From positions 1 through 60,880 of the forward strand of contig CABYVV010000008.1 in the NCBI GenBank assembly GCA_902522465.1: DNA of 60,880 nt, written 5' to 3'. The translations under genes were made by a program, and so were the position numbers. This stretch comes from an uncultured Alphaproteobacteria bacterium (GTDB lineage Bacteria; Pseudomonadota; Alphaproteobacteria; Methylaequorales; Methylaequoraceae). Positions within the stretch are counted from its first letter, which is position 1. Each line of letters begins with the position of its first letter. This document shows, one piece after another, positions 1-60,880 of the stretch. A model generated the notes under the pieces. It was not told where the DNA came from. It made no database searches and saw only the letters and a list, made by a program, of their open reading frames with translations.

Positions 1-552
1 TTCTTTTCTTTTATTCTCTTCTTCAGTTTTACGTTGTCTTTCTAACTCTTTTCTCTTTTTCTCTCTTTCAGCCTTGCGTTGCTCTTCTAATTTTTTTCTT
101 TTTTCCTCTTCAGCCTTTCTTTTAATTTCTAAGTCTTTTAATTCTTTTTCTTTTTTTGTTTTAATTTCTAAATCTTCTTCTTCTTTTTGTTTAATAGCGT
201 TATCTATTTCTTCTTTTCTTTTTTCCTCAGTTAATTTTTTTTTCTTTTCTAATTCTTTTCTAGCATCTTCAATTTCTTTTTTCCTTTTGACTTCAGTTGC
301 TTTAAGTTTTTCTTTTTGTAATTCTTCCGCTTTTTTCTCAATTATACTTTTTGGAGGTATCAATTTAATTCTTTCATTCCTATTTTCGGTCGGAGGAGAT
401 AATAATCTACGATTATCTGTTTCTAACTCAATAATTATCTTTTTAACAGTTTGCGAATCTTGCGAAAATACTTGATTTTCACTGCTAAGAAATAGTAAAG
501 GCACGATATAGAACAAAAAACCTAATTTATAATAAAAATTATTTGAGTTCAT
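1..552 (-). CDS. Exported Lys/Glu-rich coiled-coil protein (C-terminus cut by window edge)
   Basis: An open frame runs unbroken from an ATG at 552-550 to the left edge, 184 codons without a stop. The first ~35 residues hold a hydrophobic stretch (GFLFYIVPLLFLSS) ending near FSQDS, which fits a Sec signal peptide. A short spacer (LLSPPTENR) follows, and from about residue 65 onward almost every residue is Lys, Glu, Arg, Gln or Leu, as in a long single alpha-helix or coiled coil. Its start overlaps the suhB stop by 14 bases, so it is the last visible member of the gap-thiE-efp-suhB operon. The composition resembles TolA- or EnvC-like periplasmic spacers, but no C-terminal domain is visible and I assign no function. 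The opposite strand also gives a Ser/Phe-rich open frame, which I treat as a shadow of this gene. Confidence 0.72.
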   Translation of the reverse strand, partial: MNSNNFYYKLGFLFYIVPLLFLSSENQVFSQDSQTVKKIIIELETDNRRLLSPPTENRNERIKLIPPKSIIEKKAEELQKEKLKATEVKRKKEIEDARKELEKKKKLTEEKRKEEIDNAIKQKEEEDLEIKTKKEKELKDLEIKRKAEEEKRKKLEEQRKAEREKKRKELERQRKTEEENKRKE

Positions 553-1315
553 ATTCACTTTTTATCATTTCTCTAGCTATGTTTCCAATATAATTGTTGC
601 TTGCAATATAAATTTTTTTATCATCAAAATCTAATATATTTAAAACACCTCCAGTTTCTGATAAAATTAGTGAAACTTGATTTATAAGATTAGGGTTTGA
701 AGATAAAAAAATATAACATTCAATCTTTCCACTCGCTATAAAACCGATATCTGAGCAAACAGAACCACTTTCTCTTGTTGCAACTTTTTTTTTTTTAAAA
801 ATTTTGATTATATCACATAATATGTCATTTTCTTTTTGTTGATGGATCTTGGAGTAGAAAGAAAAAATAGATTCATTTATAGTTTTTTTTTCTGATACTC
901 TTATTCTTGTATCGTTTTTATAACCCCCGAGTCCTCTTTGAAAACAATAAGTTTCGTCTTTAATTGGATTATAAAAAATATTTGTTTTAATTTTATTTTC
1001 TTCTTGCAATGAAATATTTATTGAAAAATTATCTATTCCTCTGGAAAAGTTTCGTGAACTATCAATTATATCAATTATCCAGCAATCATAATCCCTTTTA
1101 TCTTCAAAGTTAATTATTTTTAATTCAGGCTTAATTTTTTTTAGTATAATATGAACGTCTTTCTCAAGCCTAGAAATAGCCTCTTGAACAAATATCTCGG
1201 ATTGTCTAATAGAACTTTGAAGTTTTTCAATTTCGCTGAAATCTCTTATAACTTTTTTACCTGACATTCTGATAAATTTACTCAGTGCATTCAATAAAGG
1301 ACTAAAATTACTCAT
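539..1315 (-). CDS. suhB: Inositol monophosphatase family protein, SuhB-like, diverged
   Basis: 258 residues, the usual IMPase length. The WIIDIIDSSRNF segment (80-90) matches the family WxxDPLDGTxN motif and keeps both aspartates (D82, D85). E71 may be the upstream metal-binding glutamate. The RESGSVCSD segment (181-189) matches the family RxxGS element, and SETGG near 219-223 matches the EAGG element. The third metal aspartate, normally in a WDxAAG motif just before EAGG, is replaced: the aligned residues are N209-L210. The family hydrolyses inositol-1-phosphate with Mg2+; in enterobacteria SuhB also works non-enzymatically with NusA in rRNA antitermination. It lies 1 base after efp, a pairing common in alphaproteobacteria. 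Family membership is clear; activity is doubtful. Confidence 0.8.
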   Translation of the reverse strand: MSNFSPLLNALSKFIRMSGKKVIRDFSEIEKLQSSIRQSEIFVQEAISRLEKDVHIILKKIKPELKIINFEDKRDYDCWIIDIIDSSRNFSRGIDNFSINISLQEENKIKTNIFYNPIKDETYCFQRGLGGYKNDTRIRVSEKKTINESIFSFYSKIHQQKENDILCDIIKIFKKKKVATRESGSVCSDIGFIASGKIECYIFLSSNPNLINQVSLILSETGGVLNILDFDDKKIYIASNNYIGNIAREMIKSEYELK

Positions 1316-1316
1316 T

Positions 1317-1883
1317 TCAATCTTTTGCTTTTTCTACATAATCTAAATTATCTGAACTAATTAATACTTCTTCTCCTTCTTTAATGTGCGGTGGAACTAG
1401 GATTCTCAAATCATTTGTTGTTGTCGCAGTTTTAAATGATGATGAAGCCGTTTGACCTTTAACAACTGCGTCTGCATTTTTAATTTTAACTTTAATATTT
1501 TTAGGGAATTTAACTCCTGTGACTTGATCATCAACTATCACAAGAAATATTTTCATACCATCCTCTAATAACTTTTCTTTTCCAGATATTAAGGAACTTG
1601 AACATGAAATTTGTTCAAAATTTTGATTATCCATTACAGTAAAATTATTATTTTCTTGAAATAAAAATGTTACTTCTTTTTCATTAACGGAAACCTTTTC
1701 CACACTATCTGAAGTCCTCCATCGTTCATTAAATTTTGCACCACTTTGAATATCTTTCATTTCTACTTGAATAAAGGCTCCACCCTTTCCTGGTTTAATT
1801 ACAGACGTATTTAAGACTTCAAACATTTTATCTTTATGTTTCAATAAATTTCCAGCTTTTATTAAATTAGCATTCATTTTCAT
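1317..1883 (-). CDS. efp: Translation elongation factor P
   Basis: 188 residues, full length for EF-P. The N-terminal KOW-like domain carries the VIKPGKGGAF loop. K33 is the lysine that is inserted next to the P-site tRNA and is beta-lysylated in many bacteria; no epmA or epmB modification gene is in this window. Two OB-type domains follow, and the C-terminal VPPHIKEGEEVLI segment is typical. The protein relieves ribosome stalling at polyproline stretches in the cytoplasm. The start overlaps the thiE stop region by 17 bases, indicating translational coupling. M3 is an alternative start. Confidence 0.96.
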   Translation of the reverse strand: MKMNANLIKAGNLLKHKDKMFEVLNTSVIKPGKGGAFIQVEMKDIQSGAKFNERWRTSDSVEKVSVNEKEVTFLFQENNNFTVMDNQNFEQISCSSSLISGKEKLLEDGMKIFLVIVDDQVTGVKFPKNIKVKIKNADAVVKGQTASSSFKTATTTNDLRILVPPHIKEGEEVLISSDNLDYVEKAKD

Positions 1884-2514
1884 ATAAATTGATATCCTTT
1901 AAAATTTTTCTAAATTTAATTGCTGATCCTACTGGGCCATCAGGGTAGTTCCAAAATGCATTTATAGTAGCTAAATTATTTGGCTTTAATTTGGTTAATC
2001 TCATAAAGTTATTATGGTTTATCCCACCAATCAATGTAAAAGGCAATCTTAAATTTTTTAAAGATAAAGACAACTTATTTAGATTAATTTTATTTTTATT
2101 TTTAGAAGTCGTATTGAAAACAGGCCCAAATGCAACATAGTCAGCATTCTGTTCTTCAGCCTTTTTGTAAAGTTGCATTGAATCTGAACAGCTTACACCT
2201 ACTATAAATTTTTCACCGAATTTTCTTTTTGCATCAATGCAACTTTTATCTGTTTGTCCTAAATGTATTCCATCAAAATTAAATTTTTCTGCTATTTCAA
2301 AGTCATTATTAATTATCATTTTAATTCTCTTTTTTTTACATATTTCAGAAATCTTTTCATAGTAGGAATCAACAAACTTTATTCTATTCTTTAAAGTTTT
2401 ATGTTTGGGCCTAAATTGAAAGAAGCTAAAAGGTAATATTTCAGACATTATTTCAATATTCTCTGGACTAAAAAAAATATTTTTTTTTGGTGGTGAAATA
2501 AGGTAAAATTTCAT
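1867..2514 (-). CDS. thiE: Thiamine-phosphate synthase
   Basis: 215-residue TIM-barrel protein. Visible family motifs in order are QFRPK (33-37, phosphate/pyrimidine side), DGIHLGQTD (81-89, Mg-diphosphate binding), GVSC (106-109), FGPVF (129-133) and IGGI (162-165). It joins HMP-diphosphate to thiazole phosphate to make thiamine phosphate. The gene lies in the gap operon rather than with the other thiamine genes, which are in the same window (thiD 19.8 kb, thiC 20.6 kb, thiOSG 52.8-55 kb). In many alphaproteobacteria thiE follows gap-pgk-fba, which matches its position here with pgk and fba missing. A few loop residues are atypical, so substrate assignment rests on motifs plus the rest of the pathway. 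Confidence 0.88.
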   Translation of the reverse strand: MKFYLISPPKKNIFFSPENIEIMSEILPFSFFQFRPKHKTLKNRIKFVDSYYEKISEICKKKRIKMIINNDFEIAEKFNFDGIHLGQTDKSCIDAKRKFGEKFIVGVSCSDSMQLYKKAEEQNADYVAFGPVFNTTSKNKNKINLNKLSLSLKNLRLPFTLIGGINHNNFMRLTKLKPNNLATINAFWNYPDGPVGSAIKFRKILKDINLYENEC

Positions 2515-2516
2515 TT

Positions 2517-2873
2517 TTAAATTTTTTCAATTCTTAATTTCTTAGAGTAAAGTATTTCTACATTATTATCTTTGGCAATTGATAATATCTTTTTTAATGT
2601 TTGTTTTTTAATTTTTTCACTAATCGCTATTGCGCTTACCTGTGAGTTAATTAAAGTTAATATAAGACCTATATTATCGTTAAGGTCTACTATGTAGTTA
2701 ATTTCTTTTTTTTTGAATTTCTTGATTAGAGCTTTTACGTAATTTGGCCCTTGCCATTTTATCGAGTTGTAATCATGTAAGATATTTATAAGTTTGTTGG
2801 GAAATTTCTTTCTAACTAACCTAATGTCCGTAATATTATTTATTTGAAATGTTTGTTGTTCATAAATATTCAT
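2517..2873 (-). CDS. Conserved-position small protein of unknown function
   Basis: 118 residues, no signal peptide, charged and soluble-looking. It alternates predicted helices and short strands (YIVDLNDNIGLILTLINSQ, then VSAIAISEKI). The start overlaps the gap stop by one base and the stop lies 2 bases before thiE, so it is translated within the gap-thiE-efp-suhB operon. A small hypothetical protein in front of thiE, following the glycolytic genes, is a recurrent alphaproteobacterial arrangement as I remember it. The strand-helix pattern could be a degenerate half Rossmann or TIM-barrel piece, but no catalytic motif is visible and I do not recognise a family. Confidence 0.75.
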   Translation of the reverse strand: MNIYEQQTFQINNITDIRLVRKKFPNKLINILHDYNSIKWQGPNYVKALIKKFKKKEINYIVDLNDNIGLILTLINSQVSAIAISEKIKKQTLKKILSIAKDNNVEILYSKKLRIEKI

Positions 2874-3871
2874 TAAATCATTTTATTTAAAACGTCTAAT
2901 AATCTATTTGAAAAACCCCATTCATTGTCATACCATGAAAGGATTCTACAGAATCTTTTTTGCAAGACTTTGATTTCCGACAAATCAATTACAGAACTAT
3001 GTGGGTTGTGGTTGAAATCACCCGAGACCATTGGTTCTTCAACTGTTTGAATAATTGATTTAAAATTTGTTTTTTCTGCATTTTTAAAGATTGATTTGAT
3101 TTCATCTTCTGAAGATTCTTTTTTTGAATAAAATTTAAAATCAACAAGAGAAACATTTGGTGTTGGAACTCGTATTGCACTTCCATCAATTTTACCTTTT
3201 AGATTTGGTAAAACCTCACCTACAGCTCTTGCTGCACCAGTTGAAGTAGGAATAATAGAAATCAAGGAGTTTCTTGCTCTTCTCAAGTCTTTATGAAGAG
3301 TATCGATTGTATTTTGATCGCCTGTCACAGAATGAACGGTTGTCATATATCCGGATTCGAGTCCAAGGTTTTTATCTAATAAGAAAGCTATTGGAGCCAA
3401 ACAATTTGTCGTGCATGATCCATTTGATATTATTTTATGATCTTTGTTGATCTTGTCGTGATTAATACCATAAACTACCGTAAGATCTGGATTTTTAGCG
3501 GGAGCAGATATAAGTACCTTTTTTGCACCAGCATTAAAATGCAAACTTGCTTTATCTCTTTCTGTAAAGATACCTGTTGATTCAATTACAATGTCTATTC
3601 CCAATTCTTTCCATGGAAGTTTGCTAGGGTCAGACTCTTTAGAAAAATTAATTTTATTTCCTCCTATGATAATAGACTCGTTTTCCTTCTTAAATTTAAT
3701 AGGTAAAGTTCCATGAACAGAGTCATATTTCAATAGGTGTAGATTGCTATCAATATCTCCGAGGTCATTAATTGCGGATATCTTAAAATCTTTAATATTT
3801 CTTTCTAGAAAAGCACGAAGTGTTAATCTCCCAATTCTTCCGAAACCATTTATAGCTACATTAATTTTCAT
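2873..3871 (-). CDS. gap: Glyceraldehyde-3-phosphate dehydrogenase
   Basis: 332 residues, full length. The NAD-binding GFGRIG (9-14) and an aspartate at residue 36 (NDLGD) favour NAD over NADP. The catalytic element is SCTTNC with nucleophile C153, and SWYDNEWG lies near the C-terminus. It interconverts glyceraldehyde-3-phosphate and 1,3-bisphosphoglycerate in the cytoplasm. It is the first gene of a minus-strand operon running down to suhB. The 80-base divergent spacer to the next plus-strand gene must hold its promoter; a weak TTGTCT/TAAATT pair is present but not convincing. The usual downstream pgk is absent. Confidence 0.97.
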   Translation of the reverse strand: MKINVAINGFGRIGRLTLRAFLERNIKDFKISAINDLGDIDSNLHLLKYDSVHGTLPIKFKKENESIIIGGNKINFSKESDPSKLPWKELGIDIVIESTGIFTERDKASLHFNAGAKKVLISAPAKNPDLTVVYGINHDKINKDHKIISNGSCTTNCLAPIAFLLDKNLGLESGYMTTVHSVTGDQNTIDTLHKDLRRARNSLISIIPTSTGAARAVGEVLPNLKGKIDGSAIRVPTPNVSLVDFKFYSKKESSEDEIKSIFKNAEKTNFKSIIQTVEEPMVSGDFNHNPHSSVIDLSEIKVLQKRFCRILSWYDNEWGFSNRLLDVLNKMI

Positions 3872-3951
3872 TGTTGATAATATTTATAATTATTGATTAA
3901 TGAAAATTTATTGTATTGTAAAGGAGTAGACAAAAATAAAGTTTAATTTTT

Positions 3952-4116
3952 ATGATGAAGGAAAAACCAGAACTGATAATTGAAAGAATTAGAAAAATTT
4001 TTAAAAGAATTGAGAAAAATAACAATAAGAAACAAACTTCTTTAGACAAAGAACTTCTTAAGAAAATAATATTAACTCTTGAAAAAGTTATTGAATATTT
4101 AAAGAAAGAAAAATGA
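3952..4116 (+). CDS. Small coiled-coil protein upstream of zapA (54 aa)
   Basis: Too short for a normal ORF cut-off, but it starts with two consecutive ATG codons (3952, 3955) and ends with a TGA that overlaps the zapA ATG (ATGA). The 54 residues are Lys, Glu and Ile rich with leucine/isoleucine spacing suited to a coiled coil (LLKKIILTLEKVIEYL). In many alphaproteobacteria a DUF4164-type coiled-coil gene precedes zapA; this may be a shortened relative. Translational coupling to zapA supports a real gene. The opposite strand gives a Phe-rich frame across the same bases that looks like an antisense shadow. Confidence 0.62.
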   Translation: MMKEKPELIIERIRKIFKRIEKNNNKKQTSLDKELLKKIILTLEKVIEYLKKEK

Positions 4117-4397
4117 CGATTGTAAAAATAAAAATTGATCACAAAGAATTTGAAATAGAATGTGGTGAAGGCGAGGAAAAATTTCTTCATGAAGCAGTAA
4201 TCAAGATTAATAAAATAATAAAAGATTCTTCAGAGATAAAAAAACTACCTGAATCAAAAAAATTTTTAATGATTTCTTTGATTCTTGCTGAAGAGGGGAT
4301 AAGAGTAAGTAAAATAAATGAGGAATATCGCGACAATTTTGACAATATAGACATTGAACTTAAGAAACTAGAAAGCTTAATTGATGCAAAAAAATAA
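4113..4397 (+). CDS. zapA: Cell division protein ZapA
   Basis: 94 residues with the ZapA layout: an N-terminal strand region (VKIKIDHKEFEIEC), the helix containing LPESKKFLMISLILAEE, and a C-terminal coiled coil. ZapA dimers and tetramers cross-link FtsZ filaments at the division ring. It overlaps the small upstream protein by 4 bases, and its 3' end overlaps the next gene by 14 bases. In many proteobacteria the 6S RNA gene lies between zapA and the formyl-THF cyclo-ligase gene; the overlap here leaves no room for it. Confidence 0.85.
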   Translation: MTIVKIKIDHKEFEIECGEGEEKFLHEAVIKINKIIKDSSEIKKLPESKKFLMISLILAEEGIRVSKINEEYRDNFDNIDIELKKLESLIDAKK

Positions 4398-4935
4398 ACA
4401 AGAAATCAGACAAAAATTTATTGAAACTAGGAATTCTATAAAAGGAAGAACCATTGAGGAAAAAAAAATTTATTCAAACCTGAATAAACTAATAAATTGC
4501 TCAGGTCCATTAGTATCGCTTTACTATCCCACAAGATCAGAGGTTTCATTAATAAAATATGCAATGGAAATGCAAAATAAAGATATAAAAATTGCTTTGC
4601 CTGTCATTATAAAAAAAGAATCTCATTTGGTATTTAGATTATGGAGAAAGAAAGAGACACTGAAAGAAGACAAATATAAAATTTTTATACCAGATAATTT
4701 TATATATGTTGAACCAAAAATATTGTTAGTACCAATGGTTGCATTTGATAAAGAAAAAAATCGTCTTGGTTACGGGGGTGGATATTATGACAGAACAATA
4801 ACATTCTTAGAAAAAAACAATAAAATACTTACTATCGGAGTTGCCTTTGACCAACAGGAGGCTAAGTATATTCCGTCCATGAATTTTGATAAAAAAATGG
4901 ATGTTATAGTCACTCAATCTAGAATTATTATATAA
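4384..4935 (+). CDS. fau: 5-formyltetrahydrofolate cyclo-ligase
   Basis: 183 residues from the ATG at 4384; a TTG three bases earlier extends the frame by one residue but ATG is preferred. The family hallmark LGYGGGYYDR lies near residues 128-137, and the N-terminal KQEIRQKFIETR helix and LYYP segment are typical. The enzyme converts 5-formyl-THF to 5,10-methenyl-THF using ATP, returning folate to the one-carbon pool. Other folate genes in the window are folP and fhs. It overlaps zapA, giving the widely conserved zapA-fau pair. Confidence 0.93.
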   Translation: MQKNKQEIRQKFIETRNSIKGRTIEEKKIYSNLNKLINCSGPLVSLYYPTRSEVSLIKYAMEMQNKDIKIALPVIIKKESHLVFRLWRKKETLKEDKYKIFIPDNFIYVEPKILLVPMVAFDKEKNRLGYGGGYYDRTITFLEKNNKILTIGVAFDQQEAKYIPSMNFDKKMDVIVTQSRIII

Positions 4936-4942
4936 TAGAATT

Positions 4943-5740
4943 ATGAATATTTTAATTTGTGGAGACATAGTTGGAAGATCTGGCAGAGATGCAGTAGAAA
5001 AATATTTGCCTGATATTATTGAAAAAGAGAAAATAGAATTCGTAATTGTAAATGGAGAAAATTCTGCCAGTGGATTTGGGATTACAAAAAAAATATGTAA
5101 ACAATTATATGAATTAGGTGTAGATACGATAACGTCTGGAAATCATATATGGGATCAAAAAGAAATTATAACTTACATTAATGAAGATACCAGACTCTTG
5201 AGACCATGTAATTATCCAATAGAAGCACCTGGAAAGGGTTATGGGATCTTTAAACTAAAAAATGGGAGAATAATTGTTGTCATAAATGCAATGTGTCGCT
5301 TATTTATGGAAAATATAGATGATCCATTCAATTCAATTAAAGACATAATTGAAAAAATTAATATTAAGTATGGAAAACAGTCAATAATAATTGATATTCA
5401 TGGAGAATCTACATCTGAAAAGATGGCTATCGGTCATTTTTTTGATGGAGATGTTACAGCTGTTTTTGGAACACATACTCACATACCAACAGCTGATTTA
5501 CAAATATTAGATAAAGGAACATTATATCAATCTGATTTAGGTATGTGTGGTGATTACAATTCTGTAATTGGAATGAAAAAAGAACTTTGTATTCAGAGAT
5601 TTAGAAAAAAGTTTTTAAAAACAAAACTGGAACCAGCTATTGGAGAAGGCACTTTATGTGGTACAATTTTTAAAATTAATGAAAACAATAAAGTTGAAAA
5701 ATTTAGTCAAATTATCAAAGGTGGAAGGTTGCAAAAATAA
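4943..5740 (+). CDS. ymdB: YmdB-family metallophosphoesterase
   Basis: 265 residues, matching the TIGR00282/YmdB family. Metal-binding motifs appear in order: GDIVG with D8, NGEN (37-40), SGNH (65-68), D151-I-H153 and GTHTH (176-180). Characterised members hydrolyse 2',3'- or 3',5'-cyclic nucleotides and influence global gene expression. The gene follows fau by 7 bases and precedes yebC by 2, within the housekeeping run. A TATAAT lies 7 bases before the ATG inside the end of fau, but there is no good -35, so I do not call a promoter. The physiological substrate cannot be told from sequence. Confidence 0.9.
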   Translation: MNILICGDIVGRSGRDAVEKYLPDIIEKEKIEFVIVNGENSASGFGITKKICKQLYELGVDTITSGNHIWDQKEIITYINEDTRLLRPCNYPIEAPGKGYGIFKLKNGRIIVVINAMCRLFMENIDDPFNSIKDIIEKINIKYGKQSIIIDIHGESTSEKMAIGHFFDGDVTAVFGTHTHIPTADLQILDKGTLYQSDLGMCGDYNSVIGMKKELCIQRFRKKFLKTKLEPAIGEGTLCGTIFKINENNKVEKFSQIIKGGRLQK

Positions 5741-5742
5741 AT

Positions 5743-6489
5743 ATGGCAGGTCATTCAAAGTTTAAAAATATAATGCATAGAAAAGGGGCTCAAGATAAAA
5801 AAAGAGCAAAACTTTTCTCTAGACTAATACGTGAGATCTCTGTTGCATCTAAAATAGGTGGAGAGGATCCGGATTCCAATCCAAGGCTTAGAGCAGCAAT
5901 TAATAATGCACTATCATCTAACATGTCAAAGGATAGTATAAATAAAGCCATTAAAAAGAGTAATCTAAATTCTGAATCTGAATTAACAGAAATCATTTAT
6001 GAGGGATTTGGACCTAGTGGTGTTGCAATTCTTGTTGAGTCCCTGACTGACAACAAAAATAGAAGTGCGTCGGAAATAAGATCAACTTTTTCAAAGTATA
6101 ATGGTAATTTAGGTATAACAGGATGTGTAAGACATAATTTTAACAAATTAGGAATAATCACATATCCAAATAATGTTGATAAATTCGATATTTTTTTTGA
6201 GCACTGTGTTTCATTGGATGTTAAAGATATTACTGAAAGCGATGATACTATAGAGGTTATTACACCGCCTGAAATATTTCATGATGTTTTACTAAATTTG
6301 GAAAAAAAATATGCCCCTCCTAAATTCTCAACTATTGAATGGAGACCTCAAAATATTATTGAAGTAAATGAAGAAGATCAAGCCAGAGCACTTTTAACAT
6401 TATTGGATAAACTTGAAGATTTAGACGATGTTCAAAGTGTAATCTCAAATTTTAATATTGAAGATAAACTTATGGAAAAATTAATTTGA
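5743..6489 (+). CDS. yebC: YebC/PmpR-family regulatory protein
   Basis: 248 residues, full length. The N-terminal MAGHSKFKNIMHRKGAQDKKR signature is near perfect, and the middle has the family GPSGVAILVESLTDN segment. YebC-type proteins have been described as DNA-binding regulators and, more recently, as ribosome-associated factors that help translate proline-rich stretches. The gene stands directly before ruvC with no spacing, the classical yebC-ruvC-ruvA-ruvB order of proteobacteria. Confidence 0.97.
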   Translation: MAGHSKFKNIMHRKGAQDKKRAKLFSRLIREISVASKIGGEDPDSNPRLRAAINNALSSNMSKDSINKAIKKSNLNSESELTEIIYEGFGPSGVAILVESLTDNKNRSASEIRSTFSKYNGNLGITGCVRHNFNKLGIITYPNNVDKFDIFFEHCVSLDVKDITESDDTIEVITPPEIFHDVLLNLEKKYAPPKFSTIEWRPQNIIEVNEEDQARALLTLLDKLEDLDDVQSVISNFNIEDKLMEKLI

Positions 6490-6996
6490 ATGAAAAAAAA
6501 TTTGATTATAGGCATTGATCCTGGACTAAAAAATACTGGCTGGGGTGTTATTGAAAACTTTAATAACAAAGAGTTATATGTATCACATGGTGTGATTAAG
6601 ACAACTGATAAACAAGACTTAGAGATAAAATTAAAATTAATTTATGAGAGTTTAAATGAAATTGTTTTAAAATTTAGACCTAGTAACCTTGCAGTAGAAA
6701 AGATTTTTTCAAACTCAAACCCTCAATCTACTTTAAAATTAGGTAAAGCAAGAGGGATGGCCTTTTTAGTTGCAGCGCAAAATAATATAAAAGTCAGTGA
6801 ATATTCTCCTAATACAGTTAAAAAAAATCTTGTTGGATACGGGCACGCAAATAAATTTCAAATCATAGATATGATAAAAAGAATATACCCAGAAAGTGAA
6901 ATTAAAGATACTGATGCGGCTGATGCATTGGCAGTTGCAACTTGTCACTCAATGCAAAGTCAATCTCTAATCTCAAAAACTGTAATACAAAAATGA
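6490..6996 (+). CDS. ruvC: Holliday junction resolvase RuvC
   Basis: 168 residues. The four acidic catalytic residues of this RNase H-fold nuclease are recognisable: D10 (IIGIDPGL), E70 (LAVEKIF), and D142/D145 (DTDAADALAVA). It cuts four-way junctions made during homologous recombination. It begins immediately after yebC, and its stop overlaps the ruvA start by 4 bases (ATGA), so the resolvase and its branch-migration motor are co-translated. Confidence 0.97.
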   Translation: MKKNLIIGIDPGLKNTGWGVIENFNNKELYVSHGVIKTTDKQDLEIKLKLIYESLNEIVLKFRPSNLAVEKIFSNSNPQSTLKLGKARGMAFLVAAQNNIKVSEYSPNTVKKNLVGYGHANKFQIIDMIKRIYPESEIKDTDAADALAVATCHSMQSQSLISKTVIQK

Positions 6997-7595
6997 TAAC
7001 AAAACTTAAAGGTAATATAGAAAATAAAGACGAGGAAAATATTGATTTAGATGTCAATGGCGTGGTGTTTAGAATCTTGATGTCAAAAAAAAATATTTTA
7101 AAACTTGGGGCTTTAGGTAGTTATACAGAGATTTTTATCTATGAAATAATTAGGGAAGATGCCAGAATATTAAGTGGCTTTTTAGAGAAAGAGGAAAGAG
7201 AAACTTTCAGTGATTTACTTACTGTTCAGGGTGTTGGAAGTAAAATGGCAATAAACATAATGTCAAATTTAGATAATGAAAGAATAATTTACTCTATAAA
7301 CAAAGGGGATTCCCAAATATTCAAAAATATAAGTGGTGTTGGTAATAAGTTGGCATTAAGAATTATCAATGAACTAAAAGAGAAAATTAAAAAGCGAATC
7401 ATATCAAAACCGCTAGATATTCACGAGGAGAATAACTTGGTTTTCAAAGATCTTGTTTCATGTTTGCTAAACCTTGGTTTCTCACAAAAAGTTTGTGAAT
7501 CAACAGCCAATTATGTTATTAATAAAAATCAAGATAAAGAACTTGAAGAACTCATTCCGATTGCTGTAAAGAGTTTATCAGACCCGACGCGATAG
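6993..7595 (+). CDS. ruvA: Holliday junction branch-migration subunit RuvA
   Basis: 200 residues from the ATG at 6993; the open frame extends 17 codons upstream, but those lie inside ruvC and the ATG that overlaps its stop gives the normal N-terminus (MITKLKGNI). An OB-fold N-terminal domain is followed by two helix-hairpin-helix motifs (LTVQGVGSKMA and ISGVGNKLALRI) and a C-terminal RuvB-contacting domain after residue ~145. RuvA tetramers hold the junction open and load RuvB. Confidence 0.96.
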   Translation: MITKLKGNIENKDEENIDLDVNGVVFRILMSKKNILKLGALGSYTEIFIYEIIREDARILSGFLEKEERETFSDLLTVQGVGSKMAINIMSNLDNERIIYSINKGDSQIFKNISGVGNKLALRIINELKEKIKKRIISKPLDIHEENNLVFKDLVSCLLNLGFSQKVCESTANYVINKNQDKELEELIPIAVKSLSDPTR

Positions 7596-7598
7596 AAA

Positions 7599-8585
7599 AT
7601 GGATCATGAAAGAGAAAAAAAATTAGTTCCGAATGAAATAAAAGAAGACAAAAAAATTAATCTAAGACCAACAAAAATTGAAGAATTCATAGGTCAGACA
7701 AATATTAAATCAAATCTTAAAACTTTTATTGAATCATCTGTAAGAAGAAAAAAAAACCTTGATCACATAATATTGTATGGTCCTCCTGGACTTGGTAAAA
7801 CTACTTTAGCAAATATAATATCTTATGAGAAAAACGTAAATATCCACTCGACTTCTGGTCCAGCTTTCACAAAAAAGGGTGATTTAGTCACTCTATTAAG
7901 TAATTTATCTAATGGTGATATTTTGTTTATAGATGAAATTCATAGGCTCTCTCCTATAGTTGAAGAATCTCTTTATCCTGCAATGGAAGACTTTAAGTGT
8001 GATTATATTATAGGTGCTGGTCCATCAGCAAGAGTAATGCAAATATCAATTGAAAAGTTTACACTAATTGGGGCAACTACAAGGTTAGGTTTGCTTAGTC
8101 GTCCTCTCAGGGATAGATTTGGAATTCCTTTACAATTAGAGTTCTATCAACCTAATGATCTAAAAGACATAATTTGTTTAAACTCTGAGAAACTAAAAAT
8201 TAAAATAGATGAAAGTGCTTCCTATGAAATTGCTAAAAGATCTAGAGGCACACCAAGAATTGCGATAAGATTACTAAAAAGAATAATTGATTTTTCTGTG
8301 GTACAAAACGCCCAGACTATTGATATACAAGTTGTATTGACATCTCTCAAGCAAATGGGAATAGACTCAGAGGGTTTAGATGAAATGGATAGAAAATATT
8401 TGAACTGTATTTCTAAAAATTATAGCGGTGGTCCAGTTGGTATAGAAACGTTAAGTGCAGCACTTCTAGAGCAAAGAGATATAATAGAGGACGTTATAGA
8501 ACCTTATTTGATGCAAAGAGGATTAGTTCAAAGAACTTCTCGAGGAAGGATAATTACAAAAAAAGGTCTTTTTCACTTAAAATAA
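7599..8585 (+). CDS. ruvB: Holliday junction ATPase RuvB
   Basis: 328 residues. AAA+ motifs: Walker A GPPGLGKTT (61-69), Walker B DEIHRL (112-117), sensor 1 GATTR, and the arginine-finger segment RPLRDRFG. A C-terminal winged helix ends in RGRIITKKG. It pumps DNA through the RuvA-junction complex. It starts 3 bases after ruvA, and its start is an ATG only a few codons before the conserved LRPTKIEEFIGQ segment, so the N-terminus is not over-extended. Confidence 0.98.
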   Translation: MDHEREKKLVPNEIKEDKKINLRPTKIEEFIGQTNIKSNLKTFIESSVRRKKNLDHIILYGPPGLGKTTLANIISYEKNVNIHSTSGPAFTKKGDLVTLLSNLSNGDILFIDEIHRLSPIVEESLYPAMEDFKCDYIIGAGPSARVMQISIEKFTLIGATTRLGLLSRPLRDRFGIPLQLEFYQPNDLKDIICLNSEKLKIKIDESASYEIAKRSRGTPRIAIRLLKRIIDFSVVQNAQTIDIQVVLTSLKQMGIDSEGLDEMDRKYLNCISKNYSGGPVGIETLSAALLEQRDIIEDVIEPYLMQRGLVQRTSRGRIITKKGLFHLK

Positions 8586-8593
8586 GAAAATCT

Positions 8594-9007
8594 ATGAAAA
8601 AAATTCACGAAGATAATTTTACTGTTTATTATGAGAATACAGACTCTTCTGGACTTACATATCATACTTCATATTTGTGCTGGGCTGAAAGATCAAGAAG
8701 TAATTTATTAAGAATAAATTTCCCTGAAACTCTCTCATTTTTACAAAAAAATTCCTTTTTTTTTGTAGTAAAGCAGATAAAAGTTGACTTTTTAAAACCC
8801 TCTACTTTATTTGATGATCTACATTTAGAAACATTCTTTGTAGGTAATTCATATACATCAATAGAACTTCTCCAAAAACTAAACTTAAAAAAAAAGTTAA
8901 TATGCAAAATGAATGTTTTTTTAGTTTGGATTGATGGTCAGTCAAAAAAACCATCAAAAATTCCTAATGATATAATTTCTAGATTTAAATCACTTAGCGT
9001 AGTATAA
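8594..9007 (+). CDS. ybgC: YbgC-type acyl-CoA thioesterase
   Basis: 137-residue hot-dog-fold protein. The YYENTDSSGLTYHTSYL segment corresponds to the family YxEDTDxxGxVYHxxYL motif, with the predicted catalytic aspartate at D17 conserved and the preceding aspartate changed to N15. Such enzymes hydrolyse acyl-CoA or acyl-ACP thioesters. The gene heads the conserved ybgC-tolQ-tolR-tolA-tolB set of proteobacteria, which is the best guide to its identity. Confidence 0.9.
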   Translation: MKKIHEDNFTVYYENTDSSGLTYHTSYLCWAERSRSNLLRINFPETLSFLQKNSFFFVVKQIKVDFLKPSTLFDDLHLETFFVGNSYTSIELLQKLNLKKKLICKMNVFLVWIDGQSKKPSKIPNDIISRFKSLSVV

Positions 9008-9014
9008 ACATTCT

Positions 9015-9728
9015 ATGGACGAAACTATTGATAAAAAAATAATTGAAGAATCATCTGATTTTTCTATCATTTCACTTTTCTTTCAAGCTGACATTGTTGT
9101 AAAGGTTGTAATATTAATTTTACTTCTTTCTTCAATTTGGTCTTGGACAATAATTTTTTCAAAATATACCAGTTTAAAAGGTATTATTATGGAGACTGAA
9201 GATTTTGAAGAAAAATTCTATTCAAGCGAAACACTCAGTAAACTCTCAAAAAGAATAGGTGGTCAACCTACCCATCCCATGGAAGCTGTATTTTTTTCGG
9301 CAATGGTATACTTTGACAGAATAAAAACTGGATTTTCTAATAAAAATTTTGAATTCAAAAAAAGTTTTTGTGAAAATGTAAAAAAAGAAATGGAAATCGT
9401 TATAAATAAAGAACTATCAAGTCTTGAAAAAGGGTTAAATTTTTTAGCTTCAGTAGGTTCTACAGCTCCATTTATTGGTTTGTTTGGTACAGTGTGGGGA
9501 ATTATGAATAGTTTTACAGCAATTGGTATTTCACAAAATACTAGCCTCGCTGTAGTGGCTCCTGGAATTGCAGAAGCTCTTTTTGCAACAGCACTAGGGT
9601 TGGTTGCAGCCATACCAGGCGTATTATTTTTTAATAAATTTAATAATATGTTAGATTCTCTAAATAATAAACTAGAGGTTTTTTCGGATGAGATTCTTGT
9701 AATCATTTCTAAGGAAATATTTAGGTAG
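9015..9728 (+). CDS. tolQ: Tol-Pal motor protein TolQ
   Basis: 237 residues with three predicted membrane helices: one near 25-48 (VVILILLLSSIWSWTIIF), and a hairpin near 145-215 containing LASVGSTAPFIGLFGTVWGIM and ALGLVAAIPGVLFFNKF, both family signatures. With TolR it forms the inner-membrane proton channel that energises TolA. It is the first Tol gene after ybgC with a 7-base spacer. A separate ExbB-type paralogue at 43.3-43.9 kb serves the TonB system. Confidence 0.95.
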   Translation: MDETIDKKIIEESSDFSIISLFFQADIVVKVVILILLLSSIWSWTIIFSKYTSLKGIIMETEDFEEKFYSSETLSKLSKRIGGQPTHPMEAVFFSAMVYFDRIKTGFSNKNFEFKKSFCENVKKEMEIVINKELSSLEKGLNFLASVGSTAPFIGLFGTVWGIMNSFTAIGISQNTSLAVVAPGIAEALFATALGLVAAIPGVLFFNKFNNMLDSLNNKLEVFSDEILVIISKEIFR

Positions 9729-9733
9729 TTTCT

Positions 9734-10132
9734 ATGAGAAAAAAATACAGGAAAAAAACAATGTCAGACATCAATGTAACACCTTTTGTTGATGTCATGC
9801 TGGTTTTATTAATTATTTTTATGGTAACAGCTCCACTTCTCTCTTCAGGTATAAAGATTAATTTACCTGAAAGCTCCTCGGTCTTAAAAAATGAAAAAAA
9901 AGATCCCGTGACAGTTTCTATAAATAACAATGGTGAAATTTTTATTCAAAAAAAAAAATTTACAAGCCAACAATTAATTCAAAAGTTAAAATTATTGAAA
10001 GAGAATAATAAAAACTTAAAAATTTACATTAAAGGTGATAAAAACTTGGATTACGGAAAAGTTATGGATTTGATGAGTTTGATTAATAAGTCAGGGTTTA
10101 CCAAAGTTGCACTCGTTACAAAATTAAAATGA
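9734..10132 (+). CDS. tolR: Tol-Pal motor protein TolR
   Basis: 132 residues. The single transmembrane helix begins DINVTPFVDVMLVLLIIFM and carries the proton-relaying aspartate D20. The periplasmic domain of about 90 residues ends in a predicted amphipathic region (MDLMSLINKSGFTKVALV). It pairs with TolQ upstream (5-base spacer) and is followed by tolA after 6 bases. The intact aspartate contrasts with the second ExbD at 42.5 kb. Confidence 0.95.
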   Translation: MRKKYRKKTMSDINVTPFVDVMLVLLIIFMVTAPLLSSGIKINLPESSSVLKNEKKDPVTVSINNNGEIFIQKKKFTSQQLIQKLKLLKENNKNLKIYIKGDKNLDYGKVMDLMSLINKSGFTKVALVTKLK

Positions 10133-10138
10133 TCAAAA

Positions 10139-10915
10139 ATGACTCAAGGCCTTTTTAAGTCTTTCTTTCTCCATTTGATAATTTTATTTTTCTTTGTCTA
10201 TGGTGCTGAAATTTTCAAGGAAAATAAAAGATTTGAAATTAATGAAATTCCACTTGAAATTGTTGATATTTCTGAAGAGACAGTCAATAAAGTAGAAAAC
10301 GAAAAAAAGAAAAAAGCTAAACCAAAATCATCTAAAAAAGATTTATCAGGATTTCAACCTCCAAAAGTAAAATCCAAACCCAAGCCTCCTGAATTTGCAA
10401 AAAAAATTAAAGAAAAAAAGAAAACAAAAGTAGATATTGAAAAGGAAGACCAAAAACAAAAAAAAAGGGTTGATAATATTCTTAAATCTATTGAAAAAAT
10501 TAAGTCTGCTAGTAAGAGTAAGTTACAATCAACTGAAAAGAAAGTTGAAGAAAAAGAGGAACTTGAGGAAAAAGAGGAAGTTAAGAGTATTAAGTTGGGA
10601 GAAAAACTTACAATTTCTGAGAAAGATGCAATAAGGAGGCAATTCTATAAATGCTGGATTGTTCCCGCAGGTGCAAAAAATATTAATGATTTTAAAGTTT
10701 CTCTTAGATTAAGGTTAAATAAGAATGGCGAGGTCTTGAATACAAAAATCATGAATAAAGAAAACATGAATAATACTTTTTTTAGAACATTAGCCGAAAG
10801 TGCTATAAGGGCTGTAAATCATCCTGATTGCAAGATATTAAAGGTCCCAAAAAAAAAATATGAAACTTGGAAAGAAACGATTTTAGATTTTGATCCGTCT
10901 GTTATGATAAATTAG
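10139..10915 (+). CDS. tolA: Tol-Pal energy transducer TolA
   Basis: 258 residues. An N-terminal transmembrane helix (SFFLHLIILFFFVYGAEIF, ~7-25) is followed by a long Lys/Glu/Pro-rich spacer (~45-160) and a C-terminal globular domain (KDAIRRQFYKCW through AVNHPDCKIL) matching TolA domain III. It spans the periplasm and transmits the TolQR proton-motive signal to TolB and Pal in outer-membrane constriction. The spacer is shorter than in E. coli TolA (421 aa), in line with the compact genome. Confidence 0.9.
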   Translation: MTQGLFKSFFLHLIILFFFVYGAEIFKENKRFEINEIPLEIVDISEETVNKVENEKKKKAKPKSSKKDLSGFQPPKVKSKPKPPEFAKKIKEKKKTKVDIEKEDQKQKKRVDNILKSIEKIKSASKSKLQSTEKKVEEKEELEEKEEVKSIKLGEKLTISEKDAIRRQFYKCWIVPAGAKNINDFKVSLRLRLNKNGEVLNTKIMNKENMNNTFFRTLAESAIRAVNHPDCKILKVPKKKYETWKETILDFDPSVMIN

Positions 10916-10965
10916 TAAATTATTTTTGCTTTTAGTATATAAAAAAATTAGAGTATAAAATAACC

Positions 10966-12273
10966 ATGAAGTTAAAATTTTTACAATTTATTTTATTTTT
11001 TATTCCATTATCTGTTAACTCAGAGTTAAGAATTGATATTACCCAAGGGAATATGAATCCAATACCAGTGGCAATACTTGAATTTAATTCTTCGAGTGAA
11101 GAATCTAAAGAAATTTCTTCTAACATCAACAACGTAGTTTCTAATAATTTAGAAAGGTCTGGTCTTTTTAAAATTCTACCTAAAAAACTTTTTTTTAATG
11201 TTTCTATCCCATTTGAGAAAAAGCCTGTATTTAATGATTGGAAAATAACAACAGCTCAAGGGTTGGTTCAAGGAAAATTAAAAATTAAAAATGAAAAACT
11301 TGACATTGAATTTAGACTTTGGGATGTACTCTCTCAAAAACAGATGGTTGCACAAAAACTATCAACAGAGAAAAGTAATTGGAGAAGAATAGCTCACGTT
11401 ATTTCAGACATTATATATCAGAGAATAACTGGGGAATCTGGTTATTTTGATAGCAGACTTGTTTACATTTCTGAATCTGGTCCTAAAAGCAATAGAAAAA
11501 AAAGGTTGGCAATAATTGATCAAGATGGTGCAAATCATAAATTCTTGACCGACGGTTCATATTTAGCTTTAACTCCTAGGTTTTCGCCAGCTGCTCAAGA
11601 AGTTGCATATTTATCTTACAATAATACAATACCTAGAATTTTTCTTTTAGACTTGAATACCGGTAACCAAAAGATTTTAGGAGACTTTCCAGGAATGACT
11701 TTTAGTCCGAGATATTCTCCTGACGGAAAAAAATTAGTAATGAGTTTAGCAAAAAATGGAAATACTGATATTTACGAAATGAATTTAACTACACTCAAGA
11801 TGAAAAGGCTTACTTTTTATGATGGAATTGATACAGCTCCTTCATATTCTCCTGATGGAGATTTCATCACATTTGAATCTGACAGAAGTGGAAGTCAAAA
11901 AATATATGTTATGAATTTAAAAACAAAAAAAATAAAGAGAATTAGCTTTGGTAAAGGAAAGTACGCAACACCGGTGTGGTCTCCAAGAGGTGATTTAATT
12001 GCTTTTACAAAATTACTAGGTGGAGAATTTTATATTGGTGTTATGTACACCGATGGTAAAGGGGAAAGAGTTGTCTATAAATCATATCTAGTTGAAGGCC
12101 CCTCCTGGTCTCCAAATGGAAGAGTTGTAGCGTTTTATAATCAAAACAAACTATCTGATGGAAGAATTTCAAGCCCTAAGGTTAAAATGATCGATTTAAC
12201 AGGTATTAATCTTAGAGAACTTGTTACACCATCAGATGCATCAGATCCTGCGTGGTCAGGATTACTACCCTAA
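10966..12273 (+). CDS. tolB: Tol-Pal periplasmic beta-propeller TolB
   Basis: 435 residues. There is a short signal peptide (FLQFILFFIPLSVNS, cleavage near residue 19), then an N-terminal alpha/beta domain and a C-terminal propeller with repeated PD40 signatures of the form FSPxxxxVAY or YSPDGxxIxF (for example PRFSPAAQEVAY, PRYSPDGKKLVM, PSYSPDGDFITF, PVWSPRGDLIAF). TolB docks on Pal and is pulled by TolA. A 50-base AT-rich spacer separates it from tolA. After its stop comes an A12-type tract and then the promoter of the small lipoprotein. Confidence 0.96.
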   Translation: MKLKFLQFILFFIPLSVNSELRIDITQGNMNPIPVAILEFNSSSEESKEISSNINNVVSNNLERSGLFKILPKKLFFNVSIPFEKKPVFNDWKITTAQGLVQGKLKIKNEKLDIEFRLWDVLSQKQMVAQKLSTEKSNWRRIAHVISDIIYQRITGESGYFDSRLVYISESGPKSNRKKRLAIIDQDGANHKFLTDGSYLALTPRFSPAAQEVAYLSYNNTIPRIFLLDLNTGNQKILGDFPGMTFSPRYSPDGKKLVMSLAKNGNTDIYEMNLTTLKMKRLTFYDGIDTAPSYSPDGDFITFESDRSGSQKIYVMNLKTKKIKRISFGKGKYATPVWSPRGDLIAFTKLLGGEFYIGVMYTDGKGERVVYKSYLVEGPSWSPNGRVVAFYNQNKLSDGRISSPKVKMIDLTGINLRELVTPSDASDPAWSGLLP

Positions 12274-12295
12274 TAAAAAAAAAAAAGACTTATCA

Positions 12296-12324
12296 TTGAC
12301 TTATGTCCTCTCAAAATGTAAAAC
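12296..12324 (+). promoter_or_regulatory. Sigma-70-type promoter for the small lipoprotein
   Basis: TTGACT (12296-12301), a 17-base spacer and TAAAAC (12319-12324) preceded by TG. The sequence ATTGACTTAT...TGTAAAAC is almost identical in bases and spacing to the promoter in front of pal 297 bases downstream. The predicted start of transcription is about 12331, leaving a leader of roughly 26 bases before the ATG at 12357. It is called from sequence only. Confidence 0.55.
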
Positions 12325-12356
12325 TGTAACCAGTTAACTTAAAAGGTATTTATTTT

Positions 12357-12530
12357 ATGAAAATCAAACTTTTCGTTATTTTAATCTCAGTTTCTTTTAT
12401 TAGTAGTTGTGCAGGTGACCAATATGTCGGTGCTGACAATTTAATACAAGACAATAGTTTTAGAGACATTCCAACGCATGATTCAGTTGATTGTTTCGGT
12501 TCCTGTACTGTAAAGATTTATAACAGATAG
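12357..12530 (+). CDS. Small lipoprotein between tolB and pal (57 aa)
   Basis: An ORF of 57 codons, ATG to TAG. The first 18 residues form a classical lipoprotein signal: MKIKLFV..., hydrophobic core, then the lipobox ISSC with C18 as the lipidated cysteine. The mature part is about 40 residues, acidic, with a second cysteine pair in DCFGSCTV. It has its own promoter (12296-12324), and a TTTTATGA context without a clear Shine-Dalgarno. I recognise no family. The position between tolB and pal suggests an envelope role in Tol-Pal function, but that is inference. Confidence 0.72.
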   Translation: MKIKLFVILISVSFISSCAGDQYVGADNLIQDNSFRDIPTHDSVDCFGSCTVKIYNR

Positions 12531-12592
12531 ATATCAGATTTATTTTATAATTTTTTTTAATCCTTAATAAATTGTTAATTAAACCTTAATGA

Positions 12593-12621
12593 TTGACTTA
12601 TTTCGGTACAGATTGTAAAAC
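12593..12621 (+). promoter_or_regulatory. Sigma-70-type promoter for pal
   Basis: TTGACT (12593-12598), a 17-base spacer and TAAAAC (12616-12621), again preceded by TG. The ATTGACTTAT block and the TGTAAAAC block are shared with the promoter at 12296. The predicted start of transcription is near 12628, giving a leader of about 37 bases with the Shine-Dalgarno AAGGA at 12649-12653 ahead of the pal ATG at 12665. The remaining bases of this 134-base gap hold no other structure I can support. Confidence 0.58.
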
Positions 12622-12664
12622 AATATGTAATAATACTAAATAAATTTGTAAGGATCTAAAAGTT

Positions 12665-13150
12665 ATGAAAAAGAAATACTTATCATTATTATTCGCTGGT
12701 TTACTTATGATCTCAGGTTGCGAAACCACTGGTGGTTCATCATCTGCTGGTAGCACACCAGGATATGAGTATGGCGATTCAAAACAAGCTAATCTGCAGG
12801 CTTATCTCCAAAATGAGATTGGTGACAGAGTCTACTTTGAAACAGACAAACATAATATATCATCAGCATCTGCTTATGTTTTAGAATCTCAGGCTAATTG
12901 GCTTAAATCTACACCTGGTTTTCAATTGCTCATTGAAGGTCACTGTGATGAGAGAGGTACTAGAGAATACAACTTAGCTCTAGGTGAAAGAAGAGGAAAC
13001 TCTGTTAAAGAGTTTTTGACCTCACTTGGTGTGGATCCTGGAAGGTTAACAGTAATCAGCTATGGTAAAGAGCGTCCAGCAGCAGATGGAAGCACCTCTG
13101 AATCATGGGCTGAAAACAGAAGAGCTGTGTTAGTTGTAAGTGGTAACTAA
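12665..13150 (+). CDS. pal: Peptidoglycan-associated lipoprotein Pal
   Basis: 161 residues. The signal peptide has lipobox MISGC (C19 lipidated). A Gly/Ser-rich linker (22-40) leads to an OmpA-C domain with DRVYFETDKHNIS and the peptidoglycan-binding EGHCDERGTREYN segment (91-103). Pal anchors the outer membrane to peptidoglycan and is the target of TolB. It has its own promoter, a proper Shine-Dalgarno and its own terminator, and its codons look smoother than those of neighbours; together these suggest a highly expressed gene. Confidence 0.97.
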   Translation: MKKKYLSLLFAGLLMISGCETTGGSSSAGSTPGYEYGDSKQANLQAYLQNEIGDRVYFETDKHNISSASAYVLESQANWLKSTPGFQLLIEGHCDERGTREYNLALGERRGNSVKEFLTSLGVDPGRLTVISYGKERPAADGSTSESWAENRRAVLVVSGN

Positions 13151-13179
13151 CAAGAATTCATCCTTATATTTTTAGAATT

Positions 13180-13208
13180 AGGGCTAATCTAATTAGCCCT
13201 TTTTTTTT
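13180..13208 (+). terminator. Intrinsic terminator of pal, abutting cpoB
   Basis: A perfect 9-bp stem, AGGGCTAAT (13180-13188) with ATTAGCCCT (13192-13200), a 3-base loop, and eight T (13201-13208). It lies 30 bases after the pal stop. Its T tract ends 3 bases before the ATG of cpoB (13212), so no ordinary ribosome-binding site or promoter fits between terminator and start codon. Confidence 0.9.
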
Positions 13209-13211
13209 GTA

Positions 13212-14102
13212 ATGACCACAAAATACAAACTAATATTTTTCAAAACCTTATATTTGTGTCTTATATGCCTAGTTCCGTTTAAAAGCATATCTCAAGAAAT
13301 AGATGTAGATGAACTATTAGAACGATTAGATAGAATTGAAAAAAACATATCAGATCTCCAGAAAGGTAAGATTGAAGAGTTTGAAAAAAACCTTTCTCCT
13401 GGTTATATCTCAAGAAATGAGTCAAAACTAGGTGATTTCGAAACAAAAATTCGAACAAATTTTGGACTTGTTGAAGAAATTGACAATAGAGTTCAAAATG
13501 TAGATGAGAAAGTTGATCTTATTGATAAAGATTTAAAATCACGAATCAAAAACGTAGAAAAAAAATTAAAAAAGTTAAATGAACTTCAATCCAAAAAGAG
13601 ACCGTCATTTAAAGATACTATCTCAAATAATAACTCGGCATTACCAGATAATTCAATTGTTGGTGAGCAAACAAAAAACCGAAACTTAAATTCTGAACAA
13701 ACTTTAAATGACATTGAGATAAAAAAAAAGTATGAAAATGCAATTAAATTATTGTGGGCAAACAAGTATGAAAAAGCAGAGGAAGAATTAATTTCTTTAA
13801 AGAATATACAACCAGTTGATTTGATGCCTAATATCCAATATTGGTTAGGTGAGGTGTATTACGCAAAGAAAAACTTTCAGCAAGCTGTTATTGAATTTGG
13901 TGAAGGTTTTACAAATTATCCCGATTCAATAAAAGGTCCAGATAATTTATTAAAACTTGGACTATCATTTTCAAATTTAAATAAAAAAAATGAGGCTTGT
14001 AGTGCATTTTATGAATTAGAGGTAAAATATAAAAATTCACCAAAAAATGTTATTGAGAGATCTCAAGAAGAAAGAAAAAAACTTAAATGCCCGAAAGAAT
14101 AG
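13212..14102 (+). CDS. cpoB: Tol-Pal accessory protein CpoB (YbgF)
   Basis: 296 residues. A signal peptide (LYLCLICLVPFKSISQ, cleavage about residue 27) is followed by a coiled-coil trimerisation region (about 30-125) with LLERLDRIEKNISDLQ, a variable linker, and C-terminal TPR units (KLLWANKYEKAEEEL, YWLGEVYYAKKNFQQAV). It coordinates peptidoglycan synthesis with Tol-driven constriction. The start chosen is the only one that keeps the whole signal peptide, and it sits 3 bases after the pal terminator. Expression therefore probably depends on terminator read-through. Confidence 0.93.
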   Translation: MTTKYKLIFFKTLYLCLICLVPFKSISQEIDVDELLERLDRIEKNISDLQKGKIEEFEKNLSPGYISRNESKLGDFETKIRTNFGLVEEIDNRVQNVDEKVDLIDKDLKSRIKNVEKKLKKLNELQSKKRPSFKDTISNNNSALPDNSIVGEQTKNRNLNSEQTLNDIEIKKKYENAIKLLWANKYEKAEEELISLKNIQPVDLMPNIQYWLGEVYYAKKNFQQAVIEFGEGFTNYPDSIKGPDNLLKLGLSFSNLNKKNEACSAFYELEVKYKNSPKNVIERSQEERKKLKCPKE

Positions 14103-14105
14103 AAA

Positions 14106-15410
14106 ATGGTCGAGAAAACCATAAATGAAGAAGAATTTGATTATATTTTAAAGAAAAAAAAATTTTTATCTGAAAAAAATCCACATGTTGCTCTTTGTGT
14201 TTCTGGAGGACCAGACAGTTTGGCTCTTCTGTTTTTAATGAACCAATGGTTAAAAAAAGAGAAAGGATGTTCTACTGTAATACATTTTAATCATAATCTG
14301 AGAAAGGAATCGAAACAAGAAGAACAATTTGTTAGAAAGTTCTGTAAAAAATTAGGAGTTGCTTTGAAAGTTTTAAGTTGGAATGGCACTAAACCAACAA
14401 CTTCTTTAATGAAAAAGTCCAGAGACGAGAGATATAAACAAATCATAGATTATTGTGTTAATAAACAAATAATTACCATTATGACGGCACATCACTTGGA
14501 TGATTGTTTGGAAACATTTTTAATGAGAAAATTGAGAGGTTATGCCACTTTAGGATTAAATTCAATTCCGATGCAAAATATTCAAGAAAAACTTCAAATT
14601 TTTAGGCCATTCATTGATATTAAAAAAGAACGACTAATAAATACTTGTAAAATTCATAAAATAAATTGGATAAACGACTCCAGTAATTCTGATAATAAGT
14701 ATGAAAGAGTCCGCATAAGGAACCACATTAATGGTTTAGGTAAAGAAGAATACAAAACTCTTCTCGCAGAATACAAAAAAACATTGGCTGATAATCTTAA
14801 GATAGAAAAAAAACTGGACAATTTTCTAATTAAAAATTTAAGTTTCTTTAATTACGGAAAATTTTCTTTAGATAAAGAAAAATTATTAAAAAGTTCTGAA
14901 AATATGCAAGTAGAAATATTAAAAAAAATCTTGGTTACCTGTTCAGGGAATATTTATCCTCCAAAAAATTTATCATTAAAGAATTTGATTAGAAAAATCA
15001 GATTCAACCAGAAATTTAAATTTTCTATTAATTGGTGTATTGTAAACGTGAAAGATGCGTCGGTTGAATTTTATAGAGAATATGAAAAAATAAAAAGATT
15101 TTCATCGGTAAAGAAATATATAAGAAAAAGTAGCACATTATTATGGGATAATAGATTTTTTATTAAAACTCTAAAAAATGATTTAACTTGTGAAATAATG
15201 ACTGAAAAAAAATGGCTAAAGATAAAAAAAAGGTATAAAAATTTTTATGAGAATAGGAATGTTTATTTCGAAATAATAAAAACACTTCCACTTATTAAAT
15301 TTAAGAATAAAGATGCAATACCATTTCTACTTAATCATGATGAATTGTTAAGAAACTCAATAATGGTGAGTTTTCATCCAAAAATTCCTCTAACAAAAAA
15401 AAATTTTTAA
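14106..15410 (+). CDS. tilS: tRNA(Ile)-lysidine synthetase TilS
   Basis: 434 residues. The PP-loop ATP-binding motif SGGPDS is at 33-38, and AHHLDDCLETFLMRKLRG is the family AHHxDDxxET signature. The C-terminal ~220 residues are diverged and basic, as usual for the tRNA-binding part. The enzyme converts the wobble cytidine of one tRNA-Ile to lysidine so that it reads AUA, which is an essential step; AUA codons are plainly common in this AT-rich genome. The cpoB-tilS-ftsH order is widespread in alphaproteobacteria. Confidence 0.95.
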   Translation: MVEKTINEEEFDYILKKKKFLSEKNPHVALCVSGGPDSLALLFLMNQWLKKEKGCSTVIHFNHNLRKESKQEEQFVRKFCKKLGVALKVLSWNGTKPTTSLMKKSRDERYKQIIDYCVNKQIITIMTAHHLDDCLETFLMRKLRGYATLGLNSIPMQNIQEKLQIFRPFIDIKKERLINTCKIHKINWINDSSNSDNKYERVRIRNHINGLGKEEYKTLLAEYKKTLADNLKIEKKLDNFLIKNLSFFNYGKFSLDKEKLLKSSENMQVEILKKILVTCSGNIYPPKNLSLKNLIRKIRFNQKFKFSINWCIVNVKDASVEFYREYEKIKRFSSVKKYIRKSSTLLWDNRFFIKTLKNDLTCEIMTEKKWLKIKKRYKNFYENRNVYFEIIKTLPLIKFKNKDAIPFLLNHDELLRNSIMVSFHPKIPLTKKNF

Positions 15411-15452
15411 ATATTAATTGAGAATTAAATATATATAATTATATCATAACAA

Positions 15453-17381
15453 ATGAATAACAATATTCTCAAAAATTTAGCAATATGGCTGCTGATCGGT
15501 TTTTTAGTATTTCTTATAATTGATTTTTATAAAGCCAACGATACATCTCAAAGATCCTCACCAGTTTCATACTCAAATTTTCTAACAGAGTTGAAAAATG
15601 GCAATGTTTCAAGAGTTGAAATACGAGGAAACAATATTAAAGGGGAATATTCAAATGGTTCTTACTTTTCAACATATGCACCAAATGATACGAATCTGAT
15701 AGAGAAATTAGAAAAAAATAATGTTGAAATTATAGCTTTACCTCTTGATAAAGGATCTCCTGGTCTAATTGATATACTGATTTCATGGTTTCCAATGCTT
15801 TTATTAATCGGAGTATGGATCTTTTTCATGAGACAAATGCAATCTGGAAGTGGGAGAGCTATGGGTTTTGGCAAATCCAGAGCCAAGCTTTTGAATGAAA
15901 ATAAAGAAAAGGTAACTTTTAAAGATGTAGCTGGCATTGATGAAGCAAAAGCAGAACTAGAGGAAATTGTTGAATTTTTAAAAGATCCAACAAAATTTCA
16001 AAGATTAGGTGGAAAAATACCCAAAGGTGCGCTCCTTGTTGGTCCACCTGGTACAGGAAAAACACTTCTAGCAAGAGCAATTGCTGGAGAAGCGAATGTC
16101 CCATTTTTCTCTATATCTGGTTCAGATTTCGTTGAAATGTTTGTAGGTGTTGGCGCAAGTAGAGTTCGGGATATGTTTGAGCAGGGGAGAAAAAGTGCTC
16201 CTTGCATCATATTCATTGATGAAATTGATGCAGTTGGGAGACACAGAGGTGCCGGACTTGGTGGAGGAAACGATGAAAGAGAACAAACATTAAATCAACT
16301 GCTAGTTGAGATGGATGGTTTCGATTCCACTCAAGGGGTGATTTTGATTGCGGCTACTAATAGACCTGATGTTCTTGATCCTGCTCTTTTAAGACCTGGA
16401 AGATTCGATAGGCAAGTAGTAGTACCCAATCCTGACATTCAAGGAAGAAACAAAATTTTAGCAGTTCACACGCGAAAACTTGCTTTAGCACCAGATGTTG
16501 ATATAAAAATTATAGCTAGAGGAACTCCAGGATTTTCTGGAGCAGATTTAGCAAATTTATCAAATGAAGCTGCTCTCTTAGCTGCTAGAAGAAATAAAAG
16601 ACTTGTAACAATGTTAGACTTTGAAGATGCTAAAGATAAAGTAATGATGGGTGCAGAAAGACGATCAATGGTTATGACTTTAAAGGAAAAAGAGTTAACA
16701 GCTTATCACGAGGCAGGACACGCATTAGTGGGTGTGTTTACCCCAGGGAACGACCCTTTGCATAAAGTTACAATTATTCCAAGAGGAAGAGCGCTTGGGG
16801 TTACCATGAACCTTCCAGAAAGGGATAAGTACTCAGAGACAAAAACAGAGATGAAAGCAAAACTGTCCATGATTTTTGGTGGAAGAGTTGCTGAGGAACT
16901 AATTTTTGGTAAGGACAACATAACATCAGGTGCATCAAATGACATTCTGCAAGCAACTCAACGTGCTCGTGCAATGGTAGTTGAATGGGGTATGAGTGAT
17001 ATTCTGGGCCCATTAAGATACTCTGAAAACGAAGAAGATGTCTTTTTGGGAAGATCAGTTACGCAACGAAAAAGTATGTCCGATGAAACAGCCAAATTAA
17101 TAGACCAAGAAATTAGAAAACTCATCGATAACGCAGAGAATCATGCAAGGAAAGTTCTAAAAAAGAATTTAAAACACCTGCATAATCTTGCAAATGCCCT
17201 TCTAGAATTTGAAACTTTATCTGGTGATGAGGTAAAAGAATTAATTAGTAAGGGAAAAATAAAAAGTAATAAAAGTTCTGATAATAATTCTTCTAATAGG
17301 AAAACTTCAATCCCACTTAATAATAAAGAAAAAAAGAAGAAAAGAGGTATAGGAATAAACCCTAAACCTCTCACAACCTAA
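15453..17381 (+). CDS. ftsH: Membrane AAA+ metalloprotease FtsH
   Basis: 642 residues. Two N-terminal membrane helices (about 8-25 and 104-125) flank a periplasmic loop. The AAA+ domain has Walker A GPPGTGKT (197-204), Walker [10 protein letters not shown], and arginine-finger region LLRPGRFDR. The zinc protease motif is HEAGH (419-423). It degrades membrane proteins and short-lived regulators, in many bacteria including RpoH, which is also encoded here (27757-28650). The C-terminal tail is Lys/Asn/Ser rich and ends in basic repeats. The neighbours tilS and folP match the usual order. Confidence 0.98.
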
Positions 17382-17396
17382 TAAATCATCTTAATT

Positions 17397-18455
17397 TTGA
17401 GTAAAACAAAATATTATCTAAGACCATTTGGAATTTTAAATAAAAAAGACGGATCACTTTTAAAAAAAAAAAATCAAGCATTTACAGTAAACAGCTTTTA
17501 TTTTTCGCATATAGAATTGATATCCAGAAATAAGTCAATAAAAAAAAAAACATATCAATTTTCAGATTTTAAAAAAATATTAGAAAAGAAAAAAGAGATT
17601 AAAGATCTTTTCTCAAATTTAGGCTACAAAAATAATAGAATTGAAAAAATTTTATTTAAAAATAAAAGGTTTTCTATTTTTGGAATCTTAAATATAACCC
17701 CCGACAGTTTTTCTGACGGAGGAGAAAACCTTGATTTAAATAAAGCTGTTAATAATGCACAAAAAATGCTGGAAAATGGTGCCTCATATATAGATATTGG
17801 TGGAGAGTCAACAAGACCAGGAGCTGACGAGGTCAGTCCTCAGGAAGAAATAAAAAGGATATTACCTGTGATTCAAAAATTAGACTCCAAAAGTGTGAAT
17901 ATTTCACTTGATACAAGAAATTCATCAACAATGAAATTTGGAATTTTGTCTGGTGTAAAAATTATCAATGATGTTAGTGGATTAAATCACGATAAAAAAA
18001 GTGTTGATGTTGTTTGCAAACATAACATTCCTGTAATTATTATGCATATGCCAGGTAATCCAAAAAATATGATGAAAAAAAATAAATATTTTGACGTAGT
18101 GCTCGATGTATATGATTATTTAAAGGCTAAAACTGATTCCCTCATTAGTTCTGGGGTCAAGAGAGAAAATATAATAATTGATCCAGGAATTGGTTTTGGC
18201 AAAGATTATTTACAAAATCTTGATTTGTTAAGAAACATGTCAATTTTCCATTCCCTTGGTTTTCCAATAATGCTTGGTGTTTCAAGAAAAAGGTTTATAG
18301 ACTCTATCTCAAAAGAATCAAATCCTAAGAATAGAATAGGAGGGACAATTTCAGCAACTTTATTTGGAATGAGTAATGGAATAAGAATACATAGAGTTCA
18401 CGATGTAAGAGATGTGAATCAAGCTTTAATGATTTTTGACAAAATGATGAATTAA
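17397..18455 (+). CDS. folP: Dihydropteroate synthase with N-terminal extension
   Basis: The catalytic core starts about residue 92 with the signature FGILNITPDSFSDGG (95-109) and continues with YIDIGGESTRPGA, NDVSG and GVSRKRF, all typical. It condenses p-aminobenzoate with the pterin diphosphate in folate synthesis. The predicted protein is 352 residues against about 280 for common homologues. The first 90 residues are Lys-rich with no recognised motif and contain no methionine after the initiating codon. The start is TTG at 17397, 15 bases after ftsH; no later start keeps the region in frame before the core. Confidence 0.92.
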   Translation: MSKTKYYLRPFGILNKKDGSLLKKKNQAFTVNSFYFSHIELISRNKSIKKKTYQFSDFKKILEKKKEIKDLFSNLGYKNNRIEKILFKNKRFSIFGILNITPDSFSDGGENLDLNKAVNNAQKMLENGASYIDIGGESTRPGADEVSPQEEIKRILPVIQKLDSKSVNISLDTRNSSTMKFGILSGVKIINDVSGLNHDKKSVDVVCKHNIPVIIMHMPGNPKNMMKKNKYFDVVLDVYDYLKAKTDSLISSGVKRENIIIDPGIGFGKDYLQNLDLLRNMSIFHSLGFPIMLGVSRKRFIDSISKESNPKNRIGGTISATLFGMSNGIRIHRVHDVRDVNQALMIFDKMMN

Positions 18456-19778
18456 TGAAAAAAAAATATTTTGGGACTGACGGAATAAGGGGGAGTTTTG
18501 GTGAATTTCCAATTACATTGTCTTTTTTGGAAAATTTAGCCAGTTCAATCAGAAAAACTAATAAAAATATTAAAAAGGTTATTATTGGCAAAGATACCAG
18601 AGAATCATGTGACCTAATTGAGAAAGCCATTACTTTAGGATTTAAAAAAAATAACGTAGAAATTGATTCTTGCGGAATTGTTTCTACTCCTATTTTATCC
18701 TTCAATACGAGGTCATTTGGGTACGATTTAGGAATTATGATTTCAGCCTCACATAACCCATTTAATGACAATGGTGTCAAAATTTTTAACAGAAATGGAG
18801 AAAAACTTACTGATATTGAGGAGATTGAAATTGAAAAAAATATAAACTTATCTGAATTAAATAATTTTGATGAGTCAAAATTAACCCAAAAAATATTGGT
18901 TAAAAACTACATTGATTACGAAAATAATCTATTAAATAGATTCTCAAAATTGTCAGACTTTCACCAAGAAATGGTCGTTGATTTTGCAAATGGTTCTTTA
19001 TCATATATTGGTCCAAGAATATTAAAAAAATTAAACTTAGGTTTTAAAAAATACTCATGCCAACCTAACGGCAAAAATATTAATAAAGAATGTGGAGCTA
19101 TGTATCCTAATTTCCTAACACAAAAAACTTTACAGAGTAAAGCAAAATTAGGAATTTCTTTTGACGGAGATGCTGATAGAGTCATGTTTTGCGATGAAAA
19201 TGGTAAAATTATTGATGGTGACTTTGTCTTGGCAATTCTTGCGATGTTCTTGCAAAAAAGTGACTCATTAAAAAATAATTTAATAGTTAGCACTCAAATG
19301 TCGAATTTAGGTTTTAGAGATTTTCTGAAAAAAAAAAAAATTAATTTTATATTATCGAAGGTAGGTGACAGATATGTGATTGAAGAGATGAAAAAAAACA
19401 ATTGTTTGGTCGGAGGAGAACCTTCTGGCCATATTATTTTTTCAGAAAACTCTTATTGTGGAGATGGTATATATACTGCATTACTTTTAATGGAAATATT
19501 ACATCAGGAAAAATGTACGTTAAAACAAATGTGTGATGATATTTTTGTTAAAGTTCCGCAAAAATTAATTAATTTTAAATTAAAAAGAAATCCAGAAGAT
19601 ATTTTAAAAGATTCACAACTTAATAACTTCATTAATAATAAAAATAATGAAAATAAATGTGATATTCTCTTAAGAAAATCAGGGACTGAAAATTTATTAC
19701 GATTAATGGTTCAAGCTAAATCAATTAATATAGTAGACAGGTTAATTGAAGAGATTCTATTCATTATAAAAGAGTTAG

Positions 19779-19786
<8 letters not shown>
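18455..19786 (+). CDS. glmM: Phosphoglucosamine mutase
   Basis: 443 residues of the alpha-D-phosphohexomutase family. The N-terminal FGTDGIRG is diagnostic. The phosphoserine loop is SASHNPFNDNG with catalytic S99, the Mg loop is FDGDADR near 236-242, and the sugar/phosphate loops are GEPSGH and KSGTENLLRLM. It makes glucosamine-1-phosphate for peptidoglycan and LPS. It shares one base with folP (TAATG) and overlaps thiD by 8 bases. The ftsH-folP-glmM order is conserved widely. Confidence 0.97.
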
Positions 19787-22361
<2,575 letters not shown>

Positions 22362-22442
22362 TTAAGAAATAGTTTTTTAACATTATGATTCTAATATAAT
22401 GTTAATAAATATAAAATAGGCAAATTAAATAATTTAAAAATT
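22362..22442. promoter_or_regulatory. Divergent thiC / permease intergenic region with an inverted repeat
   Basis: This 81-base AT-rich spacer must hold both promoters. It contains a perfect 8-bp inverted repeat, AACATTAT (22379-22386) and ATAATGTT (22396-22403), with a 9-base gap, about 18 bases upstream of the thiC start. It may be an operator or part of a promoter; in sequence this AT-rich it may also be chance. No riboswitch is visible on either strand. Confidence 0.35.
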
Positions 22443-24269
22443 ATGTTTTTATTATCAGAAGAAGTATTTATTTATTTAAGTTTATTGATTGTTTTAGTTA
22501 GCATGATTTTTTATGCTATCGATAGTCTCTCTATAATCTTTAAATCAATTGTTATTCTCACTTTCTTATTAATTTTTTTTTCAATATTCCCTTTTCGAAT
22601 CGAAAATGGACAAAACCTCCTTAGTCCTCAAACAATTTTAAGTGGTTTTAGTAACACATCATTGATAACTGTTTTGTGTTTATTAATTTTAGGGCAAGGT
22701 GTTGTACAAACAAGGGCACTAGATAATGCTTTATATTTTCTATTAAAAATCTTTCCAGATAAGCCTAACTTAGTAATAATAGTATGTCTACTTCTGGTCC
22801 TTGTTTTAAGCGCTTTTATTAACAACACTCCAGTTGTTATTATCTTTATTCCTATTCTTCAGGGAATTATAAAAAATATGAACGCTTCACTTGGAAGATT
22901 TCTAATGCCTTTGAGTTACGTAGCTATTCTTGGTGGCATGACCACCTTAATTGGTTCTAGTACTAATTTATTAGTTTCCGACTCACTTAAGACTTATTCA
23001 AATATAAGTCTAAGTTTCTTTGATTTCACCCTAGCTGGTTCTATAATAGCGTTTTCTGGTTTTCTTTATGTTATAGTTTTCTCAAGGTTTAATTTCTTTT
23101 TAACTGATAGATCACCCACAACAAATGAATTACTTGATAATAGTAATAATAATTTTATCACTCAGTTAGTAATAAATGAAGATTCTGGACTTATCGGACA
23201 AAGTACTAACGAAGGAAAATTTCCAGGACTAGAAAAGATTAAAGTTTTAATGATTCAAAGGGGAGAGCATGCGGAACATGGACCCTTTGAAGGCCTCATT
23301 TTGGAGAAGGGTGATATTTTAGTTGTATCAATAAGTAGAGAACAACTCATGGAAGTATTAGGTAAAAAAATCGTTTCAATTCAGTACGAAAAAAAAGACG
23401 AAGAATTTGAAAACAATCAACTTATTACAGAAGCAATGGTTACTCCATCATCAAGCTTAGTTGGAAATACTATTGAGAATGTTAGTTTTAGATATAGGTA
23501 TAATTGCCTTGTAATTGGTCTTCAAAGAAAATCAAGAATCATTACAAAAAAAATGAGTGAACTCCCACTCGAGCCAGGTGATACACTTCTAGTTCAAGGC
23601 GAGGCAAGTGTAATTAAAAACCTAAGAAATCAGAGTGACCTTCTTCCGATGGAATGGGCAACTTCAGAAATACACAATAAAGAGATCGCTAATAAATCCC
23701 TTTTGATTTTTCTTTCTGTTGTAACACTGGGTGCTCTTGAAATTTTACCTTTAGTTGTTGCAGCATTATTAGGTGTAGTTTCTGTAATATTTTTTAAGGT
23801 TTTAAATATAAGACAGGTTATAAGAAGTATTGATAACAGTTTGTTACTTCTTATTGTAACCTCATTGGCACTGGGTAAAGTAATACAAGTAACTGGTACT
23901 GCAAACTTTGTATCTGATTTACTTTTAAATGTATTAGAGGGTTCATCACCTTTAACTATAATTTTATGTTTTTATATCCTTGTATCAATAACAACTAACT
24001 TTATATCAAATAATGCCTGTGCTGTGTTATTTGCTCCAATAGCAATAGATATTGCCGAAAAACTTTCTGTGAATCCTAAGACACTCGCCATTGCTTTAAT
24101 ATTTGCTGTAAATACCTCTTTTCTTACTCCACTTGCTTACCAAACTAATTTATTAGTTATGGGTCCTGGGCACTATAAATTTATAGATTATGTAAAATTT
24201 GGATTTCCCTTAACAATTTTGTGTTGGCTGATTTTTTATCTAACATTCCCAATTCTCTATAAGATATGA
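22443..24269 (+). CDS. SLC13/DASS-type permease with two TrkA-C domains
   Basis: 608 residues with ten or more hydrophobic segments arranged in two halves. The signatures NNTPVVIIFIPIL and GSSTNLLVSDSL in the first half and FISNNACAVLFAPIAI with LAYQTNLLVMGPGHY in the second are those of the SLC13/ArsB-NhaD group. Between the halves (about 225-400) lie two cytoplasmic TrkA-C/RCK-C-like domains, each with a GxxIGxS...GDxLLVxG pattern. Relatives of this architecture are sodium-coupled sulfate, phosphate or dicarboxylate carriers, sometimes called SAC1-like. The substrate cannot be read from the sequence. It overlaps serC by 4 bases (ATGA). Confidence 0.85.
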   Translation: MFLLSEEVFIYLSLLIVLVSMIFYAIDSLSIIFKSIVILTFLLIFFSIFPFRIENGQNLLSPQTILSGFSNTSLITVLCLLILGQGVVQTRALDNALYFLLKIFPDKPNLVIIVCLLLVLVLSAFINNTPVVIIFIPILQGIIKNMNASLGRFLMPLSYVAILGGMTTLIGSSTNLLVSDSLKTYSNISLSFFDFTLAGSIIAFSGFLYVIVFSRFNFFLTDRSPTTNELLDNSNNNFITQLVINEDSGLIGQSTNEGKFPGLEKIKVLMIQRGEHAEHGPFEGLILEKGDILVVSISREQLMEVLGKKIVSIQYEKKDEEFENNQLITEAMVTPSSSLVGNTIENVSFRYRYNCLVIGLQRKSRIITKKMSELPLEPGDTLLVQGEASVIKNLRNQSDLLPMEWATSEIHNKEIANKSLLIFLSVVTLGALEILPLVVAALLGVVSVIFFKVLNIRQVIRSIDNSLLLLIVTSLALGKVIQVTGTANFVSDLLLNVLEGSSPLTIILCFYILVSITTNFISNNACAVLFAPIAIDIAEKLSVNPKTLAIALIFAVNTSFLTPLAYQTNLLVMGPGHYKFIDYVKFGFPLTILCWLIFYLTFPILYKI

Positions 24270-25341
24270 ATTTACCTGATATTAAAAAACCCAAAGATCC
24301 ACGATTTTCATGTGGTCCTACCAAGAAACCTGAGGGTTGGTCTCTTAAAAAAATTAATAATAAATTTCTTGGTCGCTATCACAGATCAGAGGATGTTAGA
24401 AAATTTATAGAGGAACAAATTTTAAAAATTAGAAAAATCTTAAATATACCAAATGATTATAAGATTTTTATTATGCCAGGATCATGTACTGGAGCAATGG
24501 AGGCAGTAATATGGTCAATTTTAGGAAAAAGAAAAGTTAGCGCTATTATATACGACTACTGGGGCAAAGCTTGGTACGATGATATGAAAAAACTTAATTA
24601 TAAAGTTGACTGCAGACTTGCACTTGACGGATCAATGCCAAGCTTGAAAGATATACCAACAGATAATGATGTTATAATTGTTTGGACGGGAACAACAACT
24701 GGAATTTCAATTAATAAATTAGATTTTTTGGATACAAATCATGAGGGATTAATAATAAGTGATGTCAATTCTGCAGTGTTTATATATGACCTTCCCTGGA
24801 GTAAGATAGATGTTTCTGTTTTTTCATGGCAAAAAGCATTGGGTTCAGAATCTCAACATGGAGTTGTGATAATGAGTCCAAAAGCTATGAATGAATTGAA
24901 GAGTAAAAAAGTATTACCCAAAATATTTGATTTTAAAATTAATGATTTCTTGATTAATACACCATCTCTTTTGTCAGTTGCAGATTTAGAGCTTTGTATT
25001 GACTTGTACAATGAGAGTGGAGGATTATTGAGCAGTAAAAAAAAATGTGAAGAAAATAGCTCAATCATAAACAATTGGGTAGATAGTAATAAATATGTAG
25101 AACGGTTTGTTAAAAGAAAGAAGTATCAAGCATTATCACCATTTTATTTACCTTTTAAGCAAAAGTTTCGATATGATAATTTTTTTAATTTTTTAAGTAA
25201 TAATAAAATAGCTTACGATATTAGAAATTATAGAATGTGCAAACCTGGAATAAGAATATGGACTGGACCAACTATAAAAAAAAATGATTTGATTGCTTTA
25301 ACAAATTGGCTAGATTGGTGTTTTAATAAATTTGTAAGTTA

Positions 25342-25342
<1 letters not shown>
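24266..25342 (+). CDS. serC: Phosphoserine aminotransferase
   Basis: 358 residues of the class-V aminotransferase fold, close to the alphaproteobacterial SerC subgroup. The N-terminus CGPTKKPEGWSL and GRYHRS are characteristic. PLP lysine K190 lies in FSWQKALGSE, and PGSCTGAMEA (71-80) forms the phosphate-binding turn. It makes 3-phosphoserine from 3-phosphohydroxypyruvate. In many alphaproteobacteria serA directly follows serC; here the next gene, sharing one base, is hisZ. Confidence 0.93.
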
Positions 25343-28650
<3,308 letters not shown>

Positions 28651-28657
28651 AATACAT

Positions 28658-28685
28658 ATATTAAAAACAGAAATTTATATGTCAA
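28658..28685 (-). promoter_or_regulatory. Near-consensus sigma-70 promoter of rpoH
   Basis: Read on the minus strand: TTGACA (28685-28680), a 16-base spacer, and TAATAT (28663-28658). Both hexamers are at or one base from consensus. The expected start point, 6-8 bases past the -10, falls at about 28652-28650, and the rpoH ATG begins at 28650. That leaves essentially no 5' leader. Confidence 0.65.
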
Positions 28686-28704
28686 GAAAAATATGAATAT
28701 AAGA

Positions 28705-28730
28705 TGAACAAATAATTTCAATTTTGTTCA
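28705..28730 (-). repeat. Inverted repeat at the rluD stop, upstream of rpoH
   Basis: A perfect 8-bp inverted repeat, TGAACAAA and TTTGTTCA, with a 10-base loop. It begins exactly with the rluD stop codon (TGA at 28730-28728). No T tract follows on the minus strand, so it is not a standard intrinsic terminator. It lies about 20 bases upstream of the rpoH -35 box and could be an operator, a 3'-end stabiliser, or chance. Confidence 0.4.
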
Positions 28731-29723
28731 TATAGATATTTTTTCTAGAAATAATATAAGATTATATATATCATTTGGTAATTTTGATTCAAATATCATC
28801 TCTTTTTTTTTATTTGGGTGAAAAAATCCAAGTTTTCTTGCATGAAGTGCTTGTCTTTCTATACTTATAAATGAGCTATAAATAAAGTTTTTTAATTTTT
28901 CTGGTAACCCAATATAGTGATTATTTCTACTATATTTTTTATCCCCTATAAGAGGGTTACCCATATAACTCATGTGAACTCTAATTTGATGAGTTCTTCC
29001 TGTCATCAGATTACATTTGATATGACTGATATTACATTTTTTGTTAATTTTGTAATTTTTGATTAATTTGTAGGAAGTTACAGCCTTTTTACCAACACTA
29101 GAATTGGTAACTGACATTTTTTGTCTATTTATTTTTGATCTACCTATTCTATTTTCTATGGTTCCCTCTTGTTTAGAGGGATGATTCCAAGTCAACAAAT
29201 TATATTCTCTTATAGTGGTTTTATTTTTGAATTGCTCTGATAAAGAATTATGTGTGTAATCATCCTTTGCAAACACTAATAAGCCACTTGTCATTTTATC
29301 GATTCTATGTACAACACCTGGTCTCAGAACTCCACCAATTCCAGATAAGTTATTTTTACAATGATATAATAATGCATTGACAAGAGTATTATTTGAATTT
29401 CCAACTGCTGGATGAACAACTACACCAGCATTTTTGTTGATAACAATAAGATTATTGTCTTCGTATACAACATTTAATTGAATATTCTGAGGTTCAATTT
29501 TAATCTCTTTTAATTTAGGAATTGTTAAACGCAATATTCCACACTGTTTTAACTTAAATGCAGATTGAGTAATTTTTTCTTGATTAAATTCTAAATTTCC
29601 TTCATTTATAAGTGATTGAACCCTATTTCTAGAATAATTATTTAACTTATTTGAGATAAACATATCAATTCTTTTCCCAAGATCATTGCTAGATACTGAA
29701 ATCGTTATATAATTTTTTTTCAA
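28728..29723 (-). CDS. rluD: RluD-family 23S rRNA pseudouridine synthase
   Basis: 331 residues. An N-terminal S4-like RNA-binding domain (about 14-70) precedes the RluA/RluD catalytic domain. The motif HRIDKMTSG carries catalytic D142, and GRTHQIRVH occurs near residue 240. It isomerises uridines in helix 69 of 23S rRNA in characterised members. The start appears to be TTG at 29723, whose last base pair region faces the ATG of the divergent DUF6476 gene; no upstream ATG is in frame. The rluD-rpoH order is typical of alphaproteobacteria. Confidence 0.92.
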   Translation of the reverse strand: MKKNYITISVSSNDLGKRIDMFISNKLNNYSRNRVQSLINEGNLEFNQEKITQSAFKLKQCGILRLTIPKLKEIKIEPQNIQLNVVYEDNNLIVINKNAGVVVHPAVGNSNNTLVNALLYHCKNNLSGIGGVLRPGVVHRIDKMTSGLLVFAKDDYTHNSLSEQFKNKTTIREYNLLTWNHPSKQEGTIENRIGRSKINRQKMSVTNSSVGKKAVTSYKLIKNYKINKKCNISHIKCNLMTGRTHQIRVHMSYMGNPLIGDKKYSRNNHYIGLPEKLKNFIYSSFISIERQALHARKLGFFHPNKKKEMIFESKLPNDIYNLILFLEKISI

Positions 29724-30010
29724 TGAAAAACGTCCTTAAATATATAGTTATTTTTCTTGGTATTTTAATATTATGCCTTTTAACAATAGTAACATTAACT
29801 ATTTTTTATAAATATAAAAATGATGATGATAAAATTATGAATAATATAACATTGGCTCCAAAAATTGACCCAAGTTTTTCTATAAGAGATTTCCATATAA
29901 ATAAAAATGAAGTACATTTATATCTTGAAAATAATTCGAATAATAGCCATTTTATACGGGTCTATGATAGAAAAAATGGTAAACTAATTTCAGAAATCAC
30001 AGTAAAATGA
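29723..30010 (+). CDS. DUF6476-like membrane-anchored protein
   Basis: 95 residues. A single strongly hydrophobic helix (about 7-29, YIVIFLGILILCLLTIVTLTIFY) is followed by a small extracytoplasmic domain with SIRDFHINKNEVHLYLEN and a final YDRKNGKLISEITV strand. A protein of this shape stands between rluD and nearby genes in many alphaproteobacteria under the name DUF6476; I recall this from memory. Function unknown. Its ATG overlaps the rluD start by one base in the divergent direction, so its promoter lies inside rluD, and its stop overlaps the next ATG (ATGA). Confidence 0.75.
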   Translation: MKNVLKYIVIFLGILILCLLTIVTLTIFYKYKNDDDKIMNNITLAPKIDPSFSIRDFHINKNEVHLYLENNSNNSHFIRVYDRKNGKLISEITVK

Positions 30011-30462
30011 TCTCAAAAACCCTTCTAGCATTTCTAAGTTCCTGGATTATAGAAAACACTGAATTCGAGAAAATACTTGAGGATCCAAAGTTCTTTAAAC
30101 TTTCAAAAAAGGAAATGTCAGATAAAGCTTGCTTCTCGTCAAAAAATTGCAGAGTTAAAGCATATTATGTTAAGGATAATGGTATTTACTACATAGATCA
30201 ATTAGATCCAGAAAACAATATATGTGATAAATCCATAATTCTTCATGAGCTGGTTCATCATTATCAAAAAAATGATGGAAGAGTCATAGACTTAGACGAA
30301 CACACGCTTTGGACCTTACAAGAAAGACAAGCTATATATTATCAAAATCTTTTTTTGATTTCACAAAAAAGAAAAAATGACAATAAAGGACCCGAGAATG
30401 TTCTTGAATGTGAAGGAGGTTCCTACCTTGACCTTCAATATAAATATAATAAAGAAAAATAA
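30007..30462 (+). CDS. Small HExxH protein with four cysteines, copy A (DUF6647-like)
   Basis: 151 residues. The N-terminus is hydrophobic (SKTLLAFLSSWIIENTE). A zinc-protease-like HELVH (80-84) sits in the helix SIILHELVHHYQ, with a downstream glutamate in LQERQAIYYQN (E106) as a candidate third ligand. Cysteines at 42, 48, 73 and 135 match cysteines in the second copy at 55606-55995 in number and order. This suggests disulfides and an exported location. It resembles a family I remember as DUF6647. No protease substrate is known to me. It is coupled to the DUF6476 gene by a 4-base overlap. Confidence 0.78.
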   Translation: MISKTLLAFLSSWIIENTEFEKILEDPKFFKLSKKEMSDKACFSSKNCRVKAYYVKDNGIYYIDQLDPENNICDKSIILHELVHHYQKNDGRVIDLDEHTLWTLQERQAIYYQNLFLISQKRKNDNKGPENVLECEGGSYLDLQYKYNKEK

Positions 30463-30483
30463 TTAAAAGGTTTACTATTAACG

Positions 30484-31317
30484 ATGAAAAAACTTGAAGA
30501 TGAATATATCGCGAGGTTGGATAAAAACTCTATAAACCCAAAATCACTTAAAAACTCTATTTTTTCTGGAAAAGTTATCATAATAAATAAATCTAAAGAA
30601 GTTACTAAAATTATTAATTTGGTCGAAAGATATGTTTATGACTTTTTTAATTATTCTGTTTCAACAATCCAAAATGAATTTCATTACAGCAAAGAAAACC
30701 ATAAGTTTTTGACCATTCTTCAACGTAGAATAAAAAACTGTAAATCAATAAAAAAGACTTTCACTCTTTTTTTAAAATCACTTGGATTAAAAACTTCTGA
30801 AACTTTCATGGATTTACTTACTTTTAGATTCAGTCCTAGTATCGGTCAAAGGGAAGTTGGATCATTAAGACCAACTAAAGCGCACAGAGATACTTGGGCT
30901 TCCAATATTTATAATCAAATAAATTTTTGGTTTCCAATCCACAGTGTAAAGGAAGAAAATTCAATTTTTATTCTTCCAAGATATTTTAACGTTGGTGTTG
31001 AAAATAATAGTTCTTCATGGAGCTTTGATAAGTATAAGCAAATAAGAAATTATTCGTCAGTTCCAATTTCATCAAAGATTTTTTTAAGAGAGGATATGCT
31101 CAAAATCAGGTTGGAAAAGGGTGAAATACTATGTTTTTCCGGTCATCATTTACACGGAAGCAACGTTGGTAAAAAAAATAGAGTAAACCTTGAAACTAGA
31201 ATAGTTTGCAAAAACGACGAAAAAAAATTTAAGACTCCTAAAAATATTGACTCATTTAGTCAGTTAAAGAAAAAGAAATGGTTTAAAAATTTAGATACAA
31301 ATAAGTATTATTCTTAA
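30484..31317 (+). CDS. Putative 2-oxoglutarate/Fe(II)-dependent oxygenase
   Basis: 277 residues, no signal peptide. The iron-binding facial triad is visible: H134-x-D136 in KAHRDTWAS, and a distal histidine (H224 or H222) in CFSGHHLHGSNVG. R233 or R239 (NRVNLETRI) may bind the 2-oxoglutarate carboxylate. This is the pattern of the phytanoyl-CoA dioxygenase and related cupin hydroxylases. The substrate is unknown. It runs convergently into blh, sharing TTAA at the stops, so it lies next to but not within the retinal operon; a link to carotenoid or lipid hydroxylation is only a guess. It may be co-transcribed with the two small genes upstream. Confidence 0.72.
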   Translation: MKKLEDEYIARLDKNSINPKSLKNSIFSGKVIIINKSKEVTKIINLVERYVYDFFNYSVSTIQNEFHYSKENHKFLTILQRRIKNCKSIKKTFTLFLKSLGLKTSETFMDLLTFRFSPSIGQREVGSLRPTKAHRDTWASNIYNQINFWFPIHSVKEENSIFILPRYFNVGVENNSSSWSFDKYKQIRNYSSVPISSKIFLREDMLKIRLEKGEILCFSGHHLHGSNVGKKNRVNLETRIVCKNDEKKFKTPKNIDSFSQLKKKKWFKNLDTNKYYS

Positions 31318-32204
31318 TTATTTTTTGTGAAATTTACTAGTAGAATGTGAGGTATAGTAAGTGATGACAAAGCGACAATAATGTAGGATAAATTTAGTTC
31401 GTCAGGTAGTTTTTTTATTAATAAAAAAAATATTATAAAAAAGATTATAGTTGTCAAAGTCATTGGAATTGTTTTAAAAATTAATTGAGCTAAATTTAAA
31501 TTTAGTTTTTTTTTCTCATCTATTAAATGCCTTGTTGAATGAAGAAAGCAAAAATATATGAAAAATGAAATCAATGGTTGAAAAAACCAAAAACAAAAAA
31601 ATAACGTAATAATTTCAAATGTTATTTTTTTATATTTTATTCCTTTTAAATTTGAACTTAAAGCTGTAAAAACCCATGAGAACATCAAAAGTAATAAAAA
31701 ATAATAAGTAAAATCTATATGTATAAATAGAGCACTTAAAAACTCCTCATTTACTAGAAAAAAAGAAAAAATCTGGATAGTTTCATTTGGGTAAAACTTA
31801 AAAGGGAGGCAAATTACAATAATACCCCTAATTAGAACTTCAATCAGCTTATTTCTACCTGTTTGTGTTATACTATCACTTATACCAAAATGTAGGATTG
31901 ACAAAGATAGGAAGGTTACAAGTAGGATTTCTGGAAAATAAATCCAAAACGTAAAAAAACAGATAGGAACAGTAATATAAATAATTACAAAACCGAAAGT
32001 TTCTAATTTACTTTTAATTATCCTATTTTTTTTTGCTATTGCTATATCCAAACTTCCATGAGCAAGTCCTGGCCATAATAAAGGCAACGAGAAAAGTAAA
32101 ATTTGATTTAAATAGTTATTTTTAAAAATATCACTATACAAGGATACTATAGGTATCATTGTTAAAATAGAAACTGCAAAAATTTTGGTTGCTATATGAC
32201 TCAT
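31314..32204 (-). CDS. blh: Beta-carotene 15,15'-dioxygenase (Brp/Blh family)
   Basis: 296 residues with about eight membrane helices. The iron-ligand histidines of Blh are visible: H49 in GLAHGSLD, H105 in ILHFGISD, H222 and H226 in FLHSTRHLID. It cleaves beta-carotene into two molecules of retinal, the chromophore of the proteorhodopsin encoded at 36843-37538. It is the last gene of the crt operon, overlapping crtY by 4 bases (ATGA), the typical marine order crtE-I-B-Y-blh. Confidence 0.94.
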   Translation of the reverse strand: MSHIATKIFAVSILTMIPIVSLYSDIFKNNYLNQILLFSLPLLWPGLAHGSLDIAIAKKNRIIKSKLETFGFVIIYITVPICFFTFWIYFPEILLVTFLSLSILHFGISDSITQTGRNKLIEVLIRGIIVICLPFKFYPNETIQIFSFFLVNEEFLSALFIHIDFTYYFLLLLMFSWVFTALSSNLKGIKYKKITFEIITLFFCFWFFQPLISFFIYFCFLHSTRHLIDEKKKLNLNLAQLIFKTIPMTLTTIIFFIIFFLLIKKLPDELNLSYIIVALSSLTIPHILLVNFTKNN

Positions 32205-33310
32205 TTTCTCATAATTGCTGTTTTAATTAATTTAAATTTTGGTAAGGAAATTATTATTTTTGCTAATTCTAATAGACTTGCAGTATTAGTTAAGAAATTA
32301 ACAATCGTTTTTAATTTATTTTTTCTAAAAAAATTATCAAAAAATAATATACCATCTTCAGGGTTGTTAATTAAAAATTTACAAAATGTTTTATCTAAAA
32401 AGGTGAAAAAGTATTTTTTTTTAATTTTTGGGGTTTTTCCTTCTATAATACAGTCGACTATTTGTTTTGAGTTTTCAAATGCATTTTGTAAAGAATAACC
32501 GGTAGATTGTTTAACCCAATTACCGGCTGTACCTATTTTTATGTGATTTTTGGAATCCAGATTTCTTAATTCATACATTGGAATTACACCAAATTCATCG
32601 AACTTTATCTTATATTCATTTCCACTATAATTCTTTAATAAATATTTATTAAGATCATTCTTATATTTCTCTTTTTTAAAAAAATTTTTTGAGAAATAAG
32701 TTGATTCAATAAAAATTTTATTTTTGCTCATTGGTAAAATATAGAAAAAGTTGAAAGCCTTTTTATTGTTTTGGATATCCATTAAAGTCAGAACATTGTT
32801 GGAAACTTTATTTTTAAAAATAATTTCCACACCAAAAAAATGCTGTAATAACTGATTTTTAGAATAGTTATTTTCAATTCTACTATCAAAGCAAATTTTT
32901 GATTTTATTTCTTTTCTTCCAGTATCGATTATTACTTCGTCATCAAGTGATTTAACAGAATTAATTGAATGCCCTAATAATAATTTAAAATTCTTTCTCT
33001 TATTTAATTTTTTTAGAAAATAATTGTAGAAATTTGATGACTTTATTCTTAGATATTCAATACCTTTAGTTTGATAAACTATCCTATCTTTGTTGATTAA
33101 TACACAAATTGTAGACCACCTATTATCTGCATAGTCAGTCAATGAATTTCTAGGAACGCTCCAATAACAAAGGTTTTTATCAAATTTAAATTTTTTTTTT
33201 TTCTCTAATAATAAAACCTTCTTACTAGTTCTCTCCGTTATTTCATTGGCTAAAATTAAACCTGAGACCCCAGCACCAATAATTGTAATATCAATTTCTT
33301 GCTCGATCAC
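32201..33310 (-). CDS. crtY: Lycopene beta-cyclase (CrtY type)
   Basis: 369 residues. The N-terminal dinucleotide-binding motif is TIIGAGVSGLILANEI (9-24), followed by LLEKKKKF and a CYWSVP segment typical of CrtY. IKIGTAGNWVKQSTGYSL near residue 260 is another family signature. It closes both ends of lycopene to give beta-carotene. It overlaps blh and crtB by 4 bases each, so the operon is tightly coupled. The sequence is quite diverged outside the motifs; the gene order makes the assignment firm. Confidence 0.92.
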   Translation of the reverse strand: MIEQEIDITIIGAGVSGLILANEITERTSKKVLLLEKKKKFKFDKNLCYWSVPRNSLTDYADNRWSTICVLINKDRIVYQTKGIEYLRIKSSNFYNYFLKKLNKRKNFKLLLGHSINSVKSLDDEVIIDTGRKEIKSKICFDSRIENNYSKNQLLQHFFGVEIIFKNKVSNNVLTLMDIQNNKKAFNFFYILPMSKNKIFIESTYFSKNFFKKEKYKNDLNKYLLKNYSGNEYKIKFDEFGVIPMYELRNLDSKNHIKIGTAGNWVKQSTGYSLQNAFENSKQIVDCIIEGKTPKIKKKYFFTFLDKTFCKFLINNPEDGILFFDNFFRKNKLKTIVNFLTNTASLLELAKIIISLPKFKLIKTAIMRK

Positions 33311-34212
33311 AATATATTAAATTTATTTAAGGCTTTATTTATAGTTAATTCCATTAACTTATCTTCATTTGGTTTTTTACAAAAGATTAATTTATATATG
33401 ATTCCTACTGTATAAATTATTTTTTCAAAAAAATTTAGGTAAATTCTTTGGTTCCAAACGTCATAACTTTTAGATCTAATTTTTCTCCCAATAGATTGAT
33501 ATAAGAATGAAGCTATTGCAATCGGAATTCTATATTTTATTGGTAATAAAATTATTCCATTCCAGGATATTTTATAAATTCTATCTGCCATATTTAAAAG
33601 TTTATTCAAATCTTTACAAAAATACATTTTAAATTTTTTTTTTTTTGGAATTTCTTTAAAATCTTTTATTTTTTTTGAGAGAAGTTGCTTAGGAAAATAA
33701 ATTCTTCCTCTATTTAAATCTTCATTTACATCTCTAGAAATGTTAGTAATTTGCATAGCAATACCCAACTGTATTGCTTTTAATTTAAGTTTTTTATCTT
33801 TTACATTCATAATTGCACACATCATTAATCCTACTGTTCCTGCAACCTTAAAACTATATTTAATTAATTCATTATTACTTTTAAAATTTACTATTTTTAA
33901 ATCACTTAAAACACCATCAATTAGATGTATTGGAATAGAAGTATTTATATTGTATTTAATACAAATGGATAGAAGATTGGAAACAATAACATTTTGGGAT
34001 TTTAAAATTCTTAAATCATTTTTGATTTTTTCTAATTTTAATTTTGACGACTTTGAACTCCTTTTTTGATCGTCTCCAATGTCATCTATATAACGACAAA
34101 ACTCATATAAAGTTCTGATATCCTTTTTTATATAGTTAGGAAAAAATAAAGAAGCAAAATAAAAAGTTTTTGCTCTATTTTTCAGTGTAAGATTAGTGTT
34201 CTTTCGATTCAT
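33307..34212 (-). CDS. crtB: Phytoene synthase
   Basis: 301 residues of the squalene/phytoene synthase family. Aspartate-rich region 1 is RYIDDIGDD (38-46), and region 2 is DVNEDLNRGRIYFP around residue 160, both needed to bind Mg-diphosphate. It condenses two geranylgeranyl diphosphates to phytoene. The start overlaps the 3' end of crtI by 20 bases, the deepest overlap in the operon. Confidence 0.95.
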   Translation of the reverse strand: MNRKNTNLTLKNRAKTFYFASLFFPNYIKKDIRTLYEFCRYIDDIGDDQKRSSKSSKLKLEKIKNDLRILKSQNVIVSNLLSICIKYNINTSIPIHLIDGVLSDLKIVNFKSNNELIKYSFKVAGTVGLMMCAIMNVKDKKLKLKAIQLGIAMQITNISRDVNEDLNRGRIYFPKQLLSKKIKDFKEIPKKKKFKMYFCKDLNKLLNMADRIYKISWNGIILLPIKYRIPIAIASFLYQSIGRKIRSKSYDVWNQRIYLNFFEKIIYTVGIIYKLIFCKKPNEDKLMELTINKALNKFNIL

Positions 34213-35677
34213 ATCTCAAAATATTTTCTAAAACTTTTGCTGAACTTATTACGCCAGGGACACCAGCTCCAGGATGAGAGCCTGCTCCTACAAAATATAA
34301 GTTTTTAAAATTTTCTGATCTATTATGAAATCTGAACCAAGCGGATTGGGTAAATATTGGAGAAATAGAAAAACCACTTCCAAATAATGAATTGTATTCA
34401 TTCTTAAAATCATTTGGCGACATATGAAAACATATTTTTAGATTTCGTATTAATCCTGGTAAAATAGTTTTGTCGAGTGCTTGAAGAATCTTCTTTTCAT
34501 AAATTTTTCCCTCTTTTTTCCAATTGATCGGATTCTTAAGATTTGGAACAGGTGATAAAACATAAAAACAATCACAGCCTTTTGGTGCCATTGATTTGTC
34601 AGTAGCAGTTGGTCTATGAAGATATAGACTAAAATCGTCAGCTAAAATTCTTTTATTAAAGATATCCTTTAATAAACCTTCGTATCTTTTTCCCATCCAT
34701 ATAGTATGGTGAGCTATGTCTTTATAAATTTTCTTTGTTCCAAAGTAAATTACAAACAATCCCATTGAATAGTCCATATTTTCTATTTTCTTTTTTGTCC
34801 ATTTCTTATTACTTTTTGAATCAATTAAATTTTTATAAGTATATGCAGGGTCTGAATTGACAATAATTTTATCTGCAAAAACTTCTTTGCTTTTAATTTT
34901 AATACCTACTGCAGTGTTGTTCTTTGTAATAATTCGTTGAACCTCTGAATTTTTAAAAATTTTAATCTTTTCCTCTTTCATTAGATTTTCAAACGCCCGA
35001 ATTATTTTTCCTGTACCTCCCATTGCATAATAAACACCCCATTTTCTTTCCAAAAAATGAATTAAGTTATAAATTGAAGTTGTTTCTAAGGGGTTCCCAC
35101 CTAATAAAAGTGGTTGAATACTAAATGCTTGTCTTATTTGTTCATTCTTTATGTATTTAGATACTAATTGAAAAACACTCAAATAACTTTTTAATTTTAT
35201 AAGAGTTGGAATTTGCTTGATCATGAAAAAAAAATCGTGAAATGGGACAAATGAAAGTTTTTCAAAACCTACATTAAAAATTTTTTCTGATATTTTAAGA
35301 AGGTTTCTGTAACCCTGGACATCATCATAATTAAATTTTGCAATTTCTTTTTCTGTTTCGTCTAAACTGGCGGAATAATTAAAAACTTTATCATTAGATG
35401 AAAAGTAGAATCTGTACCAAGGATCTAACTTGATAAAATCTACATAATCTTTCCTCTCTTTGTTAAATAACTTGAATAATTCATCAAATAGAAATGGTGC
35501 TGTAATTACTGTTGGACCAGCATCAAAAGTAAAACCAGATTTTTTAAAAACTCTTGCTCTTCCACCTAGTTGATTCAATTTTTCGTGAAGAGTAACATCA
35601 TAGCCTAACGATTTCATTCTTAATGCAGCAGCGATGCCTCCGAAACCGGAGCCTACTATAATTGCAGTCTTACTCAT
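34193..35677 (-). CDS. crtI: Phytoene desaturase (CrtI type)
   Basis: 494 residues. The N-terminal FAD motif is VGSGFGGIAAALRMKSLGYD, followed by GGRARVFKKSGFTFDAGPT. The C-terminal carotenoid-oxidoreductase signature is GAGSHPGAGVPGVISSAKV. It introduces four double bases into phytoene to yield lycopene. It directly follows crtE with no spacer. Confidence 0.96.
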   Translation of the reverse strand: MSKTAIIVGSGFGGIAAALRMKSLGYDVTLHEKLNQLGGRARVFKKSGFTFDAGPTVITAPFLFDELFKLFNKERKDYVDFIKLDPWYRFYFSSNDKVFNYSASLDETEKEIAKFNYDDVQGYRNLLKISEKIFNVGFEKLSFVPFHDFFFMIKQIPTLIKLKSYLSVFQLVSKYIKNEQIRQAFSIQPLLLGGNPLETTSIYNLIHFLERKWGVYYAMGGTGKIIRAFENLMKEEKIKIFKNSEVQRIITKNNTAVGIKIKSKEVFADKIIVNSDPAYTYKNLIDSKSNKKWTKKKIENMDYSMGLFVIYFGTKKIYKDIAHHTIWMGKRYEGLLKDIFNKRILADDFSLYLHRPTATDKSMAPKGCDCFYVLSPVPNLKNPINWKKEGKIYEKKILQALDKTILPGLIRNLKICFHMSPNDFKNEYNSLFGSGFSISPIFTQSAWFRFHNRSENFKNLYFVGAGSHPGAGVPGVISSAKVLENILRYESKEH

Positions 35678-36775
35678 CTATGCTTTATTTGAATTTTTTG
35701 TTATTCTGTTGATTATTGAACTTATTACAAAACAAACAATTCTATGTAATCTTTTGTCAGTTTTTTTAGAAATTTCAATAGCTCTTCTTGAAACTGTCTC
35801 GAAATGAGTAAATGACAAATCTAACGCACCTTTATTTTTAATTTGTTTAAGCCAAAATGTAATTTCATCTTCTGAAATAGAGTCATATCTTTTTTTTAAA
35901 AACTTTTGAAGAATGAATTTTTCACCATTTGTTGCATTTTCAATAAAATGCATAATTAAAATATTCATTTTTCCTTCCTTTAAATCTCTTCCAGGAAGAC
36001 CTCTATCTTTCAATCCTAAAAAGTCTGAGATATCATCTTGAATCTGATATGCAACTCCTGTTTCAAATAAGGAATTGAAGTACTCTTCGTTATATGAATT
36101 ACCAGATAAAATCATTGCAATTTTTACTGGTAGCGAGATCAAGCCTCCAGTCTTAGCTCTTGAAGTAGATTCATAATCTAGCATCTTTAAGTTAAAATCT
36201 GACCTACTGTGGATTTCAACTGATTGTCCTTTTACTGTTTGTTTGATTGTTTTACATAGTTCTTCGATAGCCTTGCATTTAAGTTCAGGGTCTACCCTTA
36301 TTTTTGATAAAACCTCAAATGAAGCTGATATGAAATAATCTCCAAGATTTATTGCTGTGTGATCTCCAAATCTATTCCAAATTGTTGGCAAACCTCTTCT
36401 TAAAATGTCTCTGTCTTGAAGATCGTCATGAATAAGTGAAGCATTGTGAATGAATTCACAACATATTCCTATATCCTGAGATATTTGTTTATTTAAACCA
36501 AATATTTTTGATGAGAGGAGAGCTAGTATTGCCCTAAACCTTTTGCCCCCTGATTTCAGTTGATATTTTGCGCAGTGACCCATCCAGGAGTCGTCACATA
36601 AGATATCATGCATTTTATAATTTAAACTCTTAATATCACCTTCATAATTCGATTTGTTTAAGAAACTTAAATCAATGTTTTTTTGAAAACTGGCTAGATT
36701 CTTCCAGTTTTTGCTCGATACCAGATTGTCTATTTTCGATTTAGAAAATGATTTTTCGGTGTTTAATTTATCCAT
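35678..36775 (-). CDS. crtE: Geranylgeranyl diphosphate synthase (CrtE)
   Basis: 365 residues from the ATG at 36775; an in-frame TTG two codons earlier lies in the T tract of the preceding terminator and is unlikely. The first aspartate-rich motif is DDLQDRDILRRG, the second is QIQDDISDF, and GGKRFRAILALL is the substrate-entry signature. It extends prenyl chains to C20 for CrtB. An N-terminal extension of about 70 residues precedes the catalytic core. The start lies 4 bases after the proteorhodopsin terminator, leaving no room for a separate promoter. Confidence 0.92.
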   Translation of the reverse strand: MDKLNTEKSFSKSKIDNLVSSKNWKNLASFQKNIDLSFLNKSNYEGDIKSLNYKMHDILCDDSWMGHCAKYQLKSGGKRFRAILALLSSKIFGLNKQISQDIGICCEFIHNASLIHDDLQDRDILRRGLPTIWNRFGDHTAINLGDYFISASFEVLSKIRVDPELKCKAIEELCKTIKQTVKGQSVEIHSRSDFNLKMLDYESTSRAKTGGLISLPVKIAMILSGNSYNEEYFNSLFETGVAYQIQDDISDFLGLKDRGLPGRDLKEGKMNILIMHFIENATNGEKFILQKFLKKRYDSISEDEITFWLKQIKNKGALDLSFTHFETVSRRAIEISKKTDKRLHRIVCFVISSIINRITKNSNKA

Positions 36776-36779
36776 TTCC

Positions 36780-36813
36780 AAAAAAAAAGGGAAACATCAT
36801 TATGATGTTTCCC
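36780..36813 (-). terminator. Intrinsic terminator of proteorhodopsin, abutting crtE
   Basis: Read on the minus strand: a perfect 11-bp stem (GGGAAACATCA with TGATGTTTCCC), a 3-base loop and nine T. It starts 30 bases after the proteorhodopsin stop. The T tract ends 4 bases before the crtE ATG. Confidence 0.93.
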
Positions 36814-36842
36814 TTCTTAAATTATTTACAACATTAGTTTGC

Positions 36843-37538
36843 TTATGCTTTAGCAGATTCGGACTTGGCAGCTGCCCAAATTACTAAACCAAAAGCTATC
36901 TTGTTGATAATGTCAGCAAGGTTGTAGATGGCATTAAGTGCATTTTCATCTGTTCCTCCTGCTAGATATCCTAAGAAATAACCTATTGGATAAATAGACC
37001 AACCTATTGACACAATCCATTTCATTGCATTGTATGCAGATTGCTGAGCTTTTGAATTGCTTGATGCATTCGCTTGAGCTGCTTCACCTGCGAATACTTC
37101 ATACAAGATGTAAATCCATCCTGCCATACCCACAATGAAACCAACAGTTGCATTTATTGAACCGTTTTCCCCAAGGAATCCAGCGATAAGCATAACTAAA
37201 GTACCGATTAACAATCTCCAGAACATCCCTGCAGTGGCGGCGCCAACTGCTGCTAAAATGAGATAAAATTCTACCATTTGCAGTGGGACAGTGAGTAGCC
37301 AATCAATATATCTGTATACATTAGGGTTTTCACCAGTCTGGATCCATACTGCTCTCATGTAGTAATAATGAACAGCTGCTATTAGAGTAACAAGTCCTGC
37401 AACTCTTACAGAGGTTTGCCAATGTTTTGCAACACTGTTTCCTTCAAGAAAGAAGAAGGCAGTAGATGCCACCATGGCTACCGAAATTATCCAAAAAGAT
37501 ACCCCAACGAGGTCATCGGCTTTAAGCATATATTCCAT
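36843..37538 (-). CDS. Proteorhodopsin, predicted blue-absorbing proton pump
   Basis: 231 residues, seven membrane helices. Aligned to the green-absorbing reference (offset 18), the functional residues are D79 (proton acceptor, reference D97), E90 (donor, E108), H57 (H75) and K213 (retinal Schiff base, K231), all in family contexts such as RYIDWLLTVPL. The spectral tuning position (reference 105) is Q87, which in proteorhodopsins goes with blue absorption. The protein lacks the signal-peptide-like extension of the reference. It has a good Shine-Dalgarno (AAGGA), a structured leader and its own terminator, consistent with strong expression. Retinal would come from the crt-blh genes just downstream. 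Confidence 0.98.
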   Translation of the reverse strand: MEYMLKADDLVGVSFWIISVAMVASTAFFFLEGNSVAKHWQTSVRVAGLVTLIAAVHYYYMRAVWIQTGENPNVYRYIDWLLTVPLQMVEFYLILAAVGAATAGMFWRLLIGTLVMLIAGFLGENGSINATVGFIVGMAGWIYILYEVFAGEAAQANASSNSKAQQSAYNAMKWIVSIGWSIYPIGYFLGYLAGGTDENALNAIYNLADIINKIAFGLVIWAAAKSESAKA

Positions 37539-37683
37539 ATGTTTATCCTTTCGTATTTATTATTAAAATTCAGTAGTTAGAACTGAATATTAAAGTTTTA
37601 CAAGCAGATTAGATGGGCTGAAATGCTTTAGCCCAAAAACCTCCCCATATTAGTATCTATAGAATGAACAAAAAAGATGTTAA
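37539..37683 (-). promoter_or_regulatory. Proteorhodopsin promoter and structured 5' leader
   Basis: On the minus strand, a plausible promoter is TTAACA (37683-37678), 16-base spacer, TATAGA (37661-37656), predicting a leader of about 110 bases. The leader holds two perfect hairpins: TGGGCT/AGCCCA (37614-37635, 10-base loop) and ATTCAGT/ACTGAAT (37568-37588, 7-base loop). AAGGA then precedes the ATG. A TGTAAAAC block at 37602-37595 matches the -10 block of the pal-type promoters, but its -35 is poor. No stem is followed by a T tract long enough for a clear terminator. The remaining bases up to 37737 hold only AT-rich sequence. Confidence 0.4.
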
Positions 37684-37737
37684 TTCAAGAAAAAAAATCA
37701 ATTTTATGTATAAATAATTGATTTTATTAACAAATAA

Positions 37738-38193
37738 TTATAAAAAAAAAGATATACATGCGAGAAATGTTGCATTTATTCTTAAATTTTTAAACCAGCT
37801 GCTATAACCCTTTTCCAATATAAATAAATCAATTAAAAGACTTAAAGTTAAAGCAATAATAAGAATGATTGAAGGATTTAAGAATAAAAAATCACTACTA
37901 TAAAGTAACCCCAAAAAAAAAGGGAAGATTGGTAGTAAGATTAATTTTTCTTTGCCTTCAGTAATTATTTTTTGCCATTGCATCCCAGATAAAAATGCAA
38001 TTATTGCTACGCAATACAAATACGAAAAACCATCAGAGATTTCAATGAATTGAAAAGAATAAATAGATTTTAACAAATCCAATAATCTTGGAGTATAAAA
38101 GGGAATTAATCCACAATAAGTAACAATCTGAATAGTTTTTTTTAACTGACACATAAATCTTGCTTGATTGGATTTAAAGTTTATCATATACAT
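37738..38193 (-). CDS. DUF3429-like membrane protein
   Basis: 151 residues with four or five hydrophobic helices. The YLYCVAIIAFLSGMQWQ segment (about 60-76) matches the YGAxILSFLGGxxWG signature of DUF3429 proteins. Function unknown; members are small inner-membrane proteins. The start is uncertain: M1, M3 and M14 (38154) are all possible and none has a good Shine-Dalgarno. It is divergent from DUF3126 with only 16 bases between the start codons if M1 is used. The 3' end lies 55 bases before the proteorhodopsin promoter. Confidence 0.72.
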   Translation of the reverse strand: MYMINFKSNQARFMCQLKKTIQIVTYCGLIPFYTPRLLDLLKSIYSFQFIEISDGFSYLYCVAIIAFLSGMQWQKIITEGKEKLILLPIFPFFLGLLYSSDFLFLNPSIILIIALTLSLLIDLFILEKGYSSWFKNLRINATFLACISFFL

Positions 38194-38209
38194 TTTGGAG
38201 TGTCATACA

Positions 38210-38422
38210 ATGACTGAAGATGAATTGATCAATATTGAGAACTATTTAAAAAAGGTTTTTAAAACTGAAGGTTTTTGCGTCAAAGAAAGGAAATCCATTG
38301 ATGATTCCTGTGAGATTTATTTAGATGATGAATTTATAGGATTAATTTATAAGGAAACAGAAGAAGGAGAAAATGACTATCAGTTTCATATGACAATATT
38401 AAAAGAAGATCTTATCAATTAA
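38210..38422 (+). CDS. DUF3126 family protein
   Basis: 70 residues from the ATG at 38210; the open frame extends 14 codons further, but the conserved N-terminus starts with MTEDELINIENYLKKVF. The core DDSCEIYLDDEFIGLIYKE and the ending YQFHMTILKEDL match DUF3126, a small cytoplasmic protein family almost restricted to alphaproteobacteria. Function unknown. It is useful as a taxonomic marker. The next gene starts 5 bases later. Confidence 0.85.
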   Translation: MTEDELINIENYLKKVFKTEGFCVKERKSIDDSCEIYLDDEFIGLIYKETEEGENDYQFHMTILKEDLIN

Positions 38423-38426
38423 ATTT

Positions 38427-39149
38427 ATGTTTTATTTTGTCTTTCTTATAATATTACAATTTTATTTCAATCCTGCATATTGCCACCACAAGATATATAG
38501 CCCTAGAGTGCAAGAGGGAAGACAATCACTTGAGTGGAGAGGACACGTAAATTATGATGACAGAGTTGAGTTTAATAAATCTCACCATCATGTTTTTGAA
38601 ACTGAATATTCTTGGACTCATTATTGGCAATCTGAGTTGGAGTTTCATGTTTCAGATAAAGAGGAAACACCATTAGACTGGGAAAAAACTGAATTTCAAA
38701 ATCAAATCCAATTATTTGATTATAATAATTTTGCTGGAGCAATCTATTTTTCATACAATTTTGTATCTGAAAAAGATAAGGCAGACGAGATAGAATATAA
38801 ATATTTAAATGAGTTTTCTAATGAGCATCTAAGTTTGATAACAAATTTTATTTTTGAGAAAGGTGTTGGAAGAAAAGCATCAGGATCGACAACATTTGAT
38901 TTAAGCAATCAATTAATGTTAATGAATATAATAAATGACTATAATTTTGGTGTCCTTGGTTTCAGTGAATTTGGAGAATTGACAAATTTCGATACTTTTG
39001 GCACTCAAGAGCATTTATACGGTGTTCAATTAGAAACAGATTTTGAGTTTTCAAAATTTGAATACGAGTTGTCTCTTGCATATCTTCACGGTTTAACTGA
39101 CGCCTCTACAAATCACATGTTTTTATGGAACATGGAGATTGAATTTTAA
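38427..39149 (+). CDS. Exported beta-rich (outer-membrane-like) protein, unknown function
   Basis: 240 residues. An N-terminal signal peptide (YFVFLIILQFYFNPAYC, cleavage near residue 19) precedes a mature part made of alternating amphipathic segments ending in aromatic residues, such as HVFETEYSWTHYWQSELEF and NFAGAIYFSYNF, and a C-terminal EIEF. This is the look of a small outer-membrane beta-barrel. The mature N-terminus is His-rich (CHHKIYSP, SHHHVF), which might bind metal, but no family motif is recognised. It follows DUF3126 closely and converges on the lipoprotein gene, sharing TTAA. Confidence 0.7.
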   Translation: MFYFVFLIILQFYFNPAYCHHKIYSPRVQEGRQSLEWRGHVNYDDRVEFNKSHHHVFETEYSWTHYWQSELEFHVSDKEETPLDWEKTEFQNQIQLFDYNNFAGAIYFSYNFVSEKDKADEIEYKYLNEFSNEHLSLITNFIFEKGVGRKASGSTTFDLSNQLMLMNIINDYNFGVLGFSEFGELTNFDTFGTQEHLYGVQLETDFEFSKFEYELSLAYLHGLTDASTNHMFLWNMEIEF

Positions 39150-40177
39150 TATCCGAGTTCTTTTAATTTTTTGAAATAACTTTCTTCACTTATCAAACCT
39201 CTCTCCCTCATGCTTTCAAGTGATTTAATAGTAAGTTGATTATTTGGAATATTGTTTCTTGGTTGAGCTATTGGGTTTTGTTGGTAGTAACCTGGGTTAT
39301 TTACTCTAGGTTGAGAATAAATATAGTTGTTTTGATAAGGACTTTGATTGTTCATATCATAAGGTCTTTGAATATAAGGAGGTTGATATTGTTTAGCTTG
39401 AGGGGGATAATATCTACCATTTTGTTGATATGGATTCCTTACTGACCGCAATTCTCTTCTTAAATCTTGGAGTTCTTCTCTAAGTTGTTCAACACCAATA
39501 TTAGACCTAAGTGCTATTGTTTGTTCTTGCTTAGTCAATGAGCCTCGTGCCTGGAGTGCCTTTGATGAGAAAACTAACCAATCTTTTCTGTTTTTAGCAA
39601 TATTTGGACGAAAAACTCCAGAGTTTGGGAGTGCACTTAGTTTATATTTATTGTTTATTGTTTGAAATCTTGAACCAGGGGCATAGGGATTTTTGGATAA
39701 ATCTGGGTTAACCCCTGCACTGAGCATTGGGTCAGTTTCAGATATATTACCTTGTCTTAGTATCGATCCGAAAATAAGATTAAGTCCAGATTTGTTATAA
39801 AAGACTCTACCAGATGTAACTTTATTTGCCGAAAGCCCTTTTTGTTTGTACCAACCTTCTAATGTAAATACTACATCCTCATTAGGTTCTGCTTCTTGTA
39901 AAGCTTCGCTTATTGCCTTTGAATAAGTATAAACTCTATCATCTGGAAAAAGAGCTTGTGGTTTTCCACCATATGTAGTCAATATAAGTTTTAATGCACC
40001 TTCAATACTATTTGGATTGATATTGATAGGATGAATGTTTTTAATCCTTTTGTCTTCTGATTCTATTTGAACTCTTTGATAACCACTTTTGTAATAAAAC
40101 TTATTATCCTCAAAGATATTTATGCTAGAACAACCAGCTAAGAAAACCAAAACTATAAAGAATAATATTTTTTTCAT
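39146..40177 (-). CDS. Lipoprotein with low-complexity linker and SHOCT-like tail
   Basis: 343 residues from the ATG at 40177, which places the signal peptide correctly; an upstream in-frame ATG adds 7 residues. The lipobox is FLAGC. A globular part of about 200 residues (with ALKLILTTYGG and VVFTLEGWYKQKG) is followed by a short coiled coil (EELQDLRRELRSV), a Tyr/Gln/Pro/Asn-rich linker of about 80 residues, and a C-terminal SHOCT-type helix pair (SLESMRERGLISEESYFKKL). The layout suggests an outer-membrane-anchored protein with a flexible tether. Function unknown. It lies downstream of the porin terminator. Confidence 0.75.
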   Translation of the reverse strand: MKKILFFIVLVFLAGCSSINIFEDNKFYYKSGYQRVQIESEDKRIKNIHPININPNSIEGALKLILTTYGGKPQALFPDDRVYTYSKAISEALQEAEPNEDVVFTLEGWYKQKGLSANKVTSGRVFYNKSGLNLIFGSILRQGNISETDPMLSAGVNPDLSKNPYAPGSRFQTINNKYKLSALPNSGVFRPNIAKNRKDWLVFSSKALQARGSLTKQEQTIALRSNIGVEQLREELQDLRRELRSVRNPYQQNGRYYPPQAKQYQPPYIQRPYDMNNQSPYQNNYIYSQPRVNNPGYYQQNPIAQPRNNIPNNQLTIKSLESMRERGLISEESYFKKLKELGY

Positions 40178-40224
40178 AATATCCAACGAGATCATCATAT
40201 TAAAAAATTAATAAATAAAAAAGG

Positions 40225-40256
40225 AAAAAAAAAAGGAGAGTAAAAACTCTCCTTTT
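40225..40256 (-). terminator. Intrinsic terminator of the porin gene
   Basis: Minus-strand perfect 11-bp stem AAAAGGAGAGT / ACTCTCCTTTT with a 4-base loop, followed by a long T tract (A run at 40225-40234 on the plus strand). It lies 29 bases after the porin stop and 47 bases before the next minus-strand start. Confidence 0.92.
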
Positions 40257-40284
40257 AATCTTAATGATATTAGGTTTTCAGCTT

Positions 40285-41616
40285 CTACCAGAAGAAGAAA
40301 GCACCGATACCACCAAATGAATCTTCTTGATCAGTGTCAGCAAGATACCAAGTTTTTTCTGTGTATCCACCTTCAGCGATCAATCTGAAGTTATCAGTAA
40401 CATTATGCCAAATCATACCAGAATGCATGGTTTGGTTATTCATGGTACCTAGGTTGTTTAGATCACTACCTGTTTTAGTTAGGTAGTTACCACCATAAGA
40501 ATAACCTACAGAAGTACCTTGACCGAAATCAAACGTACCTTGGATATATCCACCATAAGTTTTTCTTTCTTTACCATCGTCATCTAATGCACCAGTTGAA
40601 ATAGGTGTACCGTTATTAGATTGTCTGATAGGTAAAAGTGAGTGTTGACCTCTCATACCAAGACCAGAAGCATAGAAACCTGTAGCTACAAGTGAAAATC
40701 CTTCATAAGTAAGTTTAGTACCAAAACCTACACCAGCAGATTCAACACTTTCGTCTTCATCTTCCATATTTGCTTCAGTGGCAGTTGCGATAGCTTTTCT
40801 AGCAGCAATCTCAGCTGTAGTTCTTCCAGTACTTTGGTATGTACCATCAACCCATAGGTTAACGCCTACACCAGTTTGGAAGAAATCACCATTCCAAGTA
40901 ATTTGAGCCTCAACTCTTGGACCATGGTGATCAGTAGCACTTACAGCTACAGTATCAGCAGCTACGTCTTTTGGATCGAAGATACCAACTTTTGCACCAA
41001 AACCAGCACCAAGTTCAGGCAATGTCCATGAAACTTGAGGTTGGAAATCTGTGTAAAGATAACCAAGACCAATTCTACCTAAAGTTGTGTTGTTGTTACC
41101 AGCACTAGCTGCTCCACCAACACCAAATAGTAGCATATCGTTTAAAATCGCATTACTTTGGTGGATACCAAGACTACGACCAACCAATACAGTTCCGAAA
41201 AAACCAGATACTGAACCACTTGTTTCACGAATATTGATCTCGCCATTACCTAATGCGTTCTCTCCACCGTTCATGTGAGTATATAAACCAAGTCTTGCAG
41301 AAACATCTAAACCATTGGCTGTTGGAGCTTTAAGAGTCATACCCCAAACATTTGGTAAAAGACCTGTTACAATGCTTGTTTCTGAGTTATTAGCACCAAC
41401 CACACCTGCATATGTGTCAGCAGTAAATGCTGCTCCACCAGAGCGATTTGGCGCATCAGTACCACTATTCTGCATGATGAATGCGTTAGCAGCACCATCA
41501 AATGACACTTCCCAACCTTCTTGACTCATCAATAGAATTTTAGAATCAACGTTTGTGGAAGCTAATGCCATCACAGCAGGAATAGCAGCAACTGCTATTT
41601 TTTTAGAAATTTTCAT
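40285..41616 (-). CDS. Major outer-membrane porin
   Basis: 443 residues. The signal peptide (KKIAVAAIPAVMALASTNVDS) is followed by alternating strands rich in Gly, Asn, Thr and aromatics, and the protein ends GAFFFW with a terminal aromatic residue as recognised by the BAM machinery. Segments such as LGRIGLGYLYTDF and GGYIQGTFDFGQGTSVGYSYGG look like 16-stranded alphaproteobacterial porins. An acidic insertion (ANMEDEDESVES) probably forms a surface loop. Less biased codons, a strong Shine-Dalgarno (AAGGAAGGA) and a strong terminator suggest high expression. Confidence 0.9.
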   Translation of the reverse strand: MKISKKIAVAAIPAVMALASTNVDSKILLMSQEGWEVSFDGAANAFIMQNSGTDAPNRSGGAAFTADTYAGVVGANNSETSIVTGLLPNVWGMTLKAPTANGLDVSARLGLYTHMNGGENALGNGEINIRETSGSVSGFFGTVLVGRSLGIHQSNAILNDMLLFGVGGAASAGNNNTTLGRIGLGYLYTDFQPQVSWTLPELGAGFGAKVGIFDPKDVAADTVAVSATDHHGPRVEAQITWNGDFFQTGVGVNLWVDGTYQSTGRTTAEIAARKAIATATEANMEDEDESVESAGVGFGTKLTYEGFSLVATGFYASGLGMRGQHSLLPIRQSNNGTPISTGALDDDGKERKTYGGYIQGTFDFGQGTSVGYSYGGNYLTKTGSDLNNLGTMNNQTMHSGMIWHNVTDNFRLIAEGGYTEKTWYLADTDQEDSFGGIGAFFFW

Positions 41617-41695
41617 ATATTTCCTTCCTTAATTGTTAATATACAAATTTTATAAATATATTACATGATTAGTTTACTAATAAAACTTAATACTG

Positions 41696-41742
41696 GTTGA
41701 CAACAAAAATAATGTTTAATTTGTTGTTTTTTTACAACAAAA
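41696..41742 (-). repeat. Three mutually complementary short repeats between tonB and porin
   Basis: In the 127-base gap, TTTGTTGT (41720-41727) is complementary both to ACAACAAA (41734-41741, 6-base loop) and to CAACAAA (41701-41707). The last block also forms GTTG-A-CAAC with 41696-41699. The first hairpin begins two bases after the tonB stop on the minus strand. It lacks a T tract. It may end tonB transcripts, act as an operator for the porin promoter, or form alternative hairpins. A TTGTCA on the minus strand within it could be the porin -35. Confidence 0.4.
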
Positions 41743-41743
41743 C

Positions 41744-42514
41744 TTATTTTAGAATAAAATTTACAGGTATTTTTATTTTGAGTGTACCTTCTTTATCTAG
41801 GATCTGTTCTGGTGGACTGGGAAACTTAAAGTTTTTTAAAATCTTGATTGTTGCATTATAAAGCCTTTTTGGACTTTTATTTTCAAATTTAATATCAAGT
41901 AAATTACCATTTTTATCTAGAATTAATAACGAAACTATCTTCCCTTGTTCTCTTCTTTTTATTGATTGAATAGGATATGATTTTGATGCTACTTTATTTA
42001 TTTCATAGGATATAAAAGTTAAGTATTCACTTAAGAGTTTATCTACAATAATTGCTTTATTTTCCAACGAAAATCTTTTTGTAACACTTCTTTCGTTACT
42101 TTTTGTTTGAACTGTTTCGGTAACTTTTCTTGAAGGTTCCTTTTTTTTAATTACTTCTTTTGGAACACTTTTTTCATCAATAATCTCCTCAACCTTTTCA
42201 ATTTTTTTAGGTACTTCGTTATCTGGTTTTTTTAATGAGATAGTATTTTGATTGAGATCTTTGTTTTCAATTTTTTTTAATTTTTGTTTTTCAAGTTTTT
42301 TTGGTATTACATTTTTTTTTGGTAACGGTTCATCTTTTTTTTCAGTTTTTTCTTTTTGTTCGGTAGGTTTAACTATACTAAGCTCTCTATATTCACTTAA
42401 ATTGACAACATATATTTCATTTTCTTTCTTATCTAAAGTGAATTTAAAGATTATAATAAAGTGTGCTAATATTGAAAAAAAAATAGAAAAAAAAAGTAAT
42501 TTATAATCACTCAT
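41744..42514 (-). CDS. tonB: TonB-type energy transducer
   Basis: 256 residues. An N-terminal membrane helix (LFFSIFFSILAHFIIIF, about 7-23) precedes a Lys/Glu/Pro-rich periplasmic spacer (about 45-150) with PLPKKNVIPKK. The C-terminal domain (INKVASKSYPIQSIKRREQGKIVSLLILDKNGNL... ILKNFKFPSPP) matches the TonB C-terminal fold. It would carry the ExbBD proton-driven force to an outer-membrane receptor. It overlaps exbD by 8 bases and is the last gene of the operon. TolA at 10.1 kb is the separate Tol counterpart. No TonB-dependent receptor is in this window. Confidence 0.85.
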   Translation of the reverse strand: MSDYKLLFFSIFFSILAHFIIIFKFTLDKKENEIYVVNLSEYRELSIVKPTEQKEKTEKKDEPLPKKNVIPKKLEKQKLKKIENKDLNQNTISLKKPDNEVPKKIEKVEEIIDEKSVPKEVIKKKEPSRKVTETVQTKSNERSVTKRFSLENKAIIVDKLLSEYLTFISYEINKVASKSYPIQSIKRREQGKIVSLLILDKNGNLLDIKFENKSPKRLYNATIKILKNFKFPSPPEQILDKEGTLKIKIPVNFILK

Positions 42515-42917
42515 TTTTTAAATCTGAAACTTTTATAAAAACTTTCTTAACATCATTATTTTTCAGTTTTTTAATTATTTCATTAAATGTTGAAATTTTG
42601 GCATTTTTATCAATATTAAGGACGTACTTTGCATCTTTAAATTCTATATATTTTATAACCTCACCTAAGGATATTTTTTTTTCTTGGTATATTATTTCAT
42701 TTAAATTGTTAACAGTGAATAAAACTTCCTCATCTGCAATTTTAATATCTTCCCCGAAGTAGGAATGTGGTCTGTCAATTTTTACAGAGTCTTTCTTTGA
42801 AATAACTCCTGTCAAAAGAAAAAAAATCAGCAACAGAAAAATTAAATTTATCATTGGAATTAAATTTACCATCTCTGATAAGTCTTTTTTTTTGGTATTA
42901 ATTTGTTTCTTTATCAT
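42507..42917 (-). CDS. exbD: ExbD-family protein lacking the membrane aspartate
   Basis: 136 residues. The single membrane helix (VNLIPMINLIFLLLIFFLLTGVI, about 17-39) aligns with the ExbD/TolR helix, but the invariant proton-relaying aspartate is N24. The periplasmic domain keeps the family pattern (VLFTVNNLNEIIYQEKKISL, FNEIIKKLKNNDVKKVFIKV). It overlaps the intact exbD upstream by 20 bases and tonB downstream by 8. Since ExbD works as a dimer inside an ExbB pentamer, the two may form a heterodimer with a single protonatable subunit. ExbD versus TolR naming is by context. Confidence 0.82.
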   Translation of the reverse strand: MIKKQINTKKKDLSEMVNLIPMINLIFLLLIFFLLTGVISKKDSVKIDRPHSYFGEDIKIADEEVLFTVNNLNEIIYQEKKISLGEVIKYIEFKDAKYVLNIDKNAKISTFNEIIKKLKNNDVKKVFIKVSDLKNE

Positions 42918-43305
42918 TAGAAAAGTTTACATTTTTAATTTTATTTTTCTTTATTAAATCTAAAATAGATATAAGCAATTGCATTGATGTTTGCTGATCA
43001 TTTAAAATAACAATTCTATCAAAAGTGAGTTCTGACCATTTTTTTAAATAATCAAGTTCCAGATTTTTAAGGGTAAGTTTTTTATCGTTAAATACCAAAT
43101 TATTATCTCTAAGATAGAGAATCATTAATTTTTTTTCATTAACTTGGTCAGTAATTTCTTTTTTTTTTATAACTGAAAAACTTATCTGTTTATTTTTATC
43201 AAAATTAGTTGCCAACATAAAAAAAACTAACATAAGAAATATTATATCTATCAATGGTATAATATTAATTTTTAAAGATTGACGTTTTGTTTCTATTTTC
43301 AGCAT
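42898..43305 (-). CDS. exbD: ExbD-family protein with intact aspartate
   Basis: 135 residues. The membrane helix INIIPLIDIIFLMLVFFMLA carries D20 at the proton-relay position. The periplasmic domain (LMILYLRDNNLVFNDKKLTL, LLISILDLIKKNKIKNVNF) has the usual ExbD pattern. It starts directly after exbB with no gap. With ExbB it forms the proton-driven motor that energises TonB. Confidence 0.87.
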   Translation of the reverse strand: MLKIETKRQSLKINIIPLIDIIFLMLVFFMLATNFDKNKQISFSVIKKKEITDQVNEKKLMILYLRDNNLVFNDKKLTLKNLELDYLKKWSELTFDRIVILNDQQTSMQLLISILDLIKKNKIKNVNFSNDKETN

Positions 43306-43923
43306 TTATTTAATGGCCATAAGTTTTCTTAGCAATTGATCAATGTTTGAATAATAATTAGTTATTTTTTTTTCTAAAAAATAATGGCTCACTAATGCAG
43401 GAATTGCGACTATGAGGCCCATTGCTGTTGTTAATAAAGCTGTCCATATTCCACCTGCCAATATTGATGGATCAACAAGACTACCTCCTAATTCTAATTC
43501 ATTGAATGAATCAATCATTCCAATTACTGTTCCTAATAAGCCAATTAAGGGACTAACTTGAGAGATAATCTCAAGAGATGGTAAAAGAGACTGACGTTTA
43601 CTAAATTCTGAATCTACAATAGAATTTATCTCTGCTTCAATTTCATTCACAGATTTATTATCTAGGAAAACAACTAAAATTTCCTTGAAGAAATTTCTTT
43701 TTGCATTTGGCGCTAAATCAAGATGGTGCTCATTTATTTCTTCTATAGATATTTGTTTATTAGAATTATCAATAAGACTTATAACTTTACTAAAATCTAG
43801 GTTTTGAAATATATAAATTTCTAAAAATTTAAAGGTAATAATTGTAATAGTTACTATAGATAAAATGAATAAGAATGAAAAAATCAAACCTCCTTTATCA
43901 AGGTATGTTAAGAAAGACTCCAT
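43306..43923 (-). CDS. exbB: ExbB-type motor protein
   Basis: 205 residues with three predicted membrane helices (about 13-33, 125-150, 165-185). The signature ISQVSPLIGLLGTVIGMIDSF and GLIVAIPALVSHYFL place it in the MotA/TolQ/ExbB group. It differs from TolQ at 9 kb and is followed by two exbD genes and tonB. It starts 18 bases after the ABC ATPase gene, so one transcript probably covers both systems. Confidence 0.87.
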   Translation of the reverse strand: MESFLTYLDKGGLIFSFLFILSIVTITIITFKFLEIYIFQNLDFSKVISLIDNSNKQISIEEINEHHLDLAPNAKRNFFKEILVVFLDNKSVNEIEAEINSIVDSEFSKRQSLLPSLEIISQVSPLIGLLGTVIGMIDSFNELELGGSLVDPSILAGGIWTALLTTAMGLIVAIPALVSHYFLEKKITNYYSNIDQLLRKLMAIK

Positions 43924-43941
43924 AAATTTTTAATACTTCTC

Positions 43942-44691
43942 CTAAATTAATCCTTCCAATAAAGAAGGAAATTTCTTTTTTAAAAAAGAATACTCTTCTT
44001 GAATTTCTTTATTGTCAATAGATAGATTTTTCCTAGTTGATTTTACCTTATGTTCATAGACAACAGATGCCGGTCTTTTTGAGAAAAAAATTATTCTGTC
44101 AGCGAGTAAGATGGCCTCTTTTAGATTGTGAGTGATAAGTATGATGGTTATAGGGTTTTTCTTCCAATAACTTATCAGAACATTATATAAGTTTTCTGAT
44201 GTTGGCTGATCTAGTGAAATAAATGGTTCGTCCATCAGAAGAACTTTCGGGTTTCTTGCTAATGCTCTTGCAAGAGATACTTTTCTTCTCATTCCTCCCG
44301 AAATTGATTTTGGATAATAGTTTTTGAATTCACTTAGGTTAAAGTTAATAAGTAATTCATCAATTCTTTCTTGGCTTTCTTTTTCGTCACATACTAGTTC
44401 GATGTTTTCTTTTACTGTTAGCCATGGGAGGAGTCTTGAAGTTTGAAAAACATATCCAAAGTTTTTGTCAATTTGAAGCTTCTTTTTGTTTAAGAGAATT
44501 TTTTGTTCATCACTTTCTATTAATCCACCTATTATATTCATAAGTGTGGTCTTCCCACATCCTGAAGGACCAACAATACATACGAACTCACTATGTTTAA
44601 TGGAAATATCGATATTTTTTAAAACTTTGACTAATGAATTGTCGTGTTTATTAATAAAATCTTTTTTTTTAATTTTAATCTCAAAACTCAA
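43942..44691 (-). CDS. ABC transporter ATPase (NitT/TauT type)
   Basis: 249 residues. Walker A is GPSGCGKTT (41-49), the signature is SISGGMRRKVSLARAL, Walker B is VLLMDEPF, and the switch histidine is in LITHNLKEA. It belongs to the nitrate/sulfonate/taurine importer ATPase group and works with the permease and binding protein just upstream. The gap to the permease gene is 6 bases. Confidence 0.92.
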   Translation of the reverse strand: MSFEIKIKKKDFINKHDNSLVKVLKNIDISIKHSEFVCIVGPSGCGKTTLMNIIGGLIESDEQKILLNKKKLQIDKNFGYVFQTSRLLPWLTVKENIELVCDEKESQERIDELLINFNLSEFKNYYPKSISGGMRRKVSLARALARNPKVLLMDEPFISLDQPTSENLYNVLISYWKKNPITIILITHNLKEAILLADRIIFFSKRPASVVYEHKVKSTRKNLSIDNKEIQEEYSFLKKKFPSLLEGLI

Positions 44692-44697
44692 AATTAA

Positions 44698-45447
44698 TTA
44701 CCTCCAAATTGATATTTTTTTTTCAAATGGTCTAACTAAAATAAATTCTACAAAAATAATTAACAAAACAAATACTAAAGTATAAGCAAGAATTCCTGAA
44801 ATATCAAAAAATTGAAAAAAACCAAATAATTTAAATCCTACCCCATTACTTCTTCCTAGCAACTCAACAACTAATACAATCTTCCAAATTAGAGATAATC
44901 CTGATCTCGCAGAAGAGAGCAAATAGGGAAATAATTGAGGTAGAATGACTTTAAAAAAAAACTTTTTTTTTGAAATTTTATAAAATTTTGCAACATCTAT
45001 ATAATCTTTTTCAATAGATCGAGCACCTTCTCTCATGATTACCGCAACCATTGGAATCTTATTCAATGAAACTGCTAAAATCGCTGCCACTTCGTTCAAA
45101 CCAAACCAAACATAACATAAGATTATAATTACTAAAGCTGGTACATTTAGGCCTAAAATCAACCAATCATCTAAGAAAGAGTTTAGTCTTTGATTTCTTC
45201 CCATATAAATGCCAAAAAAAGTTCCGATGAACATGGCTATTATAAAAGACAAGACAACTCTTTTTAATGTAATAACGGTATGATAAATAATTTCGTTATT
45301 TTCAGATTCATCAATTATTTTAAAGATTACATCTTTAGGTCCAGGAAGCAAATCTACTTGCATAAAATAACTTGCTACTTGCCACAATCCAAAGAAAATT
45401 AAGATTGAAGCAATCCTAATAATTGCATTTGGATTTTCTTTTTCCAT
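44698..45447 (-). CDS. ABC transporter permease (NitT/TauT type)
   Basis: 249 residues with six predicted membrane helices. The EAA-like loop that contacts the ATPase is in IDVAKFYKISKKKFFFKVILPQLFPYLLSSARSG. The N-terminal and C-terminal helices are typical of the BPD_transp_1 fold. It sits between the binding-protein gene (2-base gap) and the ATPase gene. Confidence 0.9.
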   Translation of the reverse strand: MEKENPNAIIRIASILIFFGLWQVASYFMQVDLLPGPKDVIFKIIDESENNEIIYHTVITLKRVVLSFIIAMFIGTFFGIYMGRNQRLNSFLDDWLILGLNVPALVIIILCYVWFGLNEVAAILAVSLNKIPMVAVIMREGARSIEKDYIDVAKFYKISKKKFFFKVILPQLFPYLLSSARSGLSLIWKIVLVVELLGRSNGVGFKLFGFFQFFDISGILAYTLVFVLLIIFVEFILVRPFEKKISIWR

Positions 45448-45449
45448 TT

Positions 45450-46445
45450 TTAGTTATCCCAGAATGTTCCTGGTGATAATGTCTCTGCTTTTCCTACTAA
45501 TTCACGCCCACCAATCTGTGAGAGGATGGAGTATAACTTCTTTGAACCCTCGATTTGTTGGTTGGTGAAGTCATGTGGCGGTATACCTTCTCTATAAATA
45601 TCTCTTAGATTTACAAAGAGATTGTCATCTTCAGCATTCATGAAAGGACGGACTTTATCCCAGATGTCATCTGATTCTAACATCATTTTTTTAGCTTCTT
45701 TAGAAACTGTTAGAAAGTTGTTAAGTAGATCAGTTTTTCCTTGAGCCCATTCATCTCTAAAAACCCATCCAATAACTGGTATGCCCTTTGGTAAGTCAAG
45801 TTTAGATAAAATGTCCGTTATATTAATAACTTTTACAAAATTATCATTGGTGAGAAGTTTTGCTTGATATGGCCAATATGTTAAAATGGCATCGAAGTTA
45901 TTCTGTTCAATTTTCTTGTTTAGTAGAGGTGGTGCACCGAAGATTTGTCTGCTAATATCTTTTAACTCAATGCCGTATTCTTTTTTGAAGTACGCTCTAA
46001 AAATTAACCAGCCTTTGTCAACTTGTCCTCCGGCAATTCCAATCTTTTTACCTCGTAAGTCTTTTTCGTTCTTTATACTAGAATCTTTGGCAACTATTAA
46101 TCCGCCTGCAGCCATTGAGTGTGGAACAAACGTGAAGAGTCTACCCTCGTTTCTTTGACGAGAAACCCAAAACCAATCAGTTACAATCATGTCAACGGCT
46201 CCCCCTTGAAGAGCAACTGCAGCAGCATTTTTACTAGCAAGCTCAACAATTTCCAAATTAAAACCATTATTTTTGTCTAAACTTAGTTCTTTAATGAGCT
46301 TTAATTCCCAGTTTACACTTCCGTATAAAAGGGATCCAATTTTAATTGTATTTTGATTAGAAAAAGAGGCTTGACTGAAAAAAGTCAAGATCGCAAAAAA
46401 AATCAGATTAAAAAAAATCTTTAATATTTTATTTTTCCGTGACAT
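45450..46445 (-). CDS. ABC transporter substrate-binding protein (NMT1/TauA-like)
   Basis: 331 residues. A signal peptide (IFFNLIFFAILTFFSQASFS, cleavage near residue 29) is followed by a two-lobed periplasmic binding protein with VALQGGAVDMIVTDWFWVS, LRGKKIGIAGGQ and a central ILTYWPYQAKLL. The fold is that of NMT1/THI5, SsuA and TauA. The ligand is unknown; candidates by family are sulfonates, pyrimidine precursors or other small organics. It heads an operon that runs into exbB-exbD-exbD-tonB, and it is divergent from tusA. Confidence 0.87.
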   Translation of the reverse strand: MSRKNKILKIFFNLIFFAILTFFSQASFSNQNTIKIGSLLYGSVNWELKLIKELSLDKNNGFNLEIVELASKNAAAVALQGGAVDMIVTDWFWVSRQRNEGRLFTFVPHSMAAGGLIVAKDSSIKNEKDLRGKKIGIAGGQVDKGWLIFRAYFKKEYGIELKDISRQIFGAPPLLNKKIEQNNFDAILTYWPYQAKLLTNDNFVKVINITDILSKLDLPKGIPVIGWVFRDEWAQGKTDLLNNFLTVSKEAKKMMLESDDIWDKVRPFMNAEDDNLFVNLRDIYREGIPPHDFTNQQIEGSKKLYSILSQIGGRELVGKAETLSPGTFWDN

Positions 46446-46535
46446 AGCATAAATGTAAGTTCATATGTTATCAAATATATAATATGTTTTATATATTATC
46501 AATTAAATGTAAATGTAAGTTTTTTTTAAAGTTTT
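46446..46535. promoter_or_regulatory. Divergent ABC-operon / tusA spacer with direct repeats
   Basis: This 90-base gap contains the direct repeat AAATGTAAGTT at 46451-46461 and 46511-46521, spaced exactly 60 bases, plus an extra AAATGT at 46505-46510. One copy lies next to each gene start. The middle is an AT-rich imperfect palindrome (ATATGTTATC to ATATATTATC). This layout fits a regulator binding both sides, but no factor is identified. Confidence 0.35.
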
Positions 46536-46772
46536 ATGATTAAATCTAAGAAATATAAGCTAGACCTTAACGGGCTAAAATGTCCCATACCAGTCTTAAA
46601 AATATCTAAAAAGTTTAAAGAAATTAATAAAGGTGATATTTTAATTGTACACACAGATGATCCTAAAGCAGAGAAGGATATTGATGAACTTAGCAAAAAC
46701 ATAAAAATAAAGATTCTAAAAAAAAAAAATATAGATAACAGCAGAATGAACTTTAAATTAGAAAAATATTAA
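46536..46772 (+). CDS. tusA: TusA-family sulfur carrier
   Basis: 78 residues. The LNGLKCPIPVLK segment holds the CPxP motif with C16, the residue that carries persulfide sulfur. The two-strand, two-helix pattern and the TDDPKAEKDIDE segment are usual. TusA-like proteins deliver sulfur for tRNA thiolation, molybdenum cofactor or other uses. It is the first gene of tusA-xseB-ispA-tlyA. Its divergence from a TauA-like ABC operon suggests, weakly, a sulfur-related theme. Confidence 0.86.
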   Translation: MIKSKKYKLDLNGLKCPIPVLKISKKFKEINKGDILIVHTDDPKAEKDIDELSKNIKIKILKKKNIDNSRMNFKLEKY

Positions 46773-46774
46773 TT

Positions 46775-47008
46775 GTGAAAGATTTTTTAGACAAAAAAAT
46801 AGACGAATTTTCATATGAAGAAGCATTTGAAAAACTTCAAAAAATAGTCCAACTATTAGAAGAAGGAAATGTCAGTCTTGATGAGTCTATCAAATACTAT
46901 GAACAAGGAATTATTTTAAAAAATCATTGTGAGAGAAAACTTAAAAACGCTGAAGTTAAAATTAAAAATGTATTAGATAAATCTGGCAAAATTGATAGTG
47001 AGACTTAG
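46775..47008 (+). CDS. xseB: Exodeoxyribonuclease VII small subunit
   Basis: 77 residues starting from GTG at 46775. SYEEAFEKLQKIVQLLEEGNVSLDESIKYYEQG is the family core, followed by a short coiled coil. It forms ExoVII with XseA, which is not in this window. It shares one base with the ispA start (TAGTG), the standard xseB-ispA pair. Confidence 0.93.
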   Translation: MKDFLDKKIDEFSYEEAFEKLQKIVQLLEEGNVSLDESIKYYEQGIILKNHCERKLKNAEVKIKNVLDKSGKIDSET

Positions 47009-47886
47009 TGACTGAAATTGAAAGTTATATAATAAATTTTGCTAAAAAATTTGACGCATTTTTTATTAACCTTTTACCTAAAGATAAATTCTCCAAACGA
47101 CTTCATAGTGCAATGAATTACTCATTAACTGTCGGAGGAAAAAGACTTAGACCAGTTTTTCTTGTAGAGATTTCAAAAATCTTTGGAGTGAGTATTAAAA
47201 GAGCATTTAGATCAGCAGCTGCTTTGGAGTTTATTCATTGTTATTCATTAGTACACGACGATCTTCCAGCTATGGATGATGATGATTTGCGAAGAGGCCA
47301 TTTCACCTGCCATAAAAAATTTGATGACGCGACAGCAATTTTAGTTGGTGATGCTTTTCAGTCTTTAGCATTTGAAATATTATCGGATAAAAAAACTCAT
47401 CCAAATCCAGAAATACGATGTAGATTGATCAACCAACTATCGAAAGCATCTGGTGCTTTAGGAATGGTTGGTGGACAAATGCTCGATTTGGAGGCAGAAA
47501 AAAAAAAACTTAATATAAAAGAAATTTTGTTGTTACAAAAACTTAAAACTGGAGAATTATTCAGATTTTCTTGCATAGCAGGACCAATTTTATCGGGTGA
47601 AAAAGATTTAAAAACCTTTACAAAATTTGCTGATAATCTTGGGATGGCTTTTCAAATAAAAGATGATCTTCTCGATGTAGAAGGTGATGAAAATATGATG
47701 GGTAAGAAAACCAAAAAAGATCTGTCGAGAGGAAAGGAAACATTAATTTCTTTTTTTGGTAAAGAAAATGCAAAGAGAAAATCAGAGGAGTTAATAAAAA
47801 ATTCTACAAAGTTACTAAAACCTTTCGGAAAGAAAGCCCGAAAGCTCATTGAGTTAACAAATTATGTAATTTCTAGAAATAAATAA
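47008..47886 (+). CDS. ispA: Farnesyl diphosphate synthase
   Basis: 292 residues, GTG start. The first aspartate-rich motif DDLPAMD (84-90), GGKRLRPV (43-50) and the second DDLLDVEG near 217 are present. It makes C15 diphosphate for quinones, undecaprenyl and, via CrtE, carotenoids. In most alphaproteobacteria dxs follows; here the next gene is tlyA, sharing one base. Confidence 0.95.
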   Translation: MTEIESYIINFAKKFDAFFINLLPKDKFSKRLHSAMNYSLTVGGKRLRPVFLVEISKIFGVSIKRAFRSAAALEFIHCYSLVHDDLPAMDDDDLRRGHFTCHKKFDDATAILVGDAFQSLAFEILSDKKTHPNPEIRCRLINQLSKASGALGMVGGQMLDLEAEKKKLNIKEILLLQKLKTGELFRFSCIAGPILSGEKDLKTFTKFADNLGMAFQIKDDLLDVEGDENMMGKKTKKDLSRGKETLISFFGKENAKRKSEELIKNSTKLLKPFGKKARKLIELTNYVISRNK

Positions 47887-48650
47887 TGTTCATTTCAAAA
47901 AAAGTTCCTGAAAGACTAAATAATTTGAGAATTGATTTAATTTTAAAGGAACTAAAGTTTGTAGATTCAAGAAATAAAGCTTTGTCTGTGATAATGTCAG
48001 GAAACGTTTTTATAGATGAAAGTAAAGTTGATAAACCGGGAAAGTTGGTTAAGTATAATTCAATAGTCAAACTTAAGAAAAAGGATCATGATTGGGTTTC
48101 TAGAGGTGGAATAAAACTTGATCATGCTTTAAGAAAAGTAAAATTAAATGTAAGGAACAAAATTTGTCTAGATATTGGATGTTCTACGGGAGGTTTTACA
48201 GAGGTTCTATTAAATAATGGGGTAAGTAAGGTATATGCGGTAGATGTAGGATATGGACAATTTGATTGGAAATTAAGAAATTCAAAAAAAGTTGTCTTAC
48301 TTGAGAGAACAAATGCACGCAGTCTTAATGAAAATATTATCTCAGAAAGAGTTGATCTTATTGTTTGTGATGTAAGTTTTATTTCTCTTAAAAAAGTTAT
48401 ATTACCCTCAAAAAGATTTTTAAATGATAGATTCGATTTGCTTGTTTTGCTAAAACCACAGTTTGAGACTGAAAAAAAAAATATAGGAAATGGTGGCATC
48501 ATAAAAAATCCTGAAATCCACAAACAGGTTTGCTTTGATATAGAAAATTGGATAAGGAAAAATTTTAAATTTAAAATTTTTAAGATATTTGAAAGTCCAA
48601 TTTTAGGTCAGAAAGGAAATAAAGAATTTTTTATATATCTGAAAAATTAA
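47886..48650 (+). CDS. tlyA: TlyA-family rRNA 2'-O-methyltransferase
   Basis: 254 residues. An N-terminal S4 RNA-binding domain (about 8-68) precedes an FtsJ-type Rossmann methyltransferase with [18 protein letters not shown] as the SAM-binding loop and [10 protein letters not shown] as motif IV region. Characterised homologues methylate 16S C1409 and/or 23S C1920. It converges on aroC, sharing TTAA at the stops. Confidence 0.93.
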
Positions 48651-49717
48651 ATTTTAATTTTTTTATTGATTAGAAACAAATCAGCTAAAATAATTGCAAG
48701 CATTGCTTCACCAACTGGAACTGCCCTGATACCAACACAAGGGTCGTGTCTACCTTTAGTGATGATGGAAGTGTTTTTGTTATTCAAATCAATGGTTTTT
48801 CTTTTCGTGAGAATTGAACTTGTAGGTTTTACAGCAAATTTAACAATAATATCCTGCCCCGAAGAAATTCCTCCCAGAGTTCCACCAGCATTATTTGAAC
48901 TGAAAATTATTTTTTTATTTTTAACTTTCATTTCATCTGAGTTTTCTTCACCGCGCAACTCCGCACTTTTGAAACCATTTCCAATTTCAACTCCTTTAAC
49001 GGCTGGAATGCTCATCATTCCTTGTGCGATCAATGCATCAATTTTAGAAAAAATTGGTTCACCAAGGCCTGGAGGGACGCCACTAGCATTAACTTGAATT
49101 ATGGCTCCAACTGAAGAACCCTCTTTTCGAATCTTAGAAAGGTAACTTTCCCAACTTTTAACAACCTTAATATCTGGACAAAAAAAATCGTTTTTTTGTA
49201 CTTGATTCCAATCCCAATTTTTTTCATTTATTTTTTTTTTTCCTAATTGGATCAGTGCTCCCGTTATTTTAACTTTGTTTCCAAGTATTTTCTTAGCAAC
49301 TGCCCCAGCAGCTACTCTCATTGCAGTTTCCCTTGCACTAGCTCTTCCTCCACCTCTGTAATCCCTTATTCCATATTTCATTTGATAAGTGTAATCAGCA
49401 TGACCTGGTCTAAATTTATTTTTGATATCATTGTAATCTTTTGATTTCTGATCTTTATTATAAATCACTAATGATATAGGTGTGCCTGTAGTTTTATTAT
49501 TGAATACGCCAGATAAAATTTTAACTTTATCATCTTCTTTCCTTTGTGTTGTAAATTTAGATTGTCCAGGTTTTCTTTTATCTAAAAATGTTTGGATATA
49601 ATCTTCATTTAAACTAATATTTGAAGGAACTCCATCAATTACACAACCAATTGCCTCTCCATGGCTTTCACCCCACGTAGAAACTCTAAAGATTTGTCCA
49701 ATTGAACTTCCTGCCAT
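48647..49717 (-). CDS. aroC: Chorismate synthase
   Basis: 356 residues. Three signature regions are visible: [14 protein letters not shown] near the N-terminus, [11 protein letters not shown] in the middle and [13 protein letters not shown] near the C-terminus. It removes phosphate from EPSP to give chorismate, with reduced FMN. It is downstream of fabI with one base between them. Confidence 0.97.
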
Positions 49718-49718
49718 T

Positions 49719-50531
49719 TTAACGTTCTACTGTTATATCTGGTGCATCTACAGACTTCATTCCAACAACGTGATATCCACAATCAACATGTATTATTTCA
49801 CCTGTAACTCCTGAAGAAAGGTCCGAAAGAAGATAAACAGAGTTTTTTCCAACTTCTTCAATCGAGGTTACTCTTTTAAGTGGTGAATTATATTCATTCC
49901 ATTTCAAAATGTATCTAAAGTCTGAGATACCAGAAGCCGCCAACGTTTTTATGGGTCCTGCAGAAATCGCATTAACTCTTATATTTTTTTTTCCTAGATC
50001 AACCGCCAGATATTTCACACTTGTTTCAAGAGCTGCTTTAGCTATACCCATCACATTGTAGTGTGGCATGACTCTTTCTGCACCTAAATATGACAGAGTA
50101 AGAATTTGACCACCATTTAACATAAAATCTTGTGCTCTTTGGCATAAACTCGTAAAGGAATAACATGAAACGTCAAGCGTATTGATAAAGTTTTCCCTTG
50201 ATGTATTTACATAATCTCCTTTTAGTTGATTCTTGTCTGAAAAAGCGATTGAATGAACAAGAAAGTCAAACGATTTCCAGTATGAGTTAATTTTTTCAAA
50301 AAAATTATCAACACTGTTATCCGACGTTACATCACATTCTAAGACGATGTTAGAGTTGCATTTTTCAGCAAGAGGAATAACCCTTTTCTTTATAGAATCA
50401 TTTACATACGAGAAAGCTAATTCTGCACCACATTGACTTAATTTTTCTGCTATACCCCAAGCAATTGATCGATCATTCGCAATTCCAAGAATTATCCCTT
50501 TCTTACCTTTTAAATTTACTAATGAAGTCAT
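49719..50531 (-). CDS. fabI: Enoyl-ACP reductase (FabI)
   Basis: 270 residues from the ATG at 50531. An upstream TTG in frame would add five residues but would consume the AGGA Shine-Dalgarno, so ATG is chosen. The NADH-binding segment is [13 protein letters not shown], and the active site is Y148, Y158 and K165 in the FabI spacing (E. coli 146/156/163). It performs the last step of each fatty-acid elongation cycle. Divergent from pdxH with a 74-base spacer. Confidence 0.96.
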
Positions 50532-50605
50532 AACTAAAATCCTCAATTGATATTGTGCACATTTAAACTATATTCTTATAATATATTTCTTAACAAAAAG
50601 ATATA

Positions 50606-51178
50606 ATGAATCCTTTTAAAAAATTTAATCTATGGTTTAATTTGGCAAAAAAAAAATATCCATATGATCATACTGCATTCGCACTAGGCACCTCGGACAG
50701 AAACAACCAACCTCATGTTAGAATGGTTTTATTAAAGTTAATTTTAGAAGATGGATTTGTATTTTTCACAAATTTGAATAGTCAAAAAGGTAAACATTTT
50801 AATTTAAATAATAATCTCTCAATGTGCTTTTATTGGGAAACCCTAAATAAGCAAATCAGGATAACTGGAAAAGGTTCAATAATAGATGAGAAAATATCTG
50901 ATAAATATTTTTCTTCAAGACCAAGAGGAAGCCAGATTGGTGCATGGGTTTCAAAACAGTCTTCCGAAATTCCATCAAAAAGTTTTTTGAAACAAAAAGA
51001 AGCACAATTAAAAAAAAAATTTGATGGTTTTTCTGTTCCCAGACCAAGTTATTGGTGTGGAATTAAAATAATGCCAAAAGAATTTGAATTTTGGCAACAA
51101 GGCGATTACAGACTTCATGACAGAGAAGTTTATAAATTAAAGAAAAATAATTGGACTAGAAAACTACTATCACCTTAA
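50606..51178 (+). CDS. pdxH: Pyridoxamine 5'-phosphate oxidase
   Basis: 190 residues, a little shorter than E. coli PdxH (218) at the N-terminus. RMVLLK, FFTNLNSQKG, SRPRGSQIGAW, FEFWQQGDYRLHDR are the FMN- and PLP-binding signatures. It makes pyridoxal phosphate, cofactor of HemA and SerC in the same window. A TATAAT is present in the upstream spacer about 30 bases before the ATG. The stop is immediately followed by the convergent hemA stop with no bases between. Confidence 0.95.
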   Translation: MNPFKKFNLWFNLAKKKYPYDHTAFALGTSDRNNQPHVRMVLLKLILEDGFVFFTNLNSQKGKHFNLNNNLSMCFYWETLNKQIRITGKGSIIDEKISDKYFSSRPRGSQIGAWVSKQSSEIPSKSFLKQKEAQLKKKFDGFSVPRPSYWCGIKIMPKEFEFWQQGDYRLHDREVYKLKKNNWTRKLLSP

Positions 51179-52393
51179 CTAGGCTGCTTTATTAATCTTT
51201 AAGCATTTAAAAACTGTGTTTAATGCAGATGCCAGCTTTCTTATCATTTTAGGAGAATGCTGTGGTGAAGCAGTTATCCTTAATCTCTCTTTGCCTTTTG
51301 GCACAGTAGGGTAGTTAATAGGTTGGACATATATCTGAAAATCATCCAGTAATATTTGGCTAGCTTTTTTACACAAAATAGGATCACCTATCATGACGGG
51401 TAATATGTGACTGTCATTTTTTAAAAAAGGAATATTGTATTTTTTGAGTTGAGCTTTTAGTTCTTTTACAACTTTAAATAATTTTTCCCTCTCTAACGAA
51501 GAAAATTTCAAATGTCTAATTGATGTGTAGGCACCTGCTGCAATGCAAGGCGGAAGCGATGTCGTGAATATAAATCCGGAAGAAAAGCTTCTTATAAAAT
51601 CAATTGTATCTTTTTTTCCGGCTATATATCCACCAATTACTCCAAAAGCTTTCGCTAAAGTGCCCTGAATAATGTCTATTCTGTCCATAACTCCATCTCT
51701 TTCAGCCACACCTGCTCCTCTTTGGCCATAAATACCAACAGCATGAACTTCATCAAGAAAAGTTAATGCATTATGTTTTTCTGCGAGATCACAAATTTTT
51801 TCTATTGGAGCAAAATCACCATCCATAGAATAAACAGATTCGAATACAATTATTTTGGATTTGACTTTTGAATACTTCTTTAAATTTATTTCAAGGTCAC
51901 TGAGGTCATTATGTTTAAAAATTACCTTTTTAGCATTAGAGTTTTTCATTCCTTGGATCATTGATGCATGATTTTTTTCATCAGAAAAAAAAATACAATC
52001 TGGAAGTTTTTTTCCTAGAGTAGACAATGATGCTTGATTAGCTAAGTATCCAGAATTAAAAAGAAGAGCTGATTCTTTCTGATGAAGATAACATAATTCT
52101 CTTTCAAGAAGAACATGATAGTGATTAGTCCCAGAAATGTTTCTCGTTCCACCTGATCCAGCACCTACTTTGGTTAAAGCATCTGTCATGTTTGCTAAAA
52201 CTGAGGGATTTTGGCTCATTCCTAAGTAGTCATTACTGCACCATACTGTAACCTCAGATACTGAATTGTCTTTATAATTTAAGGCTTGGGGAAAACTGCC
52301 CGCAAGTTTTTCAAGATCTGCAAAAATCCTGTAATTGCCATCAAGTTTGAGTGAATTTAAACTTTTTTTAAAAAATTCTGAATAATTAATCAT
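51179..52393 (-). CDS. hemA: 5-aminolevulinate synthase
   Basis: 404 residues from the ATG at 52393; a TTG nine bases earlier is rejected. Signatures are [35 protein letters not shown] and TLAKAFG with PLP lysine K248. It condenses glycine and succinyl-CoA, the alphaproteobacterial route to haem. Its start overlaps the msrB end by 8 bases. Confidence 0.97.
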
Positions 52394-52766
52394 TTTTAAC
52401 AAATTTAAGAGCTGCAGAATTTATACAAAATCTTTTTAAACTTGGTTCTGGTCCATCGTCAAAAACATGACCCAAATGCGCTTTGCAATTACCACAGATG
52501 ACTTCAACTCTTTGCATCCCAAATGAGTTGTCAGTTAATTGTTCCGTTGAATTTTCATTGATTGAGGAATGAAAGCTTGGCCAACCGGTAGAAGAGCGAA
52601 ATTTATCTTTTGAACTAAAAAGATCGCTATCACAACAAATGCATTTGTACACTCCTTTATCGAAAAAGTTGAAGAACTTGCCGGAAAAAGGCGGTTCTGT
52701 AGCTGCATTTTGTGTAACTTGATATTCGAGCTTTGTTAATTTTGATTTTAAATCTGATTTCCTCAT
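52386..52766 (-). CDS. msrB: Peptide-methionine (R)-S-oxide reductase MsrB
   Basis: 126 residues. Zinc cysteines are C42/C45 and C91/C94, GWPSF is the substrate loop, and the catalytic cysteine is C114 in [11 protein letters not shown]. The usual PTGxRYC is PSLKRFC here, a mild variant. It repairs oxidised methionine, useful in sunlit water. Coupled to hemA. Confidence 0.94.
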
Positions 52767-52831
52767 ACTAATTCACATATAATATAGTTATTATAAATTA
52801 AAATAGAAATATTAATAGTTTTTAGATTTTT

Positions 52832-53929
52832 ATGATTATTATTTTAGGTGCAGGAATAATTGGACTCTTTTCAGCGTACAATTTGTTAAAAGAAGGTAAA
52901 CAAGTAAAGATATTTGATTCTAAAAATATTTCTGGAAATGCAACAGATGCATCGGTGGGAATGTTATCTCCAGCAATTGAAGCCAAACCTGGAGAAAATG
53001 AGTTATATTATTTAATGAAAGAATCAAAAAATATTTGGAATAATTTTTATAATGACAACAAATTAAGAAATAAAACTGGTCTAAAAAATAATGGATCTTT
53101 GATGGTTGCTTTAAATGAAGATGACGAAGAAAAACTAAAATTTAAACAGCAGTTTTTTAAAAAAATTGGATATGAATGCAATTTACTTAGTTCTAGTGAA
53201 ACTTTAAAATTAGAACCTTGTCTTAATTCTAATATTAAATCTTCACTTTTTTGTAAAGATCAGGATCAAGTAAATACAAAAACTTTAAAGAATTTCTTAA
53301 TAGAAGAGATCAAAGAAATGGGAGGAGAGATTTTTTATGGAGAAAAAATTAGAAAACTAACTTTAAAAGAAGATAAATCTGTTACTTTTAATGAATTAAA
53401 TATGGAATTTGAAAAATTAATAATTTCATGCGGATCCTGGAGTAATGAAATAATTTCTAATTCATTCGGATTTAAATTCCCATTGATACCGCTTAAAGGT
53501 GTTTCATTGCTAGTAGACTCATTAAATGATCAGTTAAATTACAACCTTTGGTTTAGAAATATTTATGTTGCCCCTAGAAAAAATGGTAAATTAGCCATTG
53601 GTGCAACAGAAGAAGAAAAAGGTTTTGATGATTCAGTAAAGTTGGATGAACTATATTTTTTAACAAAATCAATTTGGGAGTCTTTTCCAAAATTAGAGGA
53701 ATTTAAACTTGATGAAATTAATGTGGGTTTAAGACCATCAGTTATAGACGGGTATCCGATTTTAGGACCAATATCCAATACTTTTCCGAATATAATATGT
53801 TGTTTTGGTCACTATCGTCACGGAATATTATTGGCTCCAATAACAGCAGAGATAATGACAAAATATGCTTTAAACAAAAATGTTCATGATAAATATAAAT
53901 ATTTTTCTCCAAGCAGATTTAATTTATGA
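52832..53929 (+). CDS. thiO: Glycine oxidase ThiO
   Basis: 365 residues of the DAO family. FAD motif IILGAGIIGLFSAYNLLKEGK lies at the N-terminus, GMLSPAIEA is the ThiO/DadA-like segment, and the C-terminal NVGLRPSVIDGYPILGP and CFGHYRHGILLAP are typical. It oxidises glycine to the dehydroglycine needed for the thiazole ring. It heads thiO-thiS-thiG. The 65-base spacer before it shows no TPP riboswitch. Confidence 0.92.
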   Translation: MIIILGAGIIGLFSAYNLLKEGKQVKIFDSKNISGNATDASVGMLSPAIEAKPGENELYYLMKESKNIWNNFYNDNKLRNKTGLKNNGSLMVALNEDDEEKLKFKQQFFKKIGYECNLLSSSETLKLEPCLNSNIKSSLFCKDQDQVNTKTLKNFLIEEIKEMGGEIFYGEKIRKLTLKEDKSVTFNELNMEFEKLIISCGSWSNEIISNSFGFKFPLIPLKGVSLLVDSLNDQLNYNLWFRNIYVAPRKNGKLAIGATEEEKGFDDSVKLDELYFLTKSIWESFPKLEEFKLDEINVGLRPSVIDGYPILGPISNTFPNIICCFGHYRHGILLAPITAEIMTKYALNKNVHDKYKYFSPSRFNL

Positions 53930-53953
53930 TGTTTTTAGTTTATCATTGAATAA

Positions 53954-54184
53954 ATGAATGAATCACAAAATAAATATTATGTTAATGGAAAAGTGTTTAA
54001 ATGTAATCTTAAAGAACCAATTCTTTTAGACTTAATTCAAAGTTTTTTAAATAATAATGATTCTTCAGAGTTTAATATTGCAGTAGCTGTAAATGATGTC
54101 TTAATTGAAAAGTATAGATGGAAAAAGAAAAAAATTTGTGTTGATGATAAAATTGAAATAGTAGCACCCTTTTTTGGAGGTTAA
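53954..54184 (+). CDS. thiS: Sulfur carrier protein ThiS
   Basis: 76 residues, slightly longer than usual at the N-terminus. The ubiquitin-like fold ends with VAPFFGG; the C-terminal diglycine is the thiocarboxylate site. It gives sulfur to ThiG. ThiF, which adenylates ThiS, is not in this window. Three bases precede thiG. Confidence 0.92.
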   Translation: MNESQNKYYVNGKVFKCNLKEPILLDLIQSFLNNNDSSEFNIAVAVNDVLIEKYRWKKKKICVDDKIEIVAPFFGG

Positions 54185-54187
54185 AAT

Positions 54188-54961
54188 ATGTTAGCTGATG
54201 ACCTTTTAATTGATGGAATAAAGTTTAAGTCACGTCTAATAATGGGAACAGCCTTATATCCCAATGTGAGCATTTTAAATAAATCACTTATTGCTTCTGA
54301 AACTCAAATAATAACGCTTGCAATTAGAAGACTTAATCTTGCAAGTAAAGAAAGTTTTCTCAATCAACTAACAAAGAAATTCAAACTTTTACCTAATACT
54401 GCTGGTTGTTATACCAAAAAAGAAGCTGTCCTAACAGCAGAGTTAGCAAGGGAAACACTTGAGACAAATTGGATTAAATTAGAATTAATAAATGATCAGG
54501 AAATGTTACTTCCTGATCCAATAGAACTGTACGATTGTTGCATGGAACTTAAAAAAAAAAAGTTCTGTATTTTCGCATATTGTTCGGATGATCCCGTTTT
54601 ATGTAAAAGACTTGAAGACATTGGCTGTGAGGTAGTAATGCCTCTGATATCTCCTATAGGTTCTGGTTTGGGTGTAAGAAATGAACATAACTTAGAAATA
54701 ATAAGAAAGATGTGCACAGGAAAAATATTTGTTGATGCTGGAATTGGAAAACCAAGCGACGCATCAAAAATTATGGAATTAGGTTTTGATGGTGTTTTAT
54801 TGAACTCTTCTGTGGCAAGGTCTTTGGATCCTGTGACTATGGCAGAGGCAATGAAGTTAGCAGTTATTTCTGGAAGAAAGGGTTTTGAATCTGGATTAAT
54901 AGAGAAAAGAAAAAATGCTATGGGAAGTACATCTTTTTCTGGGAAAATTTCTAATTTTTAA
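54188..54961 (+). CDS. thiG: Thiazole synthase ThiG
   Basis: 257 residues, TIM barrel. The catalytic lysine is K97 in NWIKLEL, followed by LLPDPIE. SPIGSGLGVRN and DAGIGKPSDA are phosphate-binding loops. It combines deoxyxylulose-5-phosphate, dehydroglycine and ThiS sulfur into the thiazole. Its 3' end overlaps convergent pyrE by 11 bases. Confidence 0.96.
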   Translation: MLADDLLIDGIKFKSRLIMGTALYPNVSILNKSLIASETQIITLAIRRLNLASKESFLNQLTKKFKLLPNTAGCYTKKEAVLTAELARETLETNWIKLELINDQEMLLPDPIELYDCCMELKKKKFCIFAYCSDDPVLCKRLEDIGCEVVMPLISPIGSGLGVRNEHNLEIIRKMCTGKIFVDAGIGKPSDASKIMELGFDGVLLNSSVARSLDPVTMAEAMKLAVISGRKGFESGLIEKRKNAMGSTSFSGKISNF

Positions 54962-55589
54962 CACCTAAATCTTCTAAGAATTTTTCAATTATTTTAATTT
55001 CATTAATGCTTAGAATTTTTTTTTTGAAAGCAGCTTCTAGTATATATTTCCAGGTTGTAAGGTAAATAACATCTATATTTTTTTTTTTAAATCTAAAGTG
55101 TTTTTTTATAATACCATAATTAAAAATAACAAATATTGCTTTTGTTTTAGCTCCAGTCCTATCCACTGCATCTAAAAAATTCAATTTACTGCCGCCGTCA
55201 GTCATTAAATCTTCAACGAGCAAAATTTTCTCACTCTTTCTAATTAAACCTTCAATTTGTGAATTTCTTCCAAATTTTTTTTTTTCTTTTCTTATATAAA
55301 TCATAGGAAGATTTAGATTTTCTGCTAAAAATGACGCAAAAGGGATTCCTGCAGTCTCCCCACCAGCTATACTATCTATTTTTTTTATATCAAATTTTTG
55401 TTTTATTTGCTTAATTCCAAAATTTATCAATTGTTTTCTCTCTTTTGGAAATGAAATAATTCTCCTACAATCACAGTAAACTGGACTTACTTTTCCAGAT
55501 GTTAATTTAAAAAGTTTTTTTGGACTGAAGTTTACACATTTGATGTCTAAAAGAATTTCTGCCGCAATATTACAAATCTCTTTTTTCAT
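54951..55589 (-). CDS. pyrE: Orotate phosphoribosyltransferase
   Basis: 212 residues. The PRPP motif is LLVEDLMTDGGS, and AGGETAGIPFASFLAENL plus MIYIRKEKKKFG match PyrE. It makes OMP in pyrimidine synthesis. The C-terminal ~40 residues are Lys/Phe-rich and diverged. Its ATG lies 16 bases from the divergent start of the small HExxH protein, so each promoter must run into the other gene. Confidence 0.94.
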   Translation of the reverse strand: MKKEICNIAAEILLDIKCVNFSPKKLFKLTSGKVSPVYCDCRRIISFPKERKQLINFGIKQIKQKFDIKKIDSIAGGETAGIPFASFLAENLNLPMIYIRKEKKKFGRNSQIEGLIRKSEKILLVEDLMTDGGSKLNFLDAVDRTGAKTKAIFVIFNYGIIKKHFRFKKKNIDVIYLTTWKYILEAAFKKKILSINEIKIIEKFLEDLGVKN

Positions 55590-55605
55590 CTGTTATTATG
55601 ATTCT

Positions 55606-55995
55606 ATGGGTTTAAAAAAGTTGATATTTTTTTTATTACAATGGATTTCTATTAACACAGAATATGATACTAGTAAATTTGATTTTCCCGTAAATGTTTT
55701 GAAACCTTCTGAGTTACAAGAAATTGTTTGTGGAGGTAAATGTCCAGTGTTAGGTTTTTTTTCTAATGAGTATGGAATTTTATTAGTTGAGATGGACTTT
55801 AATGATATTTGTAATCAGTCTATTTTATTACATGAAATGATACACTCACTTCAAAATGATTCAGTTGAAATAGCTTTTAAGGAAAAAGAAGCTTATTATT
55901 TTCAAAATAAATTTTTAGAGGAATTATCTTTAAAAAATGATATGATAGAAATTTTAAACGTTAAAAAATGTAGGTCTTATCAAAGAAGGGATTAA
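55606..55995 (+). CDS. Small HExxH protein with four cysteines, copy B (DUF6647-like)
   Basis: 129 residues from the ATG at 55606. The open frame reaches 22 codons further upstream into pyrE, but the ATG gives an N-terminus ([19 protein letters not shown]) that aligns with copy A (30007-30462). HEMIH (76-80) lies in [13 protein letters not shown], with E93/E95 as downstream candidates for a third ligand. Cysteines 42, 46, 69 and 122 match those of copy A in order. The hydrophobic N-terminus and conserved cysteines suggest export and disulfides. Function unknown. Confidence 0.78.
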
Positions 55996-56011
55996 TTTTA
56001 ATGGGGGAAAA

Positions 56012-57694
56012 ATGAGTGAATTTAAAACAGATTTAGAAATTGCAAGAAATGCAAATAAACAGCCTATTTCAAAAATTGCGTCAGAAAGATTATCAATTGA
56101 TGAGAAAGACTTAGTTCCTTATGGTCATTTTAAAGCAAAAATAAGTTCTAGTTTCATCAATAGAATTGATGAAAAAAAAGATGGTAAATTAATTTTAGTT
56201 ACAGCAATGACACCTACAACTGCTGGTGAAGGTAAAACAACAACCTCTGTTGGTTTGACTGATGGATTGAACTACATTGGTAAAAAAGCTATGGTTGCAT
56301 TAAGAGAACCAAGTCTTGGTCCATGCTTTGGTATGAAAGGTGGTGCAGCTGGAGGAGGTTATGCCCAAGTAGTTCCGATGGAAGACATTAACTTGCATTT
56401 TACTGGTGATTTTCATGCTATAACATCTGCCCATATGCTTCTTTCAGCTATGGTAGATAATCATATTTACTGGAATCTAGAACCTAGACTAGATTCTAGA
56501 AGGGTAAGTTGGAGAAGAGTTGTTGACATGAATGATAGAGCTCTTCGTTCAATAACTAACTCTTTAGGTGGAATTTCAAATGGTTTTTCTCGCGAAGATG
56601 GATTTGATATAACTGTTGCCTCTGAGGTTATGGCAATTCTGTGTTTGTCCAAAAATTTTGATGATTTAACTTCTAGATTAGGAAAAATTATAGTTGGATA
56701 TACTAGAGATTTAGAACCAATTTTCTGTAAGGACATTAAAGCAGATGGAGCTATGTCAGTACTTCTCAAAGATGCTCTTCAGCCTAATCTAGTTCAAACT
56801 TTAGAAAATAACCCAGCATTTATTCATGGTGGTCCTTTTGCCAACATTGCGCATGGTTGTAATACCGTTATAGCTACGAAAACAGCTTTAAAATTATCAG
56901 ACTATGTCGTTACAGAGGCAGGATTTGGTGCTGATTTAGGTGCTGAAAAATTCTTAAATATTAAATGCAGAAAAACTGGATTATCTCCTTCTTGTGCTGT
57001 AGTAGTAGCAACTGTAAGAGCTTTAAAATTGCACGGAAGTGCAGACCCTAAGAATCTTGGTGAGGAAAATTTAAAGGCAGTTGAGGAAGGTCTTCCCAAT
57101 CTTTTGAGACATATTGAAAACCTCTCAAAATTTGGAATACCAACTGTTGTTGCGCTTAATAGATTTCCTACTGATACGGAAAAAGAAATTTCAAAAGTTC
57201 AGGATGTTTGTCAGAAAATGAGTGTAAATGCGATTTTGGCTGAACATTGGAAGGATGGAGGTAAAGGTGCGTCTAAACTTGCTGAAACAGTAATTGAAAC
57301 AATAGAAAATAAGAATTGTAATCTTAAGTTTTTATATGAAGACAAAGATACTCCTGAGGAGAAAATCAATAAAATTGCAAAAGAAATATATAGAGCTGAT
57401 AATGTGAGTTTTTCAGCTAATGCATCCAAGAAACTAAAAGAAATATCAAATCTTGGATATGACCACTTTCCAGTTTGTATGGCCAAGACTCAATATAGTT
57501 TTTCGACAGACCCCTCAAAAAAGTGTGCTCCTACTAACCATAACATTGAGATTCGAGAAATAAGACTATCAGCTGGTGCAGAGTTTATTGTAGCGATAGC
57601 TGGTGAGATTATGACTATGCCAGGTTTACCAAAAAAACCAGCTGCATATGAGGTGCGCATCGATCCTAAGGGAAATATTCAAGGATTGTTTTAA
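56012..57694 (+). CDS. fhs: Formate-tetrahydrofolate ligase
   Basis: 560 residues, full length. The ATP site [11 protein letters not shown] (67-77) is clear, and [27 protein letters not shown] and [11 protein letters not shown] are diagnostic. It makes 10-formyl-THF from formate, allowing use of one-carbon compounds, a common trait of marine oligotrophs. A GGGGGAAAA Shine-Dalgarno-like run precedes the ATG. Its stop shares TTAA with the convergent glycosyltransferase remnant. Confidence 0.98.
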
Positions 57695-58233
57695 AGAATT
57701 TTTTTGTAAAGATTTAAAAATTCTTTATTAATCAAATCCGTTGAAAAATTTTTTAATACAAGTTCTCTACCATTTTTTCCGTATTTTTTTGCAAGAGAGG
57801 GATTTGATAAAATTTTTTCGATAGCTTTTGCCAAAAGAATACTATTTTTTGGCGGTACAAGGAGACCATTATATTTATGAATGCATATTTCTTTACAACC
57901 TGGAACATTCGAGGCGACAATTGGTAATTCAGAACTTGCAGCCTCGAGAAGTGTTTTTGGAAGACCCTCTCTGTAAGACGGTAGGACAGCTAATTTTGAT
58001 ATTTGTAAAAATGGTAAAACATTTTGTTGTTTTTTTTTCCATGTAAAGAGTTTTTCTTCTTGCCACTCTTTCAATTTTTTTATTTCTATAAAAGACCTAT
58101 TCTTTTCATCAGGGTTACCTAAAACTAAAACATTAAGTGATTGTTTTTTTTTAATATACCTGATTGCATCTACTAATTCCAAAAATCCCTTGTCATTTAA
58201 AATTCTTGAGTGAAATATAATATCATATTTTTT
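57691..58233 (-). pseudogene. Glycosyltransferase family 4 remnant (C-terminal half only)
   Basis: Homology reads from about KYDIIFHSRILNDKG (58230) to the stop at 57691, about 180 codons. It contains only the nucleotide-sugar-binding half of a GT4 enzyme: PSYREGLPKTLLEAASSELPIVASNVPGCKE with the E-x7-E pattern. A full GT4 protein needs about 350-400 residues. In frame, a TAA lies just upstream (58236-58234), and the first possible start in the frame is a TTG at 58182, inside the homologous region. The homologous part begins exactly where ugd is broken off, at an A8 tract (58228-58235). It is probably not functional on its own. Confidence 0.85.
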
Positions 58234-59263
58234 TTAACAATGATGGAATTATGTCAAGACTTGGACTGTCTCGCATGTCATCGGTATTTGGTTTAAAAGT
58301 CAATCCAAGGATTGTAACGGTTTTAATGTTATTTGTTTTTGGTATTGCTTTAATAATTCTTTTATACATTGATTGTTTTCTTTTTTTATTACTGTTTACA
58401 ACATGTTCAACTAATTTTAATGGAGATCTATAATCTTGTGCTGTTTTTACTAAAGCCAATGTGTCTTTTGGAAAACATGATCCTCCATACCCAGGACCTG
58501 GATGAAGAAATTTTTTTCCAATTCTTCCGTCTAAACCAATACCTACTGAAACATCTCCAATATTAGCACCTACTTTTTCACATAAATCTGATATTTCATT
58601 TATAAAAGTTATTTTTGTTGCTAAGAAAGAGTTGGCAGCATATTTAATTAGCTCAGCTGTTTCTCTTTTAGTAAATAATATTGGAGTTTCTAATAAAAAA
58701 AGTGGTCTGTACAATTCTTTCAGAATGTTTTTTGCCTTTTCATTATCACACCCAATCACAACCCTATCTGGTCTCATAAAATCATTAATTGCTGAACCTT
58801 CTCTTAGAAATTCGGGGTTTGATGCAACATCAAAATTTGCAGATGGATTAATTTTTTTTATAATCTCAGATACTTTTTTACCTGTTCCAATTGGAACAGT
58901 CGATTTATTTACAATTACGGAATATTTTCCAATATTTTTCGCAATTTCCTCTGCAGCTTTATAAACGTAACTTAGATCAGCATGACCGTCCCCTCTTCTT
59001 GATGGCGTTCCGACTGCTATAAAAATAGCAGATGAGTTCTTTATCGATTTTGATAAATCTGTTTCGAAGAAAAGTCTCTTCTCTTTGATATTTTTTTTTA
59101 CCAATTCCTTTAATCCAGGCTCAAAAATTGGTATGACACCTTTTCTTAATTTTCTGATTTTTTCGTGATCCTTATCAACACAAACAACATTCACACCAAA
59201 CTCGGCAAAACAAGTACCAGAAACCAAACCCACGTAACCAGTACCGACAATTGTAATTCTCAT
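58223..59263 (-). CDS. ugd: UDP-glucose 6-dehydrogenase, C-terminally truncated
   Basis: 346 residues. The NAD motif GTGYVGLVSGTCFAEFG, the NPEFLREGSAINDF segment and the catalytic C263 in GYGGSCFPKDT are intact. The C-terminal UDP-binding domain begins (LGLTFKPNTDDMRDSPSLDIIP, from residue 320) but stops after LLKKI, where family members usually continue for about 80-90 more residues. The break is at the A8 tract where the glycosyltransferase remnant begins. If one A were missing, the two frames would be fused. The enzyme is likely inactive as written. It overlaps galU by 4 bases. Confidence 0.88.
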   Translation of the reverse strand: MRITIVGTGYVGLVSGTCFAEFGVNVVCVDKDHEKIRKLRKGVIPIFEPGLKELVKKNIKEKRLFFETDLSKSIKNSSAIFIAVGTPSRRGDGHADLSYVYKAAEEIAKNIGKYSVIVNKSTVPIGTGKKVSEIIKKINPSANFDVASNPEFLREGSAINDFMRPDRVVIGCDNEKAKNILKELYRPLFLLETPILFTKRETAELIKYAANSFLATKITFINEISDLCEKVGANIGDVSVGIGLDGRIGKKFLHPGPGYGGSCFPKDTLALVKTAQDYRSPLKLVEHVVNSNKKRKQSMYKRIIKAIPKTNNIKTVTILGLTFKPNTDDMRDSPSLDIIPSLLKKI

Positions 59264-60129
59264 AAGTCCCTCAATTTTTCTTTTAATTTATTTTTAATAT
59301 TTTTATCTGCTAATCCAAAATTAATATTTGCCTCTACAAAACCTAATTTACTTCCGCAGTCAAATCTGTCGCCTTCAAATTCGAAACCATATAACCCTGG
59401 TTCTTTAACTAAGGTTAGAAGACTATCTGTTAACTGTATTTCATTTCCATAGCCTTTTTTCTTTTTTTCAAGTTCATCAAATATCTTAGAATGCAATATA
59501 TATCTTCCTACAACTGTCAAATTTGAAGGAGCTATTGATGGATTAGGTTTTTCTATTAAATTTTTAATGGAATAATAATTATTAATTTTTTTATGAGGGT
59601 TGATTACACCGTATTTAAATACTTCTTTTTTGGGTACTTTTTCGAGACCCAGAACAGATCCGCCGTCTGTTTTTATTGAAATATCTATTAATTGTTTGAT
59701 CACTGGTTTTTTTGAAAGGATAATATCATCAGGAAGTATCACCGCAAAATTTTCATCATTTTCAATAAACCTTTTAGCACACCAAACTGCGTGACCTAAA
59801 CCTTTAGGTTCGTCTTGTAAAACATATGTAAACTTCCCAAGAGAATTTTGGCTTTGGATTAAACGCAGTTGTTCTTTCTTTCTTTTTTTTTTTAATAAGC
59901 TTTCTAGCTGTATTGATCGGTCAAAATGTTCAATAATTGAATTTTTCTTTGACGATGTTACAAAAATCATCTCTTCAATTCCAGAATTAGCGGCTTCAAT
60001 AACTGCCCATTCTAAAATAGGTTTATCTAGAATTATCAGCATCTCTTTTGGTAAGACTTTAGTTGCTGGCAAAAACCTAGAACCCAATCCAGCTATAGGA
60101 AATATTGCTTTTTTAATTTTTCTAGACAT
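59260..60129 (-). CDS. galU: UTP-glucose-1-phosphate uridylyltransferase
   Basis: 289 residues from the ATG at 60129; a TTG three codons earlier is less likely. The nucleotidyltransferase motif is AGLGSRFLPATKVLPKEML, and LPDDIILS, LIEKPNPS and GDRFDCGSKLGFVEA follow in family order. It makes UDP-glucose, substrate of Ugd. It is upstream of ugd and downstream of the DnaJ-type gene. Confidence 0.95.
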   Translation of the reverse strand: MSRKIKKAIFPIAGLGSRFLPATKVLPKEMLIILDKPILEWAVIEAANSGIEEMIFVTSSKKNSIIEHFDRSIQLESLLKKKRKKEQLRLIQSQNSLGKFTYVLQDEPKGLGHAVWCAKRFIENDENFAVILPDDIILSKKPVIKQLIDISIKTDGGSVLGLEKVPKKEVFKYGVINPHKKINNYYSIKNLIEKPNPSIAPSNLTVVGRYILHSKIFDELEKKKKGYGNEIQLTDSLLTLVKEPGLYGFEFEGDRFDCGSKLGFVEANINFGLADKNIKNKLKEKLRDL

Positions 60130-60162
60130 CGTTTGCAAAGGTTAAAGGAAAAAAAAAAAATC

Positions 60163-60609
60163 TCAACTTAAAAGAGTTTCTCTTGCTTGATTAAGTTTTT
60201 TAGTTATCCACTCTGATCCACCTTTATCTGGATGGTTTTTTTTCATAAGATCTTGATATTTTTTTAGTATATCGTCTTTTGAAGCAGTCTCAGTAAGTCC
60301 TAAAATCTCTAAAGCCATATTTTTGTTAATTTTATCAGGATTTTTTTTAAAGTCTCGTTTCATAAGAAAAACTTTTGATAGAATCTCTATTAGAAAACGC
60401 CATCTGTACAAAATTATAAAAATTGCAGGTATAACTGAAATTATTTGAGGAAATTTTGTCATAATAAAAGCAATTATTATTAACAAAAAAAGTAAAATAA
60501 TGAATTTTAGATTCTTCTTAAATTTTTGTCGAGAAGAGTGAATCAACTCTAAAAAAAGAGTTAGCAAAATAGTTGCTAAAATTATTCCAAAAATAATATA
60601 ATATAGCAT
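60163..60609 (-). CDS. Membrane-anchored DnaJ-domain protein
   Basis: 148 residues. Two hydrophobic helices (about 3-22 and 33-72) are followed by a C-terminal J domain whose HPD motif (H126-P127-D128, NHPDKGGS) is intact. The domain sits at the extreme C-terminus, an arrangement seen in TIM14/Pam18-like and alphaproteobacterial DnaJ-family membrane proteins. It would recruit DnaK to the membrane. It diverges from the next gene with a 14-base gap between start codons. Confidence 0.85.
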   Translation of the reverse strand: MLYYIIFGIILATILLTLFLELIHSSRQKFKKNLKFIILLFLLIIIAFIMTKFPQIISVIPAIFIILYRWRFLIEILSKVFLMKRDFKKNPDKINKNMALEILGLTETASKDDILKKYQDLMKKNHPDKGGSEWITKKLNQARETLLS

Positions 60610-60623
60610 TTTATTATTAAACC

Positions 60624-60880
60624 ATGAAAAAGTATAAACTTTTATATTTTGTTAGTGAAGATCAATATTTTTTTACTCATAAAAAAGATCAAGCAATATC
60701 AGCCCTGAAAAATAATTTTGATGTCTTAGTAATTTGTAAATTTACAAATTTAGAAAAAAAAATAAGGTCTTTGGGGTTCAAAACCAAACATTTGAATTTT
60801 AACAGAGGATCAATAAATCCTTTTATAGAGGTTATTAGAATTGTTCAGTTTGCTTGCACAATTCTAAAATTCAAACCTGA
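60624..60880 (+). CDS. Glycosyltransferase family 4, N-terminal part (runs past the window edge)
   Basis: An ATG at 60624 opens a frame of 85 complete codons without a stop to the edge. The start KKYKLLYFVSEDQYFFTHKK and the segment RGSINPFIEVIRIVQF fit the N-terminal acceptor domain of GT4 enzymes that, as I recall them, carry a C-terminal half with PSYREGLPKxLLEAA. That is exactly the half stranded at 57691-58233 on the other strand. Whether this gene is complete beyond the edge cannot be seen. Confidence 0.65.
   Translation, partial: MKKYKLLYFVSEDQYFFTHKKDQAISALKNNFDVLVICKFTNLEKKIRSLGFKTKHLNFNRGSINPFIEVIRIVQFACTILKFKP

Follow-up and report, generated by a model that had tools for sequence, protein, structure and literature searches.

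The ExbB-ExbD-TonB and TolQ-TolR-TolA complexes of Escherichia coli are 5:2 motors in which a single ExbD or TolR gene gives both axle subunits, each with an essential Asp. This relay Asp has been called absolutely required (PMC12905483), and E. coli ExbD(D25N) is inactive (PMC11658791). ExbB Glu176 has likewise been called essential in E. coli (PMC8599685). In rotary models of MotAB, ExbBD and TolQR, protonation alternates between two identical Asp (PMC12215075), and in the published scheme each 36-degree step exchanges the roles of two equal Asp (PMC9389320, PMC12215075). One review regards it as almost certain that all 5:2 motors share tenfold rotational symmetry (PMC9389320).

Duplicated or unlike axle genes have been described in several bacteria. 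The tonB1-exbB1-exbD1-exbD2 genes of Sphingobium SYK-6 also form an alphaproteobacterial Ton operon with a tandem exbD pair, but there both ExbD keep Asp25 and tonB comes first in the gene order; its exbB1, exbD1, and exbD2 could not be disrupted (PMC8599685). Tandem exbD genes are known in Xanthomonas and Flavobacterium, and in Xanthomonas campestris exbD1-exbD2 lie in a tonB-exbB cluster, with no discussion found there of the relay residue of ExbD2 (PMC3551730). In the AglR-AglQ/AglS system of Myxococcus there are two MotB-like subunits per MotA-like subunit, as a hetero- or homodimer, but this is a gliding motor, and no report of a D/N split in it was found (PMC9389320). Heterologous tolR-like gene pairs and TPH-vWA pairs place unlike axle subunits beside a tolQ-like gene; the TPH-vWA pairs are described as having one Asp per monomer, and the tolR-like pairs of the PVC group were not analysed for Asp (PMC12204202).

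The operon described here shares with the E. coli motors the protein families, the threonine rings, the transmembrane (TM) helix with a periplasmic domain, and the TonB partner. It differs in that two genes encode the ExbD proteins, and one of them has Asn in place of the relay Asp. The described 5:2 axle is a homodimer with two Asp; here there are two unlike axle genes. The D/D tandem in a Ton operon, tandem exbD genes, and heterologous tolR-like pairs are already known, and the D/N split appears to be new. No description of it was found in the open-access papers searched, where the only work found on an ExbD with Asn or without Asp was that on the E. coli D25N mutant.

Structure of the operon

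The window (the whole stretch of 60,880 nucleotides that was analysed, from an uncultured Alphaproteobacteria bacterium) carries exbB-exbD1-exbD2-tonB as one overlapping operon on its minus strand, as read from the list of open reading frames (ORFs) and their translation (Table 1). exbD2 and tonB overlap by 8 bases, and the gene overlaps suggest coupled translation. The tonB-like product has a TM helix at its N-terminus, which carries the S-x3-H of the SHLS motif, and a TonB_C domain.

Table 1. Features of the exbB-exbD1-exbD2-tonB region in the window
Feature	Position	Strand	Remarks
ABC importer: ATPase, permease, NMT1/SsuA-like binding protein	43942..46445	-	directly upstream of exbB
exbB (205 aa)	43306..43923	-	MotA/TolQ/ExbB family; PF01618 94 bits
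exbD1 (135 aa), relay Asp20	42898..43305	-	PF02472 74.1 bits; begins directly 3' of exbB
exbD2 (136 aa), relay-site Asn24	42507..42917	-	PF02472 51.3 bits; 20-base overlap with exbD1
Asn24 codon AAT of exbD2	42846..42848	-	codon-pattern match at 42819-42857
tonB-like (256 aa)	41744..42514	-	PF03544 38 bits; TIGR01352 27.6 bits vs cut-off 27.1

In the four relatives checked, length-matched genes flank the operon on both sides, upstream of exbB and downstream of tonB, and their order is the same. Since the importer genes adjoin exbB and this order is kept, the Ton genes may be co-transcribed with those of one particular importer. Just downstream of tonB there is a porin-like outer-membrane protein of 443 aa (40285-41616), which had no Pfam or NCBIfam match; at this place an ORF about as long is present in the relatives.

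Relay site and fold of the two ExbD proteins

ExbD1 (INIIPLIDIIFLML) has the proton-relay Asp in its TM helix, as Asp20 in INIIPLID20IIFLML, while in ExbD2 (VNLIPMINLIFLLL) this Asp is absent and Asn24 stands in VNLIPMIN24LIFLLL. HMMER alignment to PDB chains placed D20 opposite the Asp of an ExbD chain (NVTPFIDVML) and N24 opposite the Asp of a TolR chain (NIVPLLDVLL). The translation and this alignment uphold the preliminary description, which had reported D20 in the upstream protein and N24 at the aligned place downstream, and no different aspartate was found at the relay position of the second protein. A substitute acid was considered and rejected, as inspection of the translated ExbD2 revealed no other acidic residue in the membrane helix.

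Both copies match PF02472 over the full length of the profile (cut-off 25.4 bits), ExbD2 covering positions 1-127 of its 128. In their AlphaFold (AF2) models a TM helix is joined to a periplasmic domain with the fold of ExbD, and the best Foldseek matches of these models are E. coli ExbD structures (8p9r, 8pek, 8vgd). This agrees with the earlier remark that the second protein is otherwise intact. Neither copy reached the NCBIfam cut-offs for ExbD/TolR equivalogs (about 43-44 bits for both, against 123 for TIGR02804); by score, both are divergent relatives of these equivalogs.

Distribution of D/N pairs

Our survey covered about 770 genomes from the class and phylum of the window. ExbD2 was searched for in 96 relatives, and the same operon was found in the genus and family of the window, every pair readable at both copies being Asp then Asn; within the same family this held for 24 of the 24 relatives with two readable copies. 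Two loci (L030 and L033) carry the operon into two further families.

We then ran a codon pattern (P-h-h-N-h8-F) on the class and phylum samples, with the reversed pattern as control. Matches were found in 60 of 385 class genomes and 30 of 398 phylum genomes, and the control was nearly empty. Eleven loci with pattern matches lacked a recognisable ExbD and were discarded. For all true ExbD matches the adjacent upstream gene was another ExbD, with Asp wherever the site could be read. The bias of a search that starts from Asn was checked independently of that residue, by running a profile of 26 second copies against the 385 class genomes and inspecting the best matches that the pattern had missed. 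This added nine Asn copies, one second copy with Ser (L190), and one with Asp (L191); two further Asn copies missed by the pattern (L143 and L155) were met separately.

In total, 106 distinct D/N pairs were found, together with one D/S and one D/D orthologue. The D/N pairs occur in 33 family codes, 29 of them in Alphaproteobacteria, the class of the window, and four outside it. The relay residue was Asp in 106/106 alignable first copies and Asn in 106/108 second copies, the exceptions being the Ser and the Asp already mentioned. Loci with an Asn copy were always ordered ExbB-ExbD(D)-ExbD(N), and among those retrieved we found no Asn copy without an upstream ExbD, the partner having Asp in all cases but one, where a contig end truncates it and the site cannot be read. 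A tblastn search of three Asn copies against the PLSDB plasmids gave no matches.

The preliminary description had proposed a survey of exbB-exbD-exbD-tonB operons for a conserved D/N split, and such a split was indeed found. With all 24 same-family relatives D/N and Asn in nearly all second copies, it is not a matter of chance, and the survey also rules out a pseudogene or sequencing error behind Asn24. Relatives with Asp in both copies had been named as counter-evidence; one such orthologue exists, L191, which is a nested exception, and the 12 other D/D tandem pairs that we found are of other ExbD types.

Origin of the second copy

A maximum-likelihood tree was built from 117 rows, and a branch with an SH-aLRT support of 88 had all 53 Asn copies on one side. 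After masking of the relay residue, in a tree of more rows, all 60 second copies still grouped together, joined by one long-branched first copy (L133), with a support of 83; the possibility that the trait itself drives the grouping was rejected on this ground. Both trees rest on 127-134 columns and their support is moderate. Within the masked tree the Ser copy of L190 lies inside the Asn copies of its own family, and the Asp copy of L191 pairs with the Asn copy of L085 as its sister (support 98). These two loci, L190:2003-2847 (G342), with PLISVVF, and L191:2004-2883 (G140), with PLIDVSMF, are natural comparison motors.

Because the second copies stand apart even when the relay column is masked, the best fit is a single ancient change from Asp to Asn that selection has maintained. 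The simplest reading is one duplication and a single Asp-to-Asn change, after which one copy turned to Ser and another reverted to Asp. Both synonymous Asn codons are in use among the orthologues (AAT 57, AAC 49), a point in favour of selection at the amino acid level.

In the alignment, conserved periplasmic residues are divided between the two copies in a complementary pattern. First copies have a Gln (93/106) and an acid, D or E (94/106), in the last periplasmic helix, both of which are lost in the second copies. The 'AD' aspartate of the 'RAD' strand motif, in turn, was found in only 30/106 first copies and in 100/108 second copies. E. coli ExbD aligns with acids at all of these sites.

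Partner proteins

Both ion-path Thr of ExbB (E. coli T148 and T181) were intact in the ExbB of the window and, by column check, in 95/95 ExbB proteins of D/N systems. The site of E. coli Glu176 is Thr in the window, and in the 95 D/N systems it was E in 39, T in 27, V in 15, L in 5, Q in 4, I in 2, A in 2, and G in 1. We considered whether loss of Glu176 is coupled to the Asn copy; with E kept in 39 systems and other residues in 56, this was rejected.

The gene downstream of exbD2 was TonB-like, with a TonB_C match, in at least 39 of 55 cases. Some of the non-matching ORFs look like wrong-frame ORFs of GC-rich genomes. One of the 55 scanned ORFs matched ApbE and one DUF2271; at L126:1840-3039 the ORF after exbD2 is unlike TonB and is likely the ApbE/DUF2271-matching one. 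TonB-dependent receptor genes adjoin some D/N operons, and at L098 they lie between two divergent D/N operons. A FecA/siderophore-type TonB-dependent receptor was seen near a TupA-like gene (220 bits, below the equivalog cut-off) at L207:2376-5992. TupA binds tungstate, and the two genes are possibly a TonB-dependent tungstate route.

In the genome of the window (1.33 Mb, 87% complete) the ExbD/TolR genes number three, the D/N pair and one TolR. We rejected the D/N operon as a Tol-Pal system: the TolR equivalog score is far below cut-off, and the genuine set, to which the TolR belongs, is tolQ-tolR-tolA-tolB-pal at 9015-13150. ExbB, ExbD, and TonB are encoded together in the D/N operon and there are three TonB-dependent receptors in the genome. 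A second tonB lies directly beside a TonB-dependent receptor at L209:2188-5008, with no exbB or exbD seen adjoining it, so that its product would depend on the D/N motor as well. No ExbD set outside Tol was found other than the D/N pair, which is the sole Ton motor as far as the 87% complete assembly goes; from this we infer that it drives TonB-dependent uptake by the proton motive force. Of the roughly 60 carriers among the class genomes, 36 had exactly three ExbD/TolR matches (by match number alone, the third being presumed to be TolR), and in many hosts the D/N pair is apparently the sole Ton motor.

Discussion

We consider that exbB-exbD1-exbD2-tonB probably encodes the Ton motor of this cell, built on an obligate heterodimer of ExbD1 and ExbD2, so that each axle would have a single proton site. 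The chances appear evenly balanced that the D/N pairs as a whole represent a widespread class of 5:2 proton motors, with obligate ExbD heterodimers of one catalytic Asp and one locked-neutral Asn. The heterodimer is favoured in the sequences by the fixed locus order, the near-fixed Asn, the complementary residues, the intact ExbB threonines, the TonB partner, and the sole non-Tol ExbD set.

In the proposed complex, one ExbD1 and one ExbD2 would pair inside the ExbB pentamer. For such a heterodimer the preliminary description had suggested a different proton stoichiometry or a gated motor, either of which may hold. Asn is shaped like a permanently protonated Asp. Through this mimicry the proton cycle, uptake as well as release, would be run by ExbD1 only, and the helix of ExbD2 would follow passively through the hydrophobic interface. 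One active site per axle would give at most 5 protons per turn, with 72-degree or 'limping' steps, against 10 protons and 36 degrees with two sites. Half of the steps would then be passive, or the stroke would be reciprocal, a rocking to and fro without rotation. ExbD2, which alone keeps the AD aspartate, would have a mainly periplasmic role in contact with TonB or peptidoglycan, and this would agree with E. coli, in which each complex was seen to hold one TonB.

Against the heterodimer stand the relative with Asp in both copies (L191), the inactive D25N mutant, and the two-Asp rotary models; in view of the mutant and the models, an axle with one Asp may need a different mechanism in order to run. 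As the Asp has been called absolutely required, either the partner Asp must suffice here or homodimers of ExbD1 do the work. The latter is the main rival, and we think it rather unlikely. On this account ExbD1 homodimers drive the motor, and complexes of ExbD2 are proton-dead, separate or exchangeable, acting as a brake, reserve, or regulator (e.g. a closed state exchanging with the active one). ExbD1 alone does have all the membrane features that E. coli ExbD needs. In X. campestris, exbD2 is dispensable for iron uptake and needed for pectate lyase activity (PMC3551730), so that a subsidiary function for a second ExbD has a precedent. However, ExbD1 has largely lost the AD aspartate that ExbD2 keeps, and every retrieved Asn copy has its partner.

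It is much less probable that the Asn joins the ExbD1 Asp and the threonines of ExbB in binding the coupling ion (e.g. Na+), in a differently coupled motor. The Asn is almost as strictly conserved as the Asp, and the variable Glu176 site means that the pore surroundings differ from those of E. coli, but one orthologue has Ser and one has Asp, and a shared site is disfavoured by most known 5:2 structures, where the two Asp face opposite ways (PMC12905483). That exbD2 is a decaying duplicate under relaxed selection is hardly credible: only one base separates GAY from AAY (AAT being the codon here) and the copies have diverged outside the membrane helix, but the survey already contradicts decay, with the Asn kept across the 33 family codes through synonymous codon turnover from one origin, and the frames and fold are intact.

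An unequal ExbD pair, with Asp in one copy only, that has been kept since an ancient gene duplication in many bacteria fits the sequence data best. If the one-Asp heterodimer class is real, it would break the supposed tenfold symmetry: a turn would use about 5 protons, in steps of 72 degrees or in unequal pairs of steps, or the motor would rock without rotating. The two ExbD subunits of such an asymmetric complex would be distinguishable in a cryo-EM map. With a natural one-acid axle, the need for two Asp, for full rotation, and for ten protons per turn could also be put to a ready test.
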